Counted from the stretch's first letter, positions 1 through 64,000 are shown. The stretch is DNA of 64,000 nt from a virus (IMGVR_UViG_3300014838_000017:18349-82348), one strand, 5' to 3'. The notes: generated from the sequence alone by a model not told the origin. Program-made: numbers and translations.

Positions 1-2654
1 CTTTTGACAACACACCAAATAGGTTAGAGGCAGCGTTCGTTCAACGAGACACGTCTAACCAGTATTACGAGCAAATAAACATCTCCGGCTCGAACCTTAT
101 CGTGTACTTGGATGCGACTGGTTCTTTGACGGCTGATTCTGTTACTGTGTGGGCAGAAAAGTATGGGATTGGGACATCCACGACGGCATCATATGCATTA
201 ACTTCTTCATTTGCATTAAATGGAGGAGGTGGGGGAGGAGGGACATTTATTACGGGAGCATCCTATCCTATAACTTCCTCATGGACACTTACAGCATCAT
301 ATTTTAGTGGATCAACTTCGAATTCAAATTCATCCAGCTATGCCTTGACTGCTTCTTATGCATTGAATGGTGGTGGATCAAGTGTTTCGGCTAGCTGGGC
401 AAGTCAAAGTTTAAGTGCATCATATGCATTAACTGCATCATTCGCATTAAATGGAGGAGGTGGGGGTGGAACTTTTGTTACTGGGGCAACATATCAAATC
501 ACATCTAGTTGGGCTATTACCGCAAGTTATTTGAATAATATCAGTAACTCTATCGCTGTATTAAGTGCTAGTTACGCTAATTCTGCAAGTATTGCTATAA
601 CAGCGTCATATGTGCCATCGGCAAGTTTGGCGGTTACGGCATCATATGTTCCATCAGCAAGCATTGCGGTAACAGCGTCATATGTTCCATCGGCAAGCAT
701 TGCGGTAACAGCGTCATATGTTCCATCGGCAAGCATTGCGGTAACAGCATCATATGCTCCATCGGCAAGCATTGCGGTAACAGCGTCATATGTGCTATCG
801 GCTAGTTTGGGTATTTCTGCGTCATATGCGGCAACATCAAGTGTAACCCTTACCACCATCACCGCTAGTTTTGCCATATCATCATCTTACGCCTATACCG
901 CAAGTGTTGCTATAACCGCATCAAGTGTTCCATCTGCTAGTATAGCGATTACGGCATCTTATGTACCATCATCCGTTTTTTCGATATACGCATTATCAGC
1001 AAGTTCAGCACAAAATGCATCATATGTACCATCGGCGAGCGTTGCTGTAACAGCATCATATGTTCTATCATCTAGTTTAAGTATAACATCGAGTTATACC
1101 CCATCAGCGAGTGTTTCTGTAACAGCATCATATGTATCATCAGCCATAGTTTCTGTAACAGCATCATATGTATCATCATCAACCTATTCAGTATATGCGT
1201 CTTCCGCAAGCATTGCGATAACAGCATCATATGTTCTATCATCTAGTTTAAGCATAACATCGAGTTATACCCCATCGGCTAGTTACGCTCAAACTTCTAT
1301 ATCATCAAGCTTTTCCATAACAGCATCATATGCTCCATCATCAAGCATTGCGGTAACAGCATCATATGCTCCATCATCAAGCATTGCGGTAACAGCGTCA
1401 TATGCTCCATCGGCAAGTTTATCTGTTACAGCGTCATATGCTCCATCGGCTAGTTACGCTCAAACTTCTATATCATCAAGCTTTTCCATAACTGCATCAT
1501 ATGCTCCATCATCAAGCTTTTCCATAACAGCATCATATGTTCCATCATCAAGCATTGCGGTAACAGCATCATATGTTCCATCGGCAAGTTTATCTGTTAC
1601 AGCGTCATATGCTCCATCTGCTAGTATTGCGATAACGGCATCTTACACGTCAACATCAAGTTTTTCATTTGTTGCGGTATCATCAAGCTTTTCCATAACT
1701 GCATCATATGCTCCATCGGCAAGTTTATCTGTTACAGCATCTTACGTATCATCAGCTAGTATTGCGGTAACTGCCTCATATGTATCATCATCCACCACAT
1801 CTGTTACCTCAAGTTATTCTTCAACTGCAAGTTTTGCTATTACAACGTCATATGCTATAACATCGAGTTATTCTTTAAATTCGACATCCGCAAGTGTTTC
1901 TATAACTGCATCATATGTGCCATCAGCTAGTTTTGCTATAACTGCATCAATTACTCCAACGGCATCATTTATTATTAGTTCATCATATTCATTGACGGCA
2001 TCCTTTGCGTTAAACGGTGGAGGTGGTGGAGGCGCATCATTAACCACCGGGTCTTTTTATTATATAACATCGAGTTGGGCATCAAGTTCCATTAACTCTT
2101 CGATGTCATATCAAGCAGTCACATCTTATTTATCAAATACAGCAACCACCGCAAGTTATGCCCTAAACTCTGCATTCGCATATTCATCAAGTTATGCCTC
2201 CACTGCAAGTGTTAGCATAATTACATTTGTAACACAATCAGTAATATCATCATCATTTGCATCGTCGTCGGTGTCATCCAGTTATGTCCCACTTGGACGA
2301 GCTATAGTTCTTTGTTCTGCATATACCCCCCTTTTTAGCGGGGCCGATTTTGCGGAAATACCAATTCCATATTCTCCTACGGGTGGAAGTGTAACATGGA
2401 ACATAAAACGTGCTACGTTAAGAGCACAATTTCCAGAATCAAATGTTACCGCAATAAATCTTGAATATTCTTCGGGGACTGGTGTATTTAATGCTACAGT
2501 CGTCGGAACCGTGATTTTAACTGCTGGGTCATACGAAGCTTCAAGTGGCCCATTTACCACCATAGTAAATAGCGGGGATAAGGTTCGGTTCAATGTTATT
2601 ATACTTGGTGCGGCACAGAACTGGACTGTAATAATGGAACTTTCCAATACATAA
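1..2654 (+). CDS. Fibre-like SASY-repeat virion protein (5' partial)
   Basis: The frame is open from base 3 with no stop, so the true start lies left of the window; the GTG at 102 is only an internal codon. The product is dominated by degenerate 12-residue repeats of the type ITASYVPSASIA, broken by four Gly-rich turns (ALNGGG...). Three of these turns are followed by a TG-x-x-Y-x-ITSSW segment. About 120 residues of non-repetitive sequence follow and look like a compact C-terminal beta domain. Such Ser/Ala/Thr/Tyr repeats are common in long fibre proteins of marine phages, so an extended fibre or fibre-attachment role is likely. It leads a run of apparently co-transcribed fibre-region genes. 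Function is inferred from composition and position only. Confidence 0.75.
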   Translation, partial: FDNTPNRLEAAFVQRDTSNQYYEQINISGSNLIVYLDATGSLTADSVTVWAEKYGIGTSTTASYALTSSFALNGGGGGGGTFITGASYPITSSWTLTASYFSGSTSNSNSSSYALTASYALNGGGSSVSASWASQSLSASYALTASFALNGGGGGGTFVTGATYQITSSWAITASYLNNISNSIAVLSASYANSASIAITASYVPSASLAVTASYVPSASIAVTASYVPSASIAVTASYVPSASIAVTASYAPSASIAVTASYVLSASLGISASYAATSSVTLTTITASFAISSSYAYTASVAITASSVPSASIAITASYVPSSVFSIYALSASSAQNASYVPSASVAVTASYVLSSSLSITSSYTPSASVSVTASYVSSAIVSVTASYVSSSTYSVYASSASIAITASYVLSSSLSITSSYTPSASYAQTSISSSFSITASYAPSSSIAVTASYAPSSSIAVTASYAPSASLSVTASYAPSASYAQTSISSSFSITASYAPSSSFSITASYVPSSSIAVTASYVPSASLSVTASYAPSASIAITASYTSTSSFSFVAVSSSFSITASYAPSASLSVTASYVSSASIAVTASYVSSSTTSVTSSYSSTASFAITTSYAITSSYSLNSTSASVSITASYVPSASFAITASITPTASFIISSSYSLTASFALNGGGGGGASLTTGSFYYITSSWASSSINSSMSYQAVTSYLSNTATTASYALNSAFAYSSSYASTASVSIITFVTQSVISSSFASSSVSSSYVPLGRAIVLCSAYTPLFSGADFAEIPIPYSPTGGSVTWNIKRATLRAQFPESNVTAINLEYSSGTGVFNATVVGTVILTAGSYEASSGPFTTIVNSGDKVRFNVIILGAAQNWTVIMELSNT
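603..818 (+). repeat. 36-bp tandem coding repeat (six units)
   Basis: Six adjacent 36-bp units (starting at 603, 639, 675, 711, 747 and 783) encode TASYVPSASIAV-type dodecapeptides. The middle four are nearly identical, which points to recent unit duplication. More diverged copies continue to about 1990. Confidence 0.85.
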
Positions 2655-2657
2655 CCC

Positions 2658-2665
2658 TATTTATC
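2658..2665 (+). promoter_or_regulatory. Candidate late promoter box (TATTTATC)
   Basis: Near-match to the TAYTTATA box seen before many virion genes here. It lies 5 nt before the ATG of the first paralogue, in the only gap (16 nt) between the repeat protein and the tandem array. One mismatch at the last base. Confidence 0.4.
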
Positions 2666-2670
2666 AATAT

Positions 2671-3741
2671 ATGGCTACATCTCAGTTTACAATCTACACA
2701 TCTTCCGATGCCGGTGGTCCGGGGTTAATTACCGGCATTACTGGTTCATTATTGAGCGTTCTTGATGCTTGCCTTGTGAATGGTTATGGCACACAACCGG
2801 GTGCGGGGTGGACAAAGCCATTTGCCAATTTCTCAGGAGCTTTGGGATGCTATAAACAGCCAACGGGGTCGGCATTAACACTATTTGTCAATGACGGTGG
2901 TGGAAATTTATCGGCAGTGGGTCAAGAAGCGTGGGCATGTGGATATGAAGTCCTAACGTATTTGACGGGTTCGGGAAATGGTTCAGGCGTCATTTTTACG
3001 GGGTCATATGGAAATGGGCAGGGGTTTGGTCAATTTCCTCTTCCTTCTCAACTACTATCCACGGGACACGTCGTATGGAGAAAGAGCACAAGTGCTAATA
3101 CCGTAGGTAGGTCGTGGATTATTGCGGCTGATTCTTCGAGCATGTATTTGTGGATTCAGACAGGTGATACCGCAGGAATGTATTATCACGGTGCCTTTGG
3201 AGATTTTTATTCGTTAAAAGGACCAACTGATTTATACCGATGTCATATATATGGACGTAATGTTGAAAATACAAATGGTGGTGCTTCGAGTGCTCAGGAT
3301 TGGACCGATTCATTATCTGCTTGGAATAATAATAACCTAAATGCATTGACGATTGCTCAACCCGGGCATTTCTTAGATCGAAATTCGGGTGGAAGTGGAG
3401 CAAGTATTGCTTATACTAAAAAAGGAGATTCTGGACTTGGGGGTAGTTGTCAAAATAACACTCCGGCATCTGTTCCAATCCAAGGGATTTTACAAACCCC
3501 AAATGGGGCGGATAATTCATTGTACTTATCTCCGATATGGATCGTCGAACCATTAAATCTTTCGTATCGTGGAAGATTGCGTGGAATTGTTCAAATATGT
3601 CATCCTACCTCTAACTTTTCAGATGGTCAGATCATTCAAGGATCAGGAGACTATAATGGAAAATCATATATAATTATTAAACAAGGCCCTACTTCCGGAA
3701 TGTGGGGGCTTGAAACCTCTCCTACAGTGGAAACGAATTAA
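2671..3741 (+). CDS. Tandem fibre-region paralogue 1
   Basis: First of four consecutive homologous genes (356 aa). All begin SQFTIY-S-D, share an ACLVNGY-x-x-x-P-x-AGW-x-KP block near residues 30-50 and a central AADSSSMYLWIQTGDT / FGDFYSL block, and end in SDGQIIQGS-DY-GK followed by a short tail closing in TN. The family is widespread in phage structural regions, but I know of no established biochemical function. Position between a fibre repeat protein and the tail genes suggests an adhesin, fibre tip or decoration protein. No signal peptide or membrane segment is visible. Confidence 0.8.
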   Translation: MATSQFTIYTSSDAGGPGLITGITGSLLSVLDACLVNGYGTQPGAGWTKPFANFSGALGCYKQPTGSALTLFVNDGGGNLSAVGQEAWACGYEVLTYLTGSGNGSGVIFTGSYGNGQGFGQFPLPSQLLSTGHVVWRKSTSANTVGRSWIIAADSSSMYLWIQTGDTAGMYYHGAFGDFYSLKGPTDLYRCHIYGRNVENTNGGASSAQDWTDSLSAWNNNNLNALTIAQPGHFLDRNSGGSGASIAYTKKGDSGLGGSCQNNTPASVPIQGILQTPNGADNSLYLSPIWIVEPLNLSYRGRLRGIVQICHPTSNFSDGQIIQGSGDYNGKSYIIIKQGPTSGMWGLETSPTVETN

Positions 3742-3744
3742 TTT

Positions 3745-4782
3745 ATGGCGACATCACAATTTACAATTTATACATCTGCGGATGTAGGTGGTCCAGGTCC
3801 AATATATGGAAATAGTGGTTCTTTGATAACAGTATTGAATGCTTGTCTTGTAACTGGTTATAGCGAAAAACCTGCGGCTGGATGGTTAAAACCATTAACT
3901 GATAGTAGTAGTTATGCTTGTTATCAACAACCATCTGGTTCCAAGTTTACCATGTTTGTAAATGATAATTTCATTCAATCTGGAATGGAGGCATCATTTA
4001 CGGGATGGGCAAATATGACATCATTAACAGGATCGGGAAATCCGTCAGCAGATTCAAATGTTGGTGCTGGCTATGGACAGTTTCCCTTACCTCAACAATC
4101 GATTACAGTTGGAAAGGTAATGATAAGAAAAAGTAGTACTTCGGATACAACATCGGCAAGAACTTGGATTATTGCTGCCGATAATTATACGATGTATATT
4201 TGGATATTAGCTGGAGATACCGCAGGATACTATTCACATGTAACATTTGGAGATTTTTATTCTTTATATGGAGCATCCGATGTTGGAAGATGTATGATAA
4301 AGGGACGTGCGGGAGAAGGCAGTCCTAATAATCAATATGATTTTACGGATGTAATGTCGATGGGGATTTATAATGCGATCAATTATTTAACTATTCCTTT
4401 TCCTGGAAATTATTTAGCAAAAAGCGCAGCTGGAACGGGCCAAAGCATTGGAAATACGATAAAAGGAGATGCGCTTGTAGCATATGGGCTTCAGGGAAAT
4501 TATCCATATGGATGTTCATTTGGAGGACAGCTCACATCACCAAATCCAACCGATAATAATTTATACTTATCATATTTATGGGTTGTTGACCCATCCAACT
4601 CCAGTTTGCGTGGAAAATATAGAGGAATCTATCAATTGTGTCACAATCCTTCAAATTTTGTGGATGGACAGCCGATTGTAGGAAGTGGAACCTTTGCCGG
4701 GAAAACATTTTTGATAATAAAAGGAGGATATAATCTTGGAATGTGGTGCCTTGAAACATCGAATACAGTTTTAACTAATTAA
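3745..4782 (+). CDS. Tandem fibre-region paralogue 2
   Basis: 345 aa, starting 3 nt after paralogue 1 with the same family blocks (SQFTIYTSADVGGPG, PAAGWLKP, FGDFYSLYG, ETSNTV-TN). It lacks part of the central loop seen in paralogue 1 and differs most between residues 60 and 110, the stretch most variable across the four copies. That pattern would fit a surface-exposed, ligand-facing region, but this is inference. Tight spacing implies one transcript with its neighbours. Confidence 0.8.
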   Translation: MATSQFTIYTSADVGGPGPIYGNSGSLITVLNACLVTGYSEKPAAGWLKPLTDSSSYACYQQPSGSKFTMFVNDNFIQSGMEASFTGWANMTSLTGSGNPSADSNVGAGYGQFPLPQQSITVGKVMIRKSSTSDTTSARTWIIAADNYTMYIWILAGDTAGYYSHVTFGDFYSLYGASDVGRCMIKGRAGEGSPNNQYDFTDVMSMGIYNAINYLTIPFPGNYLAKSAAGTGQSIGNTIKGDALVAYGLQGNYPYGCSFGGQLTSPNPTDNNLYLSYLWVVDPSNSSLRGKYRGIYQLCHNPSNFVDGQPIVGSGTFAGKTFLIIKGGYNLGMWCLETSNTVLTN

Positions 4783-4786
4783 TATC

Positions 4787-5836
4787 ATGCCTTCATCACA
4801 ATTTACAATCTACACTGCTGCCGATCCATATGGTCCAGGATACATGCATGGAAATAGTGGATCATTAGTGTCCATATTAAATGCCTGTCTCGTTAATGGA
4901 TATACAGGTAAACCCGCCGCAGGATGGACTAAACCATTACCAGATGTCTCTGGAGTATATGCTTGTTATAAACAAGCAACTGGGTCAAACATGACCTTAT
5001 TTATAAATGATAATGGACCAAATGTAACTTCTTTGGGATCGGAAGCGTGGGCAGTTGGATGGGAAAGTATGACTTCTCTAACGTCGGGGTCGGCAAATAC
5101 AAATAATGGTGTGGGAACGACCTCATTTCCAACACCAATACAATCTTTAAGTGGACATGTAGTTTGGAAAAAAAGTAATACGATTGACAATACCACAAAT
5201 AGATATTGGATTCTAGCAGCCGATTCAAGTTCCATGTATTTATGGGTTCAGACCGGGGATAATTCTGCCACGGCATATTATCACGCATCATTTGGTGATT
5301 GTTATTCATTAGTAGGGTCAAGCGATAAATGGAAATGTTATATTATGGGGAGATATGTGGAAAATACTACTAACATTGGTGGTGTTGATTGGACTGATGG
5401 TTTACCAACCACTACAGACCCATACTATAGTAGTAATGGATTATCTACCCCTCAGCCGGGACATTATTTAGCCAGGACTGCTTGGGGAGGTGGAACATCT
5501 CTATCATTCGCAAAACGAGGAGATTCCGGAGTAACCCAAGGATATGCAAATACATCTTTTCCTATATGTGCACAAATAAACGGAGTGCTGGGATGTCCAA
5601 ATTCATCGGATGGACAACTTTATATGTGTCCATTGTGGCTGGCCGAACCCGGAGTTTTGCTTAGAGGAAGATTTAGAGGGTTATATCAAGTGGGGCATCC
5701 TTCCACAATGTTTTCTGATGGACAAGTAATCCAAGGTGCGAATGATTATGCAGGAAAAACATTTATGATCGTTCACCAGAGTTATTATGGTAGTTATTGG
5801 GCATTAGAGATTTCAAACACCGTGGAGACAAATTAA
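4787..5836 (+). CDS. Tandem fibre-region paralogue 3
   Basis: 349 aa. Same family: SQFTIYTAADPYGPG start, ACLVNGYTGKPAAGWTKP, AADSSSMYLWVQTGD, FGDCYSLVG, SDGQVIQGANDYAGK, ending EISNTVETN. Starts 4 nt after paralogue 2. By eye it is closest to paralogue 1 in the central block. Function unknown; structural or adhesin role inferred from context. Confidence 0.8.
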   Translation: MPSSQFTIYTAADPYGPGYMHGNSGSLVSILNACLVNGYTGKPAAGWTKPLPDVSGVYACYKQATGSNMTLFINDNGPNVTSLGSEAWAVGWESMTSLTSGSANTNNGVGTTSFPTPIQSLSGHVVWKKSNTIDNTTNRYWILAADSSSMYLWVQTGDNSATAYYHASFGDCYSLVGSSDKWKCYIMGRYVENTTNIGGVDWTDGLPTTTDPYYSSNGLSTPQPGHYLARTAWGGGTSLSFAKRGDSGVTQGYANTSFPICAQINGVLGCPNSSDGQLYMCPLWLAEPGVLLRGRFRGLYQVGHPSTMFSDGQVIQGANDYAGKTFMIVHQSYYGSYWALEISNTVETN

Positions 5837-5837
5837 T

Positions 5838-6824
5838 ATGGCTCAGTTTACAATATATAAATCATCCGATGCATCATCTCCTATACTATATGGTACGACC
5901 GGGAGTCTATTAGTTGTTCTAGATGCTTGTTTAGTTAATGGATATGGAACAAAACCTGCTGCTGGATGGTTGAAGCCGATTGTCAATGCAACGGGTAATG
6001 GATCACCGATCTATGGGTGTTATCAACAACCAACCGGTTCTGGACTGACACTATTTATTAATGATAATAGTCCAAACCAATCAGCTCTTGGAACTGAAGC
6101 GTGGGCGACTGGATGGGAGAGTTTATCTAATTTGGGGGTCTCCCCTAACACCAATGGAACTGGATCGGGACAGTTTCCAACACCTGCACAATCTCTTACC
6201 TCGGGACATGTTGTAATTCGGAAAAGTGCAACGAATGATTCGAGTAGTGTAAGACAATGGATTGTTGCCGCAGATTCCAGTTCATTCTATATGTTTATGT
6301 CTACCGGAGATACGGCGACTATGTATTATGATTTCGCATTTGGAGATATTTATTCATTCAACACGACGGCTGATTCTTATAAATGTATTATCATTGGTAG
6401 AAATACAGAAAACACATCTACGGTAACAGATGATGGTTTAGATGCCTTTACAGCTTTAAATACACCAACGATTGGAAACTATATGGCACGGAGTTTTACC
6501 GGCTTGGGGACATCCGTTCAAGTTGGAAAACATGGAGATGGAGTTAAAGGAAGTTCATATTTTTATGGAAGTATTTTATATCCAAATCCATCCGATAGCG
6601 CATTATATTTAAGTCCCATATGGGTAGTTGAACCTTCATCTCCAACAATTCGAGGACAACTGCGTGGGTTATATCAACCCTTACACGCATCTACTAACTT
6701 TACGGATGGACAAATAATTAGTGGATCATTAGATTATAACGGAAAAATGTTCGAAGTAATCCGAGAATCTCCCAATGCAGGTGCATTTGTAATAGAAATA
6801 AGTAATACGTTATTAACTAACTAA
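5838..6824 (+). CDS. Tandem fibre-region paralogue 4
   Basis: 328 aa, the shortest copy, starting 1 nt after paralogue 3. It keeps the family frame (AQFTIYKSSDASSPI, ACLVNGYGTKPAAGWLKP, AADSSSFYMFMSTGD, FGDIYSF, TDGQIISGSLDYNGK) and ends EISNTLLTN. It has lost residues in the loop between the central block and the C-terminal sandwich. Structural or adhesin role inferred. Confidence 0.8.
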   Translation: MAQFTIYKSSDASSPILYGTTGSLLVVLDACLVNGYGTKPAAGWLKPIVNATGNGSPIYGCYQQPTGSGLTLFINDNSPNQSALGTEAWATGWESLSNLGVSPNTNGTGSGQFPTPAQSLTSGHVVIRKSATNDSSSVRQWIVAADSSSFYMFMSTGDTATMYYDFAFGDIYSFNTTADSYKCIIIGRNTENTSTVTDDGLDAFTALNTPTIGNYMARSFTGLGTSVQVGKHGDGVKGSSYFYGSILYPNPSDSALYLSPIWVVEPSSPTIRGQLRGLYQPLHASTNFTDGQIISGSLDYNGKMFEVIRESPNAGAFVIEISNTLLTN

Positions 6825-6825
6825 A

Positions 6826-7470
6826 ATGCCATCAACCCAATTTGTAAGAGGAAACGATACTTCCAGAACGGGAGTTGGGGCGACTGTTATTTGGGATAGG
6901 CAAATGGAAGCATCTATAAATCCAACAGTATCTATTATTCAGGATCGATTGTTAGATACATCTGCATTGGGGGCTACTATGACGAGAGATCGGAGTGGAG
7001 AACCAGGAGTTACTTCTTATTTAAGAGGATTAGCATTTGGGTCTCCAACCAGTTTGGATGGACAGGGAAGTTTTGGACGCCATATGCAAGTTGGTATAAA
7101 TAAAGATGTTAACATAGGAAATCCATCAGCACCATCATTAAGACTTGATACTGTGGGGTTTTGGAGATTCCGATGGGTTGTCAATCCTGGATCACGGAGA
7201 ATATCGGCGTTGTCTCAACAACAAGCAGCGAGTGGTTCATATACACCATCGATGGTTATAAAAGCAAATCCAAATATTGGGTTAAATTTCGATGTTTCCG
7301 CATCTGCTGCGACTATAGCAGGATGGACAAGTATTGGACCATTAATGTTTAATGCTACAGCACAAGATGTAGTATGGGTTGAACTACATAATAATAATAT
7401 GAATGTACCAAATATAAACGGAAGTTTAGTTACATATCCAGCATACTTCGACCATATAGTGGTCGCTTAA
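6826..7470 (+). CDS. Fibre-region hypothetical protein
   Basis: 214 aa, starting 1 nt after the fourth paralogue. The N-terminal part (STQFVRGNDTSRTGVG...WDRQ) is not the family block, though the opening residues echo it. Residues 90-214 are Ser/Gly/Asn-rich and beta-like (RLDTVGFWRFRWVVNPGSRR; PSMVIKANPNIGLNFDVS), as in phage head or tail decoration proteins. I do not recognise the family. Co-transcription with the array suggests a virion part. Confidence 0.7.
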   Translation: MPSTQFVRGNDTSRTGVGATVIWDRQMEASINPTVSIIQDRLLDTSALGATMTRDRSGEPGVTSYLRGLAFGSPTSLDGQGSFGRHMQVGINKDVNIGNPSAPSLRLDTVGFWRFRWVVNPGSRRISALSQQQAASGSYTPSMVIKANPNIGLNFDVSASAATIAGWTSIGPLMFNATAQDVVWVELHNNNMNVPNINGSLVTYPAYFDHIVVA

Positions 7471-7473
7471 TAT

Positions 7474-7653
7474 ATGGCACAACAACCAAATCCCAATGAG
7501 TTCAAAGTTTGGCAAAATCAGACTCCCGTAGTTAATATTAATACGGATTTAGAGTTTAATGTTTGGCAAAATCAGACTCCCAATGCCGACATTGATGAGA
7601 GTTATCCTATAACCCCCACACAAACAATGCGTCGAAGAGTTATGGAGTTTTAA
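7474..7653 (+). CDS. Small protein with two WQNQTP repeats (59 aa)
   Basis: Short ORF starting 3 nt after the preceding stop. It contains two copies of EF-x-VWQNQTP, each followed by an Asn-Ile or Asp-Ile segment, and ends in a basic MRRRVMEF tail. The duplicated peptide and tight spacing argue that it is real. Function unknown; last gene of the fibre-region transcript. Confidence 0.55.
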   Translation: MAQQPNPNEFKVWQNQTPVVNINTDLEFNVWQNQTPNADIDESYPITPTQTMRRRVMEF

Positions 7654-7686
7654 AAATGTTGTGTAATGTTTTCAGAATCATACAAA

Positions 7687-7694
7687 TATTTATA
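7687..7694 (+). promoter_or_regulatory. Candidate late promoter (TATTTATA)
   Basis: Exact TATTTATA, 4 nt before the ATG at 7699. No Shine-Dalgarno site lies between box and start. Confidence 0.5.
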
Positions 7695-7698
7695 TCAT

Positions 7699-8004
7699 AT
7701 GTCACAAACTAAAAAACTTACAGACGCCGAGTTCTCCGAAATAAAAATGCTGCAAGGCAAATTTCAGGAGAGTATTTTCAAGATGGGAAATCAACAAGTT
7801 CAAAAAATGGAACTTGACCGTCTTGTAACAGAATTTGTTGAAAACGAAAAGAAACTGAAGGACGAGTGGCAATCACTCCAAAAGCTTGAACGAGGTCTCC
7901 TTGACAAGCTCATCCAGAAGTATGGAGAAGGAAGTTTAAACATGACAGATGGGACGATGATAACTCCTGATTCTGTGGTCACAAGTGAACAGAGAAAGGT
8001 ATAA
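7699..8004 (+). CDS. Small coiled-coil protein
   Basis: 101 aa from the ATG at 7699 (MSQTKKLTDAEFSEI). An in-frame ATG at 7666 would add 11 residues but lies upstream of the late-promoter box, so the later start is preferred. Residues 5-75 form a charged amphipathic helix or coiled coil (FVENEKKLKDEWQSLQKLE), followed by a short polar tail. It lies just before the sheath gene. Similar small helical proteins occur beside tail genes in large phages, but no function can be assigned. Confidence 0.7.
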   Translation: MSQTKKLTDAEFSEIKMLQGKFQESIFKMGNQQVQKMELDRLVTEFVENEKKLKDEWQSLQKLERGLLDKLIQKYGEGSLNMTDGTMITPDSVVTSEQRKV

Positions 8005-8032
8005 ATATTTGCATCTTCGTTTTTTTGACATA

Positions 8033-8040
8033 TATTTATA
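8033..8040 (+). promoter_or_regulatory. Candidate late promoter of the sheath gene (TATTTATA)
   Basis: Exact TATTTATA 52 nt before the sheath ATG, leaving a leader of roughly 45 nt. This leader carries a normal Shine-Dalgarno (AAGGA, 8081-8085), unlike the short-leader late genes. The sheath is a high-copy virion protein, so a strong SD-bearing leader fits. Confidence 0.55.
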
Positions 8041-8092
8041 AACTGAAAATATAAACTTTCTCTATCAACAATATTGAAAGAAGGATCATAAT

Positions 8093-11000
8093 ATGCCAAT
8101 AGTTCAAGGTGGATACTTTTCGCCAGATAATAACATCGTCAGCCCGGGTGTATTCACCCGAGAAATAGACCAGTCGCAAGTTGCCCAAGGTGTGGCTCAA
8201 ATTGGCGGTGTCGTAGTGGCCCCATTCGCCCAAGGACCGGGATTTACGCCGACCGTTTGCAACTCTGTCGCCCAACTCCAATCACAATTCGGTATTCCTG
8301 ACGGAACTCTTTACGGACCATATACCGCAACCCAATATCTCCAAGAGAAGGGATTCGTTACTGTGTGCCGTGTTGGTGCTATTACAGGATATTGGCAGCG
8401 TTATCCGTGGTTCATTTGGGCAGAAGAAGGTGTATGGACCCGTGCTAATGACGGTGGATGGACCAATCCATTAGCGTCTACGATTTCTTTCGCCGGTGCT
8501 TATTACTCTGGATCGTTCACAACTCCATATTCCGTAGCTACCACTGTTAGCTATTCTGCAAACATAACTCAATCGGTCTTGACGATCACGAGTGGTTTGT
8601 TCATGTCTTCATTGCTATCATCGTCCATTTCTTACGGTGTGATTTCCGCATCTAAGCAACAAGTCACCCAAAGCTTATACTACGCTGGATCGAGTATCAC
8701 GGGAGCAATTATATTCCCTAACTCGGTAGCTTCTATAACGTTGCAAGCAGGTGCTGCCACTGGTGTTGATTCCTTCGCTCCAAACATCACTAACTCATAT
8801 TCTGTTCCAAATAGTGGTTCCTCCTTGTATAACGGAGATTCAATCACTGGATATGTAACGGGATACTTCCCAATCACAAGTTCGATTAACTTGAACGTGT
8901 CTGTTAGCTTCAATTCGGCATCTATTGTGACCGAACTCCTCGGGGAACAAAAAGTAGTTGGAAACATCCAACTTCAGTATGTTTATGAGGGAAGCAGCAG
9001 TAACTTTAATGTAACGACCGATCCATTTGAAAACGCTGGATTTAGTAACTTGTCTACTACACAAATAAGTCAGTCACTTGACTTCTGCAATAATCCTACG
9101 ATCAACTTCTTGGCTTTGCTTGAAGGTGGAATTGGAAATTATAATGGACAATTTTCTCCAGGTTCCAACGTCACTTACGATCAATGTACGAAGACGTGGG
9201 TTGGTAGTGGTTCGGCTTATAAGGTGCTCGCAGTTCTTGCAAATACTGAATTTGCAGGTCTTGGGACTAACCTCCAAGAATCTGGATTCTATAACTCGGC
9301 CATGAGTTACAGCCCATCCATATCTGGAAGTAATTTCATTAATCATCAATTCAACTTGCAGTTGAGTAATTCATTGGGTGGTGGATATGGAACATATAAC
9401 TTCTCACTTTCTCCTAACGATCCTCAATACATCACAAATGTATTTGGAAATACTGCACAAGCTGGAAATCCATTGACCTATGCTCAGGGAACCAAGATTG
9501 AAGCCGCCTATATTTACTCCATCTTCCAAGATGACATTACGGTTGTTACTTCGAACCCAGTAAACTGGAAAGTTCATGGAACTGTGATGCCTTCAGGATC
9601 ATGGATTGATGAGGCTCTTAACTTCACAGATCAATATTCATTGGACCCCGCATCTGGTGATTCGCAGTATTCTTTGACGAACGCCACAACTCCTTGGGTT
9701 GTCTCTCAACAGATTTCTCCTTGGAATGGTGGACTTCCACATCGTTTCGAACTATTTCAGTTCGCAACTTTGTCTGACGGAACTTACACCAATCAACAGT
9801 TCAAGATTGAAATCAGCAACATTAAACTTGCTGGAACAGTAGCAGGAAGTGATTGGGGAACGTTCGATGTAATCGTTCGATCTTACAGTGACACGGACAA
9901 GAAACCAATTACTCTTGAAACATTCAAGGGTTGCACACTTGATCCAACCTCCACACAGTTTATCGGACGTGCAATTGGTGACCGATACAATTATATTCGC
10001 TACGATGGAAAGATCGTCGAATTTGGAACTTACAGCAACAACAGTACAAACATTCGTGTTATTGTGGCAACCAATCCATATCCATTAACGGCAGTGCCAT
10101 ACGGTTTCGAGGCATATACAACTCCCGTAGCTGGGGAGATGGGTCAATGGTGCAATCCAGTTGCTTATTCCCGTGCTTCTCTCTACAGTGAGAATCCCGG
10201 CAAGTATCCATCTGGTATTGACTTCCAAGGACCACCCGCTGGTGCTGATGCTGAGTTAACCGCATTATATCCAACATCTTCTGCGGGTGTAGGACACTGG
10301 CAGGATAATGAACAATATTTCACCCCAGTTCCAGTTGGTGCCACGGTTGGCAGTAACTTAACATTTGCACTTGATGCATATGATGGTTTGAATGGTGTAG
10401 GAACAGGTTCGTTGCTCAATCCAAATTTGGGTGGTAATGTTCCATCCATCTATGATGCAGCAAATGAACCAACTTACATCAAGATGCGCTCGTTTGTATT
10501 CGGATTCCAAGGTGGATTCGATGGACAAGACCCAGCAATCGAATTGAACATTGGTGAAAGTATTACTGCTGGTAACACTCAAGGTTTGAACTGCGCTACT
10601 AGCACGACCGCAGGTTCGATAGCTTACGCTCAGTGTATCGGTGCTCTCGGAAATGCCGATGAGTTCGACATAAACCTTATCGTAACGCCAGGTATCATCT
10701 ACTCACTCCATCCATATGTGACCAACCTCGTGGTTGAAATGTGCGAGACCCGGGGAGATTGTTTCTACATTCTCGATCTTTATCTCGACACAGGCAACCC
10801 CGGCGAAGGACAGATTGACCAAGTTGTTTCTCTCGCAAGTGAGTTTGACACGAACTATGCAGGAACTTACTATCCTTGGATTAAGATTCTGGATACAAAT
10901 ACAAATGATATTGTAATTGTTCCTCCATCTGTAGTAATCCCCGCAGTTTATGCATCCAATGACCGTGTTGCTGCTGAATGGTGGGCTGCTGCTGGTCTTA

Positions 11001-11482
11001 ATCGTGGTGGTATTCCACAGGCAACGCAAGTAACCGACCGCACGACGCATTTGGAACGTGATACTCTCTATGAGGGCATGGTTAATCCAATCGCAGCGTT
11101 TCCGGGTCAAGGTATAGTTGTTTGGGGTCAGAAGACCTTGCAAGTTGCGGACACTGCTCTTAACCGCATCAATGTTCGTCGCTTGCTCATCGAAGTTAAG
11201 AAATTCTTTGCTTCGACTGCTCGATTCTTGGTGTTCGAACAAAATACGGCTCAGACCCGTAACAAGTTCTTGGCAATCGTTAATCCATATTTGGAGAGCG
11301 TGCAACAACGCAGTGGTTTGTATGCCTTCCAAGTTGTGATGGATGATAGCAATAACACGCCAGATGTGATAGATCAAAATATTCTTTATGGTCAAATATA
11401 TCTCCAACCAGTTAAATCTGCCGAGTTTGTAATCTTAGATTTCAATATACTCCCGACCGGGGCATCTTTTCCTAATGCTTAA
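8093..11482 (+). CDS. Contractile tail sheath protein (gp18-like)
   Basis: 1129 aa; the sheath polymer contracts around the tube during DNA injection. The N-terminus (YFSPDNNIVSPGVFTREID, then GVVVAPFAQGPG) and the C-terminus (EGMVNPIAAFPGQGIVVWGQKTL...LNRINVRRLLIEVKKFF...PVKSAEFVILDFNI) carry the conserved sheath core; the C-terminal strand swap in known sheaths uses this end. T4 gp18 is about 660 aa, so roughly 450 extra residues sit in the middle (about 110-750). These are Ser/Thr/Asn-rich and probably form surface domains. It has its own late promoter and SD and is followed by a strong terminator, so it is likely monocistronic. Confidence 0.9.
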   Translation: MPIVQGGYFSPDNNIVSPGVFTREIDQSQVAQGVAQIGGVVVAPFAQGPGFTPTVCNSVAQLQSQFGIPDGTLYGPYTATQYLQEKGFVTVCRVGAITGYWQRYPWFIWAEEGVWTRANDGGWTNPLASTISFAGAYYSGSFTTPYSVATTVSYSANITQSVLTITSGLFMSSLLSSSISYGVISASKQQVTQSLYYAGSSITGAIIFPNSVASITLQAGAATGVDSFAPNITNSYSVPNSGSSLYNGDSITGYVTGYFPITSSINLNVSVSFNSASIVTELLGEQKVVGNIQLQYVYEGSSSNFNVTTDPFENAGFSNLSTTQISQSLDFCNNPTINFLALLEGGIGNYNGQFSPGSNVTYDQCTKTWVGSGSAYKVLAVLANTEFAGLGTNLQESGFYNSAMSYSPSISGSNFINHQFNLQLSNSLGGGYGTYNFSLSPNDPQYITNVFGNTAQAGNPLTYAQGTKIEAAYIYSIFQDDITVVTSNPVNWKVHGTVMPSGSWIDEALNFTDQYSLDPASGDSQYSLTNATTPWVVSQQISPWNGGLPHRFELFQFATLSDGTYTNQQFKIEISNIKLAGTVAGSDWGTFDVIVRSYSDTDKKPITLETFKGCTLDPTSTQFIGRAIGDRYNYIRYDGKIVEFGTYSNNSTNIRVIVATNPYPLTAVPYGFEAYTTPVAGEMGQWCNPVAYSRASLYSENPGKYPSGIDFQGPPAGADAELTALYPTSSAGVGHWQDNEQYFTPVPVGATVGSNLTFALDAYDGLNGVGTGSLLNPNLGGNVPSIYDAANEPTYIKMRSFVFGFQGGFDGQDPAIELNIGESITAGNTQGLNCATSTTAGSIAYAQCIGALGNADEFDINLIVTPGIIYSLHPYVTNLVVEMCETRGDCFYILDLYLDTGNPGEGQIDQVVSLASEFDTNYAGTYYPWIKILDTNTNDIVIVPPSVVIPAVYASNDRVAAEWWAAAGLNRGGIPQATQVTDRTTHLERDTLYEGMVNPIAAFPGQGIVVWGQKTLQVADTALNRINVRRLLIEVKKFFASTARFLVFEQNTAQTRNKFLAIVNPYLESVQQRSGLYAFQVVMDDSNNTPDVIDQNILYGQIYLQPVKSAEFVILDFNILPTGASFPNA

Positions 11483-11504
11483 CATTCAATAACTTACACG
11501 TCAT

Positions 11505-11534
11505 AAAAGACCCTCAATTTGAGGGTCTTTTTTT
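11505..11534 (+). terminator. Rho-independent terminator after sheath
   Basis: Palindrome AAAAGACCCTC / GAGGGTCTTTT around a short AATTT loop, followed by a T run. It ends the sheath transcript and insulates the HEG that follows. Confidence 0.9.
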
Positions 11535-11608
11535 ATGTTATAAAAAATTGATTATTATAATGGTCGTATTATACTTATGAGTATATTCCATGAGAATCGA
11601 TGTATTGT

Positions 11609-13138
11609 ATGACTGAACGAGGCCAAAAAATTAAAGACGCATTTAGGAAAAAATATGGGGTGGATCATCCATCTCAACTCCCATCTGTTAAAGAAAAAAT
11701 TAAACAAAAAAGACTAAATGGAGCATATTCCAACATGATAACAAATATGAAGAAAACATGTATGGAAAAATATGGCGATGCAAATTATAATAATAACGAA
11801 AAAAATAAACAAACCAAACTTGAACGATATGGTGATGCAAATTATAATAATCGGCCCAAGATGATACATACAAACCAAGCGAAATATGGTATGAATGTAT
11901 CGGAAAATACTCTTAAAAGTACATTATATAGATTATCGGAAAATAACATTGGGTTTAATTCGAAAAAATATAAAAGTTTTTTGGATTCTCATGGAGTGAC
12001 TAATATATCTCAACTTTCGTCGGTCAAAAAAATTATACAGGAAAAGAAAACTGATCGGGCCGTAAAAAATATTTTTTTTGGAACTAGATTAAAAGGAACG
12101 GTTATTCCTTTATTTTCCGAAAAAGATTATATTGGAACCGATTATAACACATTATATAAGTTTAAATGTTGTATTTGTAATAATGAATTTGAAGACACAT
12201 TATATTCTGGTAATATTCCACGGTGTTTGGTATGTTATCCTTATAATAAATTCAAGTCTAAGATAGAAATTGACATTTCAGAGTTCTTACAATCCAATAA
12301 TATAAAATGTATATCTCACGATAGAGCCATTCTCAATGGAAATGAAATTGATATATTAATACCAGACAAAAAATTCGGAATTGAAGTGGATGGAATACTT
12401 TGGCATAGTGAGTTATTCGGGAAAAAAGACAGATTATATCATTTAGCTAAAACAAATGCTTCCAAATTAAAAAACGTAGACCTTATTCATGTGTGGGATT
12501 GGGAATGGATAAACAAGGGAGATATAATAAAGAGTATTATCACTAATAGATGTGGTTCAAACAATAGAATATTTGCTAGAAAATGTGGGGTAGTTGATTT
12601 ATCCGAGGATGAAAAAAGTAATTTTTTATGTAATAACCATATACAAGGAAACGACCGCAGTTCTGTTAGATTGGGCCTATTATATAATTCCGAACTTGTT
12701 TCCGTTATGACTTTCTCCAAATCTCGATATGATAAGAAATATGAATGGGAATTAACGAGGTTTTGTAATATATTAAATACATCCATCATTGGAGGTGCTA
12801 GTAAGTTATTTTCTTATTTTTTAAAAAAATACAACCCTAAATCAATAGTATCTTATTCCGATAGAAGATTTTTTACAGGAACCGTTTATATTGCATTAGG
12901 TATGAAATTGGTTGATACGACAATTCCCGGTTATCATTATTTTCATAAAAATAATTGTGTTCCTATAAACCGTCTTCATTTTCAAAAACATAAATTGAAA
13001 TCAATTCTTAAATCATTTGATTCTAATCTCACGGAATGGCAGAATATGCAATTGAATGGTTATGATAGAATTTGGGATTGTGGAAATTTAAAATATGAGT
13101 GGCAGGCTCCATTAATAAGGCAAAATGTTAGCATATAG
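11609..13138 (+). CDS. VSR-like homing endonuclease
   Basis: 509 aa from MTERGQKIKDAFRKKYG; an upstream ATG at 11600 would add three residues. The N-terminal half has repeated KKYG-x-x-x-x-x-Q / EKYGDANYNN modules typical of DNA-binding repeats in phage HEGs. A CC-x-x-C...C-x-x-C zinc element lies near residues 185-210. The nuclease core EIDILIPDKKFGIEVDGILWHSELFG...LIHVWDWEW is a VSR/EDxHD-type fold. The C-terminal domain (GGASKLFSYFLKKY...SYSDRRFF...NGYDRIWDCGN) is shared with the minus-strand HEG at 20392-21951. It is more AT-rich than the sheath gene and sits between two virion genes, as expected for a free-standing mobile gene. Confidence 0.85.
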   Translation: MTERGQKIKDAFRKKYGVDHPSQLPSVKEKIKQKRLNGAYSNMITNMKKTCMEKYGDANYNNNEKNKQTKLERYGDANYNNRPKMIHTNQAKYGMNVSENTLKSTLYRLSENNIGFNSKKYKSFLDSHGVTNISQLSSVKKIIQEKKTDRAVKNIFFGTRLKGTVIPLFSEKDYIGTDYNTLYKFKCCICNNEFEDTLYSGNIPRCLVCYPYNKFKSKIEIDISEFLQSNNIKCISHDRAILNGNEIDILIPDKKFGIEVDGILWHSELFGKKDRLYHLAKTNASKLKNVDLIHVWDWEWINKGDIIKSIITNRCGSNNRIFARKCGVVDLSEDEKSNFLCNNHIQGNDRSSVRLGLLYNSELVSVMTFSKSRYDKKYEWELTRFCNILNTSIIGGASKLFSYFLKKYNPKSIVSYSDRRFFTGTVYIALGMKLVDTTIPGYHYFHKNNCVPINRLHFQKHKLKSILKSFDSNLTEWQNMQLNGYDRIWDCGNLKYEWQAPLIRQNVSI

Positions 13139-13152
13139 AGGTCGTCATCGTA

Positions 13153-13160
13153 TATTTATA
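13153..13160 (+). promoter_or_regulatory. Candidate late promoter (TATTTATA)
   Basis: Exact box 5 nt before the ATG at 13166, with no SD between them. Confidence 0.5.
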
Positions 13161-13165
13161 CGTGT

Positions 13166-15700
13166 ATGGATATTGAATATCTTCAAAATGTGATGGGGTC
13201 TCCTTATGTTACCGAAGGAGCGTTCGACCGTTTAAAGGCTCGGGGCGCACAAGCAATGGGTGCTATAGGTGCAACAGCGGGGTATCAAATCAAAAATCCC
13301 GCTGAGACGAAGATACAATCATTGTGGTGGGGATTTATCTCATCTCTAAACAGAGTAATGATGGATTGGAAAAATCAAGTGTCTCCTATGTTTGGCTCTG
13401 ATGTTAAAATTCCGGTGGAAGTTCGCCGAATCAAGAAAGCATTAGATTCTATTGCTCAAACACTCACTCCAAATCCATATATAAATAAACCTGTAAACCA
13501 AAACCTTAAGACTCTTACGAAAGAAGGATTGTGGGATGCCGCCAAGCGTGATATGGGATTGAATAAGGCACTTGCTTCGAATAATCCAACATCCATTTTG
13601 AATTCATATAAGAATTACGTTCTATCTTTATTTCAGAATTTCATGAAGGATGCTATGAAGTCTACGAAGCTACCTCCGAAGGAAATATATTCTATTTTGG
13701 CTAAGATTCAACCGAAAGAAAATGGATGGCAAGCCACGGGGAACATGCAAAAAATAGTTCAACAGTTGCAGAAGTTACAAACTCCTACGGTTCCTACGAA
13801 TGCCCCCGCAGCAAATCTGACTGCTACAATTCCAACACAAAATCCATCGGTAACAACAACCCCGACTGTTCCACCTCCATTTCCGACCCAACAGCCATCG
13901 ACAGCCGTAGCTGGTTCTTCGGCTCCATCGTCAACTCCTCCCGTTGCCCAACAACAATCAACATTTCCTCCTCAGACTCAGACACCTTATGGTCAAGGAT
14001 TACCGTCATCGGATACCGATAGCATTCCATCACAAGATATGCCATATGTTATAATAGCGGCATTAAGAATTATTATTGATGCTGCAAAATCTGATGAAGA
14101 CCATGCACTTGGATTGTTTGGAACTACCGATCCTAAGACTAAGGTAAAATCGGGATACCCACCATTGGCAACTAATTGGGACAGTGGACCAAGCGTCACG
14201 GCATCATTGCAAGAAATTGACGTTGGTCCTAAACCAAAATCGGGTGGAATCAAACCTGATGATGATCTAAATCCAGACAAAGAGGCTGATAAAAAAGCTA
14301 AAGAAGAAATAATATACAAGGAATATCCTGGCGAATTTCTATACAATTTTCATAGCCGATACAGCAAGCATCCTGGCACTCCATTTACGATACGAGTAAC
14401 TCCCATAAATATATCATCGGAGATAAAGAATATCCCCGGTGCATCGGTTGAAGTGTGGTGGCATAACGATGGTGGAACAAACCAAATTTATGTTTCGGAA
14501 GTAAAGGATGGTAAGAAGACCAGACCTACATTGATAATCGAATTTGATGACCATGAAATAAACCCAAAATCTGGGGCTTCAACCCCCGGAAATATTAACT
14601 TTTTCTCAATTGAGAAAGTAGTTCAAAACAGCAATCCATATTCTAATAGTAAATTAAGTTCTGCTCCCGCAGATGTTAAGTCTGAAATCAAAGGACTTGA
14701 AGACGATGTTCTTCGTGCTCTCCTTGCTACCGTCCAACGAAAAAACATGGAATTCGTATCCCGGGGATGGCAGGAAAAGAAGGCAGCAGATAAGGCTAAC
14801 CAACAAGTAAAAGCAGAACAATCAACGTCTGCAATTGGAGATGATGGAAGCCTTACTTATACGGATGATGTATCTAAACAACAGGTGTCGGTGAGCATGG
14901 ACCAAATAAAACAGATACTTAAAGGTCCATTGGAACCTGCTAGTCTCATGAGAAAACGACTTGAGACTTTTGGGTATTTCGAACAATTTCCAGACTCGAT
15001 GCCTCCCCCAGCAAATGCCACCAATGTATGGAAAGATGCCAATGCTGCATTGACTACACTTGGATTCACTAAAAATAAGGCTAATACGTTATTGGCACAG
15101 GCGTGGATGTATATTAAAGATAACAACCCCACTGCAAGCGTGTGGGAGGATGACGCAAACATTACTCCCGAGTTCTTTGTAAGCAAAGCCCTTAAGAAAA
15201 AGCCTATGGATGCCACAAACAAACCCTCCGACCAAGCTAATGGTGTTTCTACATCTGCGGCACAAACCCCCAACGTGACAGCCCCAGTATCAACACCCGT
15301 CTCTAAACCCGTCTCCAAGCCCGCAGGAGAGGCTCCAGTCGAGAATCCCGTGTCAGCACCCGTTTCAGGTGGTGCATCGGCTCCTGTGACCACGCAAGCG
15401 ACCAAGCCCGTGTCAAATAAACCAACTGACCCCGGAAATAATATCGGGAAAATTGAATTAAATGGAAATGAATTGACTTGGGAGCATCCTAAAACTCATG
15501 AAGTCCATACAATAAGTGCAGATCAACTTGAAAAGTTTGCTAAAAAACAACCGAAGTTTGTGCAAGCATTGAAGTCTCATCCCGAGTTGTATGATAAATT
15601 TAAGGCATTGAATCAAAAGAAGTCCGAAGGTGGAGAACAACAGAAAGTTCAGGAAAGGATTGAATACATCAACCCATTCAGTCCAGAAAATTTCCTGTAA
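13166..15700 (+). CDS. Large putative virion protein with Pro/Thr/Ala linkers
   Basis: 844 aa. Residues 1-200 are helical (GAFDRLKARGAQAMGAIGATAGYQ...). Residues 205-280 are a Pro/Thr/Ser/Gln-rich linker. Residues 290-570 look globular, with a beta-rich section (EFLYNFHSRYSKHPGTPFTIRV). Residues 700-770 are repeated P-V-S-x-P-V linkers before a final helical domain. The N-terminus MDIEYLQNVMGSPYVTEGAF resembles the capsid-targeting/prohead-protease leaders discussed in the findings. An internal head protein or tail-associated protein is possible; the family is not recognised. Confidence 0.7.
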   Translation: MDIEYLQNVMGSPYVTEGAFDRLKARGAQAMGAIGATAGYQIKNPAETKIQSLWWGFISSLNRVMMDWKNQVSPMFGSDVKIPVEVRRIKKALDSIAQTLTPNPYINKPVNQNLKTLTKEGLWDAAKRDMGLNKALASNNPTSILNSYKNYVLSLFQNFMKDAMKSTKLPPKEIYSILAKIQPKENGWQATGNMQKIVQQLQKLQTPTVPTNAPAANLTATIPTQNPSVTTTPTVPPPFPTQQPSTAVAGSSAPSSTPPVAQQQSTFPPQTQTPYGQGLPSSDTDSIPSQDMPYVIIAALRIIIDAAKSDEDHALGLFGTTDPKTKVKSGYPPLATNWDSGPSVTASLQEIDVGPKPKSGGIKPDDDLNPDKEADKKAKEEIIYKEYPGEFLYNFHSRYSKHPGTPFTIRVTPINISSEIKNIPGASVEVWWHNDGGTNQIYVSEVKDGKKTRPTLIIEFDDHEINPKSGASTPGNINFFSIEKVVQNSNPYSNSKLSSAPADVKSEIKGLEDDVLRALLATVQRKNMEFVSRGWQEKKAADKANQQVKAEQSTSAIGDDGSLTYTDDVSKQQVSVSMDQIKQILKGPLEPASLMRKRLETFGYFEQFPDSMPPPANATNVWKDANAALTTLGFTKNKANTLLAQAWMYIKDNNPTASVWEDDANITPEFFVSKALKKKPMDATNKPSDQANGVSTSAAQTPNVTAPVSTPVSKPVSKPAGEAPVENPVSAPVSGGASAPVTTQATKPVSNKPTDPGNNIGKIELNGNELTWEHPKTHEVHTISADQLEKFAKKQPKFVQALKSHPELYDKFKALNQKKSEGGEQQKVQERIEYINPFSPENFL

Positions 15701-15828
15701 TTAGTACTATTATTTATTACTTTCTATTATCTTTATTCTTCTTATTCTTTTCTTTATATTAATAATATAATAAATTATTATTTCATAGTACATTATAACA
15801 GGAAAAAATTGCCTGTCAATTTATTTTA
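15701..15828 (+). other. AT-rich intergenic stretch with inverted repeats
   Basis: 128 nt of almost pure A/T with a pyrimidine-rich tract (about 15720-15756). It is flanked by GTACTAT (15704-15710) and ATAGTAC (15785-15791). A small ACAGG/CCTGT hairpin follows near 15799-15817. No gene or canonical terminator is visible. It could be a weak terminator, an origin-like unwinding element or recombination debris. Confidence 0.4.
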
Positions 15829-15930
15829 ATGAAGAATCTGGACTACATTTTATATCTCGATATGGACGGTTTCGGGTTATGGTTAAAATCAGAAGATAAA
15901 ATGAAATTTTTACAAGAGGTAATTTCTTAA
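15829..15930 (+). pseudogene. HAD N-terminal remnant (33 aa)
   Basis: Encodes MKNLDYILYLDMDGFGLWLK..., clearly related to the first 30 residues of the following HAD gene (MKNSEYALFLDLDGVLVDY...). It stops before any other HAD motif and ends 1 nt before the intact gene. It looks like a partial tandem duplication that decayed, or a left-over of gene replacement. Alternatively it is a short leader peptide translationally coupled to the next gene. Confidence 0.55.
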
Positions 15931-15931
15931 T

Positions 15932-16516
15932 ATGAAAAATTCCGAGTACGCACTTTTTTTAGACCTGGATGGCGTGCTTGTGGATTATAGCTCTGGATGG
16001 TGGGCTGTGGCCAAACAGTTAGGTATTAGTGACACAAAGAAAAAAGAGGATGCCAACCGAGTTGCCCGTCAAACTAAGAATCCTTCCTTCTGGGCAAGCC
16101 TTGGCTGGGAGTATGGTGGTGAGGCGTTATGGAAAGCATCCAATGAATTGTTCGAGAATGTCCACATTCTTACATCAACGGCAGCTAGGAATGACAATGA
16201 TTATCATAAGATTGTAGCATCAGGAAAAATGGAATGGATTTCCGAGAATTTGTCAGGAATTAGTCCATCAAATGTTCACGTTGTGAATGAAGGACTTCGT
16301 AAGGCTGAATTTGCATCAAAAAACTCTATTCTAGTAGATGATCGCCGAAGCACAATCGAAGCATTCAATAAAGCTGGTGGATATGGAATTATCCATAGTG
16401 CGAAGCATTTCAAGAAAACGATTTATGATTTGGCAGAGATTGCCGAACCTGTAAACCTTGGCGAGATAGCAAAACGATTGCCTATAGTGACTCGTCAGTT
16501 CTGGAACGGAAAGTAA
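15932..16516 (+). CDS. HAD-superfamily phosphatase (5'-nucleotidase-like)
   Basis: 194 aa. Motif I is DLDGVLVD with nucleophile D11 and acid D13; motif II is LTST near residue 75; a Lys (KAEFASK) and the DDR pair (SILVDDRRSTI) give motifs III and IV. Size and cap arrangement fit small HAD enzymes such as 5'(3')-deoxyribonucleotidases or polynucleotide 3'-phosphatases, which phages use in nucleotide or nucleic-acid end metabolism. Substrate cannot be told from sequence. It sits among putative virion genes, so a packaged enzyme is possible. Confidence 0.8.
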   Translation: MKNSEYALFLDLDGVLVDYSSGWWAVAKQLGISDTKKKEDANRVARQTKNPSFWASLGWEYGGEALWKASNELFENVHILTSTAARNDNDYHKIVASGKMEWISENLSGISPSNVHVVNEGLRKAEFASKNSILVDDRRSTIEAFNKAGGYGIIHSAKHFKKTIYDLAEIAEPVNLGEIAKRLPIVTRQFWNGK

Positions 16517-16524
16517 TATTTATA
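16517..16524 (+). promoter_or_regulatory. TATTTATA box abutting a start codon
   Basis: The last A of the box is the A of the ATG at 16524. If it is a promoter, the transcript would start inside the gene. Either the real start is M16 (16569), translation of this gene relies on the upstream transcript, or the match is fortuitous. Confidence 0.25.
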
Positions 16525-16724
16525 TGGATAAAGACCTTAAAAAAATAATAGACCTAACACTGGATGAGATGTTTGATGACTCGGTGAAACGTGAATGGAG
16601 AACTTCTACGGAAGTGTATGAGGATATTTGTCCTCATTGCCGAAGAATAATCGTGGAACGTCATGATTATACCGACGATGGTGGAAAAACGTGGAAGCAT
16701 TTGGATTGTGGAGGAGTTATATGA
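16524..16724 (+). CDS. Small Cys-pair protein
   Basis: 66 aa: a helical start MDKDLKKIIDLTLDEMFDD, then CPHC and a C-terminal HLDCGG that could form a small zinc knuckle with the intervening His. The leader ends in a Leu-x-Glu motif like T4 prohead-protease sites. It overlaps the next gene by 4 nt (ATGA). Function unknown. Confidence 0.65.
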   Translation: MDKDLKKIIDLTLDEMFDDSVKREWRTSTEVYEDICPHCRRIIVERHDYTDDGGKTWKHLDCGGVI

Positions 16725-17134
16725 AAGAACTCACTTATTTTATAGCTCCGTTTATAACGGAAGCACGGGAGCAACGCCATGATGCACGTAAGGCTTTGGG
16801 ACTTGAAGTAGTTACCCAAGGATTTGCCCCCGAAGATCAAACGGAGAAGACTGATCTTCCTCCAAGCGGCGAAGAAAAATATAATAAACAAGAACCCACG
16901 GGACCAATGTCGGCGGTCAATCTTGAGGAATCTGAATCAAATCAATCTGAACGAGAAGAGCGTCAATCAGTGTCTTCCCGTGATTATGTCAAATTAATGG
17001 ATGGAGCCGTCAGATTTGTGAATACAACTAGGATTCCAGTTGAAGTTGTTATAAGCGAATTTACATCGGTGAATGGTGGATCGGTTGGTAAAGCTTACAT
17101 CGTTCGCATTAATGATGTTTCCAACGGTGTATAA
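16721..17134 (+). CDS. Acidic hypothetical protein with CTS-like N-terminus
   Basis: 137 aa from the ATG at 16721, chosen because of the ATGA overlap and a GGAGG site 6-10 nt upstream. The N-terminus MKELTYFIAPFITEAREQR resembles the T4 capsid-targeting sequence of internal proteins (MKTYQEFIAEAR...), including an I-x-E|A cleavage-type site. A charged disordered middle (residues 30-85) is followed by a compact beta segment (VRFVNTTRIPVEVVISEFTS). Candidate internal head protein. Confidence 0.65.
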   Translation: MKELTYFIAPFITEAREQRHDARKALGLEVVTQGFAPEDQTEKTDLPPSGEEKYNKQEPTGPMSAVNLEESESNQSEREERQSVSSRDYVKLMDGAVRFVNTTRIPVEVVISEFTSVNGGSVGKAYIVRINDVSNGV

Positions 17135-17135
17135 T

Positions 17136-19046
17136 ATGTCAAACTTCAGAATATACAATGATGTGTTATGTCCCGATATATGGGATTCAGCACAGCATCT
17201 TAGACCAAAGATTCGGGCAAATCTTTTACAAATAGCGTATGACTTTTATGAAAAAACGGACCTTCCCTCTCCGATTATTGATGTCTATCTTATAGGGTCC
17301 AGTGCGAATTATAATTGGACTCCCGACAGTGACGTTGATGTTCATGTTATCATTGATTACTCAAAATTACAGATTCCCCCCGATCCTGCGTTTGAAGTCG
17401 TCAAGACAGCGGGAGCACAGTGGAACTCCGAACATAATATTTTTATAAAAGGACACGAGGTTGAGATGAATATTCAGAACTCTGCGGAACAGAAGCCTCA
17501 TGTAACGGGTATTTACTCTTTAATTAAGGATCAATGGATTCGAACACCAGTTAAGACACCATTTCAGTTGGATAAACAAGTTCTCAAAGTTCAGTATGAA
17601 GCAATGAAAAATTATGTTGCGACCACCATAGCAAGTGGTGATCGTGAAAAAATGAAGTCGGCTAAAAAGTATTTGGATACATACCGTCAATATGGACTTG
17701 ATACTTATGGGGAACTAAGTTATGAAAACATAATTTACAAGATGCTCCGTGCTCGTGGACATATCAAGCAACTAAAAGATTCCATCATACAAGTATATGA
17801 CGCCGAATTTACCGTGGATGAAGTTGGAGAACGTGATATTAAACAAATTCACCCCTATCTAAGTGCTTCGGACCATGAGACGGTTGGCAATCCAAAATTT
17901 GATCGTAGTTATTGGGATAAGAATAATAGGTCTACGGGAAATTTCGACATTAGTCGTCTTACTTTGGATGAATTAAAGGCTTTACGAGAAAAGGCTCGTA
18001 GAATGTATTTATCGGCATCCAACAATGAGAATCAATGGCGTCAAGAATATAGGGATGATTTCAAATTATACAGTGATGAAATAAAGCGAAGGTTAGGATA
18101 CATAAATTCTCCGATCACTGAATCTCCAATGATGTCGAATGACGGTTCTCACGCTATGGCGGGTGATAAGCCTCTTAAGCAGTCAAAGGTCGAAGATGTT
18201 TATGGAAACATCGTAGTTATTCGTCAACCATCCAATGGAGGATTTTTTCCAGAAGGATATACGTTGGTATATTTCATGGATTCTGATGAAGCTGCCGAAT
18301 CTATGTCTAAAGGTGATATTCCATATCTAATGGTTCCTCGTGGAACTTTTATGGGTGGGGGGAGTCCAATTACTGATATTTGGAAGAAGAAGTTCCAAAA
18401 GCCAGGAACAGAACATATTCTTGGTGTCATTGAGGGAAGCAGTTTGGAAAATACTATTTTCATTGATATGATTACTGTGCGTCCGGGATGGAAGCGCAAC
18501 CATATTGCAAAGTTGATGATTGACCGATTGAAGAAATCCTTTCCGAAAGCCAAGCTTACAACATCAACTCAGACGTTCAATGGTGAGAAGTTCTTTGATA
18601 AATATGGAACCGACAATCCTAAAAAGGTCAAAGAAGGAGTTGGGTCAGGAATTCCCGAGGATGATCGTTTGAAAATTGACAATACAGATGGGTCTGTTCG
18701 TCGTTGGCAAGTTCGAAGTAAAGATGCTCCTAAGACTCCAAAATTTACGGGTGAAGAAGTCATTGCAGTTCCAAAATTTGATAACCCACAAGAGGTTAAT
18801 GAGGATATGGACCCGTCTGCCCCATCTATTCCACCATTTCCTCCGACCGATCAAATTGATCCTTCCTATCACGCTCGTCCTGATCTTTTTCCACAGACGG
18901 TTGCTGACGTAATACCTCCCGACATTAAGAAATTACTGTCGGTTGCCGAGCGAGTATTGGATAATAAGTCTATTACTCGTCCTTTCTTCGAGGAAGATTA
19001 TGTCGAGGATTTGCTTGGAGACATTCTAGCATCTGAGTATCCATAA
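17136..19046 (+). CDS. Nucleotidyltransferase - GNAT fusion protein
   Basis: 636 aa from MSNFRIYND (1 nt after the previous stop; in-frame codons upstream overlap the prior gene). The N-terminal domain has the polymerase-beta-type nucleotidyltransferase signature GSS-x9-DSDVDVHV (G54, S55, D66, D68). Around residues 430-500, DMITVRPGWKRNHIAKLMIDRLKK...FFDKYG matches GNAT motif A (R-x-x-H/G-I-A). A C-terminal Pro-rich tail and short helix follow. An NTase joined to an acetyltransferase could modify nucleic acid or protein. Given late-gene context it may be injected, but that is inference. Confidence 0.75.
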   Translation: MSNFRIYNDVLCPDIWDSAQHLRPKIRANLLQIAYDFYEKTDLPSPIIDVYLIGSSANYNWTPDSDVDVHVIIDYSKLQIPPDPAFEVVKTAGAQWNSEHNIFIKGHEVEMNIQNSAEQKPHVTGIYSLIKDQWIRTPVKTPFQLDKQVLKVQYEAMKNYVATTIASGDREKMKSAKKYLDTYRQYGLDTYGELSYENIIYKMLRARGHIKQLKDSIIQVYDAEFTVDEVGERDIKQIHPYLSASDHETVGNPKFDRSYWDKNNRSTGNFDISRLTLDELKALREKARRMYLSASNNENQWRQEYRDDFKLYSDEIKRRLGYINSPITESPMMSNDGSHAMAGDKPLKQSKVEDVYGNIVVIRQPSNGGFFPEGYTLVYFMDSDEAAESMSKGDIPYLMVPRGTFMGGGSPITDIWKKKFQKPGTEHILGVIEGSSLENTIFIDMITVRPGWKRNHIAKLMIDRLKKSFPKAKLTTSTQTFNGEKFFDKYGTDNPKKVKEGVGSGIPEDDRLKIDNTDGSVRRWQVRSKDAPKTPKFTGEEVIAVPKFDNPQEVNEDMDPSAPSIPPFPPTDQIDPSYHARPDLFPQTVADVIPPDIKKLLSVAERVLDNKSITRPFFEEDYVEDLLGDILASEYP

Positions 19047-19142
19047 TTGGAATCACATAAAGTTTCATACATTGTTCAAGAATTACTTCTATGGCTTGCG
19101 AGAGATTATGATATTCGATATAAAGGAAAGCGAGTAGGATAA
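19047..19142 (+). CDS. Possible 31-aa protein with TTG start
   Basis: A TTG immediately after the preceding TAA opens a 31-codon frame (ESHKVSYIVQELLLWLARDY...) that ends in TAATG overlapping the next ATG. The perfect fit between neighbours suggests coupled translation. No homologue is recognised and it could be fortuitous. Confidence 0.35.
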   Translation: MESHKVSYIVQELLLWLARDYDIRYKGKRVG

Positions 19143-19579
19143 TGATTAAGTTAAAGTCATTATTGCGTGAGGAATTGGAGCAGCTTTCAAGTATTTCTAA
19201 AATTGATAATACTGTAAAACAACAGTTAGCACAAGCTGCCCAAATCGTATATGACCAATGGTCTCAAGATACGGACGGTAATGACGAAGAACTTGGTGCC
19301 GGTGGTATCTGTGATGAGATCGCTAACATGTTGATATATGTTCTGAATAGTCATGGAATTTTCGATATTCAAACGCAATACAATGAGCCACACACCTATG
19401 TCATTGGGAAGTTTAAGGAAGGTATTTTCACCATAGACATACCTTATTCTGTGTATGAGAGTGGATACCGTTATACTTGGAAAAAGAAGCCTGATGTAAA
19501 GTTTGAGGCAACCCATATTGAGATTTATCAATTAACCCCTGATAATGGAAATTGGGAGAAATATACGGAGTATGACTAA
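19142..19579 (+). CDS. Putative papain-fold (transglutaminase/NlpC-like) protein
   Basis: 145 aa. A short amphipathic leader MIKLKSLLREELEQLS precedes a domain with an ordered C/H/D triad: GGICDEIANMLIYVLN (C57 at the start of a helix), EPHTYVIGKF (His on a strand) and TIDIPYSVYE (Asp). This order and spacing is that of papain-like peptidases and transglutaminase-like enzymes. The leader resembles those of other candidate packaged proteins here. Activity is unproven. Confidence 0.55.
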   Translation: MIKLKSLLREELEQLSSISKIDNTVKQQLAQAAQIVYDQWSQDTDGNDEELGAGGICDEIANMLIYVLNSHGIFDIQTQYNEPHTYVIGKFKEGIFTIDIPYSVYESGYRYTWKKKPDVKFEATHIEIYQLTPDNGNWEKYTEYD

Positions 19580-19591
19580 ATAATAGAAAAT

Positions 19592-19613
19592 ATTCAGTCG
19601 TTTTATATTCAGT
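19592..19613 (+). promoter_or_regulatory. Shared HEG 5' element, copy 1
   Basis: Two TTCAGT direct repeats separated by CGTTTTATA, 38 nt before the MGR ORF. The same arrangement precedes the HEG cassettes at 31440 and 57631. Confidence 0.5.
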
Positions 19614-19618
19614 CTCTA

Positions 19619-19626
19619 TATTTATT
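19619..19626 (+). promoter_or_regulatory. Candidate late promoter (TATTTATT)
   Basis: One-mismatch TAYTTATA box 3 nt before the ATG of the MGR ORF at 19630, not before the nuclease ORF start. Confidence 0.4.
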
Positions 19627-19629
19627 AAT

Positions 19630-19779
19630 ATGGGAAGAAAATCACTATATAGGACTGAATATGAATTACGAGAACAAAAACGACTTCGCAACCAACGTTA
19701 CTATCAACTCCACCAAGATAGAATCAAACATCGTCAAATGCAAAGATATAAAAGGAAAACATTGGTGGACAGCAGGTAA
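19630..19779 (+). CDS. MGR leader ORF of HEG cassette 1 (49 aa)
   Basis: Product starts MGRKSLYRTEYELREQKR and continues R-Y-Y-x5-I-x-x-R...R-Y, a basic helical module typical of the N-termini of Endo VII/HNH nucleases. It overlaps the nuclease ORF at 19661 in the +1 relation. Against the copy at 31482, many codon changes are synonymous in this frame (AGA/CGA, TTA/CTC, ACT/ACC, TAC/TAT) but alter the other frame, so this frame looks selected. It could be the true N-terminus joined by frameshifting, or a separate peptide. Confidence 0.55.
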   Translation: MGRKSLYRTEYELREQKRLRNQRYYQLHQDRIKHRQMQRYKRKTLVDSR

Positions 19780-20323
19780 TTTTATTGATTTGTGTGGCAA
19801 GAAATATCATAAACTAACAGTAATTAAGAGGTTGCCAAACGATAAACACGAACAATCCGTATGGTTATGTAAATGTGATTGTGGGACGGTAAAACCCGTT
19901 AGCGGTGCAAATTTACGAAATGGCCACAGCAAATCATGTGGGTGTGGTAAGAAGGAAGTAACTACAAAACGAAATTTGAAACCACCATATTATTGGATAT
20001 ATTCCATGTTATGTAGAACTGCTAAATATAGGAAGATGGAATGTAACGTAAAATATGAGGATATTCTCGAGTTTGTTAAAATAAACAAATGTCATTATTG
20101 TAACGAACCCGTGGAGTGGAAACAACATGGTATAAGTGAAAATCTTCACAGTTATCAATTGGACCGTATAGATAATTCTATCGGATATACAAAAGATAAT
20201 TGTGTGGTGTGCTGTAAAGTATGCAATCGTGTTAAGAGCAATTATTTTACTTATCGTGAAATGTTGAAGTTAGGAAATATAATAAAAGATATAAACGAAA
20301 GTCGAGCATATGATAACTCTTAA
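19661..20323 (+). CDS. HNH homing endonuclease
   Basis: 220 aa. From about residue 40 the common phage HNH architecture appears: FIDLCGKKYHKLTVIKRL, then a CKCDCG...SCGCG zinc-bearing DNA-binding module. The HNH core follows: CHYCNEP...LDRIDNSIGYTKDNCVVCCKVCNRVK. The first ~35 residues overlap the MGR ORF and resemble no nuclease domain, so the annotated ATG may not be the native start. Free-standing mobile gene between a virion gene and an opposing HEG. Confidence 0.85.
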   Translation: MNYENKNDFATNVTINSTKIESNIVKCKDIKGKHWWTAGNFIDLCGKKYHKLTVIKRLPNDKHEQSVWLCKCDCGTVKPVSGANLRNGHSKSCGCGKKEVTTKRNLKPPYYWIYSMLCRTAKYRKMECNVKYEDILEFVKINKCHYCNEPVEWKQHGISENLHSYQLDRIDNSIGYTKDNCVVCCKVCNRVKSNYFTYREMLKLGNIIKDINESRAYDNS

Positions 20324-20331
20324 ATTACGTA

Positions 20332-20397
20332 TGTGAAATTTAAGAACGCCGGTAGACAAGAGGTTGAAGATGTAGACGTGGAACCTATAAATCAATG
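20332..20397 (+). other. Short GTG-start fragment (21 codons)
   Basis: GTG-initiated frame KFKNAGRQEVEDVDVEPINQ ending just inside the 3' end of the opposing HEG. It could be the tail of a gene disrupted by HEG insertion, or chance. Nothing else is visible in the gap between the two HEGs. Confidence 0.2.
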
Positions 20398-21951
20398 AAT
20401 GGTCCATATCCATTTTCCATTGCCACAATCCCAAATCCTATCATATCCATTAACCTTCATATTTTCCCATTCAGATAAAGCGGGGTCAAATGATTTTAGT
20501 TTCATTTTTAATTTATGCTTTTGCCAACAGATTCTATTTTGTGTAGTCTGATAATTATCAATGATATAATATCCATTTGGAGACGTATTTCCCATAAAGT
20601 TAAATCCGAGTTTCATATATACTTTACCGTCAAAATATCTCCGATCACTATACGATACAATGGATGTGGGGTTATATTTTTTAAGAAAATAGGAAAATAA
20701 TTTTGATGCTCCGCCGTGTATTTGATATCCCAATTTGTTACAAAATCTTCCCATTTCATATTGTATTTTTTTATCAAATCTTGATTTTAAAAAAGTCATA
20801 ACCGACATTAAGTTATTAAATTCATCAAACAATCCAAGTTTAATCGATGAGTGATCGGCTCCTTGTAAATGATTTTCCTTTAAAAAATCTACACATATCC
20901 GTGAGGATATTTCACGGACATTACATTTACGCCCGAATATGGTATTCGATGGTTTATTTAGCATAGATGAAATGACTGATTTTACAATATTTTTTTTCAT
21001 TCTCCATTCATTATCCCATATATGAATGAGTCTATATCCTCGTGAAATACAACCAGATGTTTTGTTTAAATGATATATTTTATTTTTATGTCCAAATAAT
21101 TCACTGTGCCAAAGAATACTGTCACATTCAAATGCTATATTTATACTTGGTATAACAATATCCAATTCTTTAGGTGATAGTATTTGCCGGTCGTTTATTT
21201 TTATATCAGTTGTAATATCAACTATCGATTTTATATATTCGTATATTTCACTTTGAAATGTGGATGTGTTATTTTTATCACATGACGGACATATGGGATA
21301 CTTCCCATCATCGATAGAATATGATTTTATAGTACCGCATCTATTACATTTAAAAATATAATCCTGTGCCGCTACTCCTTTAAATTCATCAATTGTAAAT
21401 TGGGGTGTGAAATTTACAAAATTGGGGTGTAAAGTGAATTTTTCAAATGTAGTTTTGTTATGCTTCTGTTTAAATGTCTTACTCATAGATGCATGAGGAA
21501 ATCCATATTTCAATAAACAAGTTAATTTATATTTTTCTTTATATTCTTCCGTCATCATATAGTTCGTTACACCATAACGATCCATACATGTTTTTTTTGC
21601 CTTGTCTTGGTTTAAATAATTTTCATTACCATAAAGTTTAAGTTTTGTTGCCCGAACCCTATTTATCCATCCATCCGATTTGGAAACCCAATCGACTCCA
21701 TATTTTTTCATTACAGAATCTTTTAAATTTTGTTTGGTAGCCTCTGTTTTCATGGGATGCATTCCATATTTTTCCGTAAATGTTTTAACTTGAGATGCAA
21801 TTATCTTTTTCTTTACATCCGGATCTGCATTTGCACATTTTTTCCCGCAATACGTTCGTTTATTTCTTAAGTAATATGATACCGAAAATTTTGTGTGACA
21901 TGTCGGACATGTTTTTTCTATGAACTCTGGTAATGTTTTAGGTCTAGCCAT
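20392..21951 (-). CDS. VSR-like homing endonuclease, minus strand
   Basis: 519 aa, opposite to its neighbours. It has a zinc ribbon (CPTCHTKF...CGKKCAN), then KKYGV / LKYGFPHAS repeat modules, a second zinc pair (CNRCG...CPSC), and a VSR-like core (ELDIVIPSINIAFECDSILWHSELFG...LIHIWDNEW). The C-terminal domain GGASKLFSYFLKKYNPTSIVSYSDRRYF...NGYDRIWDCGN is shared with the HEG at 11609. The two are paralogues in opposite orientation. AT-rich codon use and inverted strand point to independent insertion. Confidence 0.85.
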   Translation of the reverse strand: MARPKTLPEFIEKTCPTCHTKFSVSYYLRNKRTYCGKKCANADPDVKKKIIASQVKTFTEKYGMHPMKTEATKQNLKDSVMKKYGVDWVSKSDGWINRVRATKLKLYGNENYLNQDKAKKTCMDRYGVTNYMMTEEYKEKYKLTCLLKYGFPHASMSKTFKQKHNKTTFEKFTLHPNFVNFTPQFTIDEFKGVAAQDYIFKCNRCGTIKSYSIDDGKYPICPSCDKNNTSTFQSEIYEYIKSIVDITTDIKINDRQILSPKELDIVIPSINIAFECDSILWHSELFGHKNKIYHLNKTSGCISRGYRLIHIWDNEWRMKKNIVKSVISSMLNKPSNTIFGRKCNVREISSRICVDFLKENHLQGADHSSIKLGLFDEFNNLMSVMTFLKSRFDKKIQYEMGRFCNKLGYQIHGGASKLFSYFLKKYNPTSIVSYSDRRYFDGKVYMKLGFNFMGNTSPNGYYIIDNYQTTQNRICWQKHKLKMKLKSFDPALSEWENMKVNGYDRIWDCGNGKWIWTIH

Positions 21952-22035
21952 AATAGAGTTTGGTTCTTATATCGTAATCAAGATTATATATGCCATGTAA
22001 TACGTAAAATGTCAATAAATTATTGTTTATTAGGG

Positions 22036-22043
22036 TATTTATA
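22036..22043 (+). promoter_or_regulatory. Candidate late promoter of the tail tube gene (TATTTATA)
   Basis: Exact box 73 nt before the tube ATG. The leader holds a short out-of-frame ATG (22100, ten codons) that overlaps the tube start. Confidence 0.5.
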
Positions 22044-22116
22044 ATTGTAATTGACTACCTAATATACATATCAATGTATTAAATGTATGTCGTAACCCTA
22101 TGAAAGACAACTACTT

Positions 22117-22608
22117 ATGGCTGATTTACTAACAAATAACGAAATGTTCTATAGTTTATGGGAACCAAAAACGAAGAACCGTTTTCTCATGTATATTGAT
22201 GGCATCCCAACTTATCTTATCCGCAAGACTGACCGCCCTAAGTGGAGTCAGGAGCGTAAGACGGTTGATTATATAAACTTGCAATGGTTCTATAAGGGAA
22301 AGACCACATGGGCAGAAATTTCTCTGGAACTTTACGACCCAGTCGTTCCTTCCGCTACGCAGACTGTATTCGAGTGGTTTCGTCTATCACACGAATCTGT
22401 TACTGGTCGTGATGGCTATCAAGACTTCTATAAGAAGGAGTGTACGATTGATGTGCTTGGTCCTGTAGGCGATAAAGTGGAAGAATGGACACTTAAAGGT
22501 GCATTCCCTACCGACTACGATGGAGGCACATTGGATTGGACCGATGCTGGTGATGCTATGACTTTAACGATAAAGCTATCCTACGATTATGCGATTTTGC
22601 AGTATTAA
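22117..22608 (+). CDS. Tail tube protein (gp19-like)
   Basis: 163 aa, the same length as T4 gp19. It forms the inner tube through which DNA passes. Tube-family features: N-terminal NRFLMYIDGIPTYLIRKTDRPKWS, the conserved INLQWFYKGKTTWAEISLELYDPV segment, VFEWFR, a middle LGPVGDKVEEWTLKGAFPTDYDGGTLDWTDAGD loop and a C-terminal strand LTIKLSYDYAILQY. Own late promoter and terminator. Normally next to the sheath gene; here about 10.6 kb of HEGs and candidate packaged proteins separate them. Confidence 0.93.
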   Translation: MADLLTNNEMFYSLWEPKTKNRFLMYIDGIPTYLIRKTDRPKWSQERKTVDYINLQWFYKGKTTWAEISLELYDPVVPSATQTVFEWFRLSHESVTGRDGYQDFYKKECTIDVLGPVGDKVEEWTLKGAFPTDYDGGTLDWTDAGDAMTLTIKLSYDYAILQY

Positions 22609-22614
22609 GTTCAC

Positions 22615-22656
22615 TTATGATTATGATAGGATTGCTTAATCAAAGCATAATCATAA
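22615..22656 (+). repeat. Inverted repeat downstream of tube gene
   Basis: TTATGATTATG (22615-22625) and CATAATCATAA (22646-22656) pair over 11 bp, with an inner GATT/AATC stem. It could protect the 3' end of the tube mRNA or help termination. Confidence 0.6.
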
Positions 22657-22666
22657 ATAAAATATA

Positions 22667-22694
22667 TTGACTTTCAAAATCCTTCTGCTATAGT
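22667..22694 (+). promoter_or_regulatory. Sigma70-like promoter of HNH gene 22715
   Basis: TTGACT, 16-nt spacer, TATAGT. The -10 lies in the loop of the terminator hairpin, so the HEG transcript would start within the terminator's 3' arm and can avoid the upstream termination signal. Confidence 0.45.
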
Positions 22695-22714
22695 TATACG
22701 TAGAAGGATTTTTT
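22676..22714 (+). terminator. Rho-independent terminator abutting an HEG start
   Basis: AAAATCCTTCT (22676-22686) pairs perfectly with AGAAGGATTTT (22702-22712), followed by T's that run directly into the ATG of the HNH gene. It ends the tail-tube transcript. Confidence 0.8.
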
Positions 22715-23527
22715 ATGCCCAAATACAAATGTAAGTTATGTGAAAATGTTGAGTTTAACAACTATACCTCATTGAGCCGCCATATGGGTCGGACTCACAA
22801 AATGGATACGACGCAATTCTATGTTGATTACCATTTGGAAGGTGTATGGCCACTGTGCAAATGTGGATGTGGAGAGCGGTTGAATTATTCATATAACTTA
22901 AAGGGATTTACCGAATATCGTAAAGGTCACATTGCCCGAATAAAAAATAATTGGGGCCATAACCAAAAGGCGATAGATGCATCGGCGGAAACTCGTCGGC
23001 AGCAATATGCATCGGGTGAGCGTATTCAATGGAATAAGGGGTTGACTATTGATGACCCACGAGTTAAAATAAACGCATCCGCCTCTGCTGCATCAATAAA
23101 TTCCGACCCCGAAGAAATAAAGCGTAGGTCTGAATTGATGACACAAATAAGTCAGAATGGAGTATTAACCATATTGAATGGCCCCGCTCATCCAAATTGG
23201 AAAGGAGGTGTCTCGGAAATCAACATACTTGCTCGTAATGACCGTAGGTTATATGATGATTGGAAGTATCCTATTTTGATTCGGGACAAGTTTAAGTGTG
23301 TGGAGTGTGGCGGGACGGATGGTGGTTTACACATACATCACGATAAGGAGTTGATGTGTGAGATTGTGAAGAAGCACATGCCTGATGAAGACGAGATAAC
23401 GGATTTTGAATTGAAGAAGTCTATTGCGTCTAAAATCGTTGATTATCACATCAACAACAAGGTATCTGGGATTACGTTATGTGGTAAGTGTCACGAAGAA
23501 AAGCATCCATCTTTGAACTTTCGATGA
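22715..23527 (+). CDS. HNH homing endonuclease
   Basis: 270 aa. N-terminal C2H2-like finger (CKLCENVEFNNYTSLSRHMGRTH), then a CKCGCGERL knuckle, a helical region with IDDPRVK...SNPEEI-type repeats, and a C-terminal HNH nuclease (KYPILIRDKFKCVECGG...HIHHDK...GITLCGKCHEEKHP). It starts right after the tube terminator, which leaves the tail operon's control intact, a typical site for a tolerated mobile gene. Confidence 0.85.
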   Translation: MPKYKCKLCENVEFNNYTSLSRHMGRTHKMDTTQFYVDYHLEGVWPLCKCGCGERLNYSYNLKGFTEYRKGHIARIKNNWGHNQKAIDASAETRRQQYASGERIQWNKGLTIDDPRVKINASASAASINSDPEEIKRRSELMTQISQNGVLTILNGPAHPNWKGGVSEINILARNDRRLYDDWKYPILIRDKFKCVECGGTDGGLHIHHDKELMCEIVKKHMPDEDEITDFELKKSIASKIVDYHINNKVSGITLCGKCHEEKHPSLNFR

Positions 23528-23535
23528 TATTTATA
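23528..23535 (+). promoter_or_regulatory. Candidate late promoter (TATTTATA)
   Basis: Exact box starting inside the stop codon of the HNH gene and ending 5 nt before the ATG at 23541. Confidence 0.5.
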
Positions 23536-23540
23536 CACAT

Positions 23541-24350
23541 ATGAACAAGCTGCCAACAAAACTTTTAGAATATCTCGTTCGTCAATGCACGAGGGAAGTC
23601 CTTAATCAGATTTCAGAGGAAAAAGAATATAAGGCGAGCGAAGCCAAAGATAAAAAAAAAGTTATTAAGGCTAAGTTTGCCAAGGAGAAGGCGTTTAAGC
23701 CGAAGATCAAGAAGCTTAACGAAGACGAAGAAGAGAATACTGGAATGGCACCACCAGCAAACGGTCAAGGAACTGCTGATGAACCCGCAATTCCAACTCC
23801 AAAAGACACGGAACCCGAAGCTCCTTCACAGCCAGAAACTCCCCAACCATCCAATGGTCCGGCGTTAATCAATCCAAAAGATAAGTCTAAACTTCAGCCT
23901 GTAAGATTTCAAGGATGTGATGAATCAGCAGTTGAACGCACATTGCATAGTTTGGCAGTGAGTGTGATTGGTCCAAGGGCGAAGGTATCTCTCGGAGCTA
24001 AACGCTTGGCTCGTGAAGCAGCATCTAATCCCAATGCTAAAATATTTTTCTATTTCGGAAAGACTGATCCAGAATCTGAAGAAGTGTTTTTGATGGCAGA
24101 TAAAAGTTTACAAATAGCCAAGGATGAATCCGTTGATCCATCCGAACTTCAAGGTGTTCCATCATCCCAACCATCCAATCCAGATGATATTAGTGCAGAC
24201 TATGATCGACACAATTTGAATCACATGGATGACAGACAATATAATGCTTATCAAGCTCAGAAGATTCGTGGAACTCCTCGATATGGAATCGATGAACAAA
24301 CTCATCAAATGATTAAAAAAGCGGTCAACAAAATTCTTGACAGCAAATAA
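23541..24350 (+). CDS. Candidate packaged or tail protein
   Basis: 269 aa. An amphipathic N-terminal helix (LPTKLLEYLVRQCTREVLNQISEE) is followed by a Lys-rich coil, a Pro-rich linker (residues 70-115), and a compact domain (VERTLHSLAVSVIGPRAKVSLGAKRLAREAAS...FFYFGKTDPESEEVFLMAD). A final helix (QMIKKAVNKILDS) closes the chain. The leader resembles the capsid-targeting-like helices elsewhere in the window. It overlaps the next gene (TAATGA). Function unknown. Confidence 0.65.
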   Translation: MNKLPTKLLEYLVRQCTREVLNQISEEKEYKASEAKDKKKVIKAKFAKEKAFKPKIKKLNEDEEENTGMAPPANGQGTADEPAIPTPKDTEPEAPSQPETPQPSNGPALINPKDKSKLQPVRFQGCDESAVERTLHSLAVSVIGPRAKVSLGAKRLAREAASNPNAKIFFYFGKTDPESEEVFLMADKSLQIAKDESVDPSELQGVPSSQPSNPDDISADYDRHNLNHMDDRQYNAYQAQKIRGTPRYGIDEQTHQMIKKAVNKILDSK

Positions 24351-24748
24351 TGAAAGTCACACAAAAACAGTTAAACGAACTTATCTATCTCATTACTCGT
24401 GGGGTAGTTAAGGAGTATGGTCTAATGTCTTCTCAAGATGATGAGGAAAGCACTCAGGGAACTGCTGATACTGGAGCAAAGCCCACGGATGCTATGACTA
24501 CATATGAAAAATCGAAAGCCGAGCGTGAAGCGAAGAAGAAGCAACAAGATGCTCTAAGAACTGCCAAGTTTGATTTGGATATGACAAAAAAACAAACAGA
24601 TTACTTCAAGGCTCAAGATAAGAAGAATACTTTGGATATTCAGGCTAAAACCAAGAATATTCAACAGTTAAGTGGTGCTCCAAAAGGAATAGTTCCAGCG
24701 GGTGGAACGATTGCGGAAATTGTTAGAAAAGTACGTTCTAAAATATAA
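24350..24748 (+). CDS. Helical hypothetical protein
   Basis: 132 aa. The leader MKVTQKQLNELIYLITRGVVKEYG matches the 'K-x-T-x-x-Q-L-x-x-L/I-I' N-termini common in proteins of large marine phages. The rest is a charged coiled coil (AEREAKKKQQDALRTAKFDLDMTKKQ) and a short C-terminal helix (AEIVRKVRSKI). Starts on the overlapped stop of the previous gene. Possible scaffold-associated or packaged protein; unproven. Confidence 0.65.
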   Translation: MKVTQKQLNELIYLITRGVVKEYGLMSSQDDEESTQGTADTGAKPTDAMTTYEKSKAEREAKKKQQDALRTAKFDLDMTKKQTDYFKAQDKKNTLDIQAKTKNIQQLSGAPKGIVPAGGTIAEIVRKVRSKI

Positions 24749-24812
24749 AAACGCAAAAAAGTCTTGGAAGGTCATATATATTTTCAAGACCAGTAACAAC
24801 AATAACAGTTTT

Positions 24813-25640
24813 ATGGACCAAATTATTCCTATCACCCGACCATCAGTCAATCAGCCCGTTCCGCCCGCTCAAAAGGCAGAGTCTCGGTTTCCAACCGAAG
24901 TAATAAATCTTCCCTCACAAGGATGGTTTTATGCTACCGATAATCCGCTTTCTAGTGGTCAACTTGAACTTAAGATGATGACTGCCAAGGAAGAGGATAT
25001 TCTTACGTCTCCCAACCTCATTCAGAAGAACATTGTGTTGGATAAACTGTTGGAATCCGTAGTTGTAAACAAGGGTATCAATCTTGATGAAATGCTCATT
25101 TGTGATAGAAATTCTGCTTTTTTTGCTATTCGCCGACTGGCTTATGGTGACCAGTATGAAGCGACTCTCACTTGTCCTCGTTGTGGTAAGGAGAATTCTA
25201 TAACGATTGACCTTTCCAAGATGGATAGCCGCCCATTCGACTTTGATAAGTGTCCAAAAGGAGAGAACGCCTTTCAATTCAAACTTCCATACACGGGAAA
25301 GACTTTAACGTTTAAGCTTCTGACCAAGAAAGATGAAAATCTCATTGAGGCAGAACTGAAGGGAATGGAAAAGGTATCTAAAGACCTGCGTAAAGAAGTC
25401 ACCACTCGTCTTGCTCATATCATTACTGCTGTAGATGGAAACAACAATCAAGCCGTTATTCGTCGTTTTGTTAATGAAGAACTTGTCTCCAAGGATAGTT
25501 TAGCTCTTCGCACTCATTTGCGAGAATTCATGCCCGACATTGATACCACATTTGCATTTGTGTGTAACAATTGTCAGCTTGAAAGGAAGGAGGAGACTCC
25601 TATGGGAGTTTCCTTTTTTTGGCCTAACACCGGAGTATAA
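24813..25640 (+). CDS. Baseplate hub subunit (gp26-like)
   Basis: 275 aa from MDQIIPITRPS; in-frame codons upstream overlap the previous gene and are ignored. The family signature FPTEVINLPSQGWFYATDNPLSSGQLELKMMTAKEEDIL is clear. A zinc ribbon is suggested by CPRCGKENS and a later CNNCQ pair. The last strand is MGVSFFWPN. In T4, gp26 is a hub assembly component. The 3' end overlaps a second tail gene in another frame at a T7 run, as described in the findings. Confidence 0.85.
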   Translation: MDQIIPITRPSVNQPVPPAQKAESRFPTEVINLPSQGWFYATDNPLSSGQLELKMMTAKEEDILTSPNLIQKNIVLDKLLESVVVNKGINLDEMLICDRNSAFFAIRRLAYGDQYEATLTCPRCGKENSITIDLSKMDSRPFDFDKCPKGENAFQFKLPYTGKTLTFKLLTKKDENLIEAELKGMEKVSKDLRKEVTTRLAHIITAVDGNNNQAVIRRFVNEELVSKDSLALRTHLREFMPDIDTTFAFVCNNCQLERKEETPMGVSFFWPNTGV

Positions 25641-25860
25641 GGGTCAGCTTCACGATCTCGTTTTCGACCTCGTTCATTACGGCAAAATTGAATATTTTGC
25701 CGCTTATGATATGCCTGTTCAGTATCGAATGTTTTACATTCGTAAACTCATAAGCATTAAGGAAAAAGAGAAGAATGATATTGAAAAAGCATCTTCGTCT
25801 GCAAGGGAGGCTCCATCCCAAGGAAAAATTGTAAAAGGACCGAGTGTTAACAGAGGTTAA
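25540..25860 (+). CDS. gp51-like tail assembly protein, overlapping frame
   Basis: The meaningful part starts near FFGLTPEYKGQLHDLVFDLVHYGKIEYFAAYDMPVQYRMFYIRKLISIKEKEKND. This has the 'FDL-YYG...NMPV-x-R-x-FY' pattern of T4-type gp51 and tape-measure chaperones. The upstream ATG at 25540 is deep inside gp26 coding sequence; a later ATG (25711) would remove half of the domain. The frame is +1 to gp26 and the two run together at CCTTTTTTTGG (about 25612-25622), so this may be translated as a frameshifted extension of gp26. Confidence 0.6.
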   Translation: MIPHLHLCVTIVSLKGRRRLLWEFPFFGLTPEYKGQLHDLVFDLVHYGKIEYFAAYDMPVQYRMFYIRKLISIKEKEKNDIEKASSSAREAPSQGKIVKGPSVNRG

Positions 25861-26119
25861 CGGCGAAAACGATTATCCACGCAACCAATGCAAGCCCCCA
25901 CAGGCATATCCACACGGTTTTCATTGCGGTCTTGACTCTTTGCTCGCAGTCATTGTAAAGACAGTAGTATTCGTAAAGATAGCCCTTTATCCATTCTCCA
26001 AAAATTGGGGCAATCATAGCTCCAATGAACACTGTAATCATGCAAACCACGGCTCCTGCGCCGATTCTACGGTAAATTGCGTGTTCCCACTCGGTTATTG
26101 GGTCTCTTTCGTCATTCAT
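25847..26119 (-). CDS. Two-helix membrane protein, minus strand
   Basis: 90 aa from MNDERDP; an upstream in-frame ATG at 26137 lies before the -10 of its promoter. Two hydrophobic segments (GAGAVVCMITVFIGAMIAPIF and VWICLWGLALVAWIIVFAV) flank a short polar loop with a Cys pair (YYCLYNDCEQ). It is the only minus-strand gene in the tail module besides a HEG and has its own consensus sigma70 promoter. This suggests an early or accessory membrane function (superinfection exclusion, holin-like), which is inference. Confidence 0.65.
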   Translation of the reverse strand: MNDERDPITEWEHAIYRRIGAGAVVCMITVFIGAMIAPIFGEWIKGYLYEYYCLYNDCEQRVKTAMKTVWICLWGLALVAWIIVFAVNLC

Positions 26120-26125
26120 ACCTCC

Positions 26126-26154
26126 ACTATACTTCATTTTTATAATCTTGTCAA
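26126..26154 (-). promoter_or_regulatory. Sigma70 promoter, minus strand
   Basis: On the minus strand: TTGACA, exactly 17 nt, TATAGT. The expected start, 7 nt after the -10, is the A of the ATG at 26119, giving a leaderless mRNA. A GGAGG lies between -10 and ATG but is only 1 nt from the ATG and would not be transcribed. Confidence 0.75.
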
Positions 26155-26178
26155 TAGCGAAAAGTCATCGGTTGTCCC

Positions 26179-26186
26179 TATTTATA
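26179..26186 (+). promoter_or_regulatory. Candidate late promoter of tape measure gene (TATTTATA)
   Basis: Exact box 11 nt before the ATG at 26198. Confidence 0.5.
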
Positions 26187-26197
26187 AATGATAACAT

Positions 26198-28783
26198 ATG
26201 GCCGATCCATTAATACATCAGGATAAAGCGAATATTGAGCAAGCAAAGGCAATGCTTGATATTCAAGTATTGATAACAGAGAATATCAAGAAGCAACAAA
26301 ATCTTTTTCAAGACATCGGGCGAATCAATAAAGACGTTGCGGCTCAAGTGAATGCTCGTGGAGAAGATGAAAAGAAAATGATAGATGTTATTAGTGCAAA
26401 AACTGTGCTCTATTATCAAGAACTTCAACGGGGTAATAATATTCAAAGCGAAACTGTAACAAAAGCGTATCTTAAAAACCTAGCAAATATTAAAGATTCT
26501 ATGAAAAGAGCCAAGGAACAATTGGCTATATCTCGGGAAATAAGTAAGCTTCAGATTTCTATGGAGCAGAAGCGGCACGAGGAAGATACAAAGTGGATAA
26601 AGTTTTCAACGAGTAAATTTAAAGAAATGACTGGTTTGAAAACGACCGAATTCGATATGACTAAGAATATCGGAGATCAACTGATTAAGAATGGAATTGA
26701 ATCTGAAGCAATAGCCTATACGTTTAGTGCTATATTAGTTATGGTAAAGAGCACGTATGATTTATTCAATAAATTAGATTTGTCGGCGTTTGCATTTAGA
26801 AAAGTGATGGGTATGACTCGAATTGAATCTCAATTTATTCGCAAAGATGCCCAAGACATTGCCATTTCATACATGGCAATGGGTGTAACCATTGATGGGG
26901 TTTATAAGTCTTATGCTGCTATTGGACGAGTGGTGGGTGGAGTTCATAATGTTACAAAAGATATGGCTCGGGATGTTTCTTTAATGTCCTCCCAACTCGG
27001 AATATCCGAAGAATTAAGTGTGGGGTTGCTAAGTAATTTGGCGGCGGTTTCGAATAGCACTATAGAGTCACAGACAAATATGCTTGGAATGGCACAATCA
27101 CTTTCATCTGCCGCAGGAGTTCCATTGGCTGATGTAATGAAGGATGTTTCGAGTAGGTCTCAGACTACTTTGACTATGATGTCTCGTATGCCAATCGTGG
27201 CATTGAGAACTTCTATTGAATTGCATCGTATGGGAACATCAATGGAAGAAGCGTCTAAGTCGAGTCGCCACATTCTTGATTTCTCTGAGAATATTAACGA
27301 GGAAATGAATGCATCGGTGCTTTTGGGAAGGTCGATTAATTTACAACGTGCTCGTGAATTGGCATATCATAGAGACATTGAAGGCTCCACCAAGGAAATT
27401 CTTCGTATTACAAAATCCATTGGATTTGCACAACTTGATACATTCCAACAAGAAGCATTTGCAACGGCAACGGGTAAGAGTGTTGATGAATTGATGAGAA
27501 TGCTTCAGACCGATAAACAGATTGCATTAATTAGGAATGGAACCGATGCTAAAGCCAAGGAGGAGCTTGCTACTTACGAAAAAATGCGTATGGAAAACGA
27601 AGCCACTGCTAAATTACGAGCTGAAGATTCAATGACTACGATCCGAACAATGCTTAACCAAGAGAGAATTTCACAGATTACTAACCACTGGAACCAACTT
27701 TTAGCTAAAGCTGAACAGTTCTTACTTCCAATTGTTGATTTGATGCTTCGGGGTGCATTAGCCATTATAGATTGGGTTCCAGCCATTATGGCATTCTCAA
27801 TGCCATTGGGACGAGTAATAAAAGATTTAGCTGTATGGATTTTATCTGGAGAAAGAATTGCCAAATCATTTGATTCGATTGGAAGTTTTGTGATGAAATT
27901 TGGAAAAGTGTTTGATGGTGTTGCCGGTATTGTTTTAAGAATTGGTACGGGAGTATCTAAGTTTGTGGGGGGACTTGGAAAAGCGTTTGGAGTTTTTGGA
28001 AAACTTTTAGGGTTTGCGGGCATTTTTGCTAAATGGGTTCCAGTTCTTGGATGGATTATTATGGCATTTCAGTTTATCAGTAGTTTGATTACAAGGATTT
28101 CCAATGCTGGATTTGTAAAAGGTGATTTAGGGGGTAACATACTGAAAGGATTAAAAGCGGTGGGGTTAGCCATTTATGATGTATTAATTGCCCCGTTTGC
28201 TAATGCCTTCAAATGGATATGGCACTTATTGGGACTTGGAATTGTAAAAGGTATTGTTGGTATTGGGTCTATGCTGTTCAATGCTATAATTGCCCCGTTT
28301 GCTAATGCCTTCAAATGGATATGGCACTTATTCGGCGGACATTCACCATCTCTTTTGGGACTTGGAATTGTAAAAGGTATTGTTGGTATTGGGTCTATGC
28401 TGTTCAATGCTATAATTGCACCGTGGAGAATGGCATTTGGATGGATCGCAAACAAATTTGCTGGTATAGGTCGATTTTTTGGTCGTATTTTTGGGAGACA
28501 TGATTCGGTGGAGAAAAAAGCACAAGCTGCTTATGTTACGGCGGTTAAAGTGACTCCAAATGGAACGACCATTGAAACTCCTACCGCAAAATCTACTTCC
28601 GTCAAGAAAAAAGACGATGATTCAATTATTGGAATGACTGAAGAGACGGGTAAGAAAATGTTAGCATTGCTTGAGAAAATTCTAACGAAGGATACAAGCA
28701 TTCGTATGGATGGTCAGTTACTTAGCTCTACCTTGGCTCGACAAACCGAGTTTAAGGGAGGTTACGGAGTTAACAAGGTATAA
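26198..28783 (+). CDS. Tape measure protein
   Basis: 861 aa, located between the gp26/gp51-like genes and the baseplate genes as in other myophages. Residues 1-140 are helical and coiled-coil. A long central helical and membrane-like region follows, with several hydrophobic stretches (IIMAFQFISSLI; LLGFAGIFAKWVPVLGWI). Near residues 660-740 is a Gly/Ile-rich section with an internal duplication (APFANAFKWIWHL... GLGIVKGIVGIGSMLFNAII). It sets tail length and may form the membrane channel at injection. Own late promoter. Confidence 0.85.
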   Translation: MADPLIHQDKANIEQAKAMLDIQVLITENIKKQQNLFQDIGRINKDVAAQVNARGEDEKKMIDVISAKTVLYYQELQRGNNIQSETVTKAYLKNLANIKDSMKRAKEQLAISREISKLQISMEQKRHEEDTKWIKFSTSKFKEMTGLKTTEFDMTKNIGDQLIKNGIESEAIAYTFSAILVMVKSTYDLFNKLDLSAFAFRKVMGMTRIESQFIRKDAQDIAISYMAMGVTIDGVYKSYAAIGRVVGGVHNVTKDMARDVSLMSSQLGISEELSVGLLSNLAAVSNSTIESQTNMLGMAQSLSSAAGVPLADVMKDVSSRSQTTLTMMSRMPIVALRTSIELHRMGTSMEEASKSSRHILDFSENINEEMNASVLLGRSINLQRARELAYHRDIEGSTKEILRITKSIGFAQLDTFQQEAFATATGKSVDELMRMLQTDKQIALIRNGTDAKAKEELATYEKMRMENEATAKLRAEDSMTTIRTMLNQERISQITNHWNQLLAKAEQFLLPIVDLMLRGALAIIDWVPAIMAFSMPLGRVIKDLAVWILSGERIAKSFDSIGSFVMKFGKVFDGVAGIVLRIGTGVSKFVGGLGKAFGVFGKLLGFAGIFAKWVPVLGWIIMAFQFISSLITRISNAGFVKGDLGGNILKGLKAVGLAIYDVLIAPFANAFKWIWHLLGLGIVKGIVGIGSMLFNAIIAPFANAFKWIWHLFGGHSPSLLGLGIVKGIVGIGSMLFNAIIAPWRMAFGWIANKFAGIGRFFGRIFGRHDSVEKKAQAAYVTAVKVTPNGTTIETPTAKSTSVKKKDDDSIIGMTEETGKKMLALLEKILTKDTSIRMDGQLLSSTLARQTEFKGGYGVNKV
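28185..28419 (+). repeat. In-frame duplication inside the tape measure gene
   Basis: A 46-bp block at 28185-28230 recurs unchanged at 28287-28332, and a 65-bp block at 28229-28293 recurs unchanged at 28355-28419. Offsets of 102 and 126 bp are both multiples of three. The exact identity indicates recent duplication with a 24-bp insertion. Confidence 0.9.
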
Positions 28784-28785
28784 GA

Positions 28786-28793
28786 TACTTATA
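28786..28793 (+). promoter_or_regulatory. Candidate late promoter (TACTTATA)
   Basis: TAYTTATA variant 3 nt before the ATG at 28797. It supports that start over the upstream in-frame codons. Confidence 0.45.
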
Positions 28794-28796
28794 GAT

Positions 28797-31139
28797 ATGC
28801 CACAAGCAGACTTTCAACCTACGTGGGCATTAATAGCCCGACCAACCGGATACTCTACTGGACCATCAGTTGGTAAATCGGAATTGTTGCTTAATGCAAA
28901 TTCTACTGAATTGTATCATAGGTTCTCACCATACTCAAATTATTCTCAGAATGGAGGGTTGCTTAATTGGGGAGATCAGCCATTTTATTATGTCTATGTT
29001 GACCAAGCCAAGAATTTTCCAAATAATCGTGCGGGACAAAGCCAAGTATTTCCGCTTCAAGATTCAATCATTGATGTTCAGAGAGTAACCAAATTTCTTG
29101 CTTCGGGAAATGGAATTACATTCATGGCTACTCAGTTGCTTCTACAAACTGGAAATGCATTTGATGAAACTCGGATATACAATCCAACATCTCCGATTGT
29201 TGCTGCTGGAATGGGATTGACTTTTAATGCGGTTCGTCCAGAACGTTTTCTTGATATATCTAGTCTTTCTGGATTGGCTACAAGTTTGTTGGGTGGGGCT
29301 GGAGCACTTCTTGCTGGTGGATCGGTGGTAAATGCCCCCGCAAGCACTACGGGAACAGGAGCATTGCCGACCCGAAACCAATCGACCGATGGTAAAGGAT
29401 TGCTTCGTGGTGGTGATGCCAATAAGGGATTAGCCAATTTCAAATCTAAATGGAATCCATCGCAAGGTGGAACCAACTCATTCATGTCGGCAGTTGCTAG
29501 TATTGCATCGTCAATGTTTAGTAACTTTATTCCTTCTAGACAGACGGGGATTCAATACCGTAGCGATGAAGGTTCATATGGATTAATGTTGGCGGCTGCT
29601 TCTCCACAATTGGATTCTTTGGATTCTTCCGGAAATCCGATTGCATTTGGCCAATTATGGGTTGCGGGAGGAAAAGGAATGCGTAAGCAGGGACAATATC
29701 CTAATAAACCAACCAGACTATTTGTTCAAGTTCAAAATGGTAAAGTAATTTCAAATCTTGTAAGTGCTGCAGGAGGTTTGAGTGTATATGCTTCAGGATT
29801 GGGGACCGTTGGATATTCCATTACTCCAAGCACTAATGTTACTAAGCCTGGGTATCGCTATGGTGATTCGATGGGAACATTATTCATAAATAATAATGGA
29901 TACATGGGGTCAGATATAATGTATCAATACAAATATTATATTGATCCTACACAAGCATTCCCAACCAAAGACCCAGAATCAACCATAGCAGATTCTGTTG
30001 ATAAAATGGGAGGTAATGCTGGAACCATCCAGAAAAACTTGAATAACATTCTCAAGGCTAGTGGAGGTAAGACATATACCACAGTAAACCCCGATGGAGT
30101 TATTTTAAGAACCCCGTCGGTTAATTACAATTATGATCGTCTGTCGTCTAAGTCGAAGTCCACGCCTATAAATCAATATATTCTCGGGTCTTTGTCCTCA
30201 TATAGAAATTCAGGGGTGCGAATGGTTAGTGATGATTTAGTTTCTAATGTGAATCAATCGATGGGACTCCCAACGTCATTCAAATCGGATAGAATAAATA
30301 CATTTAATGTGTTGGATAGTTCGGCTAAGGGTACTACGTGGAACCCATTTAGTGATGATTTGGTAGCATTGTATTTTTACGATGTTGTAAATGACAAATA
30401 TATTCCGTTCCGTGCAATTATTAGTGGTATTGGGGAAAGCGGAAATGCATCGTGGGATGAAATGGCATTTATTGGGAGGGCCGATAAAGTTTATTCATAT
30501 GGAGGATTCAATCGCAATTTTAATTTTACGATTAACATTGTCATTAACAGTATTGCGGAACTAGCTCCAACTTGGCAGAGAATTAACTACATGATGACTG
30601 CATATAAGCCTGCTAATTATACCCGAAAGGCAAGTTCTACGGGCGGTGATTTGGTATATGACCGATTTATGGTACCACCAATGTTTATGTTTACGTTGGG
30701 AGACTTATATCGTGACCAACCTATACTTATTCAATCTGTGGCTATGACTATTCCTGATGGTGCGTCGTGGGAGACTTTAAATCAAGAGAATCAAGGAAGC
30801 ACATGGGCATACATGGCTAATACGATTAAAGCTTCGGGAGCAAAGTTCGGTCAAGTTCCAAGAGAAATACAACTTGCGTTTACTATGATTTTTCTTGAGA
30901 AGGAACGTGCGGTTGTTGGTGGAGCAAATTTTGGTCATGCACCTAGAACGGAGGACTTTAACAACTTCAACTACGACACCGCAGTGCCAGAGACGTTTAA
31001 CGCATGGAACGTAAACTATGTAGTTAATATTCCAAACTTGACTACACAGGATACTAAAAAAACCTTGGCAAATGGGTTTCAAACACCATCGGGAGCATCT
31101 GTAATAAATCAAGCAATCGTTCCTACTAATTTGTTCTAA
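28797..31139 (+). CDS. Large baseplate / tail-tube-cap-like protein
   Basis: 780 aa from MPQADFQPTWALIARP; upstream in-frame codons overlap the tape measure gene. The sequence is Gly/Ser/Asn-rich and beta-like, with an Ala/Gly hydrophobic patch near residues 155-185. The C-terminal 220 residues (FYDVVNDKYIPFRAIISGIGESG...PPMFMFTLGDLYRDQPILIQSVAMTIPDGASWET) have the look of T4-type tube-cap/initiator proteins gp48 and gp54. That match is by general pattern only. Position right after the tape measure and before gp53 supports a baseplate role. Confidence 0.65.
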   Translation: MPQADFQPTWALIARPTGYSTGPSVGKSELLLNANSTELYHRFSPYSNYSQNGGLLNWGDQPFYYVYVDQAKNFPNNRAGQSQVFPLQDSIIDVQRVTKFLASGNGITFMATQLLLQTGNAFDETRIYNPTSPIVAAGMGLTFNAVRPERFLDISSLSGLATSLLGGAGALLAGGSVVNAPASTTGTGALPTRNQSTDGKGLLRGGDANKGLANFKSKWNPSQGGTNSFMSAVASIASSMFSNFIPSRQTGIQYRSDEGSYGLMLAAASPQLDSLDSSGNPIAFGQLWVAGGKGMRKQGQYPNKPTRLFVQVQNGKVISNLVSAAGGLSVYASGLGTVGYSITPSTNVTKPGYRYGDSMGTLFINNNGYMGSDIMYQYKYYIDPTQAFPTKDPESTIADSVDKMGGNAGTIQKNLNNILKASGGKTYTTVNPDGVILRTPSVNYNYDRLSSKSKSTPINQYILGSLSSYRNSGVRMVSDDLVSNVNQSMGLPTSFKSDRINTFNVLDSSAKGTTWNPFSDDLVALYFYDVVNDKYIPFRAIISGIGESGNASWDEMAFIGRADKVYSYGGFNRNFNFTINIVINSIAELAPTWQRINYMMTAYKPANYTRKASSTGGDLVYDRFMVPPMFMFTLGDLYRDQPILIQSVAMTIPDGASWETLNQENQGSTWAYMANTIKASGAKFGQVPREIQLAFTMIFLEKERAVVGGANFGHAPRTEDFNNFNYDTAVPETFNAWNVNYVVNIPNLTTQDTKKTLANGFQTPSGASVINQAIVPTNLF

Positions 31140-31143
31140 TATT

Positions 31144-31440
31144 ATGCGATATGATAGCACGCCAATTCAAAACCGATGGGATGGAAAGAGAGTTTATAAG
31201 ACAACCCAATATCCACCCATCCCTGTTCAAGCAACGGATGTTCAAGTCATAACGAATACGGAAGATTATCTCGATTCGTTGGCGTTGAAGTATTATGACG
31301 ATCCATCTTTGTATTGGATTATTGCTCACGCAAATAATTTAGGTAAGGGTCGGTTGAGTGTTCCACCGGGCATCATCATACGTATTCCTGTGGATATAAG
31401 CACTATCCAATCCAAATTTAATCAACTCAACTCACAATAA
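31144..31440 (+). CDS. Baseplate wedge protein (gp53-like)
   Basis: 98 aa. Matches the gp53/LysM-like wedge pattern: an N-terminal Tyr/Pro-rich strand, then DYLDSLALKYYDDPSLYWIIAHANN, a Gly-rich turn and SVPPGIIIRIPVDISTI. The 'Y-DDPS-YW-IA-AN' core and terminal 'PG-x-x-I-R-IP' are characteristic. In T4, gp53 closes the hexameric baseplate. It follows the preceding gene by 4 nt. Confidence 0.85.
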   Translation: MRYDSTPIQNRWDGKRVYKTTQYPPIPVQATDVQVITNTEDYLDSLALKYYDDPSLYWIIAHANNLGKGRLSVPPGIIIRIPVDISTIQSKFNQLNSQ

Positions 31441-31461
31441 TTCCGTCGTTTTATGTTCCGA
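31440..31461 (+). promoter_or_regulatory. Shared HEG 5' element, copy 2
   Basis: Paired TTCCG direct repeats around TCGTTTTATG, 42 nt before the MGR ORF. Both halves carry C where copies 1 and 3 carry A. Confidence 0.5.
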
Positions 31462-31467
31462 TGATAT

Positions 31468-32334
31468 ATGTATAATGTGTTATGGGACGAAAAGCATTAC
31501 ATAGAACCGAATATGAACTCCGAGAACAAAAACGAATCCGTGATAAACGTTATTACCAACGACACCACTATGACATTCTCGAAAGAAGAATGCGAAGATA
31601 CTGGAAATTGGACAAAAAATTGTCCTAAATGTGGGATGAAACAGGTATATTCTTCGTGGGATTCATTAAGATTCGCTATTCGGAAACATACCATATGTAA
31701 TAAATGCCGTGCAAATAAACTAAAAACACGCCCCACCTCTGACAAATGGAAACGAATATGTCCCGCTTGTCAAAAAGAAATTTTGTATAAGTCTGTCAAA
31801 AGTTATTTGCTTTGTGTTAGAACTAAGACAAAATGTCGGAAATGTGGTAGTGCAGAAATAGTAAAACATAGGGATACATCATTTTTTAAAACACAAGAAT
31901 ATCGGAAAAAAATGAGTGAAATTTTAAAAGTTAAACGTAAAACGAATAGCTATGGAGATAGTTTTAAGAAAAAATGTCGTATAAATAGAGCGAAAAGTGC
32001 ATTGTTGGGAGTTCAAAACAAGCCAAATTATAATAAAAATGCGTGTTTATTTATTGATGCTATAAATAAGAAATTCGGGTGGAATTTGCAACATGCTGAA
32101 AGTGGGGGGGAGAAGGTCGTGGAAGGATTTTTTCTGGATGGGTATGATGATGGAAGGAATATTGTTTTTGAGTATGATGAGCCTAAACATAATACATTGT
32201 CGCATGAAAAACGAGACCGAATAAAAGAAAAAGTAGTGATAAAGAAAATAAGTCCTTGGAAATTTATTCGATTTAGTGAAAAATACAATAAATTGTATGA
32301 TATTATAAACGGGGAGGAAATTATATGGCAGTAA
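31468..32334 (+). CDS. Zinc-finger / PD-(D/E)xK-like homing endonuclease
   Basis: 288-codon ORF. From residue ~49, NCPKCG...CNKCRANK and CPACQKE...CRKCG form two zinc ribbons. The C-terminal nuclease carries GFFLDGYDDGRNIVFEYDEPKHNTLSHEKRDRIKEK, a VSR/DUF559-like D...E-Y-D-E-x-K-H core. The first ~45 codons lie antiphase over the conserved MGR ORF and show little conservation between cassettes, so the native N-terminus may come from that ORF. It overlaps the next hub gene by 10 nt and supplies its SD (GGGAGG), so translation is coupled. Confidence 0.8.
   Translation: MYNVLWDEKHYIEPNMNSENKNESVINVITNDTTMTFSKEECEDTGNWTKNCPKCGMKQVYSSWDSLRFAIRKHTICNKCRANKLKTRPTSDKWKRICPACQKEILYKSVKSYLLCVRTKTKCRKCGSAEIVKHRDTSFFKTQEYRKKMSEILKVKRKTNSYGDSFKKKCRINRAKSALLGVQNKPNYNKNACLFIDAINKKFGWNLQHAESGGEKVVEGFFLDGYDDGRNIVFEYDEPKHNTLSHEKRDRIKEKVVIKKISPWKFIRFSEKYNKLYDIINGEEIIWQ
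31482..31628 (+). CDS. MGR leader ORF of HEG cassette 2 (48 aa)
   Basis: Starts MGRKALHRTEYELREQKR and is about half identical to the ORF at 19630. It ends DKKLS at an A6 run whose surroundings (ACAAAAAATTGTCC) recur at the same place in cassette 3. The nuclease frame is +1. A TATGTATA box lies 7 nt upstream. Confidence 0.55.
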   Translation: MGRKALHRTEYELREQKRIRDKRYYQRHHYDILERRMRRYWKLDKKLS

Positions 32335-34808
32335 CAAATAATTCTCCAAATCCTGGTAGTGGAGGAGACCCATCGGTAGTTATACCTTGGGAGCCGTGCA
32401 ACTTCCCAATAGCTTTGCAAGATGAATTAAATCGTCGTAAAAAGAATCGAAGTCTTCGTTATGTTCAATCCACGCAAGGAAACTGGGATAGTCAAAATGG
32501 TGATTGGTCAAAATATCGGGGTCCGATGGTTCCGTGGGTTCGTCTGTGTTCAAATAGCAAAGGAAAACGAGGAACGACTGGTAAAGAAGGGTTCGTTCTG
32601 TTTGGTGGTAAAGGATTCTACACGGATTATGGATTCACTGCCGCAAAAAATAACCCATCGGTTATTGGATATGTTCCCAATGGACAGAATGCTACGCATA
32701 CTATTGATAATGATATTAATGAACAGTATCCCATTCACGTTCCCGCTCCTGAGATTGAAAAGATTAGTGTAAGCATTCAGAAGGAACTCTATCGTCGGGT
32801 TGAAATCGAGTGGGTGTGTTTTTCTAAAAAGCAGTTGGAATACATGACCCCATACTTCCTAGTTCCGGGAATATCAGCAATTATGGAGTGGGGATGGAAT
32901 CATTACAATCCAGTGTCATTGATAGATTTGTCTGACACGGGGACACTGCAAGATTACTTCAATAACCCATATTCTCTCTACACCAATAACATCATTAAGT
33001 CTAGAGGAAATTATGATGTTATTTTTGGAATTGTGACAAACTTTGGATGGACGGTTGACGGAAACAAGTTCCGATGCAAAACCGAAATCACTTCCAAAGA
33101 TCGTATCTATTCTGGGTTAATCGTGGATTCTACGGTTACAGAGAAATCATCAACTGGTGAGGACGCCGAGACTAAGGATAAGCCGTTTGACAGTCTGACT
33201 CAATTCATTGATAAGTCACTCGACCTGTTTCGTAATGTAGTCACTCAAACACCAGATTCTATATCGGACCTTTCGGCTTTATGTTCGTATATTCGAGCGG
33301 CACACCCAACTAATGCAAACGAATATTTGTATGGTGTATTTACGGGTCGAGACCCGAAGGATTTAAAGAACAAATTTGCGAAGGGTGCCAACACAAATTA
33401 TGATTTTGATTGTTTGAATAAGAACTCGGAATTATGGGTTAACCTTGGACTTGTCATTGAAGTATTAAACTTCCACGCAAAGTTGAAAGCTACCAAGGGA
33501 AAAGAAATGTTTCGAGTAGATATTGATGACGTGGTTGTTAGTGCCCACCCCAATATGATTTCAAGTGATGGGTCCATTTGTTTGATTCCAAATTGGGAAT
33601 CTCCACATTATTTCTATGGAAAATATGGCATTCGTGAGGCTATACATAATGATAAGTCGGGTATTGGGCTTCCTCTTAATCCTCCATCGAGCACTAATGG
33701 GCCTATTTCGTTTCCATCAAAACATGCAGACGCAATAAAATCTAAGCAGGCAGCAGATTGGAGATTAGGTAGAATATGTGGACAATTTAATAAAGCGTAT
33801 AGGGATGATATTGACCAAATTATTAATGCGGTTCGTTATGAAAATGGCGTCCCGGCGGGAACTTGCTGCTTTCCATTCAAGAAACCTACCCAAGGACTAA
33901 ATAACAATCCATATCCCCCCCATTTCTCTGGATATTTGAGAAATATTTATGTGAGCGTGTCTTACTTGAAAGCATTGTTGGATAATAGCTCGGATATTAC
34001 AACGTATCTTCAACTCGTTGAGAAATTAGCATCTGATATTAATGGCGCATGTGGAACATTTTGGGACTTGAGATTGGTAAGTGCTCCCGGCGATGCGAAA
34101 ATATCCAATACAGATGCTGCCCCCATGAAACTTGTAGACTACAAGTTCATGTACTTTTCCAATCGTGGAAAAGTATGGTCGTTTGATTATTTTGATGCTG
34201 ACAGTTTGTTGCAGGGTATTGGATTCAACCCGACATTGAGCAATGCTCAAGCAATTCGAACCATTTATTCCCCAACGAACAATGTTGATAAGAATATAGT
34301 CATAACGAATGGTGACAATGAACTTCTTGACTATGGTGCTGAAGATAGGTTAAACTTGGGACAAAATGTGGGAAATACGTCATCGTCAACTTCGACTGAA
34401 GACACCAGTGGGTTTGACGACACGATGCGGGCATTACAACAAATCGAACCTCCGACTGATGGGTCGTACCAAATAACATCGAATGGAACCGTTTATCGTC
34501 TTGCGCTTCCCGCCAGTGATATTCAGAAACTTTTACTTGATGATAGCGATGAGGATAACAATCCTAAATACACTGGAATCATGCCGGGTATTCAGGCGAC
34601 ATTTACCGTTCAAGGTATTGGAGGTCTTCGAACTTTCATGATGTTTTTGTGCAAAAACTTGGCCGATCCATATTCCGAGAATAATATTGTGTTTAGAATT
34701 GTTAATGTTGAGGAAAATATTGAGCCGGGAAAATGGACCACCACGATAACGGCGGGCGTTATTCCTCTGCGTGGATTTATAAAATCACGCCTTGGAATCT
34801 CGCCTTAA
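32325..34808 (+). CDS. Baseplate hub-like structural protein
   Basis: 827 aa, start supported by GGGGAGG about 8 nt upstream. The central region has SVSIQKELYRRVEIEWVCFSKKQLEYMTPYFLVPGISAIMEWGWNHYNP and IIKSRGNYDVIFGIVTNFGWTVDGNKFRC, a pattern seen in hub or spike-adaptor proteins (gp27-analogue position) of large myophages. The C-terminus (QATFTVQGIGGLRTFMMFLCKNL...FRIVNVEENIEPGKWTTTITAGVIPL) resembles the tube-like fold of hub proteins. Last gene of the late module, ending before an early-type promoter. Exact T4 equivalent uncertain. Confidence 0.65.
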   Translation: MAVTNNSPNPGSGGDPSVVIPWEPCNFPIALQDELNRRKKNRSLRYVQSTQGNWDSQNGDWSKYRGPMVPWVRLCSNSKGKRGTTGKEGFVLFGGKGFYTDYGFTAAKNNPSVIGYVPNGQNATHTIDNDINEQYPIHVPAPEIEKISVSIQKELYRRVEIEWVCFSKKQLEYMTPYFLVPGISAIMEWGWNHYNPVSLIDLSDTGTLQDYFNNPYSLYTNNIIKSRGNYDVIFGIVTNFGWTVDGNKFRCKTEITSKDRIYSGLIVDSTVTEKSSTGEDAETKDKPFDSLTQFIDKSLDLFRNVVTQTPDSISDLSALCSYIRAAHPTNANEYLYGVFTGRDPKDLKNKFAKGANTNYDFDCLNKNSELWVNLGLVIEVLNFHAKLKATKGKEMFRVDIDDVVVSAHPNMISSDGSICLIPNWESPHYFYGKYGIREAIHNDKSGIGLPLNPPSSTNGPISFPSKHADAIKSKQAADWRLGRICGQFNKAYRDDIDQIINAVRYENGVPAGTCCFPFKKPTQGLNNNPYPPHFSGYLRNIYVSVSYLKALLDNSSDITTYLQLVEKLASDINGACGTFWDLRLVSAPGDAKISNTDAAPMKLVDYKFMYFSNRGKVWSFDYFDADSLLQGIGFNPTLSNAQAIRTIYSPTNNVDKNIVITNGDNELLDYGAEDRLNLGQNVGNTSSSTSTEDTSGFDDTMRALQQIEPPTDGSYQITSNGTVYRLALPASDIQKLLLDDSDEDNNPKYTGIMPGIQATFTVQGIGGLRTFMMFLCKNLADPYSENNIVFRIVNVEENIEPGKWTTTITAGVIPLRGFIKSRLGISP

Positions 34809-34811
34809 ATC

Positions 34812-34840
34812 TTGACTTCGGGATGGGGTAGTGATATTAT
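34812..34840 (+). promoter_or_regulatory. Sigma70 extended -10 promoter of polymerase gene
   Basis: TTGACT, exactly 17 nt, TATTAT, with TGA before the -10 (extended -10). The expected start, 7 nt downstream (34847), is an in-frame TTG directly followed by the ATG at 34850, so the mRNA is leaderless or has a 3-nt leader. Confidence 0.7.
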
Positions 34841-34849
34841 GAGTGGTTG

Positions 34850-36196
34850 ATGATCGAAACACCCACAGACCTCATACGCTTTCAACTTGAAAATCAAGTT
34901 GGAGATTGGATTGTTCACGTCGTTCCCGTAGCAGATATTCATCCTGTCATTTCCACTTCAAGTCTTCTATTCATCCGAAACATTCTAACGGGTAAAACAT
35001 ATTACTATTCTTTTAATCATCCCGATTCCAAACCTTGTAATTTGTTATTCGATGAAATAATTCGCAAATCTTCCAACCGAAAATGGGCACTCGATAAAAA
35101 GGCATTTGACCAAATGTTTCGAGGAGTTTCAAACACACTTGATGCCAATGCGTTGGCGTGGATGTGTGGGGAGGATGTCCTCGAACTGTCAGAATATGAT
35201 ACTCCTGCCCATTATCTTATTCGTAAAAATGCGGCGGGACATGAGCGATTAAATCTTGTCATTCCGTTGATGAAGCACAAGGAAATGTTTGATGATTTGG
35301 CAAATGATTTGAGTGAACTCATAAAAGATTTTTCTCCGGATTCTACATTTACTCGGTTTAATGATCTTATTATAGGGACGTTGGGAGATTTGGAAACACA
35401 GGGAATTTCTGTGGACCCGACTCTTTTTAGAGAACGATATAAACAAGAACCTGAGATCAATAACATGGTGCATAGTCAATATAATGTCTATACATCTACA
35501 GGAAGACCAAGCAACAGTTTTAATGGCGTAAACTATGCGGCACTGAATCAGAGTGATGGCACTAGAAAATGTTTTCGTTCTAGGTATGGGGCTGATGGTT
35601 GTATGGCAGTTCTCGACTATACGAGTTTTCATCCACGTATAGTTAGCCACATGGTTAAACACGAGGTTCCACTCGATGTTGACATTTATGCCTATCTCGC
35701 CAAACTTTACTTCCATAAGAAAGATGTGGATGAGACAGATGTTAAAAATTCTAAATCGTTGACATTCAGACAGTTTTATGGAGGTATTGAAGATAAGTAT
35801 TTGCACATAAAATACTTGGCTAACATTAAGAGTTTTACTGAAGAACAATGGGAGTTATTTAACACCCGAGGATATGTTGAAACACCGTTCTTTAAGCGTA
35901 GGATCACGTCCAAGCACATTTCAGAGCCTAATCCTCCCAAAGTATTCAATTACATTCTTCAAGCCACAGAGGGCGAACTAAGCATTCCAAAGGTAAAGTC
36001 TGTGCTTGCTCATTTGGTAGGCAAACAGACAAAAGCGGTGCTTTACACTTACGATGCTATTCTCTATGACTTTTACAAGCCCGAGGGAATGAAGTTGCTT
36101 CGTGAATTGAAGAGTATAATGAGTTTTGATGGACGCTTTCCAATGAAGGCTTACATAGGTGAAACCTATAATGATATGAAGCTTATCACGTTATAG
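34850..36196 (+). CDS. Family A DNA polymerase, short form
   Basis: 448 aa. Polymerase signatures: TSTGRPSNSFNGVNYAALN (the 'TGRLSS..PN-Q-N' strand), motif A CMAVLDYTSFHPRIVSHM with catalytic D256, motif B KSLTFRQFYGG near 303-312, and motif C LYTYDAILYDF with D402. Motif C lacks the usual His-Asp-Glu; it reads Tyr-Asp-Ala. The N-terminal ~180 residues have an exonuclease-like size, but no DxE motif is visible, so proofreading must come from elsewhere or be absent. Compact family A polymerases with separate exonucleases are known in the far-T4 Rhodothermus phage RM378. First gene of the replication module. Confidence 0.85.
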   Translation: MIETPTDLIRFQLENQVGDWIVHVVPVADIHPVISTSSLLFIRNILTGKTYYYSFNHPDSKPCNLLFDEIIRKSSNRKWALDKKAFDQMFRGVSNTLDANALAWMCGEDVLELSEYDTPAHYLIRKNAAGHERLNLVIPLMKHKEMFDDLANDLSELIKDFSPDSTFTRFNDLIIGTLGDLETQGISVDPTLFRERYKQEPEINNMVHSQYNVYTSTGRPSNSFNGVNYAALNQSDGTRKCFRSRYGADGCMAVLDYTSFHPRIVSHMVKHEVPLDVDIYAYLAKLYFHKKDVDETDVKNSKSLTFRQFYGGIEDKYLHIKYLANIKSFTEEQWELFNTRGYVETPFFKRRITSKHISEPNPPKVFNYILQATEGELSIPKVKSVLAHLVGKQTKAVLYTYDAILYDFYKPEGMKLLRELKSIMSFDGRFPMKAYIGETYNDMKLITL

Positions 36197-36198
36197 TT

Positions 36199-36245
36199 GG
36201 GTAAATATTAACGGGCAATCCGTTTACATATCAGGTCTTTTACCC
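36199..36245 (+). repeat. Intergenic inverted repeat
   Basis: GGGTAAA (36199-36205) and TTTACCC (36239-36245) with an internal ACGG/CCGT hairpin. It may separate the polymerase transcript from the next gene. No T run follows, so it is not a classical terminator. Confidence 0.4.
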
Positions 36246-36293
36246 ATATGGTATAACATCGAAATATATTAATAGATTAGACCATTAAATGTA

Positions 36294-36301
36294 TATTTAT
36301 A
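36294..36301 (+). promoter_or_regulatory. Candidate late promoter (TATTTATA)
   Basis: Exact box 10 nt before the ATG at 36312; a GTG at 36303 is even closer. It indicates that the following gene is late although it sits inside the replication region. Confidence 0.5.
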
Positions 36302-36311
36302 CGTGAACGTT

Positions 36312-37127
36312 ATGACACGTATATCTGACCGCATATTCAACGAAGTTTGCCTCGACGAGAGAATTACAGATGGCATTTTCAAGATGGACAACGCAACTCA
36401 CATGGATGCGTTAAGGGACTATTTTGTTAAACGAGGTATTACTAAAGAAGCGGCAGTTCATGTAACTAATCGAATGGTTGAAGGTAAATATCCTGAACGT
36501 CAGGCTTATAATAGAGATGGTATTCTCGTCACCTTTCCAACTCCTCAACATAAGTCCAAGGCAATTGCTCGTGGGACTCATTTTGAAAAGAATCCAATCC
36601 CACAGGCTCAACAACCACAGGTCGAAGAGCCAGAACCAAAACAAGCTCCTCCCGGTTCTAATCCAGAACCCGGTGAACGTCCAAATGATGACGCTGATAA
36701 AGAGGAGGACACCAATGATGAAGAAGATGACGATATAGGCGGTGGGAGCGGTGGTGGTCACGGAGGCGGAGGTGGAAGTGGTGGCGGTGAAGGATCGGTT
36801 TTCCAAGGTGATAAACAATTGGAAGTAGAACCTCCTCGTGGTCAAGATGCGCCTGAACCTCCTCCAGCCCCAGCACAGCCAGAAGTGCCTCCTCTCCCAA
36901 GAACACCCGAGAGAGTTGCAGCAGAGAAAGAAATAGTCAAACAAATTTTGAGCACCGATGATACTACCCTATCCAACATCGGTGGACCCATTAAAGTGAA
37001 CGAACTCACGGAATCCGAATTGAATGAGTATCTAAAGCGTCATCAACTTCGTGAGTTGTATAAAAGAGCAGACGAGTGGGGATTTAGGGAAGCTATTAAA
37101 TTTTTAACTCCGTACGTGAAGCCTTAA
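36312..37127 (+). CDS. Candidate virion protein with Gly-rich linker
   Basis: 271 aa from MTRISDRIFNEVCLDERITDG (a GTG at 36303 would add three residues). The N-terminal domain MDALRDYFVKRGITKEAAVHVTNRMVEGKYPERQAYNRDGILVTFPTPQHKSKAIARGTHFEKNP resembles a block I recall from structural proteins of large phages. Residues 95-195 are disordered: acidic, then GGGSGGGHGGGGGSGGG, then Pro-rich. The C-terminal helices (TESELNEYLKRHQLRELYKRADEWG) may be a binding module. The leader and late promoter suggest packaging in the virion. Confidence 0.65.
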   Translation: MTRISDRIFNEVCLDERITDGIFKMDNATHMDALRDYFVKRGITKEAAVHVTNRMVEGKYPERQAYNRDGILVTFPTPQHKSKAIARGTHFEKNPIPQAQQPQVEEPEPKQAPPGSNPEPGERPNDDADKEEDTNDEEDDDIGGGSGGGHGGGGGSGGGEGSVFQGDKQLEVEPPRGQDAPEPPPAPAQPEVPPLPRTPERVAAEKEIVKQILSTDDTTLSNIGGPIKVNELTESELNEYLKRHQLRELYKRADEWGFREAIKFLTPYVKP

Positions 37128-37134
37128 ACACATT

Positions 37135-37533
37135 ATGATCGACCATGATACCAGACAACTATTATGCACATTTTCTACAGCTAAAGATTTTAGAACCGAT
37201 GCCGACGAAATCCGAAAGTTTTATGAAGTGTATAGCAATCGAGTATTTGCATTTGTCAATACACAAAATCAAAAAGAGATGTATTTGACCTACAACGTGT
37301 TGAATATGCGAAAGGATGCGCCTAAATTTTCAAACACTATTCTTATCCATAGAAAAAAGCAGACGAATACGCTCTATACGCTCAATGCAATGAACCGTCT
37401 CATCGAAGAAGAAAACGGCCACGCCGACAAGAGTTTCATCATTAATTGGAAGCTCTATGAGAACAGTCTTATAATAACTGGGGATGTTTTTATACGTATA
37501 ATTCCTTTGAAAATCGTGTCTGTAATTGAGTGA
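37135..37533 (+). CDS. Conserved T4-type hypothetical protein
   Basis: 132 aa. The pattern REIRKFYEVYSNRVFAFVN...EMYLTYNV...TILIHRKKQTNTLYTLNAMN...NWKLYENSLIITG is familiar from small proteins of cyanophage-type T4 relatives. I know of no established function. No transmembrane segment; Arg/Lys-rich strands would suit nucleic-acid binding. Starts 7 nt after the previous gene. Confidence 0.7.
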   Translation: MIDHDTRQLLCTFSTAKDFRTDADEIRKFYEVYSNRVFAFVNTQNQKEMYLTYNVLNMRKDAPKFSNTILIHRKKQTNTLYTLNAMNRLIEEENGHADKSFIINWKLYENSLIITGDVFIRIIPLKIVSVIE

Positions 37534-37534
37534 A

Positions 37535-37565
37535 TTAAAATAAATAAAAGTTATTAAAATAAATA
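37535..37565 (+). repeat. Two direct repeats of TTAAAATAAATA
   Basis: Copies at 37535-37546 and 37554-37565 in the short gap before the next gene. Each contains AATAAATA, close to the T4 late promoter TATAAATA. Possible promoter or operator pair. Confidence 0.35.
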
Positions 37566-37599
37566 GTTTTAATCTTCTCATGTGCTATGTATATGGCAT

Positions 37600-37878
37600 A
37601 TGAAAACCTCCAAAAATGAAAAACGAGTTGTAAACCTTCCAAAGCACGATTTTGATGCTATTCGGTCATATTGTGATAAACGTTCCTTAAACATGCCCAA
37701 ATGGCTCGCCCAAATTGGGATGGATAGAATAACCCGTGATGATGTGAAACGAGAGATAGAGTTTGCTATTGGCGAAGCATCTATGTGTTGGAGCACTGTT
37801 CCGACAGGTGTGTTCAATTCCACCAAATCTTCCGAAATTTCCGAACGTCTTTATAGCGTAATAAAGAAGATGGTATGA
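37600..37878 (+). CDS. Small ribbon-helix-helix-like protein
   Basis: 92 aa from MKTSKNEKRV; upstream in-frame codons reach 37582 but the Lys-rich start is preferred. KRVVNLPKHDFDAIRSYCDKRSLNMPKWLAQIGMDRI has the strand-helix-helix pattern of MetJ/Arc-type DNA-binding proteins. The C-terminal half is helical. It overlaps the next nuclease gene by 4 nt (ATGA). Regulatory role inferred. Confidence 0.6.
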   Translation: MKTSKNEKRVVNLPKHDFDAIRSYCDKRSLNMPKWLAQIGMDRITRDDVKREIEFAIGEASMCWSTVPTGVFNSTKSSEISERLYSVIKKMV

Positions 37879-38279
37879 CTGCTGAAGAAATCCGTGGGCG
37901 TAATCGAGCGTATTATCTTAAGAACAAAGATAAATTCAGAGAGCGAAATGCGATAAGTTATATTAAGAACAAAGATAAATATAAGGGTGTGTATAATAGC
38001 CGTAAGAAGGGATATATGGCTAATTTTCATTTGAAAAGAAAATATGGGATTGATGAAAACACCTATAATGAATTGTTCTCGTTGCAATATGGTCGTTGTG
38101 CTATTTGTGGAAAATCATCATCGAAATATAAACGAAAAATGGCGGTTGACCATGACCATGTTACTGGTAAAAATCGAGGACTGTTGTGTGTAAAATGTAA
38201 TAGTGGATTGGGATGTTTCGAGGAAAATCCATTGTTTTTCGACAGTGCTAAAAAATATATGGCTAAATATTCCCAATAA
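37875..38279 (+). CDS. Endonuclease VII / HNH-family nuclease
   Basis: 134 aa. Basic N-terminal repeats (RAYYLKNKDKFRERNAISYIKNKDKYK) lead to the Endo VII core CAICGKSS...MAVDHDHVTGKNRGLLCVKCNSGLGCFEENP. T4 Endo VII (gp49) is the Holliday-junction resolvase. The same fold is also used by free-standing homing nucleases, and the N-terminal 'YY-x-x-N-K-x-K' module resembles the MGR ORFs of the HEG cassettes. Either role is possible; its place beside gp32 and UvsX suits a recombination enzyme. Confidence 0.75.
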   Translation: MTAEEIRGRNRAYYLKNKDKFRERNAISYIKNKDKYKGVYNSRKKGYMANFHLKRKYGIDENTYNELFSLQYGRCAICGKSSSKYKRKMAVDHDHVTGKNRGLLCVKCNSGLGCFEENPLFFDSAKKYMAKYSQ

Positions 38280-38312
38280 TAATGGGCATATACGATTTTT
38301 GATTATAATAAG

Positions 38313-38341
38313 TTGTTAAAAATGACGTTTTTTGATATTCT
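38313..38341 (+). promoter_or_regulatory. Sigma70 extended -10 promoter of gp32 gene
   Basis: TTGTTA, 17 nt, TATTCT preceded by TGA. Weaker hexamers than the other promoters. It would give a leader of about 85 nt containing the elements described next. Confidence 0.45.
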
Positions 38342-38370
38342 TTGTTATGTATAAAGGTAATAGTTGAGAC

Positions 38371-38433
38371 TTAATCTTCCGATTAACGATTAACCAATTA
38401 TCTAATTAAACTAATTAAAAAAAAGAAAAACAT
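38371..38433 (+). promoter_or_regulatory. Putative autoregulatory leader of gp32 mRNA
   Basis: A small hairpin TTAATC-TTCC-GATTAA (38371-38386) is followed by tandem GATTAAC copies (38381-38394), then tandem CTAATTAAA copies (38402-38419), then an A-rich run to the ATG. No SD is present. T4 gp32 represses its own translation by binding a folded nucleation site and cooperatively filling an unstructured A/U leader; this leader has both ingredients. Confidence 0.5.
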
Positions 38434-39321
38434 ATGTCAGTAAACGTATCTATACTTGTCGCTCGTCTCAAAGAATTTGAAGATGGAGCCAAAGCCTCAG
38501 AATTCGCAAAGCTTCTTTGGAAACCCAAAGAAGGGACTCAAACAATTCGCATCGTCCCCTACAAGTTCAACTCTGAGAATCCGTTCATTGAGTTGAAGTT
38601 CTACTACAAGTTAGCGGGAAATAACTACCTCGCCCCATGCACATTCGGGAAGCCCGATCCGATCATGGAAACCATCGAATCGCTCCGCTCCAGCGGTAGC
38701 AATGAAGAGAAGGAACTCGCAGCCAAAATCTCTCCTGTAACTCGCACTTATGCTCCTATCATCGTTCGTGGTGAAGAGGACCAGGGTGTTCGTTTCTGGG
38801 GATTCGGAGTCCAAGTCTATAAGCAACTTTTGAAGCTGATGACTAACTCCAAGTATGGTGACATTACTTCATGGAGTGATGGTCGTGACATCGAAGTCGA
38901 ATTCCACAAGGAAAGCAAGAAGAAAGGTAAAGACGGGAAGTCATTCCCCGAGACCACGATTCTTGCTGACCCCGCAACTACTCCGGTGGTCGATCCTACT
39001 CGTCGAGACCTCATGGAAAAGCTCAAAGATCAAACTGATATTTTGACCATTTTCCCATTGAAGTCCTACGACGAACTCAAAGCCGCCGTGGATAAATGGT
39101 TGAATCCCGAAGAAGAGGCGTCTGGTGCCGCAAATCAACCGGCAGCAACGACCCTTGCTGAGGCTCATGCCAAGGCAACCGCCAAAGCTTCGACTCCCGC
39201 ACCTGTAACTACTCCCGCAGCTACAGCATCCGCAGATGCCGCCGCTCCCGTCCCCGTTGCGTCGGCAACTCCCTCGAATCCAAATCTCGCCAATGAGTTC
39301 GAGAAGTTCTTCCAGAGTTAA
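38434..39321 (+). CDS. Single-stranded DNA-binding protein (gp32-like)
   Basis: 295 aa. It coats ssDNA in replication and recombination. The OB-fold core is recognisable: LWKPKEGTQTIRIVPYKFNSENPFIELKFYYKLAGNNYLAPCTFGKPDPI, then VRFWGFGVQVYKQLLKLM, DITSWSDGRDIEVEF and LTIFPLKSYDELKAAVDKWL. The Cys/His zinc ligands of T4 gp32 are not evident. A long Ala/Thr/Pro linker (residues 225-280) leads to the short tail NEFEKFFQS, the C-terminal tip expected to bind replisome partners. Next to uvsX. Confidence 0.92.
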   Translation: MSVNVSILVARLKEFEDGAKASEFAKLLWKPKEGTQTIRIVPYKFNSENPFIELKFYYKLAGNNYLAPCTFGKPDPIMETIESLRSSGSNEEKELAAKISPVTRTYAPIIVRGEEDQGVRFWGFGVQVYKQLLKLMTNSKYGDITSWSDGRDIEVEFHKESKKKGKDGKSFPETTILADPATTPVVDPTRRDLMEKLKDQTDILTIFPLKSYDELKAAVDKWLNPEEEASGAANQPAATTLAEAHAKATAKASTPAPVTTPAATASADAAAPVPVASATPSNPNLANEFEKFFQS

Positions 39322-39350
39322 TCTCTGTTAGAAAGTAATTAAAATAACTT

Positions 39351-39381
39351 GAGTGGGTTACTATCTTATGGTAACCTACTC
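39351..39381 (+). promoter_or_regulatory. Hairpin between gp32 and uvsX genes
   Basis: GAGTGGGTTAC and GTAACCTACTC pair over 11 bp (one G-T) around a 9-nt loop. No T run follows. It may be a processing or attenuation element that lets gp32 and UvsX be made at different levels. Confidence 0.5.
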
Positions 39382-39410
39382 TCGTCTTGTTAAACAATCA
39401 AAGAAAATTT

Positions 39411-40601
39411 ATGGCAGACAAAGATAAAAAGAAATCCCCCAGTAAGCATATTGATAGCGATGTATCCGTTGATCGTGATGATTTAGCATTGTTACTCCAA
39501 AAGGAAATGAACAAAGCCAATAAGGACGGTGCAAAAGTAGCATGGTTCTTGGATGAAGAGGATAATCCATGGGATATAACGGATTGGGTTTCCACGGGGT
39601 CCACTATGTTGGATTTGGCTATTTCTAATCGAGCAAATGGAGGTCTACCAGTAGGTAAGATTGCTGAAATTAGTGGGTTGGAAGGAACTGGAAAATCTCT
39701 TGTATGCGGTCATATCATTGCTGAGACCCAAAAGCGTGGAGGTCTTGCTGTATTTTTCGATTCCGAATCAGCCATTGACAAGAATTACTGGAAGGCACTC
39801 GGAGTAAATATCTCCAGCGTTCCCACCATTCCATTCACTACTTTGGAAGAGTTATTCAACAATTTGGAATTGTGCATTGGAACTTTCCGCAAAAACAGCA
39901 AAGATAGGTTGCTTACTATTTTGGTTGATTCTGTTGCCCAAGCGTCGATTGAAAAGGAAATGGAAGCTGAGCATGGTGTTGATGGATATAACACCGGCAA
40001 GTCCCTAATCTTGGGTAAGGCGATGAGAAAGATTACCAATCTTCTAGCACGTCAACGTATTCTGTTGCTTTTTACAAATCAAGTTCGTTACAACATGAAT
40101 GCCGGACCTTTCGGTGATAAGTGGATTACTCCCGGTGGAAAAGCACTTCCGTTTGCTTGTTCCGTTCGTCTTCGTGTTGCCAACCTTGGAAAGATCAAAA
40201 AGGATGAAGAAGTCATCGGAATGAAGTGTCAATGTCAAGTCATTAAGAGTCGTTGCGGTCCTAATTTCAAATTCGCTGAGTTTGAAGTCCATTATGACTC
40301 GGGCATTCAGAACTTGGCGAGTTGGCTTAAGTTCATGAAGGAACATGGTATTATCACTGGCGATGGACGTGGATATGAATACAAGCGAACCAGTGGGGAG
40401 AAGATCGAATTTAACACCGCTAAGTTCGTTGAACTTATGCAGACTGATGCTGTTCTGAAAGAAGAAATTTATCAGGCTATCTGTGCCAAGTATATAATGC
40501 AATACCGTAGCCCCGATTCCGCTATTGTTGAGAATGTTACATTTCAGGAAGGTGAAAATGATGACATCACAAAAAATGCAGTTAAAGACGAAGAGAAATG
40601 A
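39411..40601 (+). CDS. uvsX: UvsX/RecA-like recombinase
   Basis: 396 aa from MADKDKKKSP. Strand-exchange ATPase that loads on gp32-coated ssDNA. Walker A is GLEGTGKS (89-96); then the FDSESAID stretch, Walker B LLTILVDSVAQAS, the L1/L2 area with KAMRKITNLLARQRILLLFTNQVR and the C-terminal ITGDGRGYEYKR segment. An upstream in-frame ATG (39387) would overlap the hairpin and is not preferred. The acidic C-terminus overlaps a tiny ORF by 4 nt. Confidence 0.92.
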   Translation: MADKDKKKSPSKHIDSDVSVDRDDLALLLQKEMNKANKDGAKVAWFLDEEDNPWDITDWVSTGSTMLDLAISNRANGGLPVGKIAEISGLEGTGKSLVCGHIIAETQKRGGLAVFFDSESAIDKNYWKALGVNISSVPTIPFTTLEELFNNLELCIGTFRKNSKDRLLTILVDSVAQASIEKEMEAEHGVDGYNTGKSLILGKAMRKITNLLARQRILLLFTNQVRYNMNAGPFGDKWITPGGKALPFACSVRLRVANLGKIKKDEEVIGMKCQCQVIKSRCGPNFKFAEFEVHYDSGIQNLASWLKFMKEHGIITGDGRGYEYKRTSGEKIEFNTAKFVELMQTDAVLKEEIYQAICAKYIMQYRSPDSAIVENVTFQEGENDDITKNAVKDEEK

Positions 40602-40666
40602 ATAATCTTCCGTCTTATTGTTTGGAAATTTTACAGAAACAGATTGATAATCTGTTAAAGGAATAA
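40598..40666 (+). CDS. Possible 22-aa coupled ORF
   Basis: ATGA overlap with the uvsX stop; encodes MNNLPSYCLEILQKQIDNLLKE and ends 1 nt before the exonuclease ATG. The fit suggests translational relay between the two genes, but so short a product may not matter in itself. Confidence 0.35.
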   Translation: MNNLPSYCLEILQKQIDNLLKE

Positions 40667-40667
40667 C

Positions 40668-41741
40668 ATGGAACTTACCAAAGAAGAAAAGTCCAGACTT
40701 TATGGCATCCTTCATGGTATGAGGGATAACCCGAAGAAAGATTGGAAGCGGAATACTAACTCTAGTGTTCTGCTTGTGGATGGAAATAATCTTTTTTTAA
40801 GAGCGTGGAATGCCAATCCTGCGATGGATGACAATGGAAATCATACTGGTGGAATAACGGGGTCGCTGAAATCATTAGGATACGCAATTAAATTATTGGC
40901 ACCCACTCGATGCGTTGTGGTTTTTGATGGAGTAGGAGGTTCATATAAACGACGCCAATTATTTCCTGAATATAAGGCGCATAGGAAAAATAAAATTCGT
41001 CTTAATAGAGCATATGAAGAAATGTCGGATGCTCCTACGGAAGAAGAAAGTTGTAAGAAACAATATATAAGATTTTCCCAATATCTACAAGTTCTTCCTG
41101 TAAACATTATTTCTATCAATCAACAAGAAGCGGATGATGTTATTGCATATCTTGCTACTGATTTTTTTAAGATGTCTGAGAAGGTATATATTATGTCCGC
41201 CGACAGAGATTTCCTTCAGCTATGTGATGGAAGGGTGTCGGTGTATTCTCCTACTAAGAAGCGTATCTATGGACCAACCGAAGTATTAGCAGATTACAGC
41301 ATACATCCCAATAACTTCGTGTTGTATAGAGCACTCGATGGTGATGATTCCGATGATGTCCCTAGTATTGAGTTGGCGGGTCCAAAAACTATTGTAAAAC
41401 ATTTTCCGTGGTTAAACGAAGAAAAACTTCACACGATTGACGAGATTGTTCTTCATGCTGATGGATTGAAAAATAAATACAAAGTCTGCGATAATATCGT
41501 TAACGGAAAAAGTATTTTGGATAGAAATGTTGCATTGATGCAATTGAAAGAAACTGCATTAACGACGGTTGCCCAACTGCATTGCAATGAATGTCTTGAA
41601 ACCTCTAAGATTCCAATGCTTGATCGGAATTCATTTTTTAAAATGGTGCGTGAGGATGGAATTGATAGTAATTTGCCCAACCATATAAACTGGTTACAAG
41701 ATACATTTTCTTCATTAGATTCTGTTACACGAAAAGATTGA
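40668..41741 (+). CDS. 5'-3' exonuclease / RNase H (FEN family)
   Basis: 357 aa. Acidic metal-site motifs of the FEN/PIN nucleases appear in order: LLVDGNNLFLRAW, VVVFDGVGGSYKRRQLFPEYKAHR, QQEADDVIAYLA, MSADRDFLQL and ALDGDDSDDVPSIELAGPKT (helix-hairpin-helix region). T4 RNase H of this family removes RNA primers from lagging-strand fragments. SD AAAGGA lies about 8 nt before the ATG. Fits the replication operon with uvsX and the helicase. Confidence 0.88.
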   Translation: MELTKEEKSRLYGILHGMRDNPKKDWKRNTNSSVLLVDGNNLFLRAWNANPAMDDNGNHTGGITGSLKSLGYAIKLLAPTRCVVVFDGVGGSYKRRQLFPEYKAHRKNKIRLNRAYEEMSDAPTEEESCKKQYIRFSQYLQVLPVNIISINQQEADDVIAYLATDFFKMSEKVYIMSADRDFLQLCDGRVSVYSPTKKRIYGPTEVLADYSIHPNNFVLYRALDGDDSDDVPSIELAGPKTIVKHFPWLNEEKLHTIDEIVLHADGLKNKYKVCDNIVNGKSILDRNVALMQLKETALTTVAQLHCNECLETSKIPMLDRNSFFKMVREDGIDSNLPNHINWLQDTFSSLDSVTRKD

Positions 41742-41742
41742 T

Positions 41743-41946
41743 ATGTCAAAGTATGTAGTTTATCAATATTTGCCTGCGGAAGAAATTGAATGGACATTGC
41801 AACGGTTGTTTCCATATCCAGAGGATATGCGTCCGAAACCGGAGGAACGTTATTGGGTGCATGTTAAACTCGTCCCTACGGAAGACGTGCAAGTTTTTCC
41901 TATGTCTAACCCATTAAATACTGTTTTTTACATGGAGCTAATATGA
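41743..41946 (+). CDS. Small hypothetical protein
   Basis: 67 aa, starting 1 nt after the exonuclease stop and overlapping the next ORF by 4 nt. MSKYVVYQYLPAEEIEWTLQRLFPYPEDMRPKPEERYWVHVKLVP: no recognised family, mixed alpha/beta, no membrane segment. Its tight packing in the operon is the main support. Confidence 0.6.
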   Translation: MSKYVVYQYLPAEEIEWTLQRLFPYPEDMRPKPEERYWVHVKLVPTEDVQVFPMSNPLNTVFYMELI

Positions 41947-42296
41947 AAAAGTATAAACTGTTAAGATTCGGACATTGCTATGTTAATAGAGATGGAACCT
42001 TTATTATTGGTCTTGTGGGTGGAAATAAGCGACACGGTTATACTATGTTAGCAAGTCATGCTCATCCGTATGTTTTTTTACAAAACATTAATGTCATGTC
42101 ACGGATAGTTCCTAATGATGGAAATTGGATGGAAATAACGCCCTATCAATATAATGCTATTTCTTCGTATCATGCGGATGGGTACATAGTAAAGCCCTCC
42201 CCGAAGGGAGGGCCATTTGTGATCTCTAAGTTTATCCCTTCCAGTCTTTCGGTGGAACAGAATATTTGTTCCCTACAAATGGTTCCGGAAAACTAA
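41943..42296 (+). CDS. Small hypothetical protein
   Basis: 117 aa. KKYKLLRFGHCYVNRDGTFIIGLVGG...YTMLASHAHPYVFLQ looks like a small beta fold. Its last ~35 codons run through a hairpin terminator used by the opposite strand and 65 nt into the 3' end of that gene, so the native C-terminus may have been extended by loss of a stop. Function unknown. Confidence 0.55.
   Translation: MKKYKLLRFGHCYVNRDGTFIIGLVGGNKRHGYTMLASHAHPYVFLQNINVMSRIVPNDGNWMEITPYQYNAISSYHADGYIVKPSPKGGPFVISKFIPSSLSVEQNICSLQMVPEN
42188..42213 (-). terminator. UUCG-tetraloop terminator for the minus-strand gene
   Basis: On the minus strand: GCCCTCCC-TTCG-GGGAGGGC followed by TTTACT. An 8-bp GC stem closed by the very stable C(UUCG)G tetraloop, as in many T4 terminators, 19 nt after the stop of the gene at 42232. 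The trailing T run is short. Confidence 0.75.
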
Positions 42297-43155
42297 CTTG
42301 CTTTTCATTTCCAAGGGGCACACCCATTTCAACAAGTGACTCACGGCTGGCGTAATAGATGTTGGTTGTAAGTGCGAGAATACCTTTTTCGAATTCAACC
42401 TCAATGACTCGGCTTTCTTTCGATTCTCCGTAACGGGTGCCCATATCGAATCCTTGGGGTTTTACATGAGAACGAAGCATGTTAGTAGATTGTCCTCCAG
42501 CCATCGTTCTACCTCTTGATGCACCTTTGGTTGGAATGTGGTCGCATGAATATTTTTCTGGACCGGAACTCCGTTCACGTTCTACATCTCCAAATCCGAT
42601 ACTGTTATCGGCAGAATCCATTGTGGGATCACTATTACATGTGCTTCCGTATAGTGTGCAGGTTGGAGGGCCGTAAGGATTCCACGTTGGAGTCCACGGG
42701 TTAATGGGATAGTCGTGATGATGGTGATGATGCTCTTCCCTCACGATGATTGGAGTAGGAGGCAAGGGCTTAATTTTCTCATTGAAGAGACGAACGCCGA
42801 TTACACCGACATTTTTTTCCGATCCGTCTTCTTTGGAAGCAGCATAAGAACCGCCTTTGTAATCGAATAGGAACCTGGCAACCTTTTCGTCAGAAATACG
42901 GAATCCGTCAATTTTGACAGAATTGTTTCCATTGATGACATAACCGTTTCCATTTTCATCGGCTTTTTTGCCGTTGAGAATGTCGAGACCATCCACGGAA
43001 CAGACCGCAAGAATGCGCTGCCATGAATTATTTTTGATGCGGATTGAGTATTCGGCTCCCTTGTGTGCTTCGACAAAAAGTTTGCCGTCATGTGGGAATT
43101 GCCTGAGAGGTTTATCGTTGACCAGGATGTCAACTGTGTAGTTTTCGTTTGTCAT
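42232..43155 (-). CDS. Hypothetical protein with natural His6 segment, minus strand
   Basis: 307 aa, divergent from the helicase gene. The N-terminal domain (YTVDILVNDKPLRQFPHDGKLFVEAHKGAEYSIRIKNNSWQRILAVCSVDGLDILNGKKA...VGVIGVRLF) belongs to a family I recall as uncharacterised proteins in bacteria and phages. A linker EEHHHHHHDYPINPW precedes a Gly/Ser-rich C-terminal part. SD TAGGAG lies 10 nt before the ATG, and it has its own terminator. Its isolation between two plus-strand operons suggests independent, perhaps host-like, regulation. Function unknown. Confidence 0.75.
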   Translation of the reverse strand: MTNENYTVDILVNDKPLRQFPHDGKLFVEAHKGAEYSIRIKNNSWQRILAVCSVDGLDILNGKKADENGNGYVINGNNSVKIDGFRISDEKVARFLFDYKGGSYAASKEDGSEKNVGVIGVRLFNEKIKPLPPTPIIVREEHHHHHHDYPINPWTPTWNPYGPPTCTLYGSTCNSDPTMDSADNSIGFGDVERERSSGPEKYSCDHIPTKGASRGRTMAGGQSTNMLRSHVKPQGFDMGTRYGESKESRVIEVEFEKGILALTTNIYYASRESLVEMGVPLGNEKQVSFPEPFVGNKYSVPPKDWKG

Positions 43156-43187
43156 ATACTGTTTACTCCTATTGGAGATTTTTAAAA

Positions 43188-43208
43188 TCTAACGTTATGT
43201 TAGACGTT
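43188..43208 (-). promoter_or_regulatory. Palindromic element upstream of the minus-strand gene
   Basis: TCTAAC-GTTAT-GTTAGA (43188-43204) overlaps a second inverted repeat AACGT/ACGTT (43191-43208). It lies 33 nt before the start of the gene at 43155. Candidate operator or 5'-UTR stem. Confidence 0.4.
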
Positions 43209-43271
43209 AATAATATATCAGGTTGCAAATGAAATACAACTTATTATATTTAAAAGAAAAGTTATTATAAG

Positions 43272-43300
43272 TTGCCGTGGTATTTTTTATAGCGTAACAT
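43272..43300 (+). promoter_or_regulatory. Sigma70-like promoter of helicase gene
   Basis: TTGCCG, 17 nt, TAACAT; four of six matches in each hexamer. It gives a leader of about 30 nt with no SD. Confidence 0.4.
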
Positions 43301-43335
43301 TCACGTAACAATAAGAGCACAAAGATGAATAATAT

Positions 43336-44178
43336 ATGGAACTAAATCAAGGTGAAGTAAACAACCTCAAGAAGTTTGGCACTGCATTTCAAGCCAAATG
43401 CCTAGCAGCAATGCTTTCCGACCGTGCATTTTTGGAACGTGTCATTGACATCGTATCTCCCGATTTCTTCGAAACTGATGCCCATAAATGGGTTGTCAAG
43501 TTTATCGCATCGTATTTTCCGACGTATCATGACACCCCTACAATGGCTGTGTTTGCATGTGAAATTCAAAAGATTCCCGATGCTGTATTGAATATGGCAG
43601 TGAAGGAACAAGTAAAAATTTGTTACCTAGAAGTATCTACCGCAAAAGACCTAACTTACGTGAAGGAACAGTTTTTGTCATTCTGCCGCAACCAGAAGTT
43701 GAAAAATGCTATTTGGGCCTCGGAAGCACTTTTGAAGCAAGGTAACTACGAAGGTATTTGGAATGCCATTAACGAGGCATCCAAAGCAGGAATGGAACGT
43801 GATCTAGGTCATGAGTATCTCGCTGATATGGACAAGCGTATGTCCGCAATGGCCCGTGAGACAGTGAAGACCAACTGGCCGATTATTGATACCCATCTTG
43901 ATGGCGGGCTTGGAAAAGGTGAACTTGGGTTTGTTGTTGCGCCAGCGGGCGCAGGTAAGTGCGTTGGGCCAAATACCGAAATTGAAATCAAGTATATGGA
44001 TACCGGAATTCCGGTCGTTGGTAACTCAGGTAAGGAATATATCATTTGGATTAAACCATTTGAGAAATTTGATTTCGATGGAAAAATATTATATGGGTGG
44101 CAAATCGATAATATTTTCTTTGAACTTGAGAAAATGAAGTCGCAACTACTGGGACGGGAAAATATACAGAAAAAGTGA
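43336..44178 (+). CDS. gp41 helicase N-terminal part + N-fragment of split intein 1
   Basis: 280 aa. Residues 1-208 are the N-terminal half of a T4 gp41/DnaB-type replicative helicase, ending in the Walker A sequence APAGAGK. Residue C209 (base 43960) starts an intein: CVGPNTEIEIKYMDTG is block A. The remaining 72 residues contain no block B, so the split lies unusually early. The ORF stops and a HEG follows; the rest of the intein resumes at 45218. Splicing would join K208 to the Ser that completes the P-loop (GAGK-S). Promoter-proximal gene of the fractured operon. Confidence 0.9.
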   Translation: MELNQGEVNNLKKFGTAFQAKCLAAMLSDRAFLERVIDIVSPDFFETDAHKWVVKFIASYFPTYHDTPTMAVFACEIQKIPDAVLNMAVKEQVKICYLEVSTAKDLTYVKEQFLSFCRNQKLKNAIWASEALLKQGNYEGIWNAINEASKAGMERDLGHEYLADMDKRMSAMARETVKTNWPIIDTHLDGGLGKGELGFVVAPAGAGKCVGPNTEIEIKYMDTGIPVVGNSGKEYIIWIKPFEKFDFDGKILYGWQIDNIFFELEKMKSQLLGRENIQKK

Positions 44179-44297
44179 AGTTTTTGTGTCTGTGTTAATA
44201 TGTATAAGAGATCATGAAAGTAAAAATGTTATCCGAATTGCTTCATGGGAATTTTCTCTGATAAATTGCGATGGTTATCAATCATATACAAATAAGG

Positions 44298-45221
44298 ATG
44301 AATAAGTTAAAATGTCAAATTTGTGGATTTGAGGGAATGAATTTAGTAACTCACTTGAAGTTTAAGCATTTTCAGTCGGTGGACGATTATCGAAAGAAAT
44401 ATGGACAGCGCCAAGTTTATCTTCACTCCGACGAATTGCGGAATAAAATTTCAAATACACTTAAAAAATTAAATGAAAATATAGAATTTAGGCGAGAAAA
44501 TTCCAATCGTCAGAAAAATGGCGCTTCGTGTTTAACAATTAAGTATTGGACGAATAGGGGGGTCTCCGAAGAAAATGCTCGAATAAAAATATCCGAATTA
44601 CAAAAAAATAATTGTCGGAAACATTTGGTCAATGGTGATTTACAGGAATGTTCACATTTTTCTACCAAATATTGGATAAAGCGAGGATGCACTGAACAGG
44701 AAGCGATTAAAAATGTGTATAACATACAGAGTGAACTATCATCCAAATCTTCTAAATTTCAGGGACATATTCATACCGATGAAGAAAAAGAAAGAATTTC
44801 ATCGTCTCTCAAAAAGATGATTGATGTTGTGGGAAGGGGAAAATGGGCACGCCATTTTGGGGAGTTTAATGGTCGTAGTAAAGCTGAAATCGAGTTTTAC
44901 AATTACATAAAGGAAAACATAGATTTGTCAGTTCAAGCAAATGTTTCCGTCGGAAATTATATTGTAGATGTTATTAAAACTCGGAAAATAATTGAATTTT
45001 ATGGTGATTTTTGGCACGCCAATCCATTGATTTTTTCTAAATGTAATAAGTTGTATCCACATGGCCGACGTGTTATGATGGCGGAAGATATATGGAAAAA
45101 GGATAATGCTCGTATATCTTGGCTGAGAAGTGAGGGGTATGAAGTTTTAATTGTATGGGAAACGGAGTGGAAAAAGCAAAAAGAAGTGTGTATTGAAAAG
45201 ATTAGGAAATATCTGTTATGA
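44298..45221 (+). CDS. VSR-like homing endonuclease in split intein 1
   Basis: 307 aa from MNKLKCQICG; an ATG at 44271 adds nine residues. An N-terminal C2H2-like finger (CQICGFEGMNLVTHLKFKH) is followed by 'TIKYWTNRGVSEENA' / 'STKYWIKRGCTEQEA' repeats that probably bind DNA. The nuclease core is VGNYIVDVIKTRKIIEFYGDFWHANP...DIWKKDNARISWLRSEGYEVLIVWETEW, the VSR-like fold described for HEGs inside fractured intein genes. The stop overlaps the start of the next helicase piece (ATGA), so that piece is translated by coupling to the HEG. Confidence 0.88.
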   Translation: MNKLKCQICGFEGMNLVTHLKFKHFQSVDDYRKKYGQRQVYLHSDELRNKISNTLKKLNENIEFRRENSNRQKNGASCLTIKYWTNRGVSEENARIKISELQKNNCRKHLVNGDLQECSHFSTKYWIKRGCTEQEAIKNVYNIQSELSSKSSKFQGHIHTDEEKERISSSLKKMIDVVGRGKWARHFGEFNGRSKAEIEFYNYIKENIDLSVQANVSVGNYIVDVIKTRKIIEFYGDFWHANPLIFSKCNKLYPHGRRVMMAEDIWKKDNARISWLRSEGYEVLIVWETEWKKQKEVCIEKIRKYLL

Positions 45222-46357
45222 TTTATAAGCGTGTTACGACCGAGAAAATAAAGATGGTAGAATTGTTTTCCCGCCTTGGCGTGGAGAACAAAGAAAATGC
45301 CAAGATTTCCGTCCCATTTCCGTTGGGAGTGAATACTCCATACGGATACAAAAATATTATCACGGTATTTAGGACCGAAAAGCAGCGGGCAGTGACGACC
45401 TATTTCAAAAATAATAAGACATTGAAAACTTCCAATGATCATTTATTGAAAGTAAATGGCGATTGGAAGAAAGTCCGGGACATTGTAAAATCCGATATTA
45501 TCGAAACTGAAGTGGGAACGACCTCTATAAAGATGCAACATATTGGGAAGTTGGAAATTTTATATGATATTTCGGTGGAAGATGTACATTGTTATTATTC
45601 GAACGGTATAGTATCTCATAATTCGTGGGTATTAGCTCATCTTGGGGCCGAGGCTATGCTGCAAGGTAAGAACGTTATGCATTTCACGATGGAGTTGAAT
45701 GCGGAGTATGTTGGCCTTCGCTACGACTCTATCTTTTCGGGAGTAGCATTTCAAGACGTTCGGAAGAATCGACCACTTGTTCAGAAGAAAGTTGATGAAA
45801 TCAAGGCCAAGGGCTGTGGGAAACTCTTCATTAAATATTTTCCTACCAAGACTACATCGCCCGCTTCATTGAAGATGCATATTGAACGATTGCAGTTGAT
45901 CACTGGTGTCAAAATTGATTTCGTGGTCGTTGATTATGCCGACTTACTTCGTCCATTCATGCAAGATCGCAACTCCAACAGTTATAGCATTGGGGGCGAT
46001 ATTTATGGTGAACTTCGTGGTGTTATGGGAGAACTCCAAGTTCCTGGTTGGTCGGCGAGTCAAAGTAATAGATGTCTAACTTTAGACACGAAGGTTATAG
46101 TAAAACGTAATAATTTACATGATATGGAAGATATAATAGGGAATATCAAAGTAGGTGATCAACTACTTACGCATTGTGGTTATAAATATGTATCTCGTGT
46201 ATTTCCAATACAGACACAACCGGTGTATAAAATTTGTTTAAAAAGCGGTAAAACTATAACATGTTCGGCGAATCATGAATTCCCATTAAAATATGGAATT
46301 TTAAGATCAATTAGTGATGGTCTCTCTGTTGGAGATAAATTATTTACTAAAAAGTGA
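45218..46357 (+). CDS. Intein 1 C-fragment + middle helicase part + intein 2 N-fragment
   Basis: 379 aa with three parts. Residues 1-135 are the C-fragment of intein 1, including block B (KTSNDHLLKV) and blocks F/G ending VHCYYSNGIVSHN, with N135 followed by +1 Ser. Residues 136-285 are 150 residues of helicase (SWVLAHLGAEAMLQGKNVMHFTMEL...VDFVVVDYADLL Walker B...PGWSASQSNR). C286 (base 46073) begins intein 2 (CLTLDTKVIV...CLKSGKTITCSANHEFPLK...SVGDKLF), 94 residues with blocks A and B, very like the known gp41-8 split intein and at the same QSNR junction. Confidence 0.92.
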   Translation: MIYKRVTTEKIKMVELFSRLGVENKENAKISVPFPLGVNTPYGYKNIITVFRTEKQRAVTTYFKNNKTLKTSNDHLLKVNGDWKKVRDIVKSDIIETEVGTTSIKMQHIGKLEILYDISVEDVHCYYSNGIVSHNSWVLAHLGAEAMLQGKNVMHFTMELNAEYVGLRYDSIFSGVAFQDVRKNRPLVQKKVDEIKAKGCGKLFIKYFPTKTTSPASLKMHIERLQLITGVKIDFVVVDYADLLRPFMQDRNSNSYSIGGDIYGELRGVMGELQVPGWSASQSNRCLTLDTKVIVKRNNLHDMEDIIGNIKVGDQLLTHCGYKYVSRVFPIQTQPVYKICLKSGKTITCSANHEFPLKYGILRSISDGLSVGDKLFTKK

Positions 46358-46390
46358 TATTTTGGGTTACACTCCATATTTATTATATAT

Positions 46391-47602
46391 ATGAAAGAAC
46401 TTTATTATAAGGATAGAAATCATTTTTTAAGTCAAAAATTTGCAATTTTATTTGAAAAAACTCTAAGTCAACATTCGTTAATGCAAATTGATAATATTAT
46501 TAAGAGATTTAACAAAAAGTATCTTAATAATATTAAAAAAGACATGGTAATTAATTTACTAAAATATAATGTTGATGGTGATTGGGTTGATCGATTATTG
46601 AAAAGTGAAAAATTTAAAAAAGATGGATTCTCGTGGGATTCTTGTCAATTACGATATGGAAATGTAGGCGAAAAAATATTTCATGATAGAGTAGAAATGA
46701 TAAGGCATACTAGAGAAAAATATACGGAAGAACAATGGAAAAAAATATGTGTTAGTAAACGTTCCAATCTTGGTCTGAAGGGTTATATTTTAAAATATGG
46801 TGAGACGGATGGAACTCAGAGATGGAATTCTTATTTGAAGAAATGGAAAATTGGAATTAATAAGAAGAAAAAATATGGGTGGAATAGTGGATGTACGCTT
46901 GAAAATTTTCAAAGATTATATGGGGTGCTAGAGGGATATAATATATGGAAAAATAAATCTATAAAACATAAAAAATCATTATCCTTGGATGGATATATTG
47001 AAAAATATGGGATGTACAATGGAACTAAAATGTGGAAAGAGGCGTGTAATAATAGAGCCGTAACATCATTATCAGCATTTATTAAACGGTATGGTAAAAT
47101 CGACGGTGCATTACGACATAAAATTCTTTGCCATCGGCTTTCCTATATTAGTTCGGAGGCATATTATATCGAAAAATATGGAGAAAAACTGGGAACTGAA
47201 AAATATAAAGAAAAAATAATAAGAGCGTCCGAACATAAATTTGATGGATATAGTAAAATATCGCAGGAATTATTTTGGGAAATATATAATAGACTATATG
47301 ATCAATTAAAATTGGAATGTCATTTTCATAGTTTGGATTATGAAGTTTATTTTTTTGTAAATAAAGAGTGGGCTAAAATAATAAATGTCGATTTCAAATG
47401 TAGGAATGCTATAATTGAATTCGATGGTACATATTGGCATCAATTGCCCTTTCATGTTAAACGAGACCCTCTACGAGATCAATATTTGATTGAACGTAAG
47501 TATAAAATTTTGAGAGTAAAAGAAGCCGATTATAATAATAATAAGCAACGAATGATTGATATGTGTGTTAAGTTTGTAAAGGAAAATTATGAAAACCCAT
47601 AA
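46391..47602 (+). CDS. VSR-like homing endonuclease in split intein 2
   Basis: 403 aa. A long N-terminal array of KYG-x-x-x-G-T/A-x-x-W modules (ILKYGETDGTQRW, IEKYGMYNGTKMW, IKRYGKIDGALRH, IEKYGEKLGTEKY) probably reads DNA. The C-terminal core INVDFKCRNAIIEFDGTYWHQLP...DQYLIERKYKILRVKEADY has the VSR-like D...E-x-D-G-x-x-W-H pattern. Very AT-rich compared with the helicase. Starts 33 nt after the preceding stop and overlaps the last helicase piece by 14 nt. Confidence 0.85.
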   Translation: MKELYYKDRNHFLSQKFAILFEKTLSQHSLMQIDNIIKRFNKKYLNNIKKDMVINLLKYNVDGDWVDRLLKSEKFKKDGFSWDSCQLRYGNVGEKIFHDRVEMIRHTREKYTEEQWKKICVSKRSNLGLKGYILKYGETDGTQRWNSYLKKWKIGINKKKKYGWNSGCTLENFQRLYGVLEGYNIWKNKSIKHKKSLSLDGYIEKYGMYNGTKMWKEACNNRAVTSLSAFIKRYGKIDGALRHKILCHRLSYISSEAYYIEKYGEKLGTEKYKEKIIRASEHKFDGYSKISQELFWEIYNRLYDQLKLECHFHSLDYEVYFFVNKEWAKIINVDFKCRNAIIEFDGTYWHQLPFHVKRDPLRDQYLIERKYKILRVKEADYNNNKQRMIDMCVKFVKENYENP

Positions 47603-48074
47603 ATTGAACCCAATGGAATTCTCAATGGATGAAATTATAAGCATTGACTGTATCGGAGATGCTCCTACGGTGGATATTACGGTAGAAGATGTTCATATGT
47701 TTTATGCCAATGATATTTATACGCATAATAGTGTTCATGAAAGTGACATTATTGAAGCTGGCGACGTAGCTGATAGTTATCAGAAAATTATGATCGGTGA
47801 TTTTATTATGTCTTTGTCCCGTAAAAAGGAAGATAAGATGGCGGGCACTGGACGCATGTATATTATGAAGAATCGGTTTGGTCCCGATGGAACTTGGTAT
47901 CCATTGTCATTCGATGCATCGTGTGGAAAAATCGACCTCTACGAACAAAACTCAGTCGAAGCGAATGAAATAATTAGTCGAGTGAAGACCGTTGAAGACC
48001 AACTTAAAGAAATTTTTAAAAAGTCTTGGAACGAGAATAAGAAAAAACAGAGCGGCGATAACAGTGGTTCCTAA
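47589..48074 (+). CDS. Intein 2 C-fragment + helicase C-terminal part
   Basis: 161 aa. Residues 1-47 (MDEIISIDCIGDAPTVDITVEDVHMFYANDIYTHN) are a canonical C-intein with block F and block G, N47 followed by +1 Ser. Residues 48-161 (SVHESDIIEAGDVADSYQKIMIGDFIMSL...GRMYIMKNRFGPDG) are the helicase C-terminal end. Together the extein parts are 208 + 150 + 114 = 472 residues, matching T4 gp41 (475). Confidence 0.92.
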   Translation: MKTHKLNPMEFSMDEIISIDCIGDAPTVDITVEDVHMFYANDIYTHNSVHESDIIEAGDVADSYQKIMIGDFIMSLSRKKEDKMAGTGRMYIMKNRFGPDGTWYPLSFDASCGKIDLYEQNSVEANEIISRVKTVEDQLKEIFKKSWNENKKKQSGDNSGS

Positions 48075-48145
48075 ATAGCAGGTTCATAAAAATAAACGCT
48101 TGTTGACCGAGAAATTTACTTTAGTAGTTACATATTAAAATTATC

Positions 48146-48153
48146 TACTTATA
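48146..48153 (+). promoter_or_regulatory. TACTTATA box before nrdJ
   Basis: Late-box variant 22 nt before the RNR ATG. RNR is expected early, so this may be fortuitous or indicate read-out at late times. Confidence 0.25.
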
Positions 48154-48175
48154 CTCACCTACAAAAATATAGAAT

Positions 48176-50797
48176 ATGGAAACGATAACGAAGTTCGATG
48201 ACGTAAAGAAGCAAACCACCGAGGAATATTTTCAAAACAATCAATTTAGCATAGATGCTTTTAAAAAGAAATATGCTATAAATCCTGAAGAGACGTATGT
48301 CCAAGCAGTTAAACGAGTTTGCGATTTTGTCGCATCGGTTGAATCTACGCAGGAGCTTCGGGACTATTGGAGTGCTCGGTGGTTCAGTGAAATCTACAAC
48401 GATTGGTGGCACCCCGCTGGTTCTATTATGCAGGGGGCTGGGAGTGGAAGAAAGATTAGTTTAGCTAACTGTACTCATATATCCCTTGGAGGTTTACGTG
48501 ATTCGGAAGATTGGGATAATCTCGAATCCATTATTAAAAATACTTCTTATACGACCGCAAAATGTGCTGCCTATAGACAAGGTTTAGGTATTGATTTTTC
48601 TAAGTTGCGTCCAAATGGTTGTAAAGTTTTAAATTCAGCCAACCAAAGTACTGGCACGGTACATTGGATGGAATATGAAGATAAAATTGGTTATTTTGTT
48701 GGTCAAAAAGGACGTATTCCGGCAATGTTATTCAGTCTTTCCTGTGATCATCCGGACGTGGAGGAGTTTATTCAAATCAAGTCTGACTACACAAAAATTC
48801 AGAACGCAAATATCAGTGTTCAATGCACCGAGAAGTTTTACAAGGCGGTGGATAATGATGAAGATTGGGAACTACGGTTTGAAGTTCCCGGCATTAAGAA
48901 AGGTGATCGTATTTATGTTGATGTCCATAGCATTGATATGAGTTGCACTCGTGAGAAGGAAAGCGGTCGTTATTATCGCATTGCTACCCATGATAAGAAA
49001 AGAGAAGTGTTCACCAAGATAGTTAAAGCTCGTACGTTGATGGAGTTGATTGCCAAGAATATGCATACCAACGCAGAACCTGGTATTCAAAATATTGACA
49101 TTGCTCGTAAATATAGTAATTCGGATGCTGTTTATGACGAAAATGATGAGTATGATTCTCGAATTATTGGGACAAATGCGTGTTCCGAACAGTATCTTTC
49201 TCGGGAATCTCTCTGTGTGCTCGCATCACTAAACTGCGGACGTTTTTCGGCGAAGCGGGAATTATTTGCCGTGCAACTGGATAAAATTGGACACTCGGTT
49301 AATCGTTTTCTTGATGACGTAAATGAATGTGAATTGGTATATCAAACTTATGCCACTCCTCATCAGGCACTTGCTATTCGTAAATTGCGCCGAACTGGCG
49401 CAGGAGTTACTAACATTGCGGCTTGGTTATTCAAGTGTAATGTGGCGTATGGAACCAAAGAGGGTAATGATGCTATTGAAGAGTTTATCAAGTGGTATAA
49501 CTACTGGCTGTATGTTAGCACAGAAGAGCTTGGTCTTGAAAAGGGGGACTTTGGTCTATTCAATAAGGAAAAATGGCGTAATGCCCCGTTTGTAGCTCGT
49601 ATTATCAAAGAGTCTGAGAAGATGAACTCTGAATATAAGGTTCCGATCATCAAAGGCACTCATGCTCGCAATGTGACAGTCAGTTCGATTGCCCCGACTG
49701 GTACATTATCATTGATGTTCCGTGATTTCGTTCTTTCTTATGGGATCGAACCCGCATTCTTCATGTATTTCTGGAAACGCACTCGTATGGTGGGTAAGTA
49801 TGAATATTACTTCTGCGTGCCACGGGTTGTTCGTGATGCATTCACTGAGGCAGGCATTCCTATTCCAATGACTTCCGATACTGTTAAAGATACGTGGGAT
49901 GGAAAAATTGGAGCACCGATTGCCAAGTTCATCGAAGAGCATAGGAGTAAGTTTAATTTTAAGGAATCGCCTGATATTAATCCGTTGGATAAACTCAACC
50001 TTATGGCGCAAGTCATGAAGTGGGTGGATAGTTCTATTTCGGTCACTTATATGTTGCCGATTGGATCGACGTGGAAGGAAGTTTATAATTTCATTTTGGA
50101 AGCTCATAAGCGAGAAGTTAAAAGTATTGCCGCTTTCCCCGATAAGAAAATGTATGGTATTGTATCCAACATGCCATTTCGAGGGCTTGCTTTCAAGTTG
50201 AAGGATGAGAATATTGTTATTGGGCATCAGAACTTTTCCGATGATGAATTGAAGGAATTGAATCTATCTCGTGAGAATATTACGAATCCAAAGAATACTT
50301 ATCCCAAGCGTTTGCCATCCATTGATGCAGATATTTATGTGGTCAGCGTCAAGGGACAGAAGTTTGTTATTGTCGTTGGTGTTCAGAATGGACAGCCATA
50401 TGAAATCTTCGGAGGTCACGTTAATGGGTTTGGATTCAAGTTTGCTTATAAAAAAGGTAAACTGACCAAAGTCAAACAAGGGCAGTATGCTCTTGAAATT
50501 GATGATATTTGCATTGATGACTTCTCGAAACAGTTTACTCCGACGGAGCAAATTCTATTCCGTATGGCTTCGATGGCAATGCGCCACGGTGTCCCAGTAC
50601 AGTTTGTAGTTGAACAACTTCAGAAGGGAACGAATGATATTACATCAATGGGTGCCGCCGCCGCACGTTGCTTGAAGAAATATATTAAGGATGGTACCGC
50701 AATAAATGGCCAAAAATGCCCATCGTGTGGTAAAGAACTCGTATATTTAGAGGGGTGCTGTTCGTGCCCATCATGTGGTTGGTCTAGATGTAGTTGA
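48176..50797 (+). CDS. nrdJ: Class II (adenosylcobalamin-dependent) ribonucleotide reductase
   Basis: 873 aa. Reduces ribonucleotides for phage DNA synthesis. Key features: redox Cys C99 (SLANCTHISLGG), the active-site N-A-C-S-E at 334-338 with C336 as thiyl radical site and C354 on the next strand, SSIAPTGTLSL phosphate loop, and a C-terminal Cys-rich tail (CPSCGKEL...CCSCPSCGWSRC) for reduction. No NrdB-like radical subunit or NrdG is in the window, in line with class II. Needs B12 from the host. Intact, with no intein, although phage RNRs are common intein hosts. Confidence 0.9.
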   Translation: METITKFDDVKKQTTEEYFQNNQFSIDAFKKKYAINPEETYVQAVKRVCDFVASVESTQELRDYWSARWFSEIYNDWWHPAGSIMQGAGSGRKISLANCTHISLGGLRDSEDWDNLESIIKNTSYTTAKCAAYRQGLGIDFSKLRPNGCKVLNSANQSTGTVHWMEYEDKIGYFVGQKGRIPAMLFSLSCDHPDVEEFIQIKSDYTKIQNANISVQCTEKFYKAVDNDEDWELRFEVPGIKKGDRIYVDVHSIDMSCTREKESGRYYRIATHDKKREVFTKIVKARTLMELIAKNMHTNAEPGIQNIDIARKYSNSDAVYDENDEYDSRIIGTNACSEQYLSRESLCVLASLNCGRFSAKRELFAVQLDKIGHSVNRFLDDVNECELVYQTYATPHQALAIRKLRRTGAGVTNIAAWLFKCNVAYGTKEGNDAIEEFIKWYNYWLYVSTEELGLEKGDFGLFNKEKWRNAPFVARIIKESEKMNSEYKVPIIKGTHARNVTVSSIAPTGTLSLMFRDFVLSYGIEPAFFMYFWKRTRMVGKYEYYFCVPRVVRDAFTEAGIPIPMTSDTVKDTWDGKIGAPIAKFIEEHRSKFNFKESPDINPLDKLNLMAQVMKWVDSSISVTYMLPIGSTWKEVYNFILEAHKREVKSIAAFPDKKMYGIVSNMPFRGLAFKLKDENIVIGHQNFSDDELKELNLSRENITNPKNTYPKRLPSIDADIYVVSVKGQKFVIVVGVQNGQPYEIFGGHVNGFGFKFAYKKGKLTKVKQGQYALEIDDICIDDFSKQFTPTEQILFRMASMAMRHGVPVQFVVEQLQKGTNDITSMGAAAARCLKKYIKDGTAINGQKCPSCGKELVYLEGCCSCPSCGWSRCS

Positions 50798-50833
50798 GTA
50801 TATACTTTATATTCGTTTAAGTACTTTGAATAG

Positions 50834-50841
50834 TATTTATA
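50834..50841 (+). promoter_or_regulatory. Candidate late promoter (TATTTATA)
   Basis: Exact box 21 nt before the ATG at 50863, followed by a small AACGTTACGTT repeat. Confidence 0.45.
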
Positions 50842-50862
50842 TCAGAACGTTACGTTCAAACT

Positions 50863-51372
50863 ATGCCACAACGTCTAAGTATGGATTCCAATAACCGTCA
50901 ACTAGAGCCAAGGGTAGCAAAACTTGAAGTAGGACTAGATCGTCTGACCGAAGACGTGAGAAGTCTTGCTGGTATTGTTCGAGACCAAGGAGCCAATGTT
51001 GAGAAACAACTTCAGTCATTGACAATCGCCGTTACTGAGGCGCAAGCTCCGAGGAAAACTGATTGGTCAGTCATCATATCGGCTGTCTTATTAATGATGG
51101 CTATAGGGTCGGCAATTTTCTGGCCGTTGAATCAAACGAGTCAAATCAATAAAGAAGCTATTGACAAGCTGGAAGTGAAATTTGAACAGCACGAACAGTT
51201 GCAGGGGCATCCAGTGGGCGTGGCATTGATTCAACAATTGGATAATAGGGTAACCAATTTGGAATTGCAAAATCGAACAGATACCGAGCGGGAAAAGGAT
51301 GAATTGACATTATGGCGGCAAAAATCTATGGGGTTACAGCCATCTAATATCATTTCTACATCAACAAAGTAA
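50863..51372 (+). CDS. Coiled-coil protein with one membrane segment
   Basis: 169 aa. A polar N-terminal coiled coil (LEPRVAKLEVGLDRLTEDVRSLAGIV), then one transmembrane helix (WSVIISAVLLMMAIGSAIFWPL, residues ~68-90) and a second coiled coil to the end. A layout like this suits a spanin-like or holin-associated protein, or a membrane anchor. No lipobox or signal cleavage site is visible. Late promoter upstream. Function inferred only from topology. Confidence 0.65.
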   Translation: MPQRLSMDSNNRQLEPRVAKLEVGLDRLTEDVRSLAGIVRDQGANVEKQLQSLTIAVTEAQAPRKTDWSVIISAVLLMMAIGSAIFWPLNQTSQINKEAIDKLEVKFEQHEQLQGHPVGVALIQQLDNRVTNLELQNRTDTEREKDELTLWRQKSMGLQPSNIISTSTK

Positions 51373-51393
51373 ACTTTTCTGTTATTCCATAGA

Positions 51394-51401
51394 TATTTAT
51401 A
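51394..51401 (+). promoter_or_regulatory. Candidate late promoter (TATTTATA)
   Basis: Exact box 4 nt before the ATG at 51406, with no SD. Confidence 0.5.
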
Positions 51402-51405
51402 ATGT

Positions 51406-52176
51406 ATGGATGCAAAAGACCTTCAAAAAATGATTCGCCACACTCTCCTCGAAGAGGTAGAGAAGCGCAGCGGTGTAACCGATAAAGAGATTTACGAGCG
51501 TGTTCCCGAGGTTACGCACGGCGATGAGTATGAGGACATTGTTCCCCATAAGCAAGATGGACAGACCAAAGAGGAAATTCTTGATGCTATTTTGAAAGTC
51601 GCAAAGGCTGCTGATTCCACTGCTACGGTTGTGTGGGATGACCATGATGACATTTCCGTTTCTGCCCGTGATTTATTTCGTGTTCGCATCTCTCCACGTT
51701 GGGAAAACAGCTACAATATTGAAGCTATGATTCGCAACGAGGATCGTATTTACATTACTAATCAAACCATTGACCAAGTTGTTGAGTTCCTAAAAATAAA
51801 CCTTAAAAATGCGGAGACCCGCACCAGAAAAGCTTACGACAAGTCCATTAAAAATGGTGACATGAAGGCTGATAAAACGACTGCTCCCGACAAAGGGTTG
51901 CCTCAGACAAACAAGCCCAAGACACTTCCATTAACAAACGAAGCTCCTAAAACTGAAAAGAATAAAGATCGTAATTATACCGAGAAGCAAGTGAAAGATG
52001 AAAAAGACCTTCCCGAGAAGCCCATGCGTGAGGTAAAAGGTGGTAAACTTCAAATTGATTACAAGGCTAATAATCCTAAAACTTTGATGAAAGACAAGAC
52101 CAAATTTCCAGAAAATAAGCCCAATACAACATTGAGTATTAAGATTCCAAAGCAGGACACCAGTAAATTCAAATAA
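51406..52176 (+). CDS. Candidate packaged protein with CTS-like helix
   Basis: 256 aa. The leader MDAKDLQKMIRHTLLEEVEKR is amphipathic with an L-L-E|E cleavage-type site. Residues 60-135 look like a small alpha/beta domain (TKEEILDAILKVAKAADSTATVVWDDHDDISVSARDLFRVRISPRWENSYNIEAMI). The last 120 residues are a Lys/Pro-rich disordered tail. Late promoter and strong terminator define a monocistronic late unit. Function unknown; virion cargo suspected. Confidence 0.65.
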   Translation: MDAKDLQKMIRHTLLEEVEKRSGVTDKEIYERVPEVTHGDEYEDIVPHKQDGQTKEEILDAILKVAKAADSTATVVWDDHDDISVSARDLFRVRISPRWENSYNIEAMIRNEDRIYITNQTIDQVVEFLKINLKNAETRTRKAYDKSIKNGDMKADKTTAPDKGLPQTNKPKTLPLTNEAPKTEKNKDRNYTEKQVKDEKDLPEKPMREVKGGKLQIDYKANNPKTLMKDKTKFPENKPNTTLSIKIPKQDTSKFK

Positions 52177-52190
52177 TACATTACATCTTT

Positions 52191-52218
52191 AAAGCGACCC
52201 ATTTTGGGTCGCTTTTTT
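52191..52218 (+). terminator. Rho-independent terminator
   Basis: AAAGCGACCCA/TGGGTCGCTTT stem with short loop and T run. It separates a late unit from the next early-type promoter, whose -35 starts 2 nt later. Confidence 0.9.
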
Positions 52219-52219
52219 A

Positions 52220-52248
52220 TTGACACTGTTGGCAGGGTATGATACGAT
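52220..52248 (+). promoter_or_regulatory. Sigma70 extended -10 promoter of AAA+/VWA operon
   Basis: TTGACA, exactly 17 nt, TACGAT with TGA before the -10. The predicted start (7 nt after the -10) is base 52255, the A of the ATG: a leaderless mRNA. Confidence 0.75.
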
Positions 52249-52254
52249 TAGGGC

Positions 52255-53187
52255 ATGAAAGATTCAGAAGTAGATGACATCTTGCGGACTTGTATCTCTC
52301 TCAAGCCAAAAGAATTAATAATTTCGGACCTGAAGTGGAAATATCTTGTTCGCTCCATTATTCGGGGCAAGAATATCATGATTGTAGGTCCAAGTGGGTG
52401 TGCTAAAACGATGGCCGCTCGATGCGTTGCGAGTGCGCTTAAGAGAGAGTTTTTCAAAATAAACATCGGCAGCACACAAGATGCGAGGGCAACCCTCATT
52501 GGTAACACCACATATAAAAAGGAAATTGGAACGGTTTTTCATAAATCGGCGTTCGTTAACGCCATAACTACTCCAAATGCTATTATTCTACTTGACGAAT
52601 TCACTCGTGGAACTCATGATGCCCATAATATACTTATGCCTACGGTTGACCCGACTCAACGATGTATTCGGTTGGATGAGGACGACAATAGTCCTATTGT
52701 TAATGTAGCAGATGGGGTGTGTTTTATAGCAACTTGTAACGTAGGAAATGAATATACCGCTACGAAGGTTCTCGATAAAGCAATGGCACGCCGGTTCCCC
52801 ATTAAGCTTGAAATGGCTCCATTGACAGGTGCCGAACTCAAATATTTATTCGGTATTCTTTTCAAATTTCGAATGGACGATGAAATTGCATTGATGAATA
52901 CACTTGCATCCATTTATGATGATTTAGTAGCCCAAAGTGCAATGGAAGACAATAAGATTTCAACGTTTGTATCAGTTGCATCAATGGTTGAAATGGCCGA
53001 ATTGGTTTTGGACGGATTTAAGCTCGAAGAAATTGCTGAAGCAGCTATTTATCCTGAGTATGCTGATGATGGTGGTGCGGACAGTGAACGAGTATTCGTT
53101 CGTTCGCTGTTACAAAAATATATTCCTTCCAATGCTAAATCTCCAATAAACGACCCGTTGGCAGGTAAACGTAAAGAATCATTTTGA
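52255..53187 (+). CDS. MoxR-type AAA+ ATPase (CobS/CbbQ-like)
   Basis: 310 aa. Walker A GPSGCAKT (45-52), Walker B AIILLDEF (109-116), sensor 1 FIATCNVGNEY and arginine-finger region MARRFPIKLEM fit the MoxR/CbbQ/CobS branch, which acts with VWA-domain partners to remodel proteins or insert metals. It leads a three-gene operon with such a partner at 53465. In CobS/CobT the pair inserts cobalt in B12 synthesis, which is suggestive beside a B12-dependent RNR, but no other corrin gene is present, so a general MoxR-VWA chaperone is as likely. Confidence 0.85.
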   Translation: MKDSEVDDILRTCISLKPKELIISDLKWKYLVRSIIRGKNIMIVGPSGCAKTMAARCVASALKREFFKINIGSTQDARATLIGNTTYKKEIGTVFHKSAFVNAITTPNAIILLDEFTRGTHDAHNILMPTVDPTQRCIRLDEDDNSPIVNVADGVCFIATCNVGNEYTATKVLDKAMARRFPIKLEMAPLTGAELKYLFGILFKFRMDDEIALMNTLASIYDDLVAQSAMEDNKISTFVSVASMVEMAELVLDGFKLEEIAEAAIYPEYADDGGADSERVFVRSLLQKYIPSNAKSPINDPLAGKRKESF

Positions 53188-53188
53188 T

Positions 53189-53452
53189 ATGAATATTGAC
53201 TATGATATTTCCGATGAGGAGTTAAAGCTTGTTATACATGAGGTTACCGATAAACTCACGGACATCAATGATAGTAATGCTTGGGTTTATACCATTGTAT
53301 TCCCCGATGATGCCCTGAAGCAGTTTATTATAACCACCATTTATATGGCAGGAATGAGTGATAACGCATGGTCAGACAATCTTCCTGAAACTCAGTTTAG
53401 ACGGAGAATTCTACGCAATTTTTTTGGAATTGATAGGCGTATCCATCATTGA
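53189..53452 (+). CDS. Small protein between AAA+ and VWA genes
   Basis: 87 aa, starting 1 nt after the ATPase stop. ISDEELKLVIHEVTDKLTDINDSNAWVYTIVFPDDALKQFIITTIYMAGMSD is mostly helical; no known family. Its position between two partners suggests an adaptor or substrate of the complex. Confidence 0.65.
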   Translation: MNIDYDISDEELKLVIHEVTDKLTDINDSNAWVYTIVFPDDALKQFIITTIYMAGMSDNAWSDNLPETQFRRRILRNFFGIDRRIHH

Positions 53453-53464
53453 CCCCGACGTTGA

Positions 53465-55687
53465 ATGAACTTAGGCAAGAAAGTTTCCCCATCCGAAGTT
53501 GACTTCTGGTTGGATACCGGAAAGTACTCTAGCTTCATTGAAGAGGGTCTCGACCCATCGAAGGGTCTTGTCTTTAACGTTGATATGATACGTCTGTCAT
53601 CAATTCGGTCTGCCGTATCTAACTTCGTTCGTATTCTTACTAGGAAAGCAATTCCGGTTTATTTCTGTGATGCTCCTACTAGTTTCAACCTTGACGGACG
53701 ACAGATTTATATTTCATCAAAAATAACCACTAAGCGGGAGTTTGATGTAACAGTAGGATTAGCTCTCCATGAAGCGGGTCATACTTTACTCACAGATTTT
53801 GATGTCATTAAGCACGCATATCAAAATGTCCCCCGAAGCATTTATAAGTTATCTGATGCCAAGAATATTCGTCGGGCATCTATGGAGAAGTTCATACATG
53901 GAATGTGGAATGTGATTGAAGATAGATATATTGATACCTACGTCTTTAATGAGGCTCCCGGTTATCGTGGATACTATGCAGCTTTATATGAGGAGTTGTG
54001 GAATTCTCCGGAGATAGATTTATTACTTCAAAGTGATGAATGTAAGTATCCTAGTCTAAAATCCTATGATTTCCGCATTACAAATTTCACGAATGAGAAT
54101 ACAGACTTAATGGCATTGCCTCGGCTCGATGATATTGCCCGGCTTATTGATATAAGTCATATAGATCGTCTTACGACTACTCGTAAGCGTATAGAGACTG
54201 CATTCAAAGTGACTGAGATCGTATTGGAATGCATAGATAAGCAAGAGAAGCTTGAGGCAAATGGCGGAGGTAAAAGTCAAAAAAAGAAGAGTGGGCTTGC
54301 CGATCCCCGAGACTTTTTCGATTTCGGTGATGGTGATTCCGAGTCAGACGATGGGGGAGAAAAGTCATCTGACGATAAGGGTAAGAAGGATGGATATGGT
54401 TCCGATGAAGAAACAAAGGACGTTGGAACCGAGATGGTCAAAGAAATCTCGGATGTCATATCTGGAAGGAATCCCCATCCCGAAAAACTTAAAGAAAATG
54501 AAAAGGCAGTAAGACAGATAAATGATGCGTCTCCGACTGACCAATCATCTAAAGAGTTGGATGCTATCATGGATAGCCAGCGGAAATTTTTGATCGGAGA
54601 AATTGATAAGGAAATAGTGACTGCCGATCAAAAAGCTTTGTTAGACTTAATTGAAAAGCACGGGATTGTTATTGTTCAGGTGGAAGTGCCTATGTTGGTT
54701 GCGGGTAATGACACCTGTTTCAAGGTGGATTGCATATTGGTTCATAAAATGAGCAAGGAACTTGTCCTGTCGGGTCAGGAGATGTTTCCGCTGTCGGGAG
54801 CCATGAAGATGGGGCAAGCTACCCCTACGCCTCCTAAAGAGGTTGGCGATGCCGTTAAAAAGGGAATATCCCTCGGTAGTAAACTAGGTCGTAAATTGCA
54901 AATTCGGTCGGAAGACCATCCCATTACGGTAATTCGAAAGAAAACAGGTAAAATCAATCGCCGAATTCTTCACGAAGCATCGTTTGATTCTGAGGAACTA
55001 TTCAAAAAGATTGAAATTGAACGGCAACCCGATGCAAATCTACATATTACTGTAGATGCGAGTGGTTCTATGACTGGAGATAAGTGGTATCGCACGATGA
55101 CTGCGGTAGTGGCTATTTGTAAAGCGGCAAGTATGGTGAATAACATCCATGTGACAGTATCGTTTAGAACAACTCAATCATCGAATGGTAAGATGCTTCC
55201 TTATGTGGTTTTGGCATATGATTCCAAGATTGATAAGTTTAATAAAATTAGGACTTTATTTCCTTATTTGGTTCCGTGTGGTTGCACTCCCGAGGGATTG
55301 GCGTTTGGGGCTACTATGAGTTTGTTTGAAGGCATTACGCCTGATGAAGAGGAGCGTTATTTTTTGAATCTTTCCGATGGTGAACCTTATTTCACTTGCA
55401 CATCCGGTAATGGAATGGCACTTGGGTATCATGGAGATACGGGAGCAACCCACACTAAGAATCAAGTGGATAAAATACGTCGGCTCGGGGTGAACATACT
55501 AAGTTATTTTATTGAGAGTGAGTATAAGGTTGAATCCCTACCTATAAAAAATACTGTTTCCATTGATACACCACAAAGAATTCAATTTCGTAAGATGTAC
55601 GGGCCTTCCTCCAAGTTTATTGACGTTAATAGCATTGTGGAATTGGCTAAGACCATTAATGCACTTTTTATACCTACGCATCAATAA
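53465..55687 (+). CDS. VWA-domain protein with HEAGH metallopeptidase motif
   Basis: 740 aa. HEAGH at 102-106 (GLALHEAGHTLLTDFD) is an HExxH zinc-site motif of the DUF2201-type putative metallopeptidases that occur with VWA domains. Residues 255-330 are an acidic Ser/Asp/Lys linker, like that of CobT. The VWA domain has the MIDAS DASGS (531-535), a conserved Thr loop (CGCTPEGLAFG) and SDGEPYF. Partner of the MoxR-type ATPase in the same operon. Likely a metal-dependent remodelling or protease complex; the target is unknown. Confidence 0.8.
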   Translation: MNLGKKVSPSEVDFWLDTGKYSSFIEEGLDPSKGLVFNVDMIRLSSIRSAVSNFVRILTRKAIPVYFCDAPTSFNLDGRQIYISSKITTKREFDVTVGLALHEAGHTLLTDFDVIKHAYQNVPRSIYKLSDAKNIRRASMEKFIHGMWNVIEDRYIDTYVFNEAPGYRGYYAALYEELWNSPEIDLLLQSDECKYPSLKSYDFRITNFTNENTDLMALPRLDDIARLIDISHIDRLTTTRKRIETAFKVTEIVLECIDKQEKLEANGGGKSQKKKSGLADPRDFFDFGDGDSESDDGGEKSSDDKGKKDGYGSDEETKDVGTEMVKEISDVISGRNPHPEKLKENEKAVRQINDASPTDQSSKELDAIMDSQRKFLIGEIDKEIVTADQKALLDLIEKHGIVIVQVEVPMLVAGNDTCFKVDCILVHKMSKELVLSGQEMFPLSGAMKMGQATPTPPKEVGDAVKKGISLGSKLGRKLQIRSEDHPITVIRKKTGKINRRILHEASFDSEELFKKIEIERQPDANLHITVDASGSMTGDKWYRTMTAVVAICKAASMVNNIHVTVSFRTTQSSNGKMLPYVVLAYDSKIDKFNKIRTLFPYLVPCGCTPEGLAFGATMSLFEGITPDEEERYFLNLSDGEPYFTCTSGNGMALGYHGDTGATHTKNQVDKIRRLGVNILSYFIESEYKVESLPIKNTVSIDTPQRIQFRKMYGPSSKFIDVNSIVELAKTINALFIPTHQ

Positions 55688-55693
55688 AAACGC

Positions 55694-55722
55694 TTGACAT
55701 ATTATATCCAATCTGATAAGAT
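55694..55722 (+). promoter_or_regulatory. Sigma70 extended -10 promoter
   Basis: TTGACA, exactly 17 nt, TAAGAT with TGA before the -10. It begins 7 nt after the VWA stop and drives the winged-helix gene with a leader of about 45 nt. Confidence 0.75.
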
Positions 55723-55731
55723 GGATAGCGT

Positions 55732-55754
55732 TATACCGATAAGGTATATATACC
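55732..55754 (+). promoter_or_regulatory. Overlapping palindromes at the transcription start
   Basis: TATACC-GATAA-GGTATA (55732-55748) overlaps the perfect palindrome GGTATATATACC (55743-55754), just after the predicted start (~55729). Candidate operator for autorepression by the DNA-binding protein encoded next. Confidence 0.5.
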
Positions 55755-55773
55755 CGAAAACTCTAGTTAACCT

Positions 55774-56145
55774 ATGAAACAAAAGAAAAACAAGACAAAT
55801 CAAGTTGTAACATGGCCATCGGCTACTCTATGGTCAATTAAAGAACTCCATCGCCTCAATCCCAAGTTCGTTGAGATTACGCTGAGGGTGCGATTGGCTA
55901 AGGCAGTTGAATCGGCGCAGGTTGCCGAAATCGGGTGTATCCCCGGTGAAAAGGGTCGTCCTCAGAAAGTATTCTCGATGATGCCGGTGACTCAACTCAC
56001 CTTGGATCGTGCAAGATCGGAACAAATCAATCTCGTTGATAACGCCGATAAAATGGTTCAAGTTATTGCGATAAGCAATCAACCAATGGCTCCCAAAGTA
56101 AATCCGGTTGCTCCCTCTGCACCTATTACATCCGTACTTCGATAA
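55774..56145 (+). CDS. Winged-helix-like DNA-binding protein
   Basis: 123 aa. Residues 14-70 (TWPSATLWSIKELHRLNPKFVEITLRVRLAKAVESAQVAEIGCIPGEKGRPQKVFSM) suggest a winged helix with a GRPQKVF wing. The C-terminal 50 residues are Pro/Ala-rich. The strong promoter and the palindromes over its start point to a self-controlled regulator. Target genes are unknown. Confidence 0.6.
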   Translation: MKQKKNKTNQVVTWPSATLWSIKELHRLNPKFVEITLRVRLAKAVESAQVAEIGCIPGEKGRPQKVFSMMPVTQLTLDRARSEQINLVDNADKMVQVIAISNQPMAPKVNPVAPSAPITSVLR

Positions 56146-56170
56146 TTGTCCACCCAATGCCGTATATCAT

Positions 56171-56371
56171 ATGAAACCTTCAAAAAATAAAAAGACCGTC
56201 TTAAAAAAGTTACGCCCGTCGGTTTATTTGATATACGGCATTTTCGATTTCAAAAATGAAAAGCTTATCTATGTAAGTCTTGACCAAGAAGAAGTAGAAC
56301 TCAAGTTTGAGTTGGAAGACTACAGTGATGAGGATTACGACATCATTACCGTTAAGATAATGGTGAAGTGA
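56171..56371 (+). CDS. Small acidic hypothetical protein
   Basis: 66 aa from MKPSKNKKTV; an in-frame ATG at 56108 overlaps the preceding gene and is not preferred. SVYLIYGIFDFKNEKLIYVSLDQEEVELKFELEDYSDEDYDIITVKI is a beta-rich small domain. Its stop directly abuts the stop of the convergent gene. Function unknown. Confidence 0.6.
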   Translation: MKPSKNKKTVLKKLRPSVYLIYGIFDFKNEKLIYVSLDQEEVELKFELEDYSDEDYDIITVKIMVK

Positions 56372-56677
56372 TTAGTAGCGGATAAGGTATTTACCAATGC
56401 TTTCGATAGGTCCATTGTAAGTTTGGATTTTTCTAAAGCCATTGGTGTAATCCATGATGTAGGAGTAAATTCTAACGGTTGTGGTTGCGGGAACATTCAT
56501 TTCGGTGTCGATCTTCTTGAGGTATCCAATACAGACGGATTTATTTCCCCAAATTATTGGCACATTCAAATCCTTATCGAATAGAACAAGGGTGTTAAGG
56601 TCCATATAAAATAAGTGAAACGTTTTACCGTTAATCTTCTCCCGCTTCTCTGGATTTATGACGTTTTGAGGTAGCAT
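56372..56677 (-). CDS. Small hypothetical protein, minus strand
   Basis: 101 aa. TFHLFYMDLNTLVLFDKDLNVPIIWGNKSVCIGYLKKIDTEMNVPATTTVRIYS is beta-rich with no recognised family. The TATTTATA box on its own strand just before the ATG supports it as a real late gene and shows that the box is oriented with the gene. Confidence 0.65.
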   Translation of the reverse strand: MLPQNVINPEKREKINGKTFHLFYMDLNTLVLFDKDLNVPIIWGNKSVCIGYLKKIDTEMNVPATTTVRIYSYIMDYTNGFRKIQTYNGPIESIGKYLIRY

Positions 56678-56680
56678 AAC

Positions 56681-56688
56681 TATAAATA
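56681..56688 (-). promoter_or_regulatory. Candidate late promoter, minus strand (TATTTATA)
   Basis: Exact box on the minus strand, 3 nt before the ATG of the gene at 56677. Confidence 0.5.
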
Positions 56689-56798
56689 GTGATTAAAATA
56701 AGTTGCGTGATAGTTATTGGCTTGATAGAATACTTGATAATATGAGTGGGGGATTTGAAAAAGTATATCCTCTAACAAGACATAAAATAATAGTGAGT

Positions 56799-56936
56799 AT
56801 GGGAAAAACATACAGGAAAGACAAAACATTCCGTCCAAAAGGACGTGACAAGACCTTTGGTAAAGACCCTCAACCTTGGAAAAGACCTGAGCGTCCAAAA
56901 GATTCGGACAAACAACCATCAAAATTTGACCCATGA
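56799..56936 (+). CDS. Small basic protein
   Basis: 45 aa from MGKTYRKDKTFRPKGRDKTFG; in-frame starts at 56742 (ATG) and 56703 (TTG) would lengthen it, but the MGKTYR start resembles small basic proteins of T4 relatives. Lys/Arg/Asp-rich, probably disordered and nucleic-acid binding. Overlaps the next gene by 4 nt (ATGA). Confidence 0.5.
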   Translation: MGKTYRKDKTFRPKGRDKTFGKDPQPWKRPERPKDSDKQPSKFDP

Positions 56937-57178
56937 TTACATCTATTCTCCTTACCGTATTGATTATCGTCGTAGTAGTGCTTGGATGGTTAGTATTTGC
57001 ACTCCATATCAAGTTACAGAAAATGGACAAGACCCAAGCGATTATGCTTGGTTGGTTTGACGGCATTCAAAAGAACGAAGAGACGTTGCAAGATGACATA
57101 AAGAAAATATTCTATGAGTTCAAAACCATCGGCAAAGAAATCGGCAAAAAGCCCCGAGTCTCTCCTCCCAAAGCGTAA
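56933..57178 (+). CDS. Small membrane protein
   Basis: 81 aa. An N-terminal transmembrane helix (ITSILLTVLIIVVVVLGWLVFAL) is followed by an amphipathic coiled region (DGIQKNEETLQDDIKKIFYEFKTIGKEI). Overlaps the clamp-loader gene by 65 nt in another frame. A membrane-anchored replication or lysis accessory is possible; not recognised. Confidence 0.6.
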   Translation: MITSILLTVLIIVVVVLGWLVFALHIKLQKMDKTQAIMLGWFDGIQKNEETLQDDIKKIFYEFKTIGKEIGKKPRVSPPKA

Positions 57179-57629
57179 GAGTCTGTTCGATCATATCAAA
57201 GCAATTCGGCAGATAAAAGACCCGAATTACTATACGAACTTATCGGAAGATGATCGGAAGAGTTTTAGTCATTTCATGATTCTTCGTGCTCTTTCGATGG
57301 ATGCTACCATCGTGGAGGAAATGGCACAGTTGTATCAACTATTTGATAAGATTCCATCCCCACAGTTTTATCAATTGCTCATTGCGGTTGTTCCAAAAGA
57401 TTTTCGATTCTATCCTTGGATCAAGTCCAAGAAAATGACTCATAAGAAAGAATTGCTTGCATTAGTTTCCAAGCGATTTCAGGTTTCCAAATTTGAAGCA
57501 AATGAATATGTCAATTTATTGCTTCGGAGTGAGGATGGTCAAGCGGAGTTAGTAAACATATGCCGAGCGTTCGGAAATAGTGAAGCGGAAATAGAAGCAT
57601 TGTTTAACCCTAAAAAGGATGAAGAATGA
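57114..57629 (+). CDS. Clamp loader small subunit (gp62-like)
   Basis: 171 aa. FMILRALSMDATIVEEMAQLYQLFDKIPSPQFYQLLIAVVPKDFRFYPWIKSKK...LLALVSKRFQVSKFEANEYVNLLL aligns by eye with T4 gp62 (YSKFMVENALS... FNYLMAAVPRGKRYGKWAK... LLAKRYQV), in the same order and similar length (T4 187 aa). gp62 with gp44 loads the gp45 clamp, implying that the family A polymerase here works with a sliding clamp. gp44 and gp45 must lie outside the window. Confidence 0.7.
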   Translation: MSSKPSAKKSAKSPESLLPKRKSLFDHIKAIRQIKDPNYYTNLSEDDRKSFSHFMILRALSMDATIVEEMAQLYQLFDKIPSPQFYQLLIAVVPKDFRFYPWIKSKKMTHKKELLALVSKRFQVSKFEANEYVNLLLRSEDGQAELVNICRAFGNSEAEIEALFNPKKDEE

Positions 57630-57630
57630 T

Positions 57631-57651
57631 ATTTCAGTGTTTTATTCAGTA
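57631..57651 (+). promoter_or_regulatory. Shared HEG 5' element, copy 3
   Basis: TTCAGT-GTTTTA-TTCAGT, 38 nt before the MGR ORF. Slightly shorter spacer than copies 1 and 2. Confidence 0.45.
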
Positions 57652-57657
57652 GTATAA

Positions 57658-57665
57658 TACTTATA
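57658..57665 (+). promoter_or_regulatory. Candidate late promoter (TACTTATA)
   Basis: Late-box variant 3 nt before the MGR ORF start at 57669; overlaps a TATAAT (57653-57658). Confidence 0.4.
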
Positions 57666-57668
57666 GAT

Positions 57669-57830
57669 ATGGGAAGATACAAGAAGTATATGACCGAGAA
57701 AGACCGCCAACAAGCCAAACAAAGGTGGAACCATGAGTATTATATCAGAAACAAAGAACGAGTTGATGCTGCCGCTAAAAAACGATACCACAAAAAATTG
57801 TCCAAAATGCGGAACGCTTCTACATTATAG
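57669..57830 (+). CDS. MGR leader ORF of HEG cassette 3 (53 aa)
   Basis: MGRYKKYMTEKDRQQAKQRW...EYYIRNKERVDAAAKKRYHKKLSKMR: the same basic 'YY-x-x-N-K-x-R' helical module as in Endo VII-type N-termini, more diverged than copies 1 and 2. The nuclease frame is again +1. The A6 run and ATTGTCC context are shared with copy 2. Confidence 0.5.
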   Translation: MGRYKKYMTEKDRQQAKQRWNHEYYIRNKERVDAAAKKRYHKKLSKMRNASTL

Positions 57831-58596
57831 TAATAAATATGATTGTAGGAAATCAATCCGTAAGAACAGTCCGTGTCGAGAATGTGTAACGGAAGAACAT
57901 AGGGCGAGTGGTCGTTACTGTGGAGCAAAAAATCCATTCTATGGAAGGCGTCATACGGAAAAGACTCGGAGCATGATGTCAGCGGTTGATAGGTCGTGGA
58001 TGACTGGTTCTGAAAACCCAATGAAGAATGAGGATACTAAGAAATATTTTTCTGAGTTGTTTACTGGACATGGACCTATGTCGGGAAAGCATCACACAGA
58101 TGCAGCTAAAAAGAAATTATCCATTGCTAATAGTGGAAAAAATAATCCGATGTATGGTAAGCCCACTCCAAATGGAGCGGGGAATGGTTGGGCAAATTGG
58201 TATAAAGGACGACATTTTAGGAGTTTAAGAGAACTTCAATATTATGTTAGTGAAATAGATACACACAATATTTTATGTGAAAGTGCTCAACAAAAAAGAT
58301 TTCGGATTCCATACAAAGATTATAATGGCGTTGATAGAACATATAGACCAGACTTCTTTGTTGATAATCATTTGCTTATAGAAATTAAGCCGAAGAAATT
58401 GTGGAACACTAAAGAAGTAGTAGCAAAGAAAAATGCAGCGGAGGAATTTTGTAGAAAAATGGGTTATGAATACAAACTCGTGGATGTAGAACCAAACTCA
58501 TTGTGTCTCAAAGAAAAATATCTCAATGGTGAAATAAAGTTTGTAGATAAATACAAACTCCGATTTGAGAAATACATAGGAATCAAAAACATATGA
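57733..58596 (+). CDS. NUMOD3 / PD-(D/E)xK homing endonuclease
   Basis: 287 aa. A zinc ribbon (NCPKCG...CRECV) starts at the point where the MGR ORF ends. Then come NUMOD3-type repeats (GAKNPFYGRRHTEKTR; GSENPMKNED; GPMSGKHHTDAAKKKLS; KNNPMYGKPTP). The nuclease is RSLRELQYYV...YRPDFFVDNHLLIEIKPKKL, a PD-(D/E)xK site. The first ~20 residues overlap the MGR ORF. The stop overlaps the dNMP kinase start (ATGA). Confidence 0.85.
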   Translation: MSIISETKNELMLPLKNDTTKNCPKCGTLLHYSNKYDCRKSIRKNSPCRECVTEEHRASGRYCGAKNPFYGRRHTEKTRSMMSAVDRSWMTGSENPMKNEDTKKYFSELFTGHGPMSGKHHTDAAKKKLSIANSGKNNPMYGKPTPNGAGNGWANWYKGRHFRSLRELQYYVSEIDTHNILCESAQQKRFRIPYKDYNGVDRTYRPDFFVDNHLLIEIKPKKLWNTKEVVAKKNAAEEFCRKMGYEYKLVDVEPNSLCLKEKYLNGEIKFVDKYKLRFEKYIGIKNI

Positions 58597-59294
58597 AAGT
58601 AATTGGCGTCGGCGGTATGGCCCGAGCGGGCAAAGACACGTTTGTGGCCATTGCCATTGAGATTTTGAAAGCCAATAGTTATCGTCCTATGCGAGTAGCA
58701 TTTGCTGATAAGTTGAAGGATGAAGTTGAGGATATGCTCATCGACAACAAGTTTAATGCTACCGTCAAGACTGGCGACACGGCGGCAAAGACGCTTGTCC
58801 GTCCACTTTTAGTATGGTGGGGATGTCAGAGACGCCTTGAAAATGGAAATGGGTTATATTGGGTTAATGAAATAGATAAGAACCTCAATGATCTTTGCGC
58901 CGATTATATTGCTCACGGTGAAAGCCATGAGAACGTTGTCGTATTAGTTTCCGATGTTAGGTTTCCAAATGAAGTTCAGTGGATTCAAGACAAATGGAAC
59001 GGATCGGTAATCCACTTAAAGCGGTGGCAGATCGAATGGTGTAGAGGAGGTCAAGATGGAAGTGATGAATTTGCCGCCAAGTTGTATGATGCTGCTCCAA
59101 ACGAGGAAGAAGCCAAACAAGACCCCTTGGTGGAAGGATTGGCTAATGTTCATGCTGAATGGGAAAATCAGAATCTTGTAACGACCTCTGATGCCATTAA
59201 GAGTGAAAAACTCAAGGCAACCGTGTGGGAATCATTGAATGAAACTCACTACTTTAGACTTCCACGTCCCGTTACCGGCACACTAGTCCTATAA
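58593..59294 (+). CDS. Deoxynucleoside monophosphate kinase (gp1-like)
   Basis: 233 aa. P-loop GVGGMARAGKDT at the N-terminus, substrate region FADKLKDEVEDML, then TLVRPLLVWWGCQRR and VVVLVSDVRFPNEVQWI, the typical order in T4 gp1-type dNMP kinases. Supplies dNDPs for the RNR/dNTP pathway. Translation start overlaps the preceding HEG, which must have inserted directly upstream. The 3' end overlaps a convergent minus-strand gene by 23 nt. Confidence 0.85.
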   Translation: MKVIGVGGMARAGKDTFVAIAIEILKANSYRPMRVAFADKLKDEVEDMLIDNKFNATVKTGDTAAKTLVRPLLVWWGCQRRLENGNGLYWVNEIDKNLNDLCADYIAHGESHENVVVLVSDVRFPNEVQWIQDKWNGSVIHLKRWQIEWCRGGQDGSDEFAAKLYDAAPNEEEAKQDPLVEGLANVHAEWENQNLVTTSDAIKSEKLKATVWESLNETHYFRLPRPVTGTLVL

Positions 59295-59565
59295 GGGTTC
59301 CATTCTCTAGAAAGAAATTGATTTGCCTTTCCTCAGTTTTGGATAGAAATTCATTTTTAAACCGAGGAACTATCTGTCTAACGGAGTTCATGTACATCAC
59401 ATTACATGACTCATATACTCTTCGTTTATCTGCCCCGCCGTGGCAGTTACACATCTTTGATACATTATCAATGCATGTTACTATTTGTATAAATATCATG
59501 TCAAGATTTTGCAACCCTCCTTGTTTTATAAAGTTGGCAAATTGTGTTGGGTTTCGAATGTCCAT
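59272..59565 (-). CDS. Small Cys/Gly-motif protein
   Basis: 97 aa, last gene of the minus-strand operon. A central CNCHGGADKRR motif in an otherwise helical protein resembles small phage proteins with a C-x-C/H-C-G-G-x-x-K/R turn. Function unknown. Starts 1 nt after the previous stop. Confidence 0.6.
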   Translation of the reverse strand: MDIRNPTQFANFIKQGGLQNLDMIFIQIVTCIDNVSKMCNCHGGADKRRVYESCNVMYMNSVRQIVPRFKNEFLSKTEERQINFFLENGTLIGLVCR

Positions 59566-59566
59566 A

Positions 59567-59902
59567 TTATTCTAATAGCCGGTTTATTATAAGATACAAC
59601 GTCAATCCTCCTATGATGTAGATTGGAGTCAGGAATACTCCCGTAAATAGTCCGAATATAACCCCCCACCATACTGATTGACAAACTGGACAGGTAATCA
59701 GTCTTACGAAAAAACAATTGTGATTCCTACGTAGATAATCAATATATGTAAGCATTACGTCTTCTTTGTATTTTTGGTCGAAGTCCTTGTAGAAGGAAAG
59801 GAAGTTAAGATGGAACAGTCGGGTATATTCAATCCACGCATCAGTGCGAAACCATAATAGTAGCACTGTAGCAATAAAGCATATAACGATCAAAACAACC
59901 AT
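59567..59902 (-). CDS. Small membrane protein with Cys pair
   Basis: 111 aa. N-terminal transmembrane helix (VVLIVICFIATVLLLWF), a polar middle, then CPVCQSVWWGVIFGLFTGVFLTPIYIIGGLTLYLII, a C-x-x-C followed by membrane hairpin, much like DUF1360-type proteins. Part of the sugar operon, possibly anchoring its product at the membrane; unproven. Confidence 0.65.
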   Translation of the reverse strand: MVVLIVICFIATVLLLWFRTDAWIEYTRLFHLNFLSFYKDFDQKYKEDVMLTYIDYLRRNHNCFFVRLITCPVCQSVWWGVIFGLFTGVFLTPIYIIGGLTLYLIINRLLE

Positions 59903-59913
59903 ACCTATAACTA

Positions 59914-60831
59914 TTATAGGAATGTTAGTTTCGATTCGTCAATCGGAGGGTTCGTGACTACAATTTTCGTGAGAATTTCGGGATTACTGGCTATGATGGG
60001 AGTGACTTCTCGGAGAGAAGATGGGTGGGCAAAGAATCCCCATTTTTTTGTAAACCGTTCCAATTCTATGGCATCGTTCTTGCGGCGGACTTCTTCTTTA
60101 GCTTTATTCTCTGCTATCCACCATTTCAATCCTCTACTGCTGGTGCAAGTAAAATGATATACGATAGCGTCCCAACACTGCTTCATTTCATATCCCTTAA
60201 GAGCGAACCGAAGGGCAATGTCGCTGTCTTCTCTAGACTTAAGGAAACTAACGTCATGACCTCCAATATCGTTCCACAGGTGCTTATACAGCGTGAACGG
60301 GGCAAAGAAATAGTTTGTTAGCTTGGTTGCGTTTATATTAGCTTCGGAGAACTTTAGGAAGTTCTCATATTGAAACTCCTCGGGAATAACCCCGAAGTTT
60401 CGGACGTAGGTGATTGGATTATCATACTGCGTATGTAGAGGAGGCTCACAACGAGTTGAACAAAGGATTTGATTGTCTGCCATGTGGCTAAGAAGCTTTT
60501 TATCGTAATCCAAGCACACAATCATATCAGACTGAAGGAATGATACCACCTCGGTCTTCGCTTTAGAGAACATGTAATTGATGTTCCCGGCGTATCCAAA
60601 TGGGCGTCCATTATTCTTGATTATGGTAAGATTGGGAAATAGTTTCTTCTGTTCCACTAACATTTCGGTGGTTCCCTGATTGTCGGAGTCCACGAATATA
60701 AGAATGTCGTGATAATCGACAGCAATACCATTCAACAGAGATTCCAAGAGCAATGTTATGTATGCCTTCTCGTTTTGAGAAGTGTTTACACAGAATGTAA
60801 TCTTATTTTTTGAGTCGTTCATAACATTCAT
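59914..60831 (-). CDS. Family 2-type glycosyltransferase
   Basis: 305 aa. N-terminal GT-A fold: TFCVNTSQNEKAYITLLLESLLNG...ILIFVDSDNQGTTEML...IIKNNGRPFGYAGNINYMFSKAKTEVVSFLQSDMIV, where the SD pair stands for the DxD site. Later FLKSREDSDIALRFALKGYEM is a second acidic motif. Transfers a sugar, presumably to a host or virion glycan. Overlaps the epimerase gene by 29 nt. No membrane segment. Confidence 0.8.
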   Translation of the reverse strand: MNVMNDSKNKITFCVNTSQNEKAYITLLLESLLNGIAVDYHDILIFVDSDNQGTTEMLVEQKKLFPNLTIIKNNGRPFGYAGNINYMFSKAKTEVVSFLQSDMIVCLDYDKKLLSHMADNQILCSTRCEPPLHTQYDNPITYVRNFGVIPEEFQYENFLKFSEANINATKLTNYFFAPFTLYKHLWNDIGGHDVSFLKSREDSDIALRFALKGYEMKQCWDAIVYHFTCTSSRGLKWWIAENKAKEEVRRKNDAIELERFTKKWGFFAHPSSLREVTPIIASNPEILTKIVVTNPPIDESKLTFL

Positions 60832-61639
60832 GTATTCCTACATTTAATCCTTTGAATGGAATATTTAATTCGGATAGTCGTTTTCCATATCCGCTATAAT
60901 TCTTACACCACTCAATATTTTCAATTATAATTTCTACTTTGTAGTCGTCTAAATTGTTTATGGTGGAGGCAATTTCACTCAATTTCGAAGTTTTAGGATA
61001 GGACATGTTTAAGTCTATGGATTTTCCATTTAATGATGTCGGTCGGAAAAAATACTTTATAACTGTTGCTAAATCTTCCATGTAGAAAAAATCCATATAT
61101 TTATCTTGTGATATGGTAATTGGACGGTGATTTATGTAGTTTTCTATACTTGATCTTATCATTCTGGATGGGAGTTCGTTATGATAAAAACAACCGAATG
61201 TCCGTAAGTTTATAGCATTTGGAAATATGCTCATTCTTTTCGCAATTATGTTTTTCGCAAGACCATAATAATCATGTGGAACGTTATCCCATAATGCCCC
61301 TTCAAATGTCTTGGCAATATTTTTTTCACGATTATATTCCGCCCCACTCCCAATGTTTATAAATAAATGACCGTAATACTTTGAGTATAAGTTCTCAAAC
61401 ATCAATAGATTATTATAAAAGTTATTGGGTGTATCAGTCTCTCCCCCATTTCCTTCTATGGCGCAATGAATAATGGCATTAATTTGATTTTTTTCTTTGA
61501 ATTCACGCACCATTTTACTTGAATACAAGTCGATAGTATCACGGGTGCCCGCAAATAGTTTGATGTTAGGTACGTCGGCAAGTAGGGTCATTAAATTTGA
61601 CCCAATAAAGCCCTTTGCTCCAGTAATAAGTACATTCAT
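60803..61639 (-). CDS. NAD-dependent sugar epimerase/reductase (SDR)
   Basis: 278 aa. Rossmann motif GAKGFIG at the N-terminus, the catalytic YYGLAK (Y-x-x-x-K) near residue 125 and a downstream SDR core (INLRTFGCF; DFFYMEDLATVIKYF). Nucleotide-sugar epimerase or 4-reductase in surface-glycan synthesis. Overlaps the preceding TPP-enzyme gene by 4 nt. Confidence 0.82.
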   Translation of the reverse strand: MNVLITGAKGFIGSNLMTLLADVPNIKLFAGTRDTIDLYSSKMVREFKEKNQINAIIHCAIEGNGGETDTPNNFYNNLLMFENLYSKYYGHLFINIGSGAEYNREKNIAKTFEGALWDNVPHDYYGLAKNIIAKRMSIFPNAINLRTFGCFYHNELPSRMIRSSIENYINHRPITISQDKYMDFFYMEDLATVIKYFFRPTSLNGKSIDLNMSYPKTSKLSEIASTINNLDDYKVEIIIENIEWCKNYSGYGKRLSELNIPFKGLNVGIHECYERLKK

Positions 61640-62166
61640 TTTGTTTTGCAGAAATCTGCGGATTCTACGAGAATAGTGCTGAATTTACTTTTGAGTGCAT
61701 TTTCATATTCTGGTACTATTTGTTCTGCTTCGGTAAGTCGAACTATAGTAATGCTCTTACACATTAGTCTAAAAGAATCCGTAAAGTCCCCTTTATGTTG
61801 GTTCTGAGGGTCTACCGGGTGTTCACTGCCAATGGCTACTCGAATAATAACTTTGGGAATAACGTCTCCATTACTCATTCCGGGGTAAGCGTCCAAGTGA
61901 TTTACAATTTGATCGGTGGCACTTAAAAGAAAGTTCCATCTAGGAAAAATGCAAATGGGAATTAAGCCTCCAATGGCTAATCCAGTGCAGACCCCCATTT
62001 GAAGATTTTCTGCTACGGGAAACTCATACTTCTTGTCGTCGGGAATATGAGTAAGAGACTCATACATACCCGTACCTGGGTAACGTACCGCTTGACCTAT
62101 AAACATAGTTTTGGGATGTTCAGCGAGCAATGACATTGCCTTTTTTATTTCGTCGTAGTATTTCAT
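61636..62166 (-). CDS. TPP-dependent enzyme, pyrimidine-binding half
   Basis: 176 aa. FIGQAVRYPGTGMYESL...FPVAENLQMGVCTGLAIGGLIPICIFPRWNFLLSATDQIVNHLDAYPGMSNG is the E1-beta/transketolase pyrimidine domain with the glutamate (E in PVAEN) expected to activate the cofactor. The C-terminal transketolase domain is missing; only a short tail remains. Acts with the next gene product as a split enzyme. Confidence 0.78.
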   Translation of the reverse strand: MKYYDEIKKAMSLLAEHPKTMFIGQAVRYPGTGMYESLTHIPDDKKYEFPVAENLQMGVCTGLAIGGLIPICIFPRWNFLLSATDQIVNHLDAYPGMSNGDVIPKVIIRVAIGSEHPVDPQNQHKGDFTDSFRLMCKSITIVRLTEAEQIVPEYENALKSKFSTILVESADFCKTK

Positions 62167-62807
62167 TAAAATTGGACCCTCATTCCTGCGCCAGCATGAG
62201 GAAACTTATTATTGGTGTATCGGTAGTAAATCATTTTGTTCGGGGTATCCCATACAATGCCGTCTGATTGTTCGTAAATGTAATCGAACGTGGCCGCAGG
62301 ATGGCGGAATCCCCACATTTCTCGGGTCGGAGTTTCGACTGATTTACCGTTGTCTTCAATGATCCACGTTATCGGGAGATTGTGTACTATACTATATCTC
62401 CACGCTTCACTGAATGCCCCGGTCGCAGCGGACATATCACCGACGAAGCACCATACGTGGTTGCCTTCACTTTTGAGTTTCTCAGCCCAAGCAATCCCCG
62501 TGGCGATGGATGGAATGCCCCCGACAATAGAACTGCATATGATACGATGTTCGGGGATGCACATGACCATTGACTTACCATTCAAGATGCGACGTTTGAG
62601 GTCTTCTTTTGGCACGCCTTTTAAAAGGCACATAAAATGATTCCTCCACGCCCCACAAACCCAATCATTTGATTTGATATTTTCAAATGCTTTTATTGTA
62701 TGGTCTTCATTCCCCGAACTCAAATGGACAGGAGCCTTTATTTTTCCACCGTTGAATAAATTTGCAATATCATCTTCGAATGCTATAAGGTCTTCTTTAG
62801 TTACCAT
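62166..62807 (-). CDS. TPP-dependent enzyme, pyrophosphate-binding half
   Basis: 213 aa. The ThDP signature is GDMSAATGAFSEAWRYSIVHNLPITWIIEDN (G-D-x...N-N spacing), preceded by VGGIPSIATGIAWAEKL as in E1-alpha/transketolase N-terminal domains. Stop and start overlap with its beta partner (TAATG). Such split pairs occur in O-antigen clusters and could make a branched or deoxy sugar precursor. Substrate unknown. Confidence 0.78.
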   Translation of the reverse strand: MVTKEDLIAFEDDIANLFNGGKIKAPVHLSSGNEDHTIKAFENIKSNDWVCGAWRNHFMCLLKGVPKEDLKRRILNGKSMVMCIPEHRIICSSIVGGIPSIATGIAWAEKLKSEGNHVWCFVGDMSAATGAFSEAWRYSIVHNLPITWIIEDNGKSVETPTREMWGFRHPAATFDYIYEQSDGIVWDTPNKMIYYRYTNNKFPHAGAGMRVQF

Positions 62808-62967
62808 AATATAGATTTTTTAACTTGTGAATGTGATTGATCGCTCCAGCCAAGTTTTCTGCTTTTTTATATTGTTCAAAATCGTTTGGGTTTAAAATAA
62901 TTGGAACTTTATCCCATTCTTTAATAAGTTCGGTTTCCATTTCTTCCAGTTGAAGTAAATAATCCAT
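62797..62967 (-). CDS. Small helical protein of the sugar operon (56 aa)
   Basis: Starts at an ATG overlapping the dehydratase stop (TGATG) and overlaps the next start by 11 nt. LLQLEEMETELIKEWDKVPIIL and FEQYKKAENLAGAINHIHKLKNL form two helices. Tight coupling on both sides supports it. Function unknown. Confidence 0.6.
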   Translation of the reverse strand: MDYLLQLEEMETELIKEWDKVPIILNPNDFEQYKKAENLAGAINHIHKLKNLYYGN

Positions 62968-63983
62968 CACCATACAAATTTGTCTTTGTAGTATGCTACC
63001 ACAGACGGCAACTCAATGTCAAGATCGCATTTGTTTTTCCAATCAAGTTTTCTAAGCTTGCTGTCATTGAGACTATATCTCACATCTACACCCGGACGAT
63101 GGAATGAGAAATCGCAGATTTGAGATTGGAATCCTATCATAGTATCTGTTAATGGGTTGAATATTTGTGGTAATAGTTCTATTTTATTTGAGAAATCATC
63201 TTCTTTTTCCAATAATTTTACAATCTTAGATACTATTTTATAGTTTGGGAGTTCGGCGTTTCCGCTGATATTGAAAATTTCATTTTGGCATTTATTGTTA
63301 ATGATATAAATTACAGCATCGGCAGTATCTTTAGCGTGTAGCCATATGCGGGTGGGAGTTCCATAATTGTGGAGTGGTATCTTTTTCCCCATCAGAAGGA
63401 GTTTACAGGTTTTAGGAATGAGTTTTTCCACATATTGTCCAATACCATAGTTGTTAGTCGGGCGAACAATGATGTAGGGAACCTTGAACGTTCGATTCCA
63501 CGCAAGGATTAACATATCCGCCGCCGCTTTGGTTGCTGAGTAAGGATTGGATGGTTTAAGCAAATTCTCTTCTGTGTGGGAACCTTCGGTGATGTCACCA
63601 TAAACTTCATCAGTGCTAAAATGAAGTAGTGTTGGTATACGAAAGCGTTCTTTGCTCCTAACTAACTCTAACAGGTGATGCACGCCATTGACATTGGAAC
63701 GGAGGAACTCCTTACTACTTACGATAGAGTTATCGACGTGAGTCTCGGCAGCGCAGTTTATTATATAATCGCAATCATACAGACGGTCCAAGTCATTAAT
63801 GTCCGATTCTATGAATTTGAAATGATTTGGTCCCCATCCTTTAAAATATTCAAGTTTATCTGGTTGAGATGCATACGTCATCTTATCCACGCCAATGACG
63901 TGCCATCCTTGATTAAGACAAGCTTCAGTTACATAGGCTCCAATGAAGCCAAGACATCCAGTTACATATACAGTTAGACTCAT
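62967..63983 (-). CDS. dTDP-glucose 4,6-dehydratase-like SDR
   Basis: 338 aa. G-x-x-GFIGAYV Rossmann loop, HFSTDEVYGD (catalytic T-D-E region), PYSATKAAADML (Y-x-x-x-K) and RPTNNYGIGQY are diagnostic of RmlB-type 4,6-dehydratases. It provides a 4-keto-6-deoxy sugar for the operon. An AAGAAG stretch precedes the ATG at 63983. Its promoter is to the right of the window. Confidence 0.87.
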   Translation of the reverse strand: MSLTVYVTGCLGFIGAYVTEACLNQGWHVIGVDKMTYASQPDKLEYFKGWGPNHFKFIESDINDLDRLYDCDYIINCAAETHVDNSIVSSKEFLRSNVNGVHHLLELVRSKERFRIPTLLHFSTDEVYGDITEGSHTEENLLKPSNPYSATKAAADMLILAWNRTFKVPYIIVRPTNNYGIGQYVEKLIPKTCKLLLMGKKIPLHNYGTPTRIWLHAKDTADAVIYIINNKCQNEIFNISGNAELPNYKIVSKIVKLLEKEDDFSNKIELLPQIFNPLTDTMIGFQSQICDFSFHRPGVDVRYSLNDSKLRKLDWKNKCDLDIELPSVVAYYKDKFVW

Positions 63984-64000
63984 ATTGATTTCTTCTTCAT

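What the first reader, a model, noticed from the sequence alone, without database searches (positions are those of the whole stretch)
43336..48074. Replicative helicase split into three ORFs by two different split inteins
The three ORFs read helicase-IntN1, IntC1-helicase-IntN2 and IntC2-helicase. Junctions are precise: K208|C209 after GAGK with VSHN|S downstream, and QSNR|C with YTHN|S. The extein parts sum to 472 residues against 475 in T4 gp41. Intein 1 cuts the Walker A motif between Lys and Ser, so no ATPase can exist before trans-splicing. Fractured gp41 genes with split inteins are known from environmental phages. Two in one gene, needing a three-piece assembly, is a striking arrangement.
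Basis: partly seen in the sequence, partly recalled or inferred. Interest (0 to 1): 0.95.

Follow-up and report, generated by a model that had tools for sequence, protein, structure and literature searches.

The report
Phage helicase built from three pieces
A virus of bacteria carries its essential DNA-unwinding enzyme as three separate gene pieces that must be stitched together as proteins by two different self-splicing elements, each flanking a DNA-cutting gene that spreads it; the parts are of known kinds, but two such breaks of different design in one gene is a rare arrangement, found here in six viral contigs.

Summary
The window encodes a T4 gp41-type replicative helicase in three ORFs (exteins 208+150+114 = 472 aa) with exact intein junctions at GAGK|C...SHN|S (Walker A) and SQSNR|C...YTHN|S, and no other copy in the 82-kb record. 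(1) A free-standing Vsr/DUF559-like endonuclease gene lies between the halves of each intein (44271-45221, 46391-47602), so this is a doubly "fractured gene" of five ORFs. (2) The two inteins are split differently: intein 2 canonically (gp41-8 type, 94+47 aa), intein 1 atypically between block A and block N2 (72+135 aa).

IMG/VR relatives show every stage at both sites: empty, split with endonuclease, split without it, and contiguous. Both sites are split in six contigs including this one. Intein 1 comes and goes on the helicase tree (18 changes), and all 21 Ser+1 carriers use a TCN codon against 34 TCN/29 AGY in empty sites, a homing signature.

Best reading: two selfish homing elements now force a three-piece, two-step protein trans-splicing to make the helicase. 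Splicing and cleavage are inferred, not shown. It is a new variant of a known kind.

The parts
43336..43959 (+). Helicase N-part (extein 1, 208 aa), ends ...APAGAGK (Walker A Lys)
   Evidence: phrog_19 1.3e-22, model 163-366; 86% identical to intein-free L009
43960..44175 (+). IntN1 (72 aa): block A CVGPNTEIEI plus a conserved extension of about 55 aa; stop codon to 44178
   Evidence: 40-85% identical in >20 other viral contigs; pN 0.07 vs pS 0.63 against L004; the same segment lies inside a contiguous intein in L096
44271..45221 (+). HE1, free-standing endonuclease (316 aa from this ATG; homologues suggest a start at 44298), CxxC...H-x4-H finger-like N-terminus, Vsr/DUF559-like C-terminal core IVDV...IIEFYGDFWH
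   Evidence: MTES_1575 5e-5, DUF559 1e-4; phrog_22677 3e-16; Vsr structures 0.004 with profile A7; invariant D233/E242/W248/H249
45218..45622 (+). IntC1 (135 aa): blocks N2 (KIKMVELFSRLG), B (SxxH at 72-75), F, G (SHN); overlaps the HE1 stop by 4 nt
   Evidence: PT-HINT 8e-6, TIGR01443 3.6e-6; profile hits gp41-1, Cat and VidaL intein structures
45623..46072 (+). Helicase middle part (extein 2, 150 aa), SWVL... to ...SASQSNR
   Evidence: phrog_19 2e-25, model 367-507
46073..46354 (+). IntN2 (94 aa), canonical: block A C1, block B SxxH (SANH)
   Evidence: Intein_splicing PF14890 8e-11; profile hits the gp41-1 intein structure at 3e-20
46391..47602 (+). HE2, free-standing endonuclease (403 aa), repeated GYIEKYG..G..W motifs, Vsr/DUF559-like C-terminal core VDF...IIEFDGTYWH
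   Evidence: MTES_1575 9e-6; phrog_22677 2e-17; shares the invariant catalytic-type residues with HE1
47589..47729 (+). IntC2 (47 aa), blocks F and G, ...YTHN; overlaps HE2 by 14 nt
   Evidence: TIGR01443 1.1e-5; 55-70% identical in five relatives
47730..48071 (+). Helicase C-part (extein 3, 114 aa), begins SVHESD (Ser+1)
   Evidence: phrog_19 4e-10, model 511-610

Best explanation
A phage replicative helicase gene (gp41/DnaB family) that has been invaded at two sites by two unrelated split-intein homing elements. The gene is expressed as three proteins: E1-IntN1, IntC1-E2-IntN2 and IntC2-E3. IntN1 pairs with IntC1 and IntN2 with IntC2; each pair folds into a Hint domain and splices by the class 1 pathway (Cys1, block B SxxH, terminal His-Asn, Ser+1), joining E1-E2 and E2-E3 into one ~472-residue helicase. 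No complete Walker A motif exists before the first splice. Between the halves of each intein sits a free-standing Vsr/DUF559-like endonuclease gene that would cut intein-free helicase alleles and copy the whole insert (IntN-HE-IntC) into them by repair. Because IntN1 carries only block A plus its extension, and IntC2 only blocks F-G, the wrong pair IntN1/IntC2 cannot form a complete Hint domain. This should prevent skipping of the middle piece. Shown: anatomy, exact sites, purifying selection, sporadic gain and loss, linked flank codon. Inferred: splicing, endonuclease activity, orthogonality.
For: Exact junctions against uninterrupted relatives. Catalytic residues of intein 1 invariant in 10 aligned carriers. 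AF2 model of a natural contiguous homologue (L096): the IntC1-equivalent part has pLDDT 80-96 and matches VidaL (rmsd 2.1, TM 0.70), gp41-1 (rmsd 1.6, TM 0.70) and Cat. Purifying selection on intein fragments, including the IntN1 extension (pN 0.085 vs pS 0.46). No other helicase in the 82-kb record. Occupancy changes 18 times (site 1) and 12 times (site 2) on the helicase tree, and the window's nearest relative, L009, is empty at both sites. Ser+1 codon at site 1 is TCN in 21/21 Ser carriers vs 34 TCN/29 AGY in empty sites, Fisher p 3e-5; about 8:0 in phylogenetically independent pairs, median p 0.008. Flank identity to the nearest empty sister drops next to the insert (9 of 11 pairs; p 0.007 vs empty-empty controls). 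Site-2 +1 residue: a nucleophile in 21/21 carriers, Gly/Ala/other in about half of empty sites.
Against: No expression, splicing or cleavage data. The record is a fragment, so an intact helicase elsewhere in the phage is not excluded. The endonuclease assignment rests on weak profile scores (Vsr 0.004; the mobile-intron EDxHD structure 3r3p only 0.41). The first 77 residues of the AF2 model, including the IntN1 extension, are low confidence. The TCN link could reflect target-site preference of HE1 instead of co-conversion, and the window pair itself (vs L009) does not show the flank-identity drop.
Confidence: 0.88

Rival explanations
1. The interruptions are self-splicing introns with intron-encoded endonucleases, removed at RNA level, instead of (or inside) split inteins.
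For: Vsr-like endonucleases also occur in group I introns (own knowledge of Dassa 2009); about 119-250 nt around 44010-44297 was at first sight not obviously coding.
Against: No intron family in Rfam, even with permissive thresholds. Intein residues and blocks are intact on both sides. The IntN1 extension is a conserved protein segment, and in L096 the same segment is read through in one frame as a contiguous 204-aa intein. HE2 leaves almost no non-coding DNA at site 2.
Confidence: 0.02
2. Assembly chimera or decaying pseudogene: the helicase is broken and not functional.
For: Gene is in five ORFs with frame changes; metagenomic assembly.
Against: At least five other contigs have both sites split with the same junctions. 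Exteins and intein fragments are under purifying selection. Frames are open and overlaps (4 and 14 nt) are gene-like. In L107 the endonucleases have decayed to remnants while both split inteins remain intact.
Confidence: 0.03
3. Retained regulatory device: the three-piece assembly delays or conditions helicase activation (for example until all pieces are made, or under a redox state acting on the two Cys1 residues), so it is kept for phage benefit and not only as a selfish element.
For: Split inteins persist after endonuclease loss at both sites (L106, L107, L130, L233, L243, L283). Contiguous two-intein DnaB of M. smegmatis has a redox-sensitive P-loop intein (PMC6195587).
Against: Very patchy distribution and frequent gain/loss fit selfish homing. 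Persistence after endonuclease loss is also expected because loss must be precise. No condition was tested here.
Confidence: 0.12

Closest known systems
Fractured genes with split inteins and Vsr-like homing endonucleases (Dassa et al. 2009, NAR 37:2560; paper not held, known from memory and from citations in held papers)
   Same: Conserved phage DNA-metabolism gene (gp41 among them), split intein, free-standing endonuclease gene between the intein halves, Vsr-like endonuclease
   Different: Here one gene is fractured twice, by two inteins of different split type. I could not check whether a double fracture is described in that paper
gp41-8/gp41-1 canonical split inteins (PDB 6qaz for gp41-1)
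   Same: Intein 2: 94+47 aa, C1, SxxH, HN|S; IntN2 profile matches 6qaz at 3e-20
   Different: Sequence of a new member; no splicing data
Atypically split inteins VidaL, PolB16 (S1 split, IntN 15-16 aa) and AceL/GOS-TerL, Cat (S2 split, IntN 25-37 aa) (PMC13014065, PMC10189870, PMC11766414)
   Same: Intein 1 is split near its N-terminus, before block N2 as in the S1 type; IntC1 profile and model match VidaL and Cat
   Different: IntN1 is 72 aa, 33-74 aa in relatives, because of a conserved extension; the published natural range is 15-37 aa
Two contiguous inteins in M. smegmatis DnaB (PMC6195587) and in haloarchaeal MCM (PMC10643990)
   Same: Two inteins in one replicative helicase, one in the P-loop (after the Walker A Lys)
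   Different: Those are contiguous, one polypeptide; here both are split, so three polypeptides are needed. The second site here follows the SQxNR motif; the M. smegmatis one is reported in motif H4
gp41 of Shigella phage ESh36 (ON528746, Tequatrovirus)
   Same: Cultured T4-type phage with gp41 broken in two around an endonuclease-like ORF
   Different: Single fracture, at another site

Membership tests
Fractured gene (Dassa type) | Conserved enzyme gene interrupted precisely by a split intein | tested here: met
   Both sites, junctions exact against empty relatives
Fractured gene (Dassa type) | Free-standing endonuclease gene between the intein halves | tested here: met
   HE1 44271-45221 and HE2 46391-47602
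Fractured gene (Dassa type) | Endonuclease of the Vsr-related (EDxHD) family | tested here: inconclusive
   Profile A7 hits Vsr structures at 0.004 over the catalytic core; EDxHD homing endonuclease structure 3r3p only at 0.41
Class 1 intein | Cys/Ser1, block B T/SxxH, terminal HN, Cys/Ser/Thr+1 | tested here: met
   Both inteins; invariant across 10 intein-1 rows, C1 and SxxH in 7 IntN2 rows
Class 1 intein | Hint fold | tested here: met
   AF2 model of the natural contiguous homologue L096 matches inteins at E to 1.5e-6; only the IntC1 part is high confidence. Intein 2 by sequence profile
Canonical split intein (intein 2) | Split between blocks B and F; IntN ~90-120, IntC ~35-50 aa | tested here: met
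   94 + 47 aa
Atypical (S1) split intein (intein 1) | Split after block A, before block N2 | tested here: met
   N2 and SxxH are in IntC1; alignments A6/A8 to the contiguous L096 intein
Atypical (S1) split intein (intein 1) | Short IntN of 15-37 aa | tested here: not met
   72 aa here; the extension is coding and conserved. Filed as a variant that works like, not as a plain member of, this group
Split inteins | Protein trans-splicing activity | not testable with these tools
   Needs expression
gp41/DnaB-like phage replicative helicase | Homology over the whole extein length, Walker A | tested here: met
   phrog_19 in three consecutive pieces; 86-87% identity of exteins 1-2 to intact L009
Homing element | Sporadic distribution and co-converted flanks | tested here: met
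   18 and 12 changes on the tree; TCN codon link. Cleavage itself not testable

The most novel reading that the evidence does not exclude
A natural, recurrent three-polypeptide protein assembled by two orthogonal trans-splicing reactions of different topology (one atypical split with a long, structured IntN, one canonical), where the different split points themselves block mis-pairing. It would be the first described natural tandem trans-splicing of one protein, and intein 1 would define a new kind of atypical split intein with an extended IntN.
Probability: 0.45. Interest if true: 0.75.

Novelty: new variant of a known kind. Interest (0 to 1): 0.6.

Why it matters
Tandem trans-splicing from three segments is an engineering goal (PMC12707363); here is a natural candidate in an essential enzyme, in at least six viral contigs. 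The loci hold every stage (empty, split with endonuclease, split without it, contiguous) of two inteins at fixed sites, so the order of intein splitting, homing and decay becomes testable. Intein 1 is a new sequence family of early-split inteins and intein 2 a new gp41-8-type member; the pair would be useful if fast and orthogonal.

Tried and rejected
Intron hypothesis: Rfam permissive and gathering scans negative. Nucleotide search of GenBank phages: no match. AF2 on a single sequence failed (pLDDT 33). Alignments mixing IntN1 and IntC1 rows mis-registered and were not used for the model; a clean alignment (A8) was used. No relative of IntC1 in cellular genomes. Profile of IntN1 alone finds no solved structure. 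Promoter/terminator scan gives no more sites than shuffles. I checked whether the two sites are occupied together more often than expected: no support (4.0 vs 1.3 pairs, p 0.4). The idea of unusually low synonymous change in the IntN1 extension (pS 0.46-0.48 vs 0.8 against L004) was not reproduced in all pairs. The Dassa 2009 and Carvajal-Vallejos 2012 papers are not held, so priority of a double fracture could not be checked; literature searches found none.

Full report
Observation. The interval 43336-48074 holds five co-oriented ORFs: ORF1 43336-44178, HE1 44271-45221, ORF3 45218-46357, HE2 46391-47602 and ORF5 47589-48074. Exteins: 208+150+114 = 472 aa; an intact relative has 468 aa. The 82,348-bp virus record has no other helicase and only these two intein C-terminal motifs.

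Each intein is interrupted by a separate endonuclease gene. HE1 (316 aa) and HE2 (403 aa) share a C-terminal core (IVDV...IIEFYGDFWH and VDF...IIEFDGTYWH) with DUF559/MTES_1575 and, by profile, with Vsr endonuclease structures (E 0.004). HE1 overlaps ORF3 by 4 nt and HE2 overlaps ORF5 by 14 nt. This is the "fractured gene" layout, twice in one gene.

The two inteins differ in kind. Intein 2 is canonical: 94 aa IntN with C1 and SxxH, 47 aa IntC; its profile matches the gp41-1 structure at 3e-20. Intein 1 is split early: IntN1 carries block A only, while IntC1 starts with block N2 (KIKMVELFSRLG) and contains block B SxxH, F and G. IntN1 has a conserved extension of about 55 aa that is under purifying selection (pN 0.085 vs pS 0.46) and that lies inside a contiguous 204-aa intein at the same site in L096, an unbroken 669-aa helicase precursor. 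The AF2 model of that natural contiguous homologue is confident for the IntC1 part (pLDDT 80-96) and matches gp41-1, VidaL and Cat inteins; its first 77 residues are not reliable. Published natural atypical IntN fragments are 15-37 aa, split at S1 (VidaL, PolB16) or S2 (AceL, GOS) (PMC13014065). IntN1 with 72 aa (33-74 in relatives) is outside that range.

Relatives. In IMG/VR the same Walker A site is empty (L009-L012, L014-L021 and many more), split with HE1 (L004-L007, L024, L026-L033, L090, L108, L116, L132, L137), split with HE1 gone or a remnant (L106, L107, L130), or contiguous (L096, L135, L268). Site 2 holds the canonical intein in many diverse helicases; the search gave 119 confirmed relatives of IntN2, with and without HE2, and one contiguous case, L301. 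Both sites are split in the window, L031, L032, L107, L113/L130 and L232: six contigs. In distant helicases (24-28% identity) the Walker A site instead carries contiguous inteins beginning with Ala, Glu or Ser, together with the site-2 split intein (L237, L242, L251, L274, L283). The two sites are therefore invaded repeatedly and by different elements. These counts come from searches seeded with this locus and are not population frequencies.

Mobility. On a tree of 96 helicases, occupancy changes 18 times at site 1 and 12 times at site 2; the window sits beside L009, which is empty at both. All 21 intein-1 carriers with Ser+1 use a TCN codon, while empty sites use TCN 34 and AGY 29 times (p 3e-5); in phylogenetically independent pairs the codon goes with the intein about 8 times and against it 0 times. 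The window has TCG where L009 has AGT. Identity to the nearest empty sister falls in the 60 nt next to the insert in 9 of 11 pairs, unlike empty-empty controls (p 0.007); the window pair itself does not show this drop. Co-conversion during homing explains both; target preference of HE1 could explain the codon alone. At site 2 the +1 residue is Ser or Cys in 21/21 carriers but Gly, Ala or other in about half of empty sites.

Mechanism. Inferred: IntN1+IntC1 and IntN2+IntC2 splice in trans by the class 1 route to give the complete helicase; before the first splice the Walker A Lys and Ser are on different chains. The middle protein (IntC1-E2-IntN2) has the topology used in the laboratory to cyclise proteins (own knowledge), so cross-pairing must be avoided; the different split points help, since IntN1+IntC2 lacks blocks N2 to N4. 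Work on haloarchaeal MCM suggests that two neighbouring inteins hinder each other's simultaneous homing (PMC10643990), so stepwise invasion is likely; joint occupancy shows no significant excess here.

Limits. No activity is shown. The record is incomplete. The key precedent paper (Dassa 2009) is not held, so I cannot say whether a doubly fractured gp41 was already listed there. On what could be checked, this is a new variant of a known kind.

Noticed in passing
L320 (ON528746.1, Shigella phage ESh36) 2843-5823: A cultured T4-type phage record has gp41 in two ORFs with an endonuclease-like ORF between, at a different site (SDIAE|C ... TKN|S, with Lys where His is usual before Asn); annotated as two 'DNA primase/helicase' genes.
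   Followed up: partly
L237, L242, L251, L274, L283, L289, L291, L295, L304: Distant phage helicases carry contiguous inteins of 260-369 aa at the Walker A site that begin with Ala, Glu or Ser instead of Cys (class-3-like), mostly next to a split intein at site 2.
   Followed up: partly
L085 (Delftia phage PhiW-14 terL, 1938-2560): The terminase large subunit is in two ORFs with an early-split intein of the AceL type (IntN ends just after block N2) and no endonuclease; the annotation gives only the second ORF as gp17.
   Followed up: partly
window 11600-13138 (+) and 20392-21951 (-): Two large HNH homing-endonuclease-like ORFs of one family (phrog_3339), on opposite strands, near structural genes; one search also finds a weak Vsr-type match inside the second.
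   Followed up: no
window 34847-36196: DNA polymerase match is only to a C-terminal part and to family A (PF00476), in a phage with a gp41-type helicase; the rest of the polymerase was not identified in the upstream ORF 32325-34808.
   Followed up: partly
L036 8032-10117: Next to a fractured helicase, intein-like and endonuclease-like matches suggest a second fractured gene in the same phage.
   Followed up: no
L135 5260-5540 and 7206-9005: The endonuclease region at site 2 shows several overlapping matches to HE2, as if the repeat domain had been duplicated; extein 1 of this contig also holds an in-frame stop.
   Followed up: no
window 42232-43155 (-): ORF with a natural run of six histidines (EEHHHHHHDYP), just upstream of the helicase on the other strand.
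   Followed up: no
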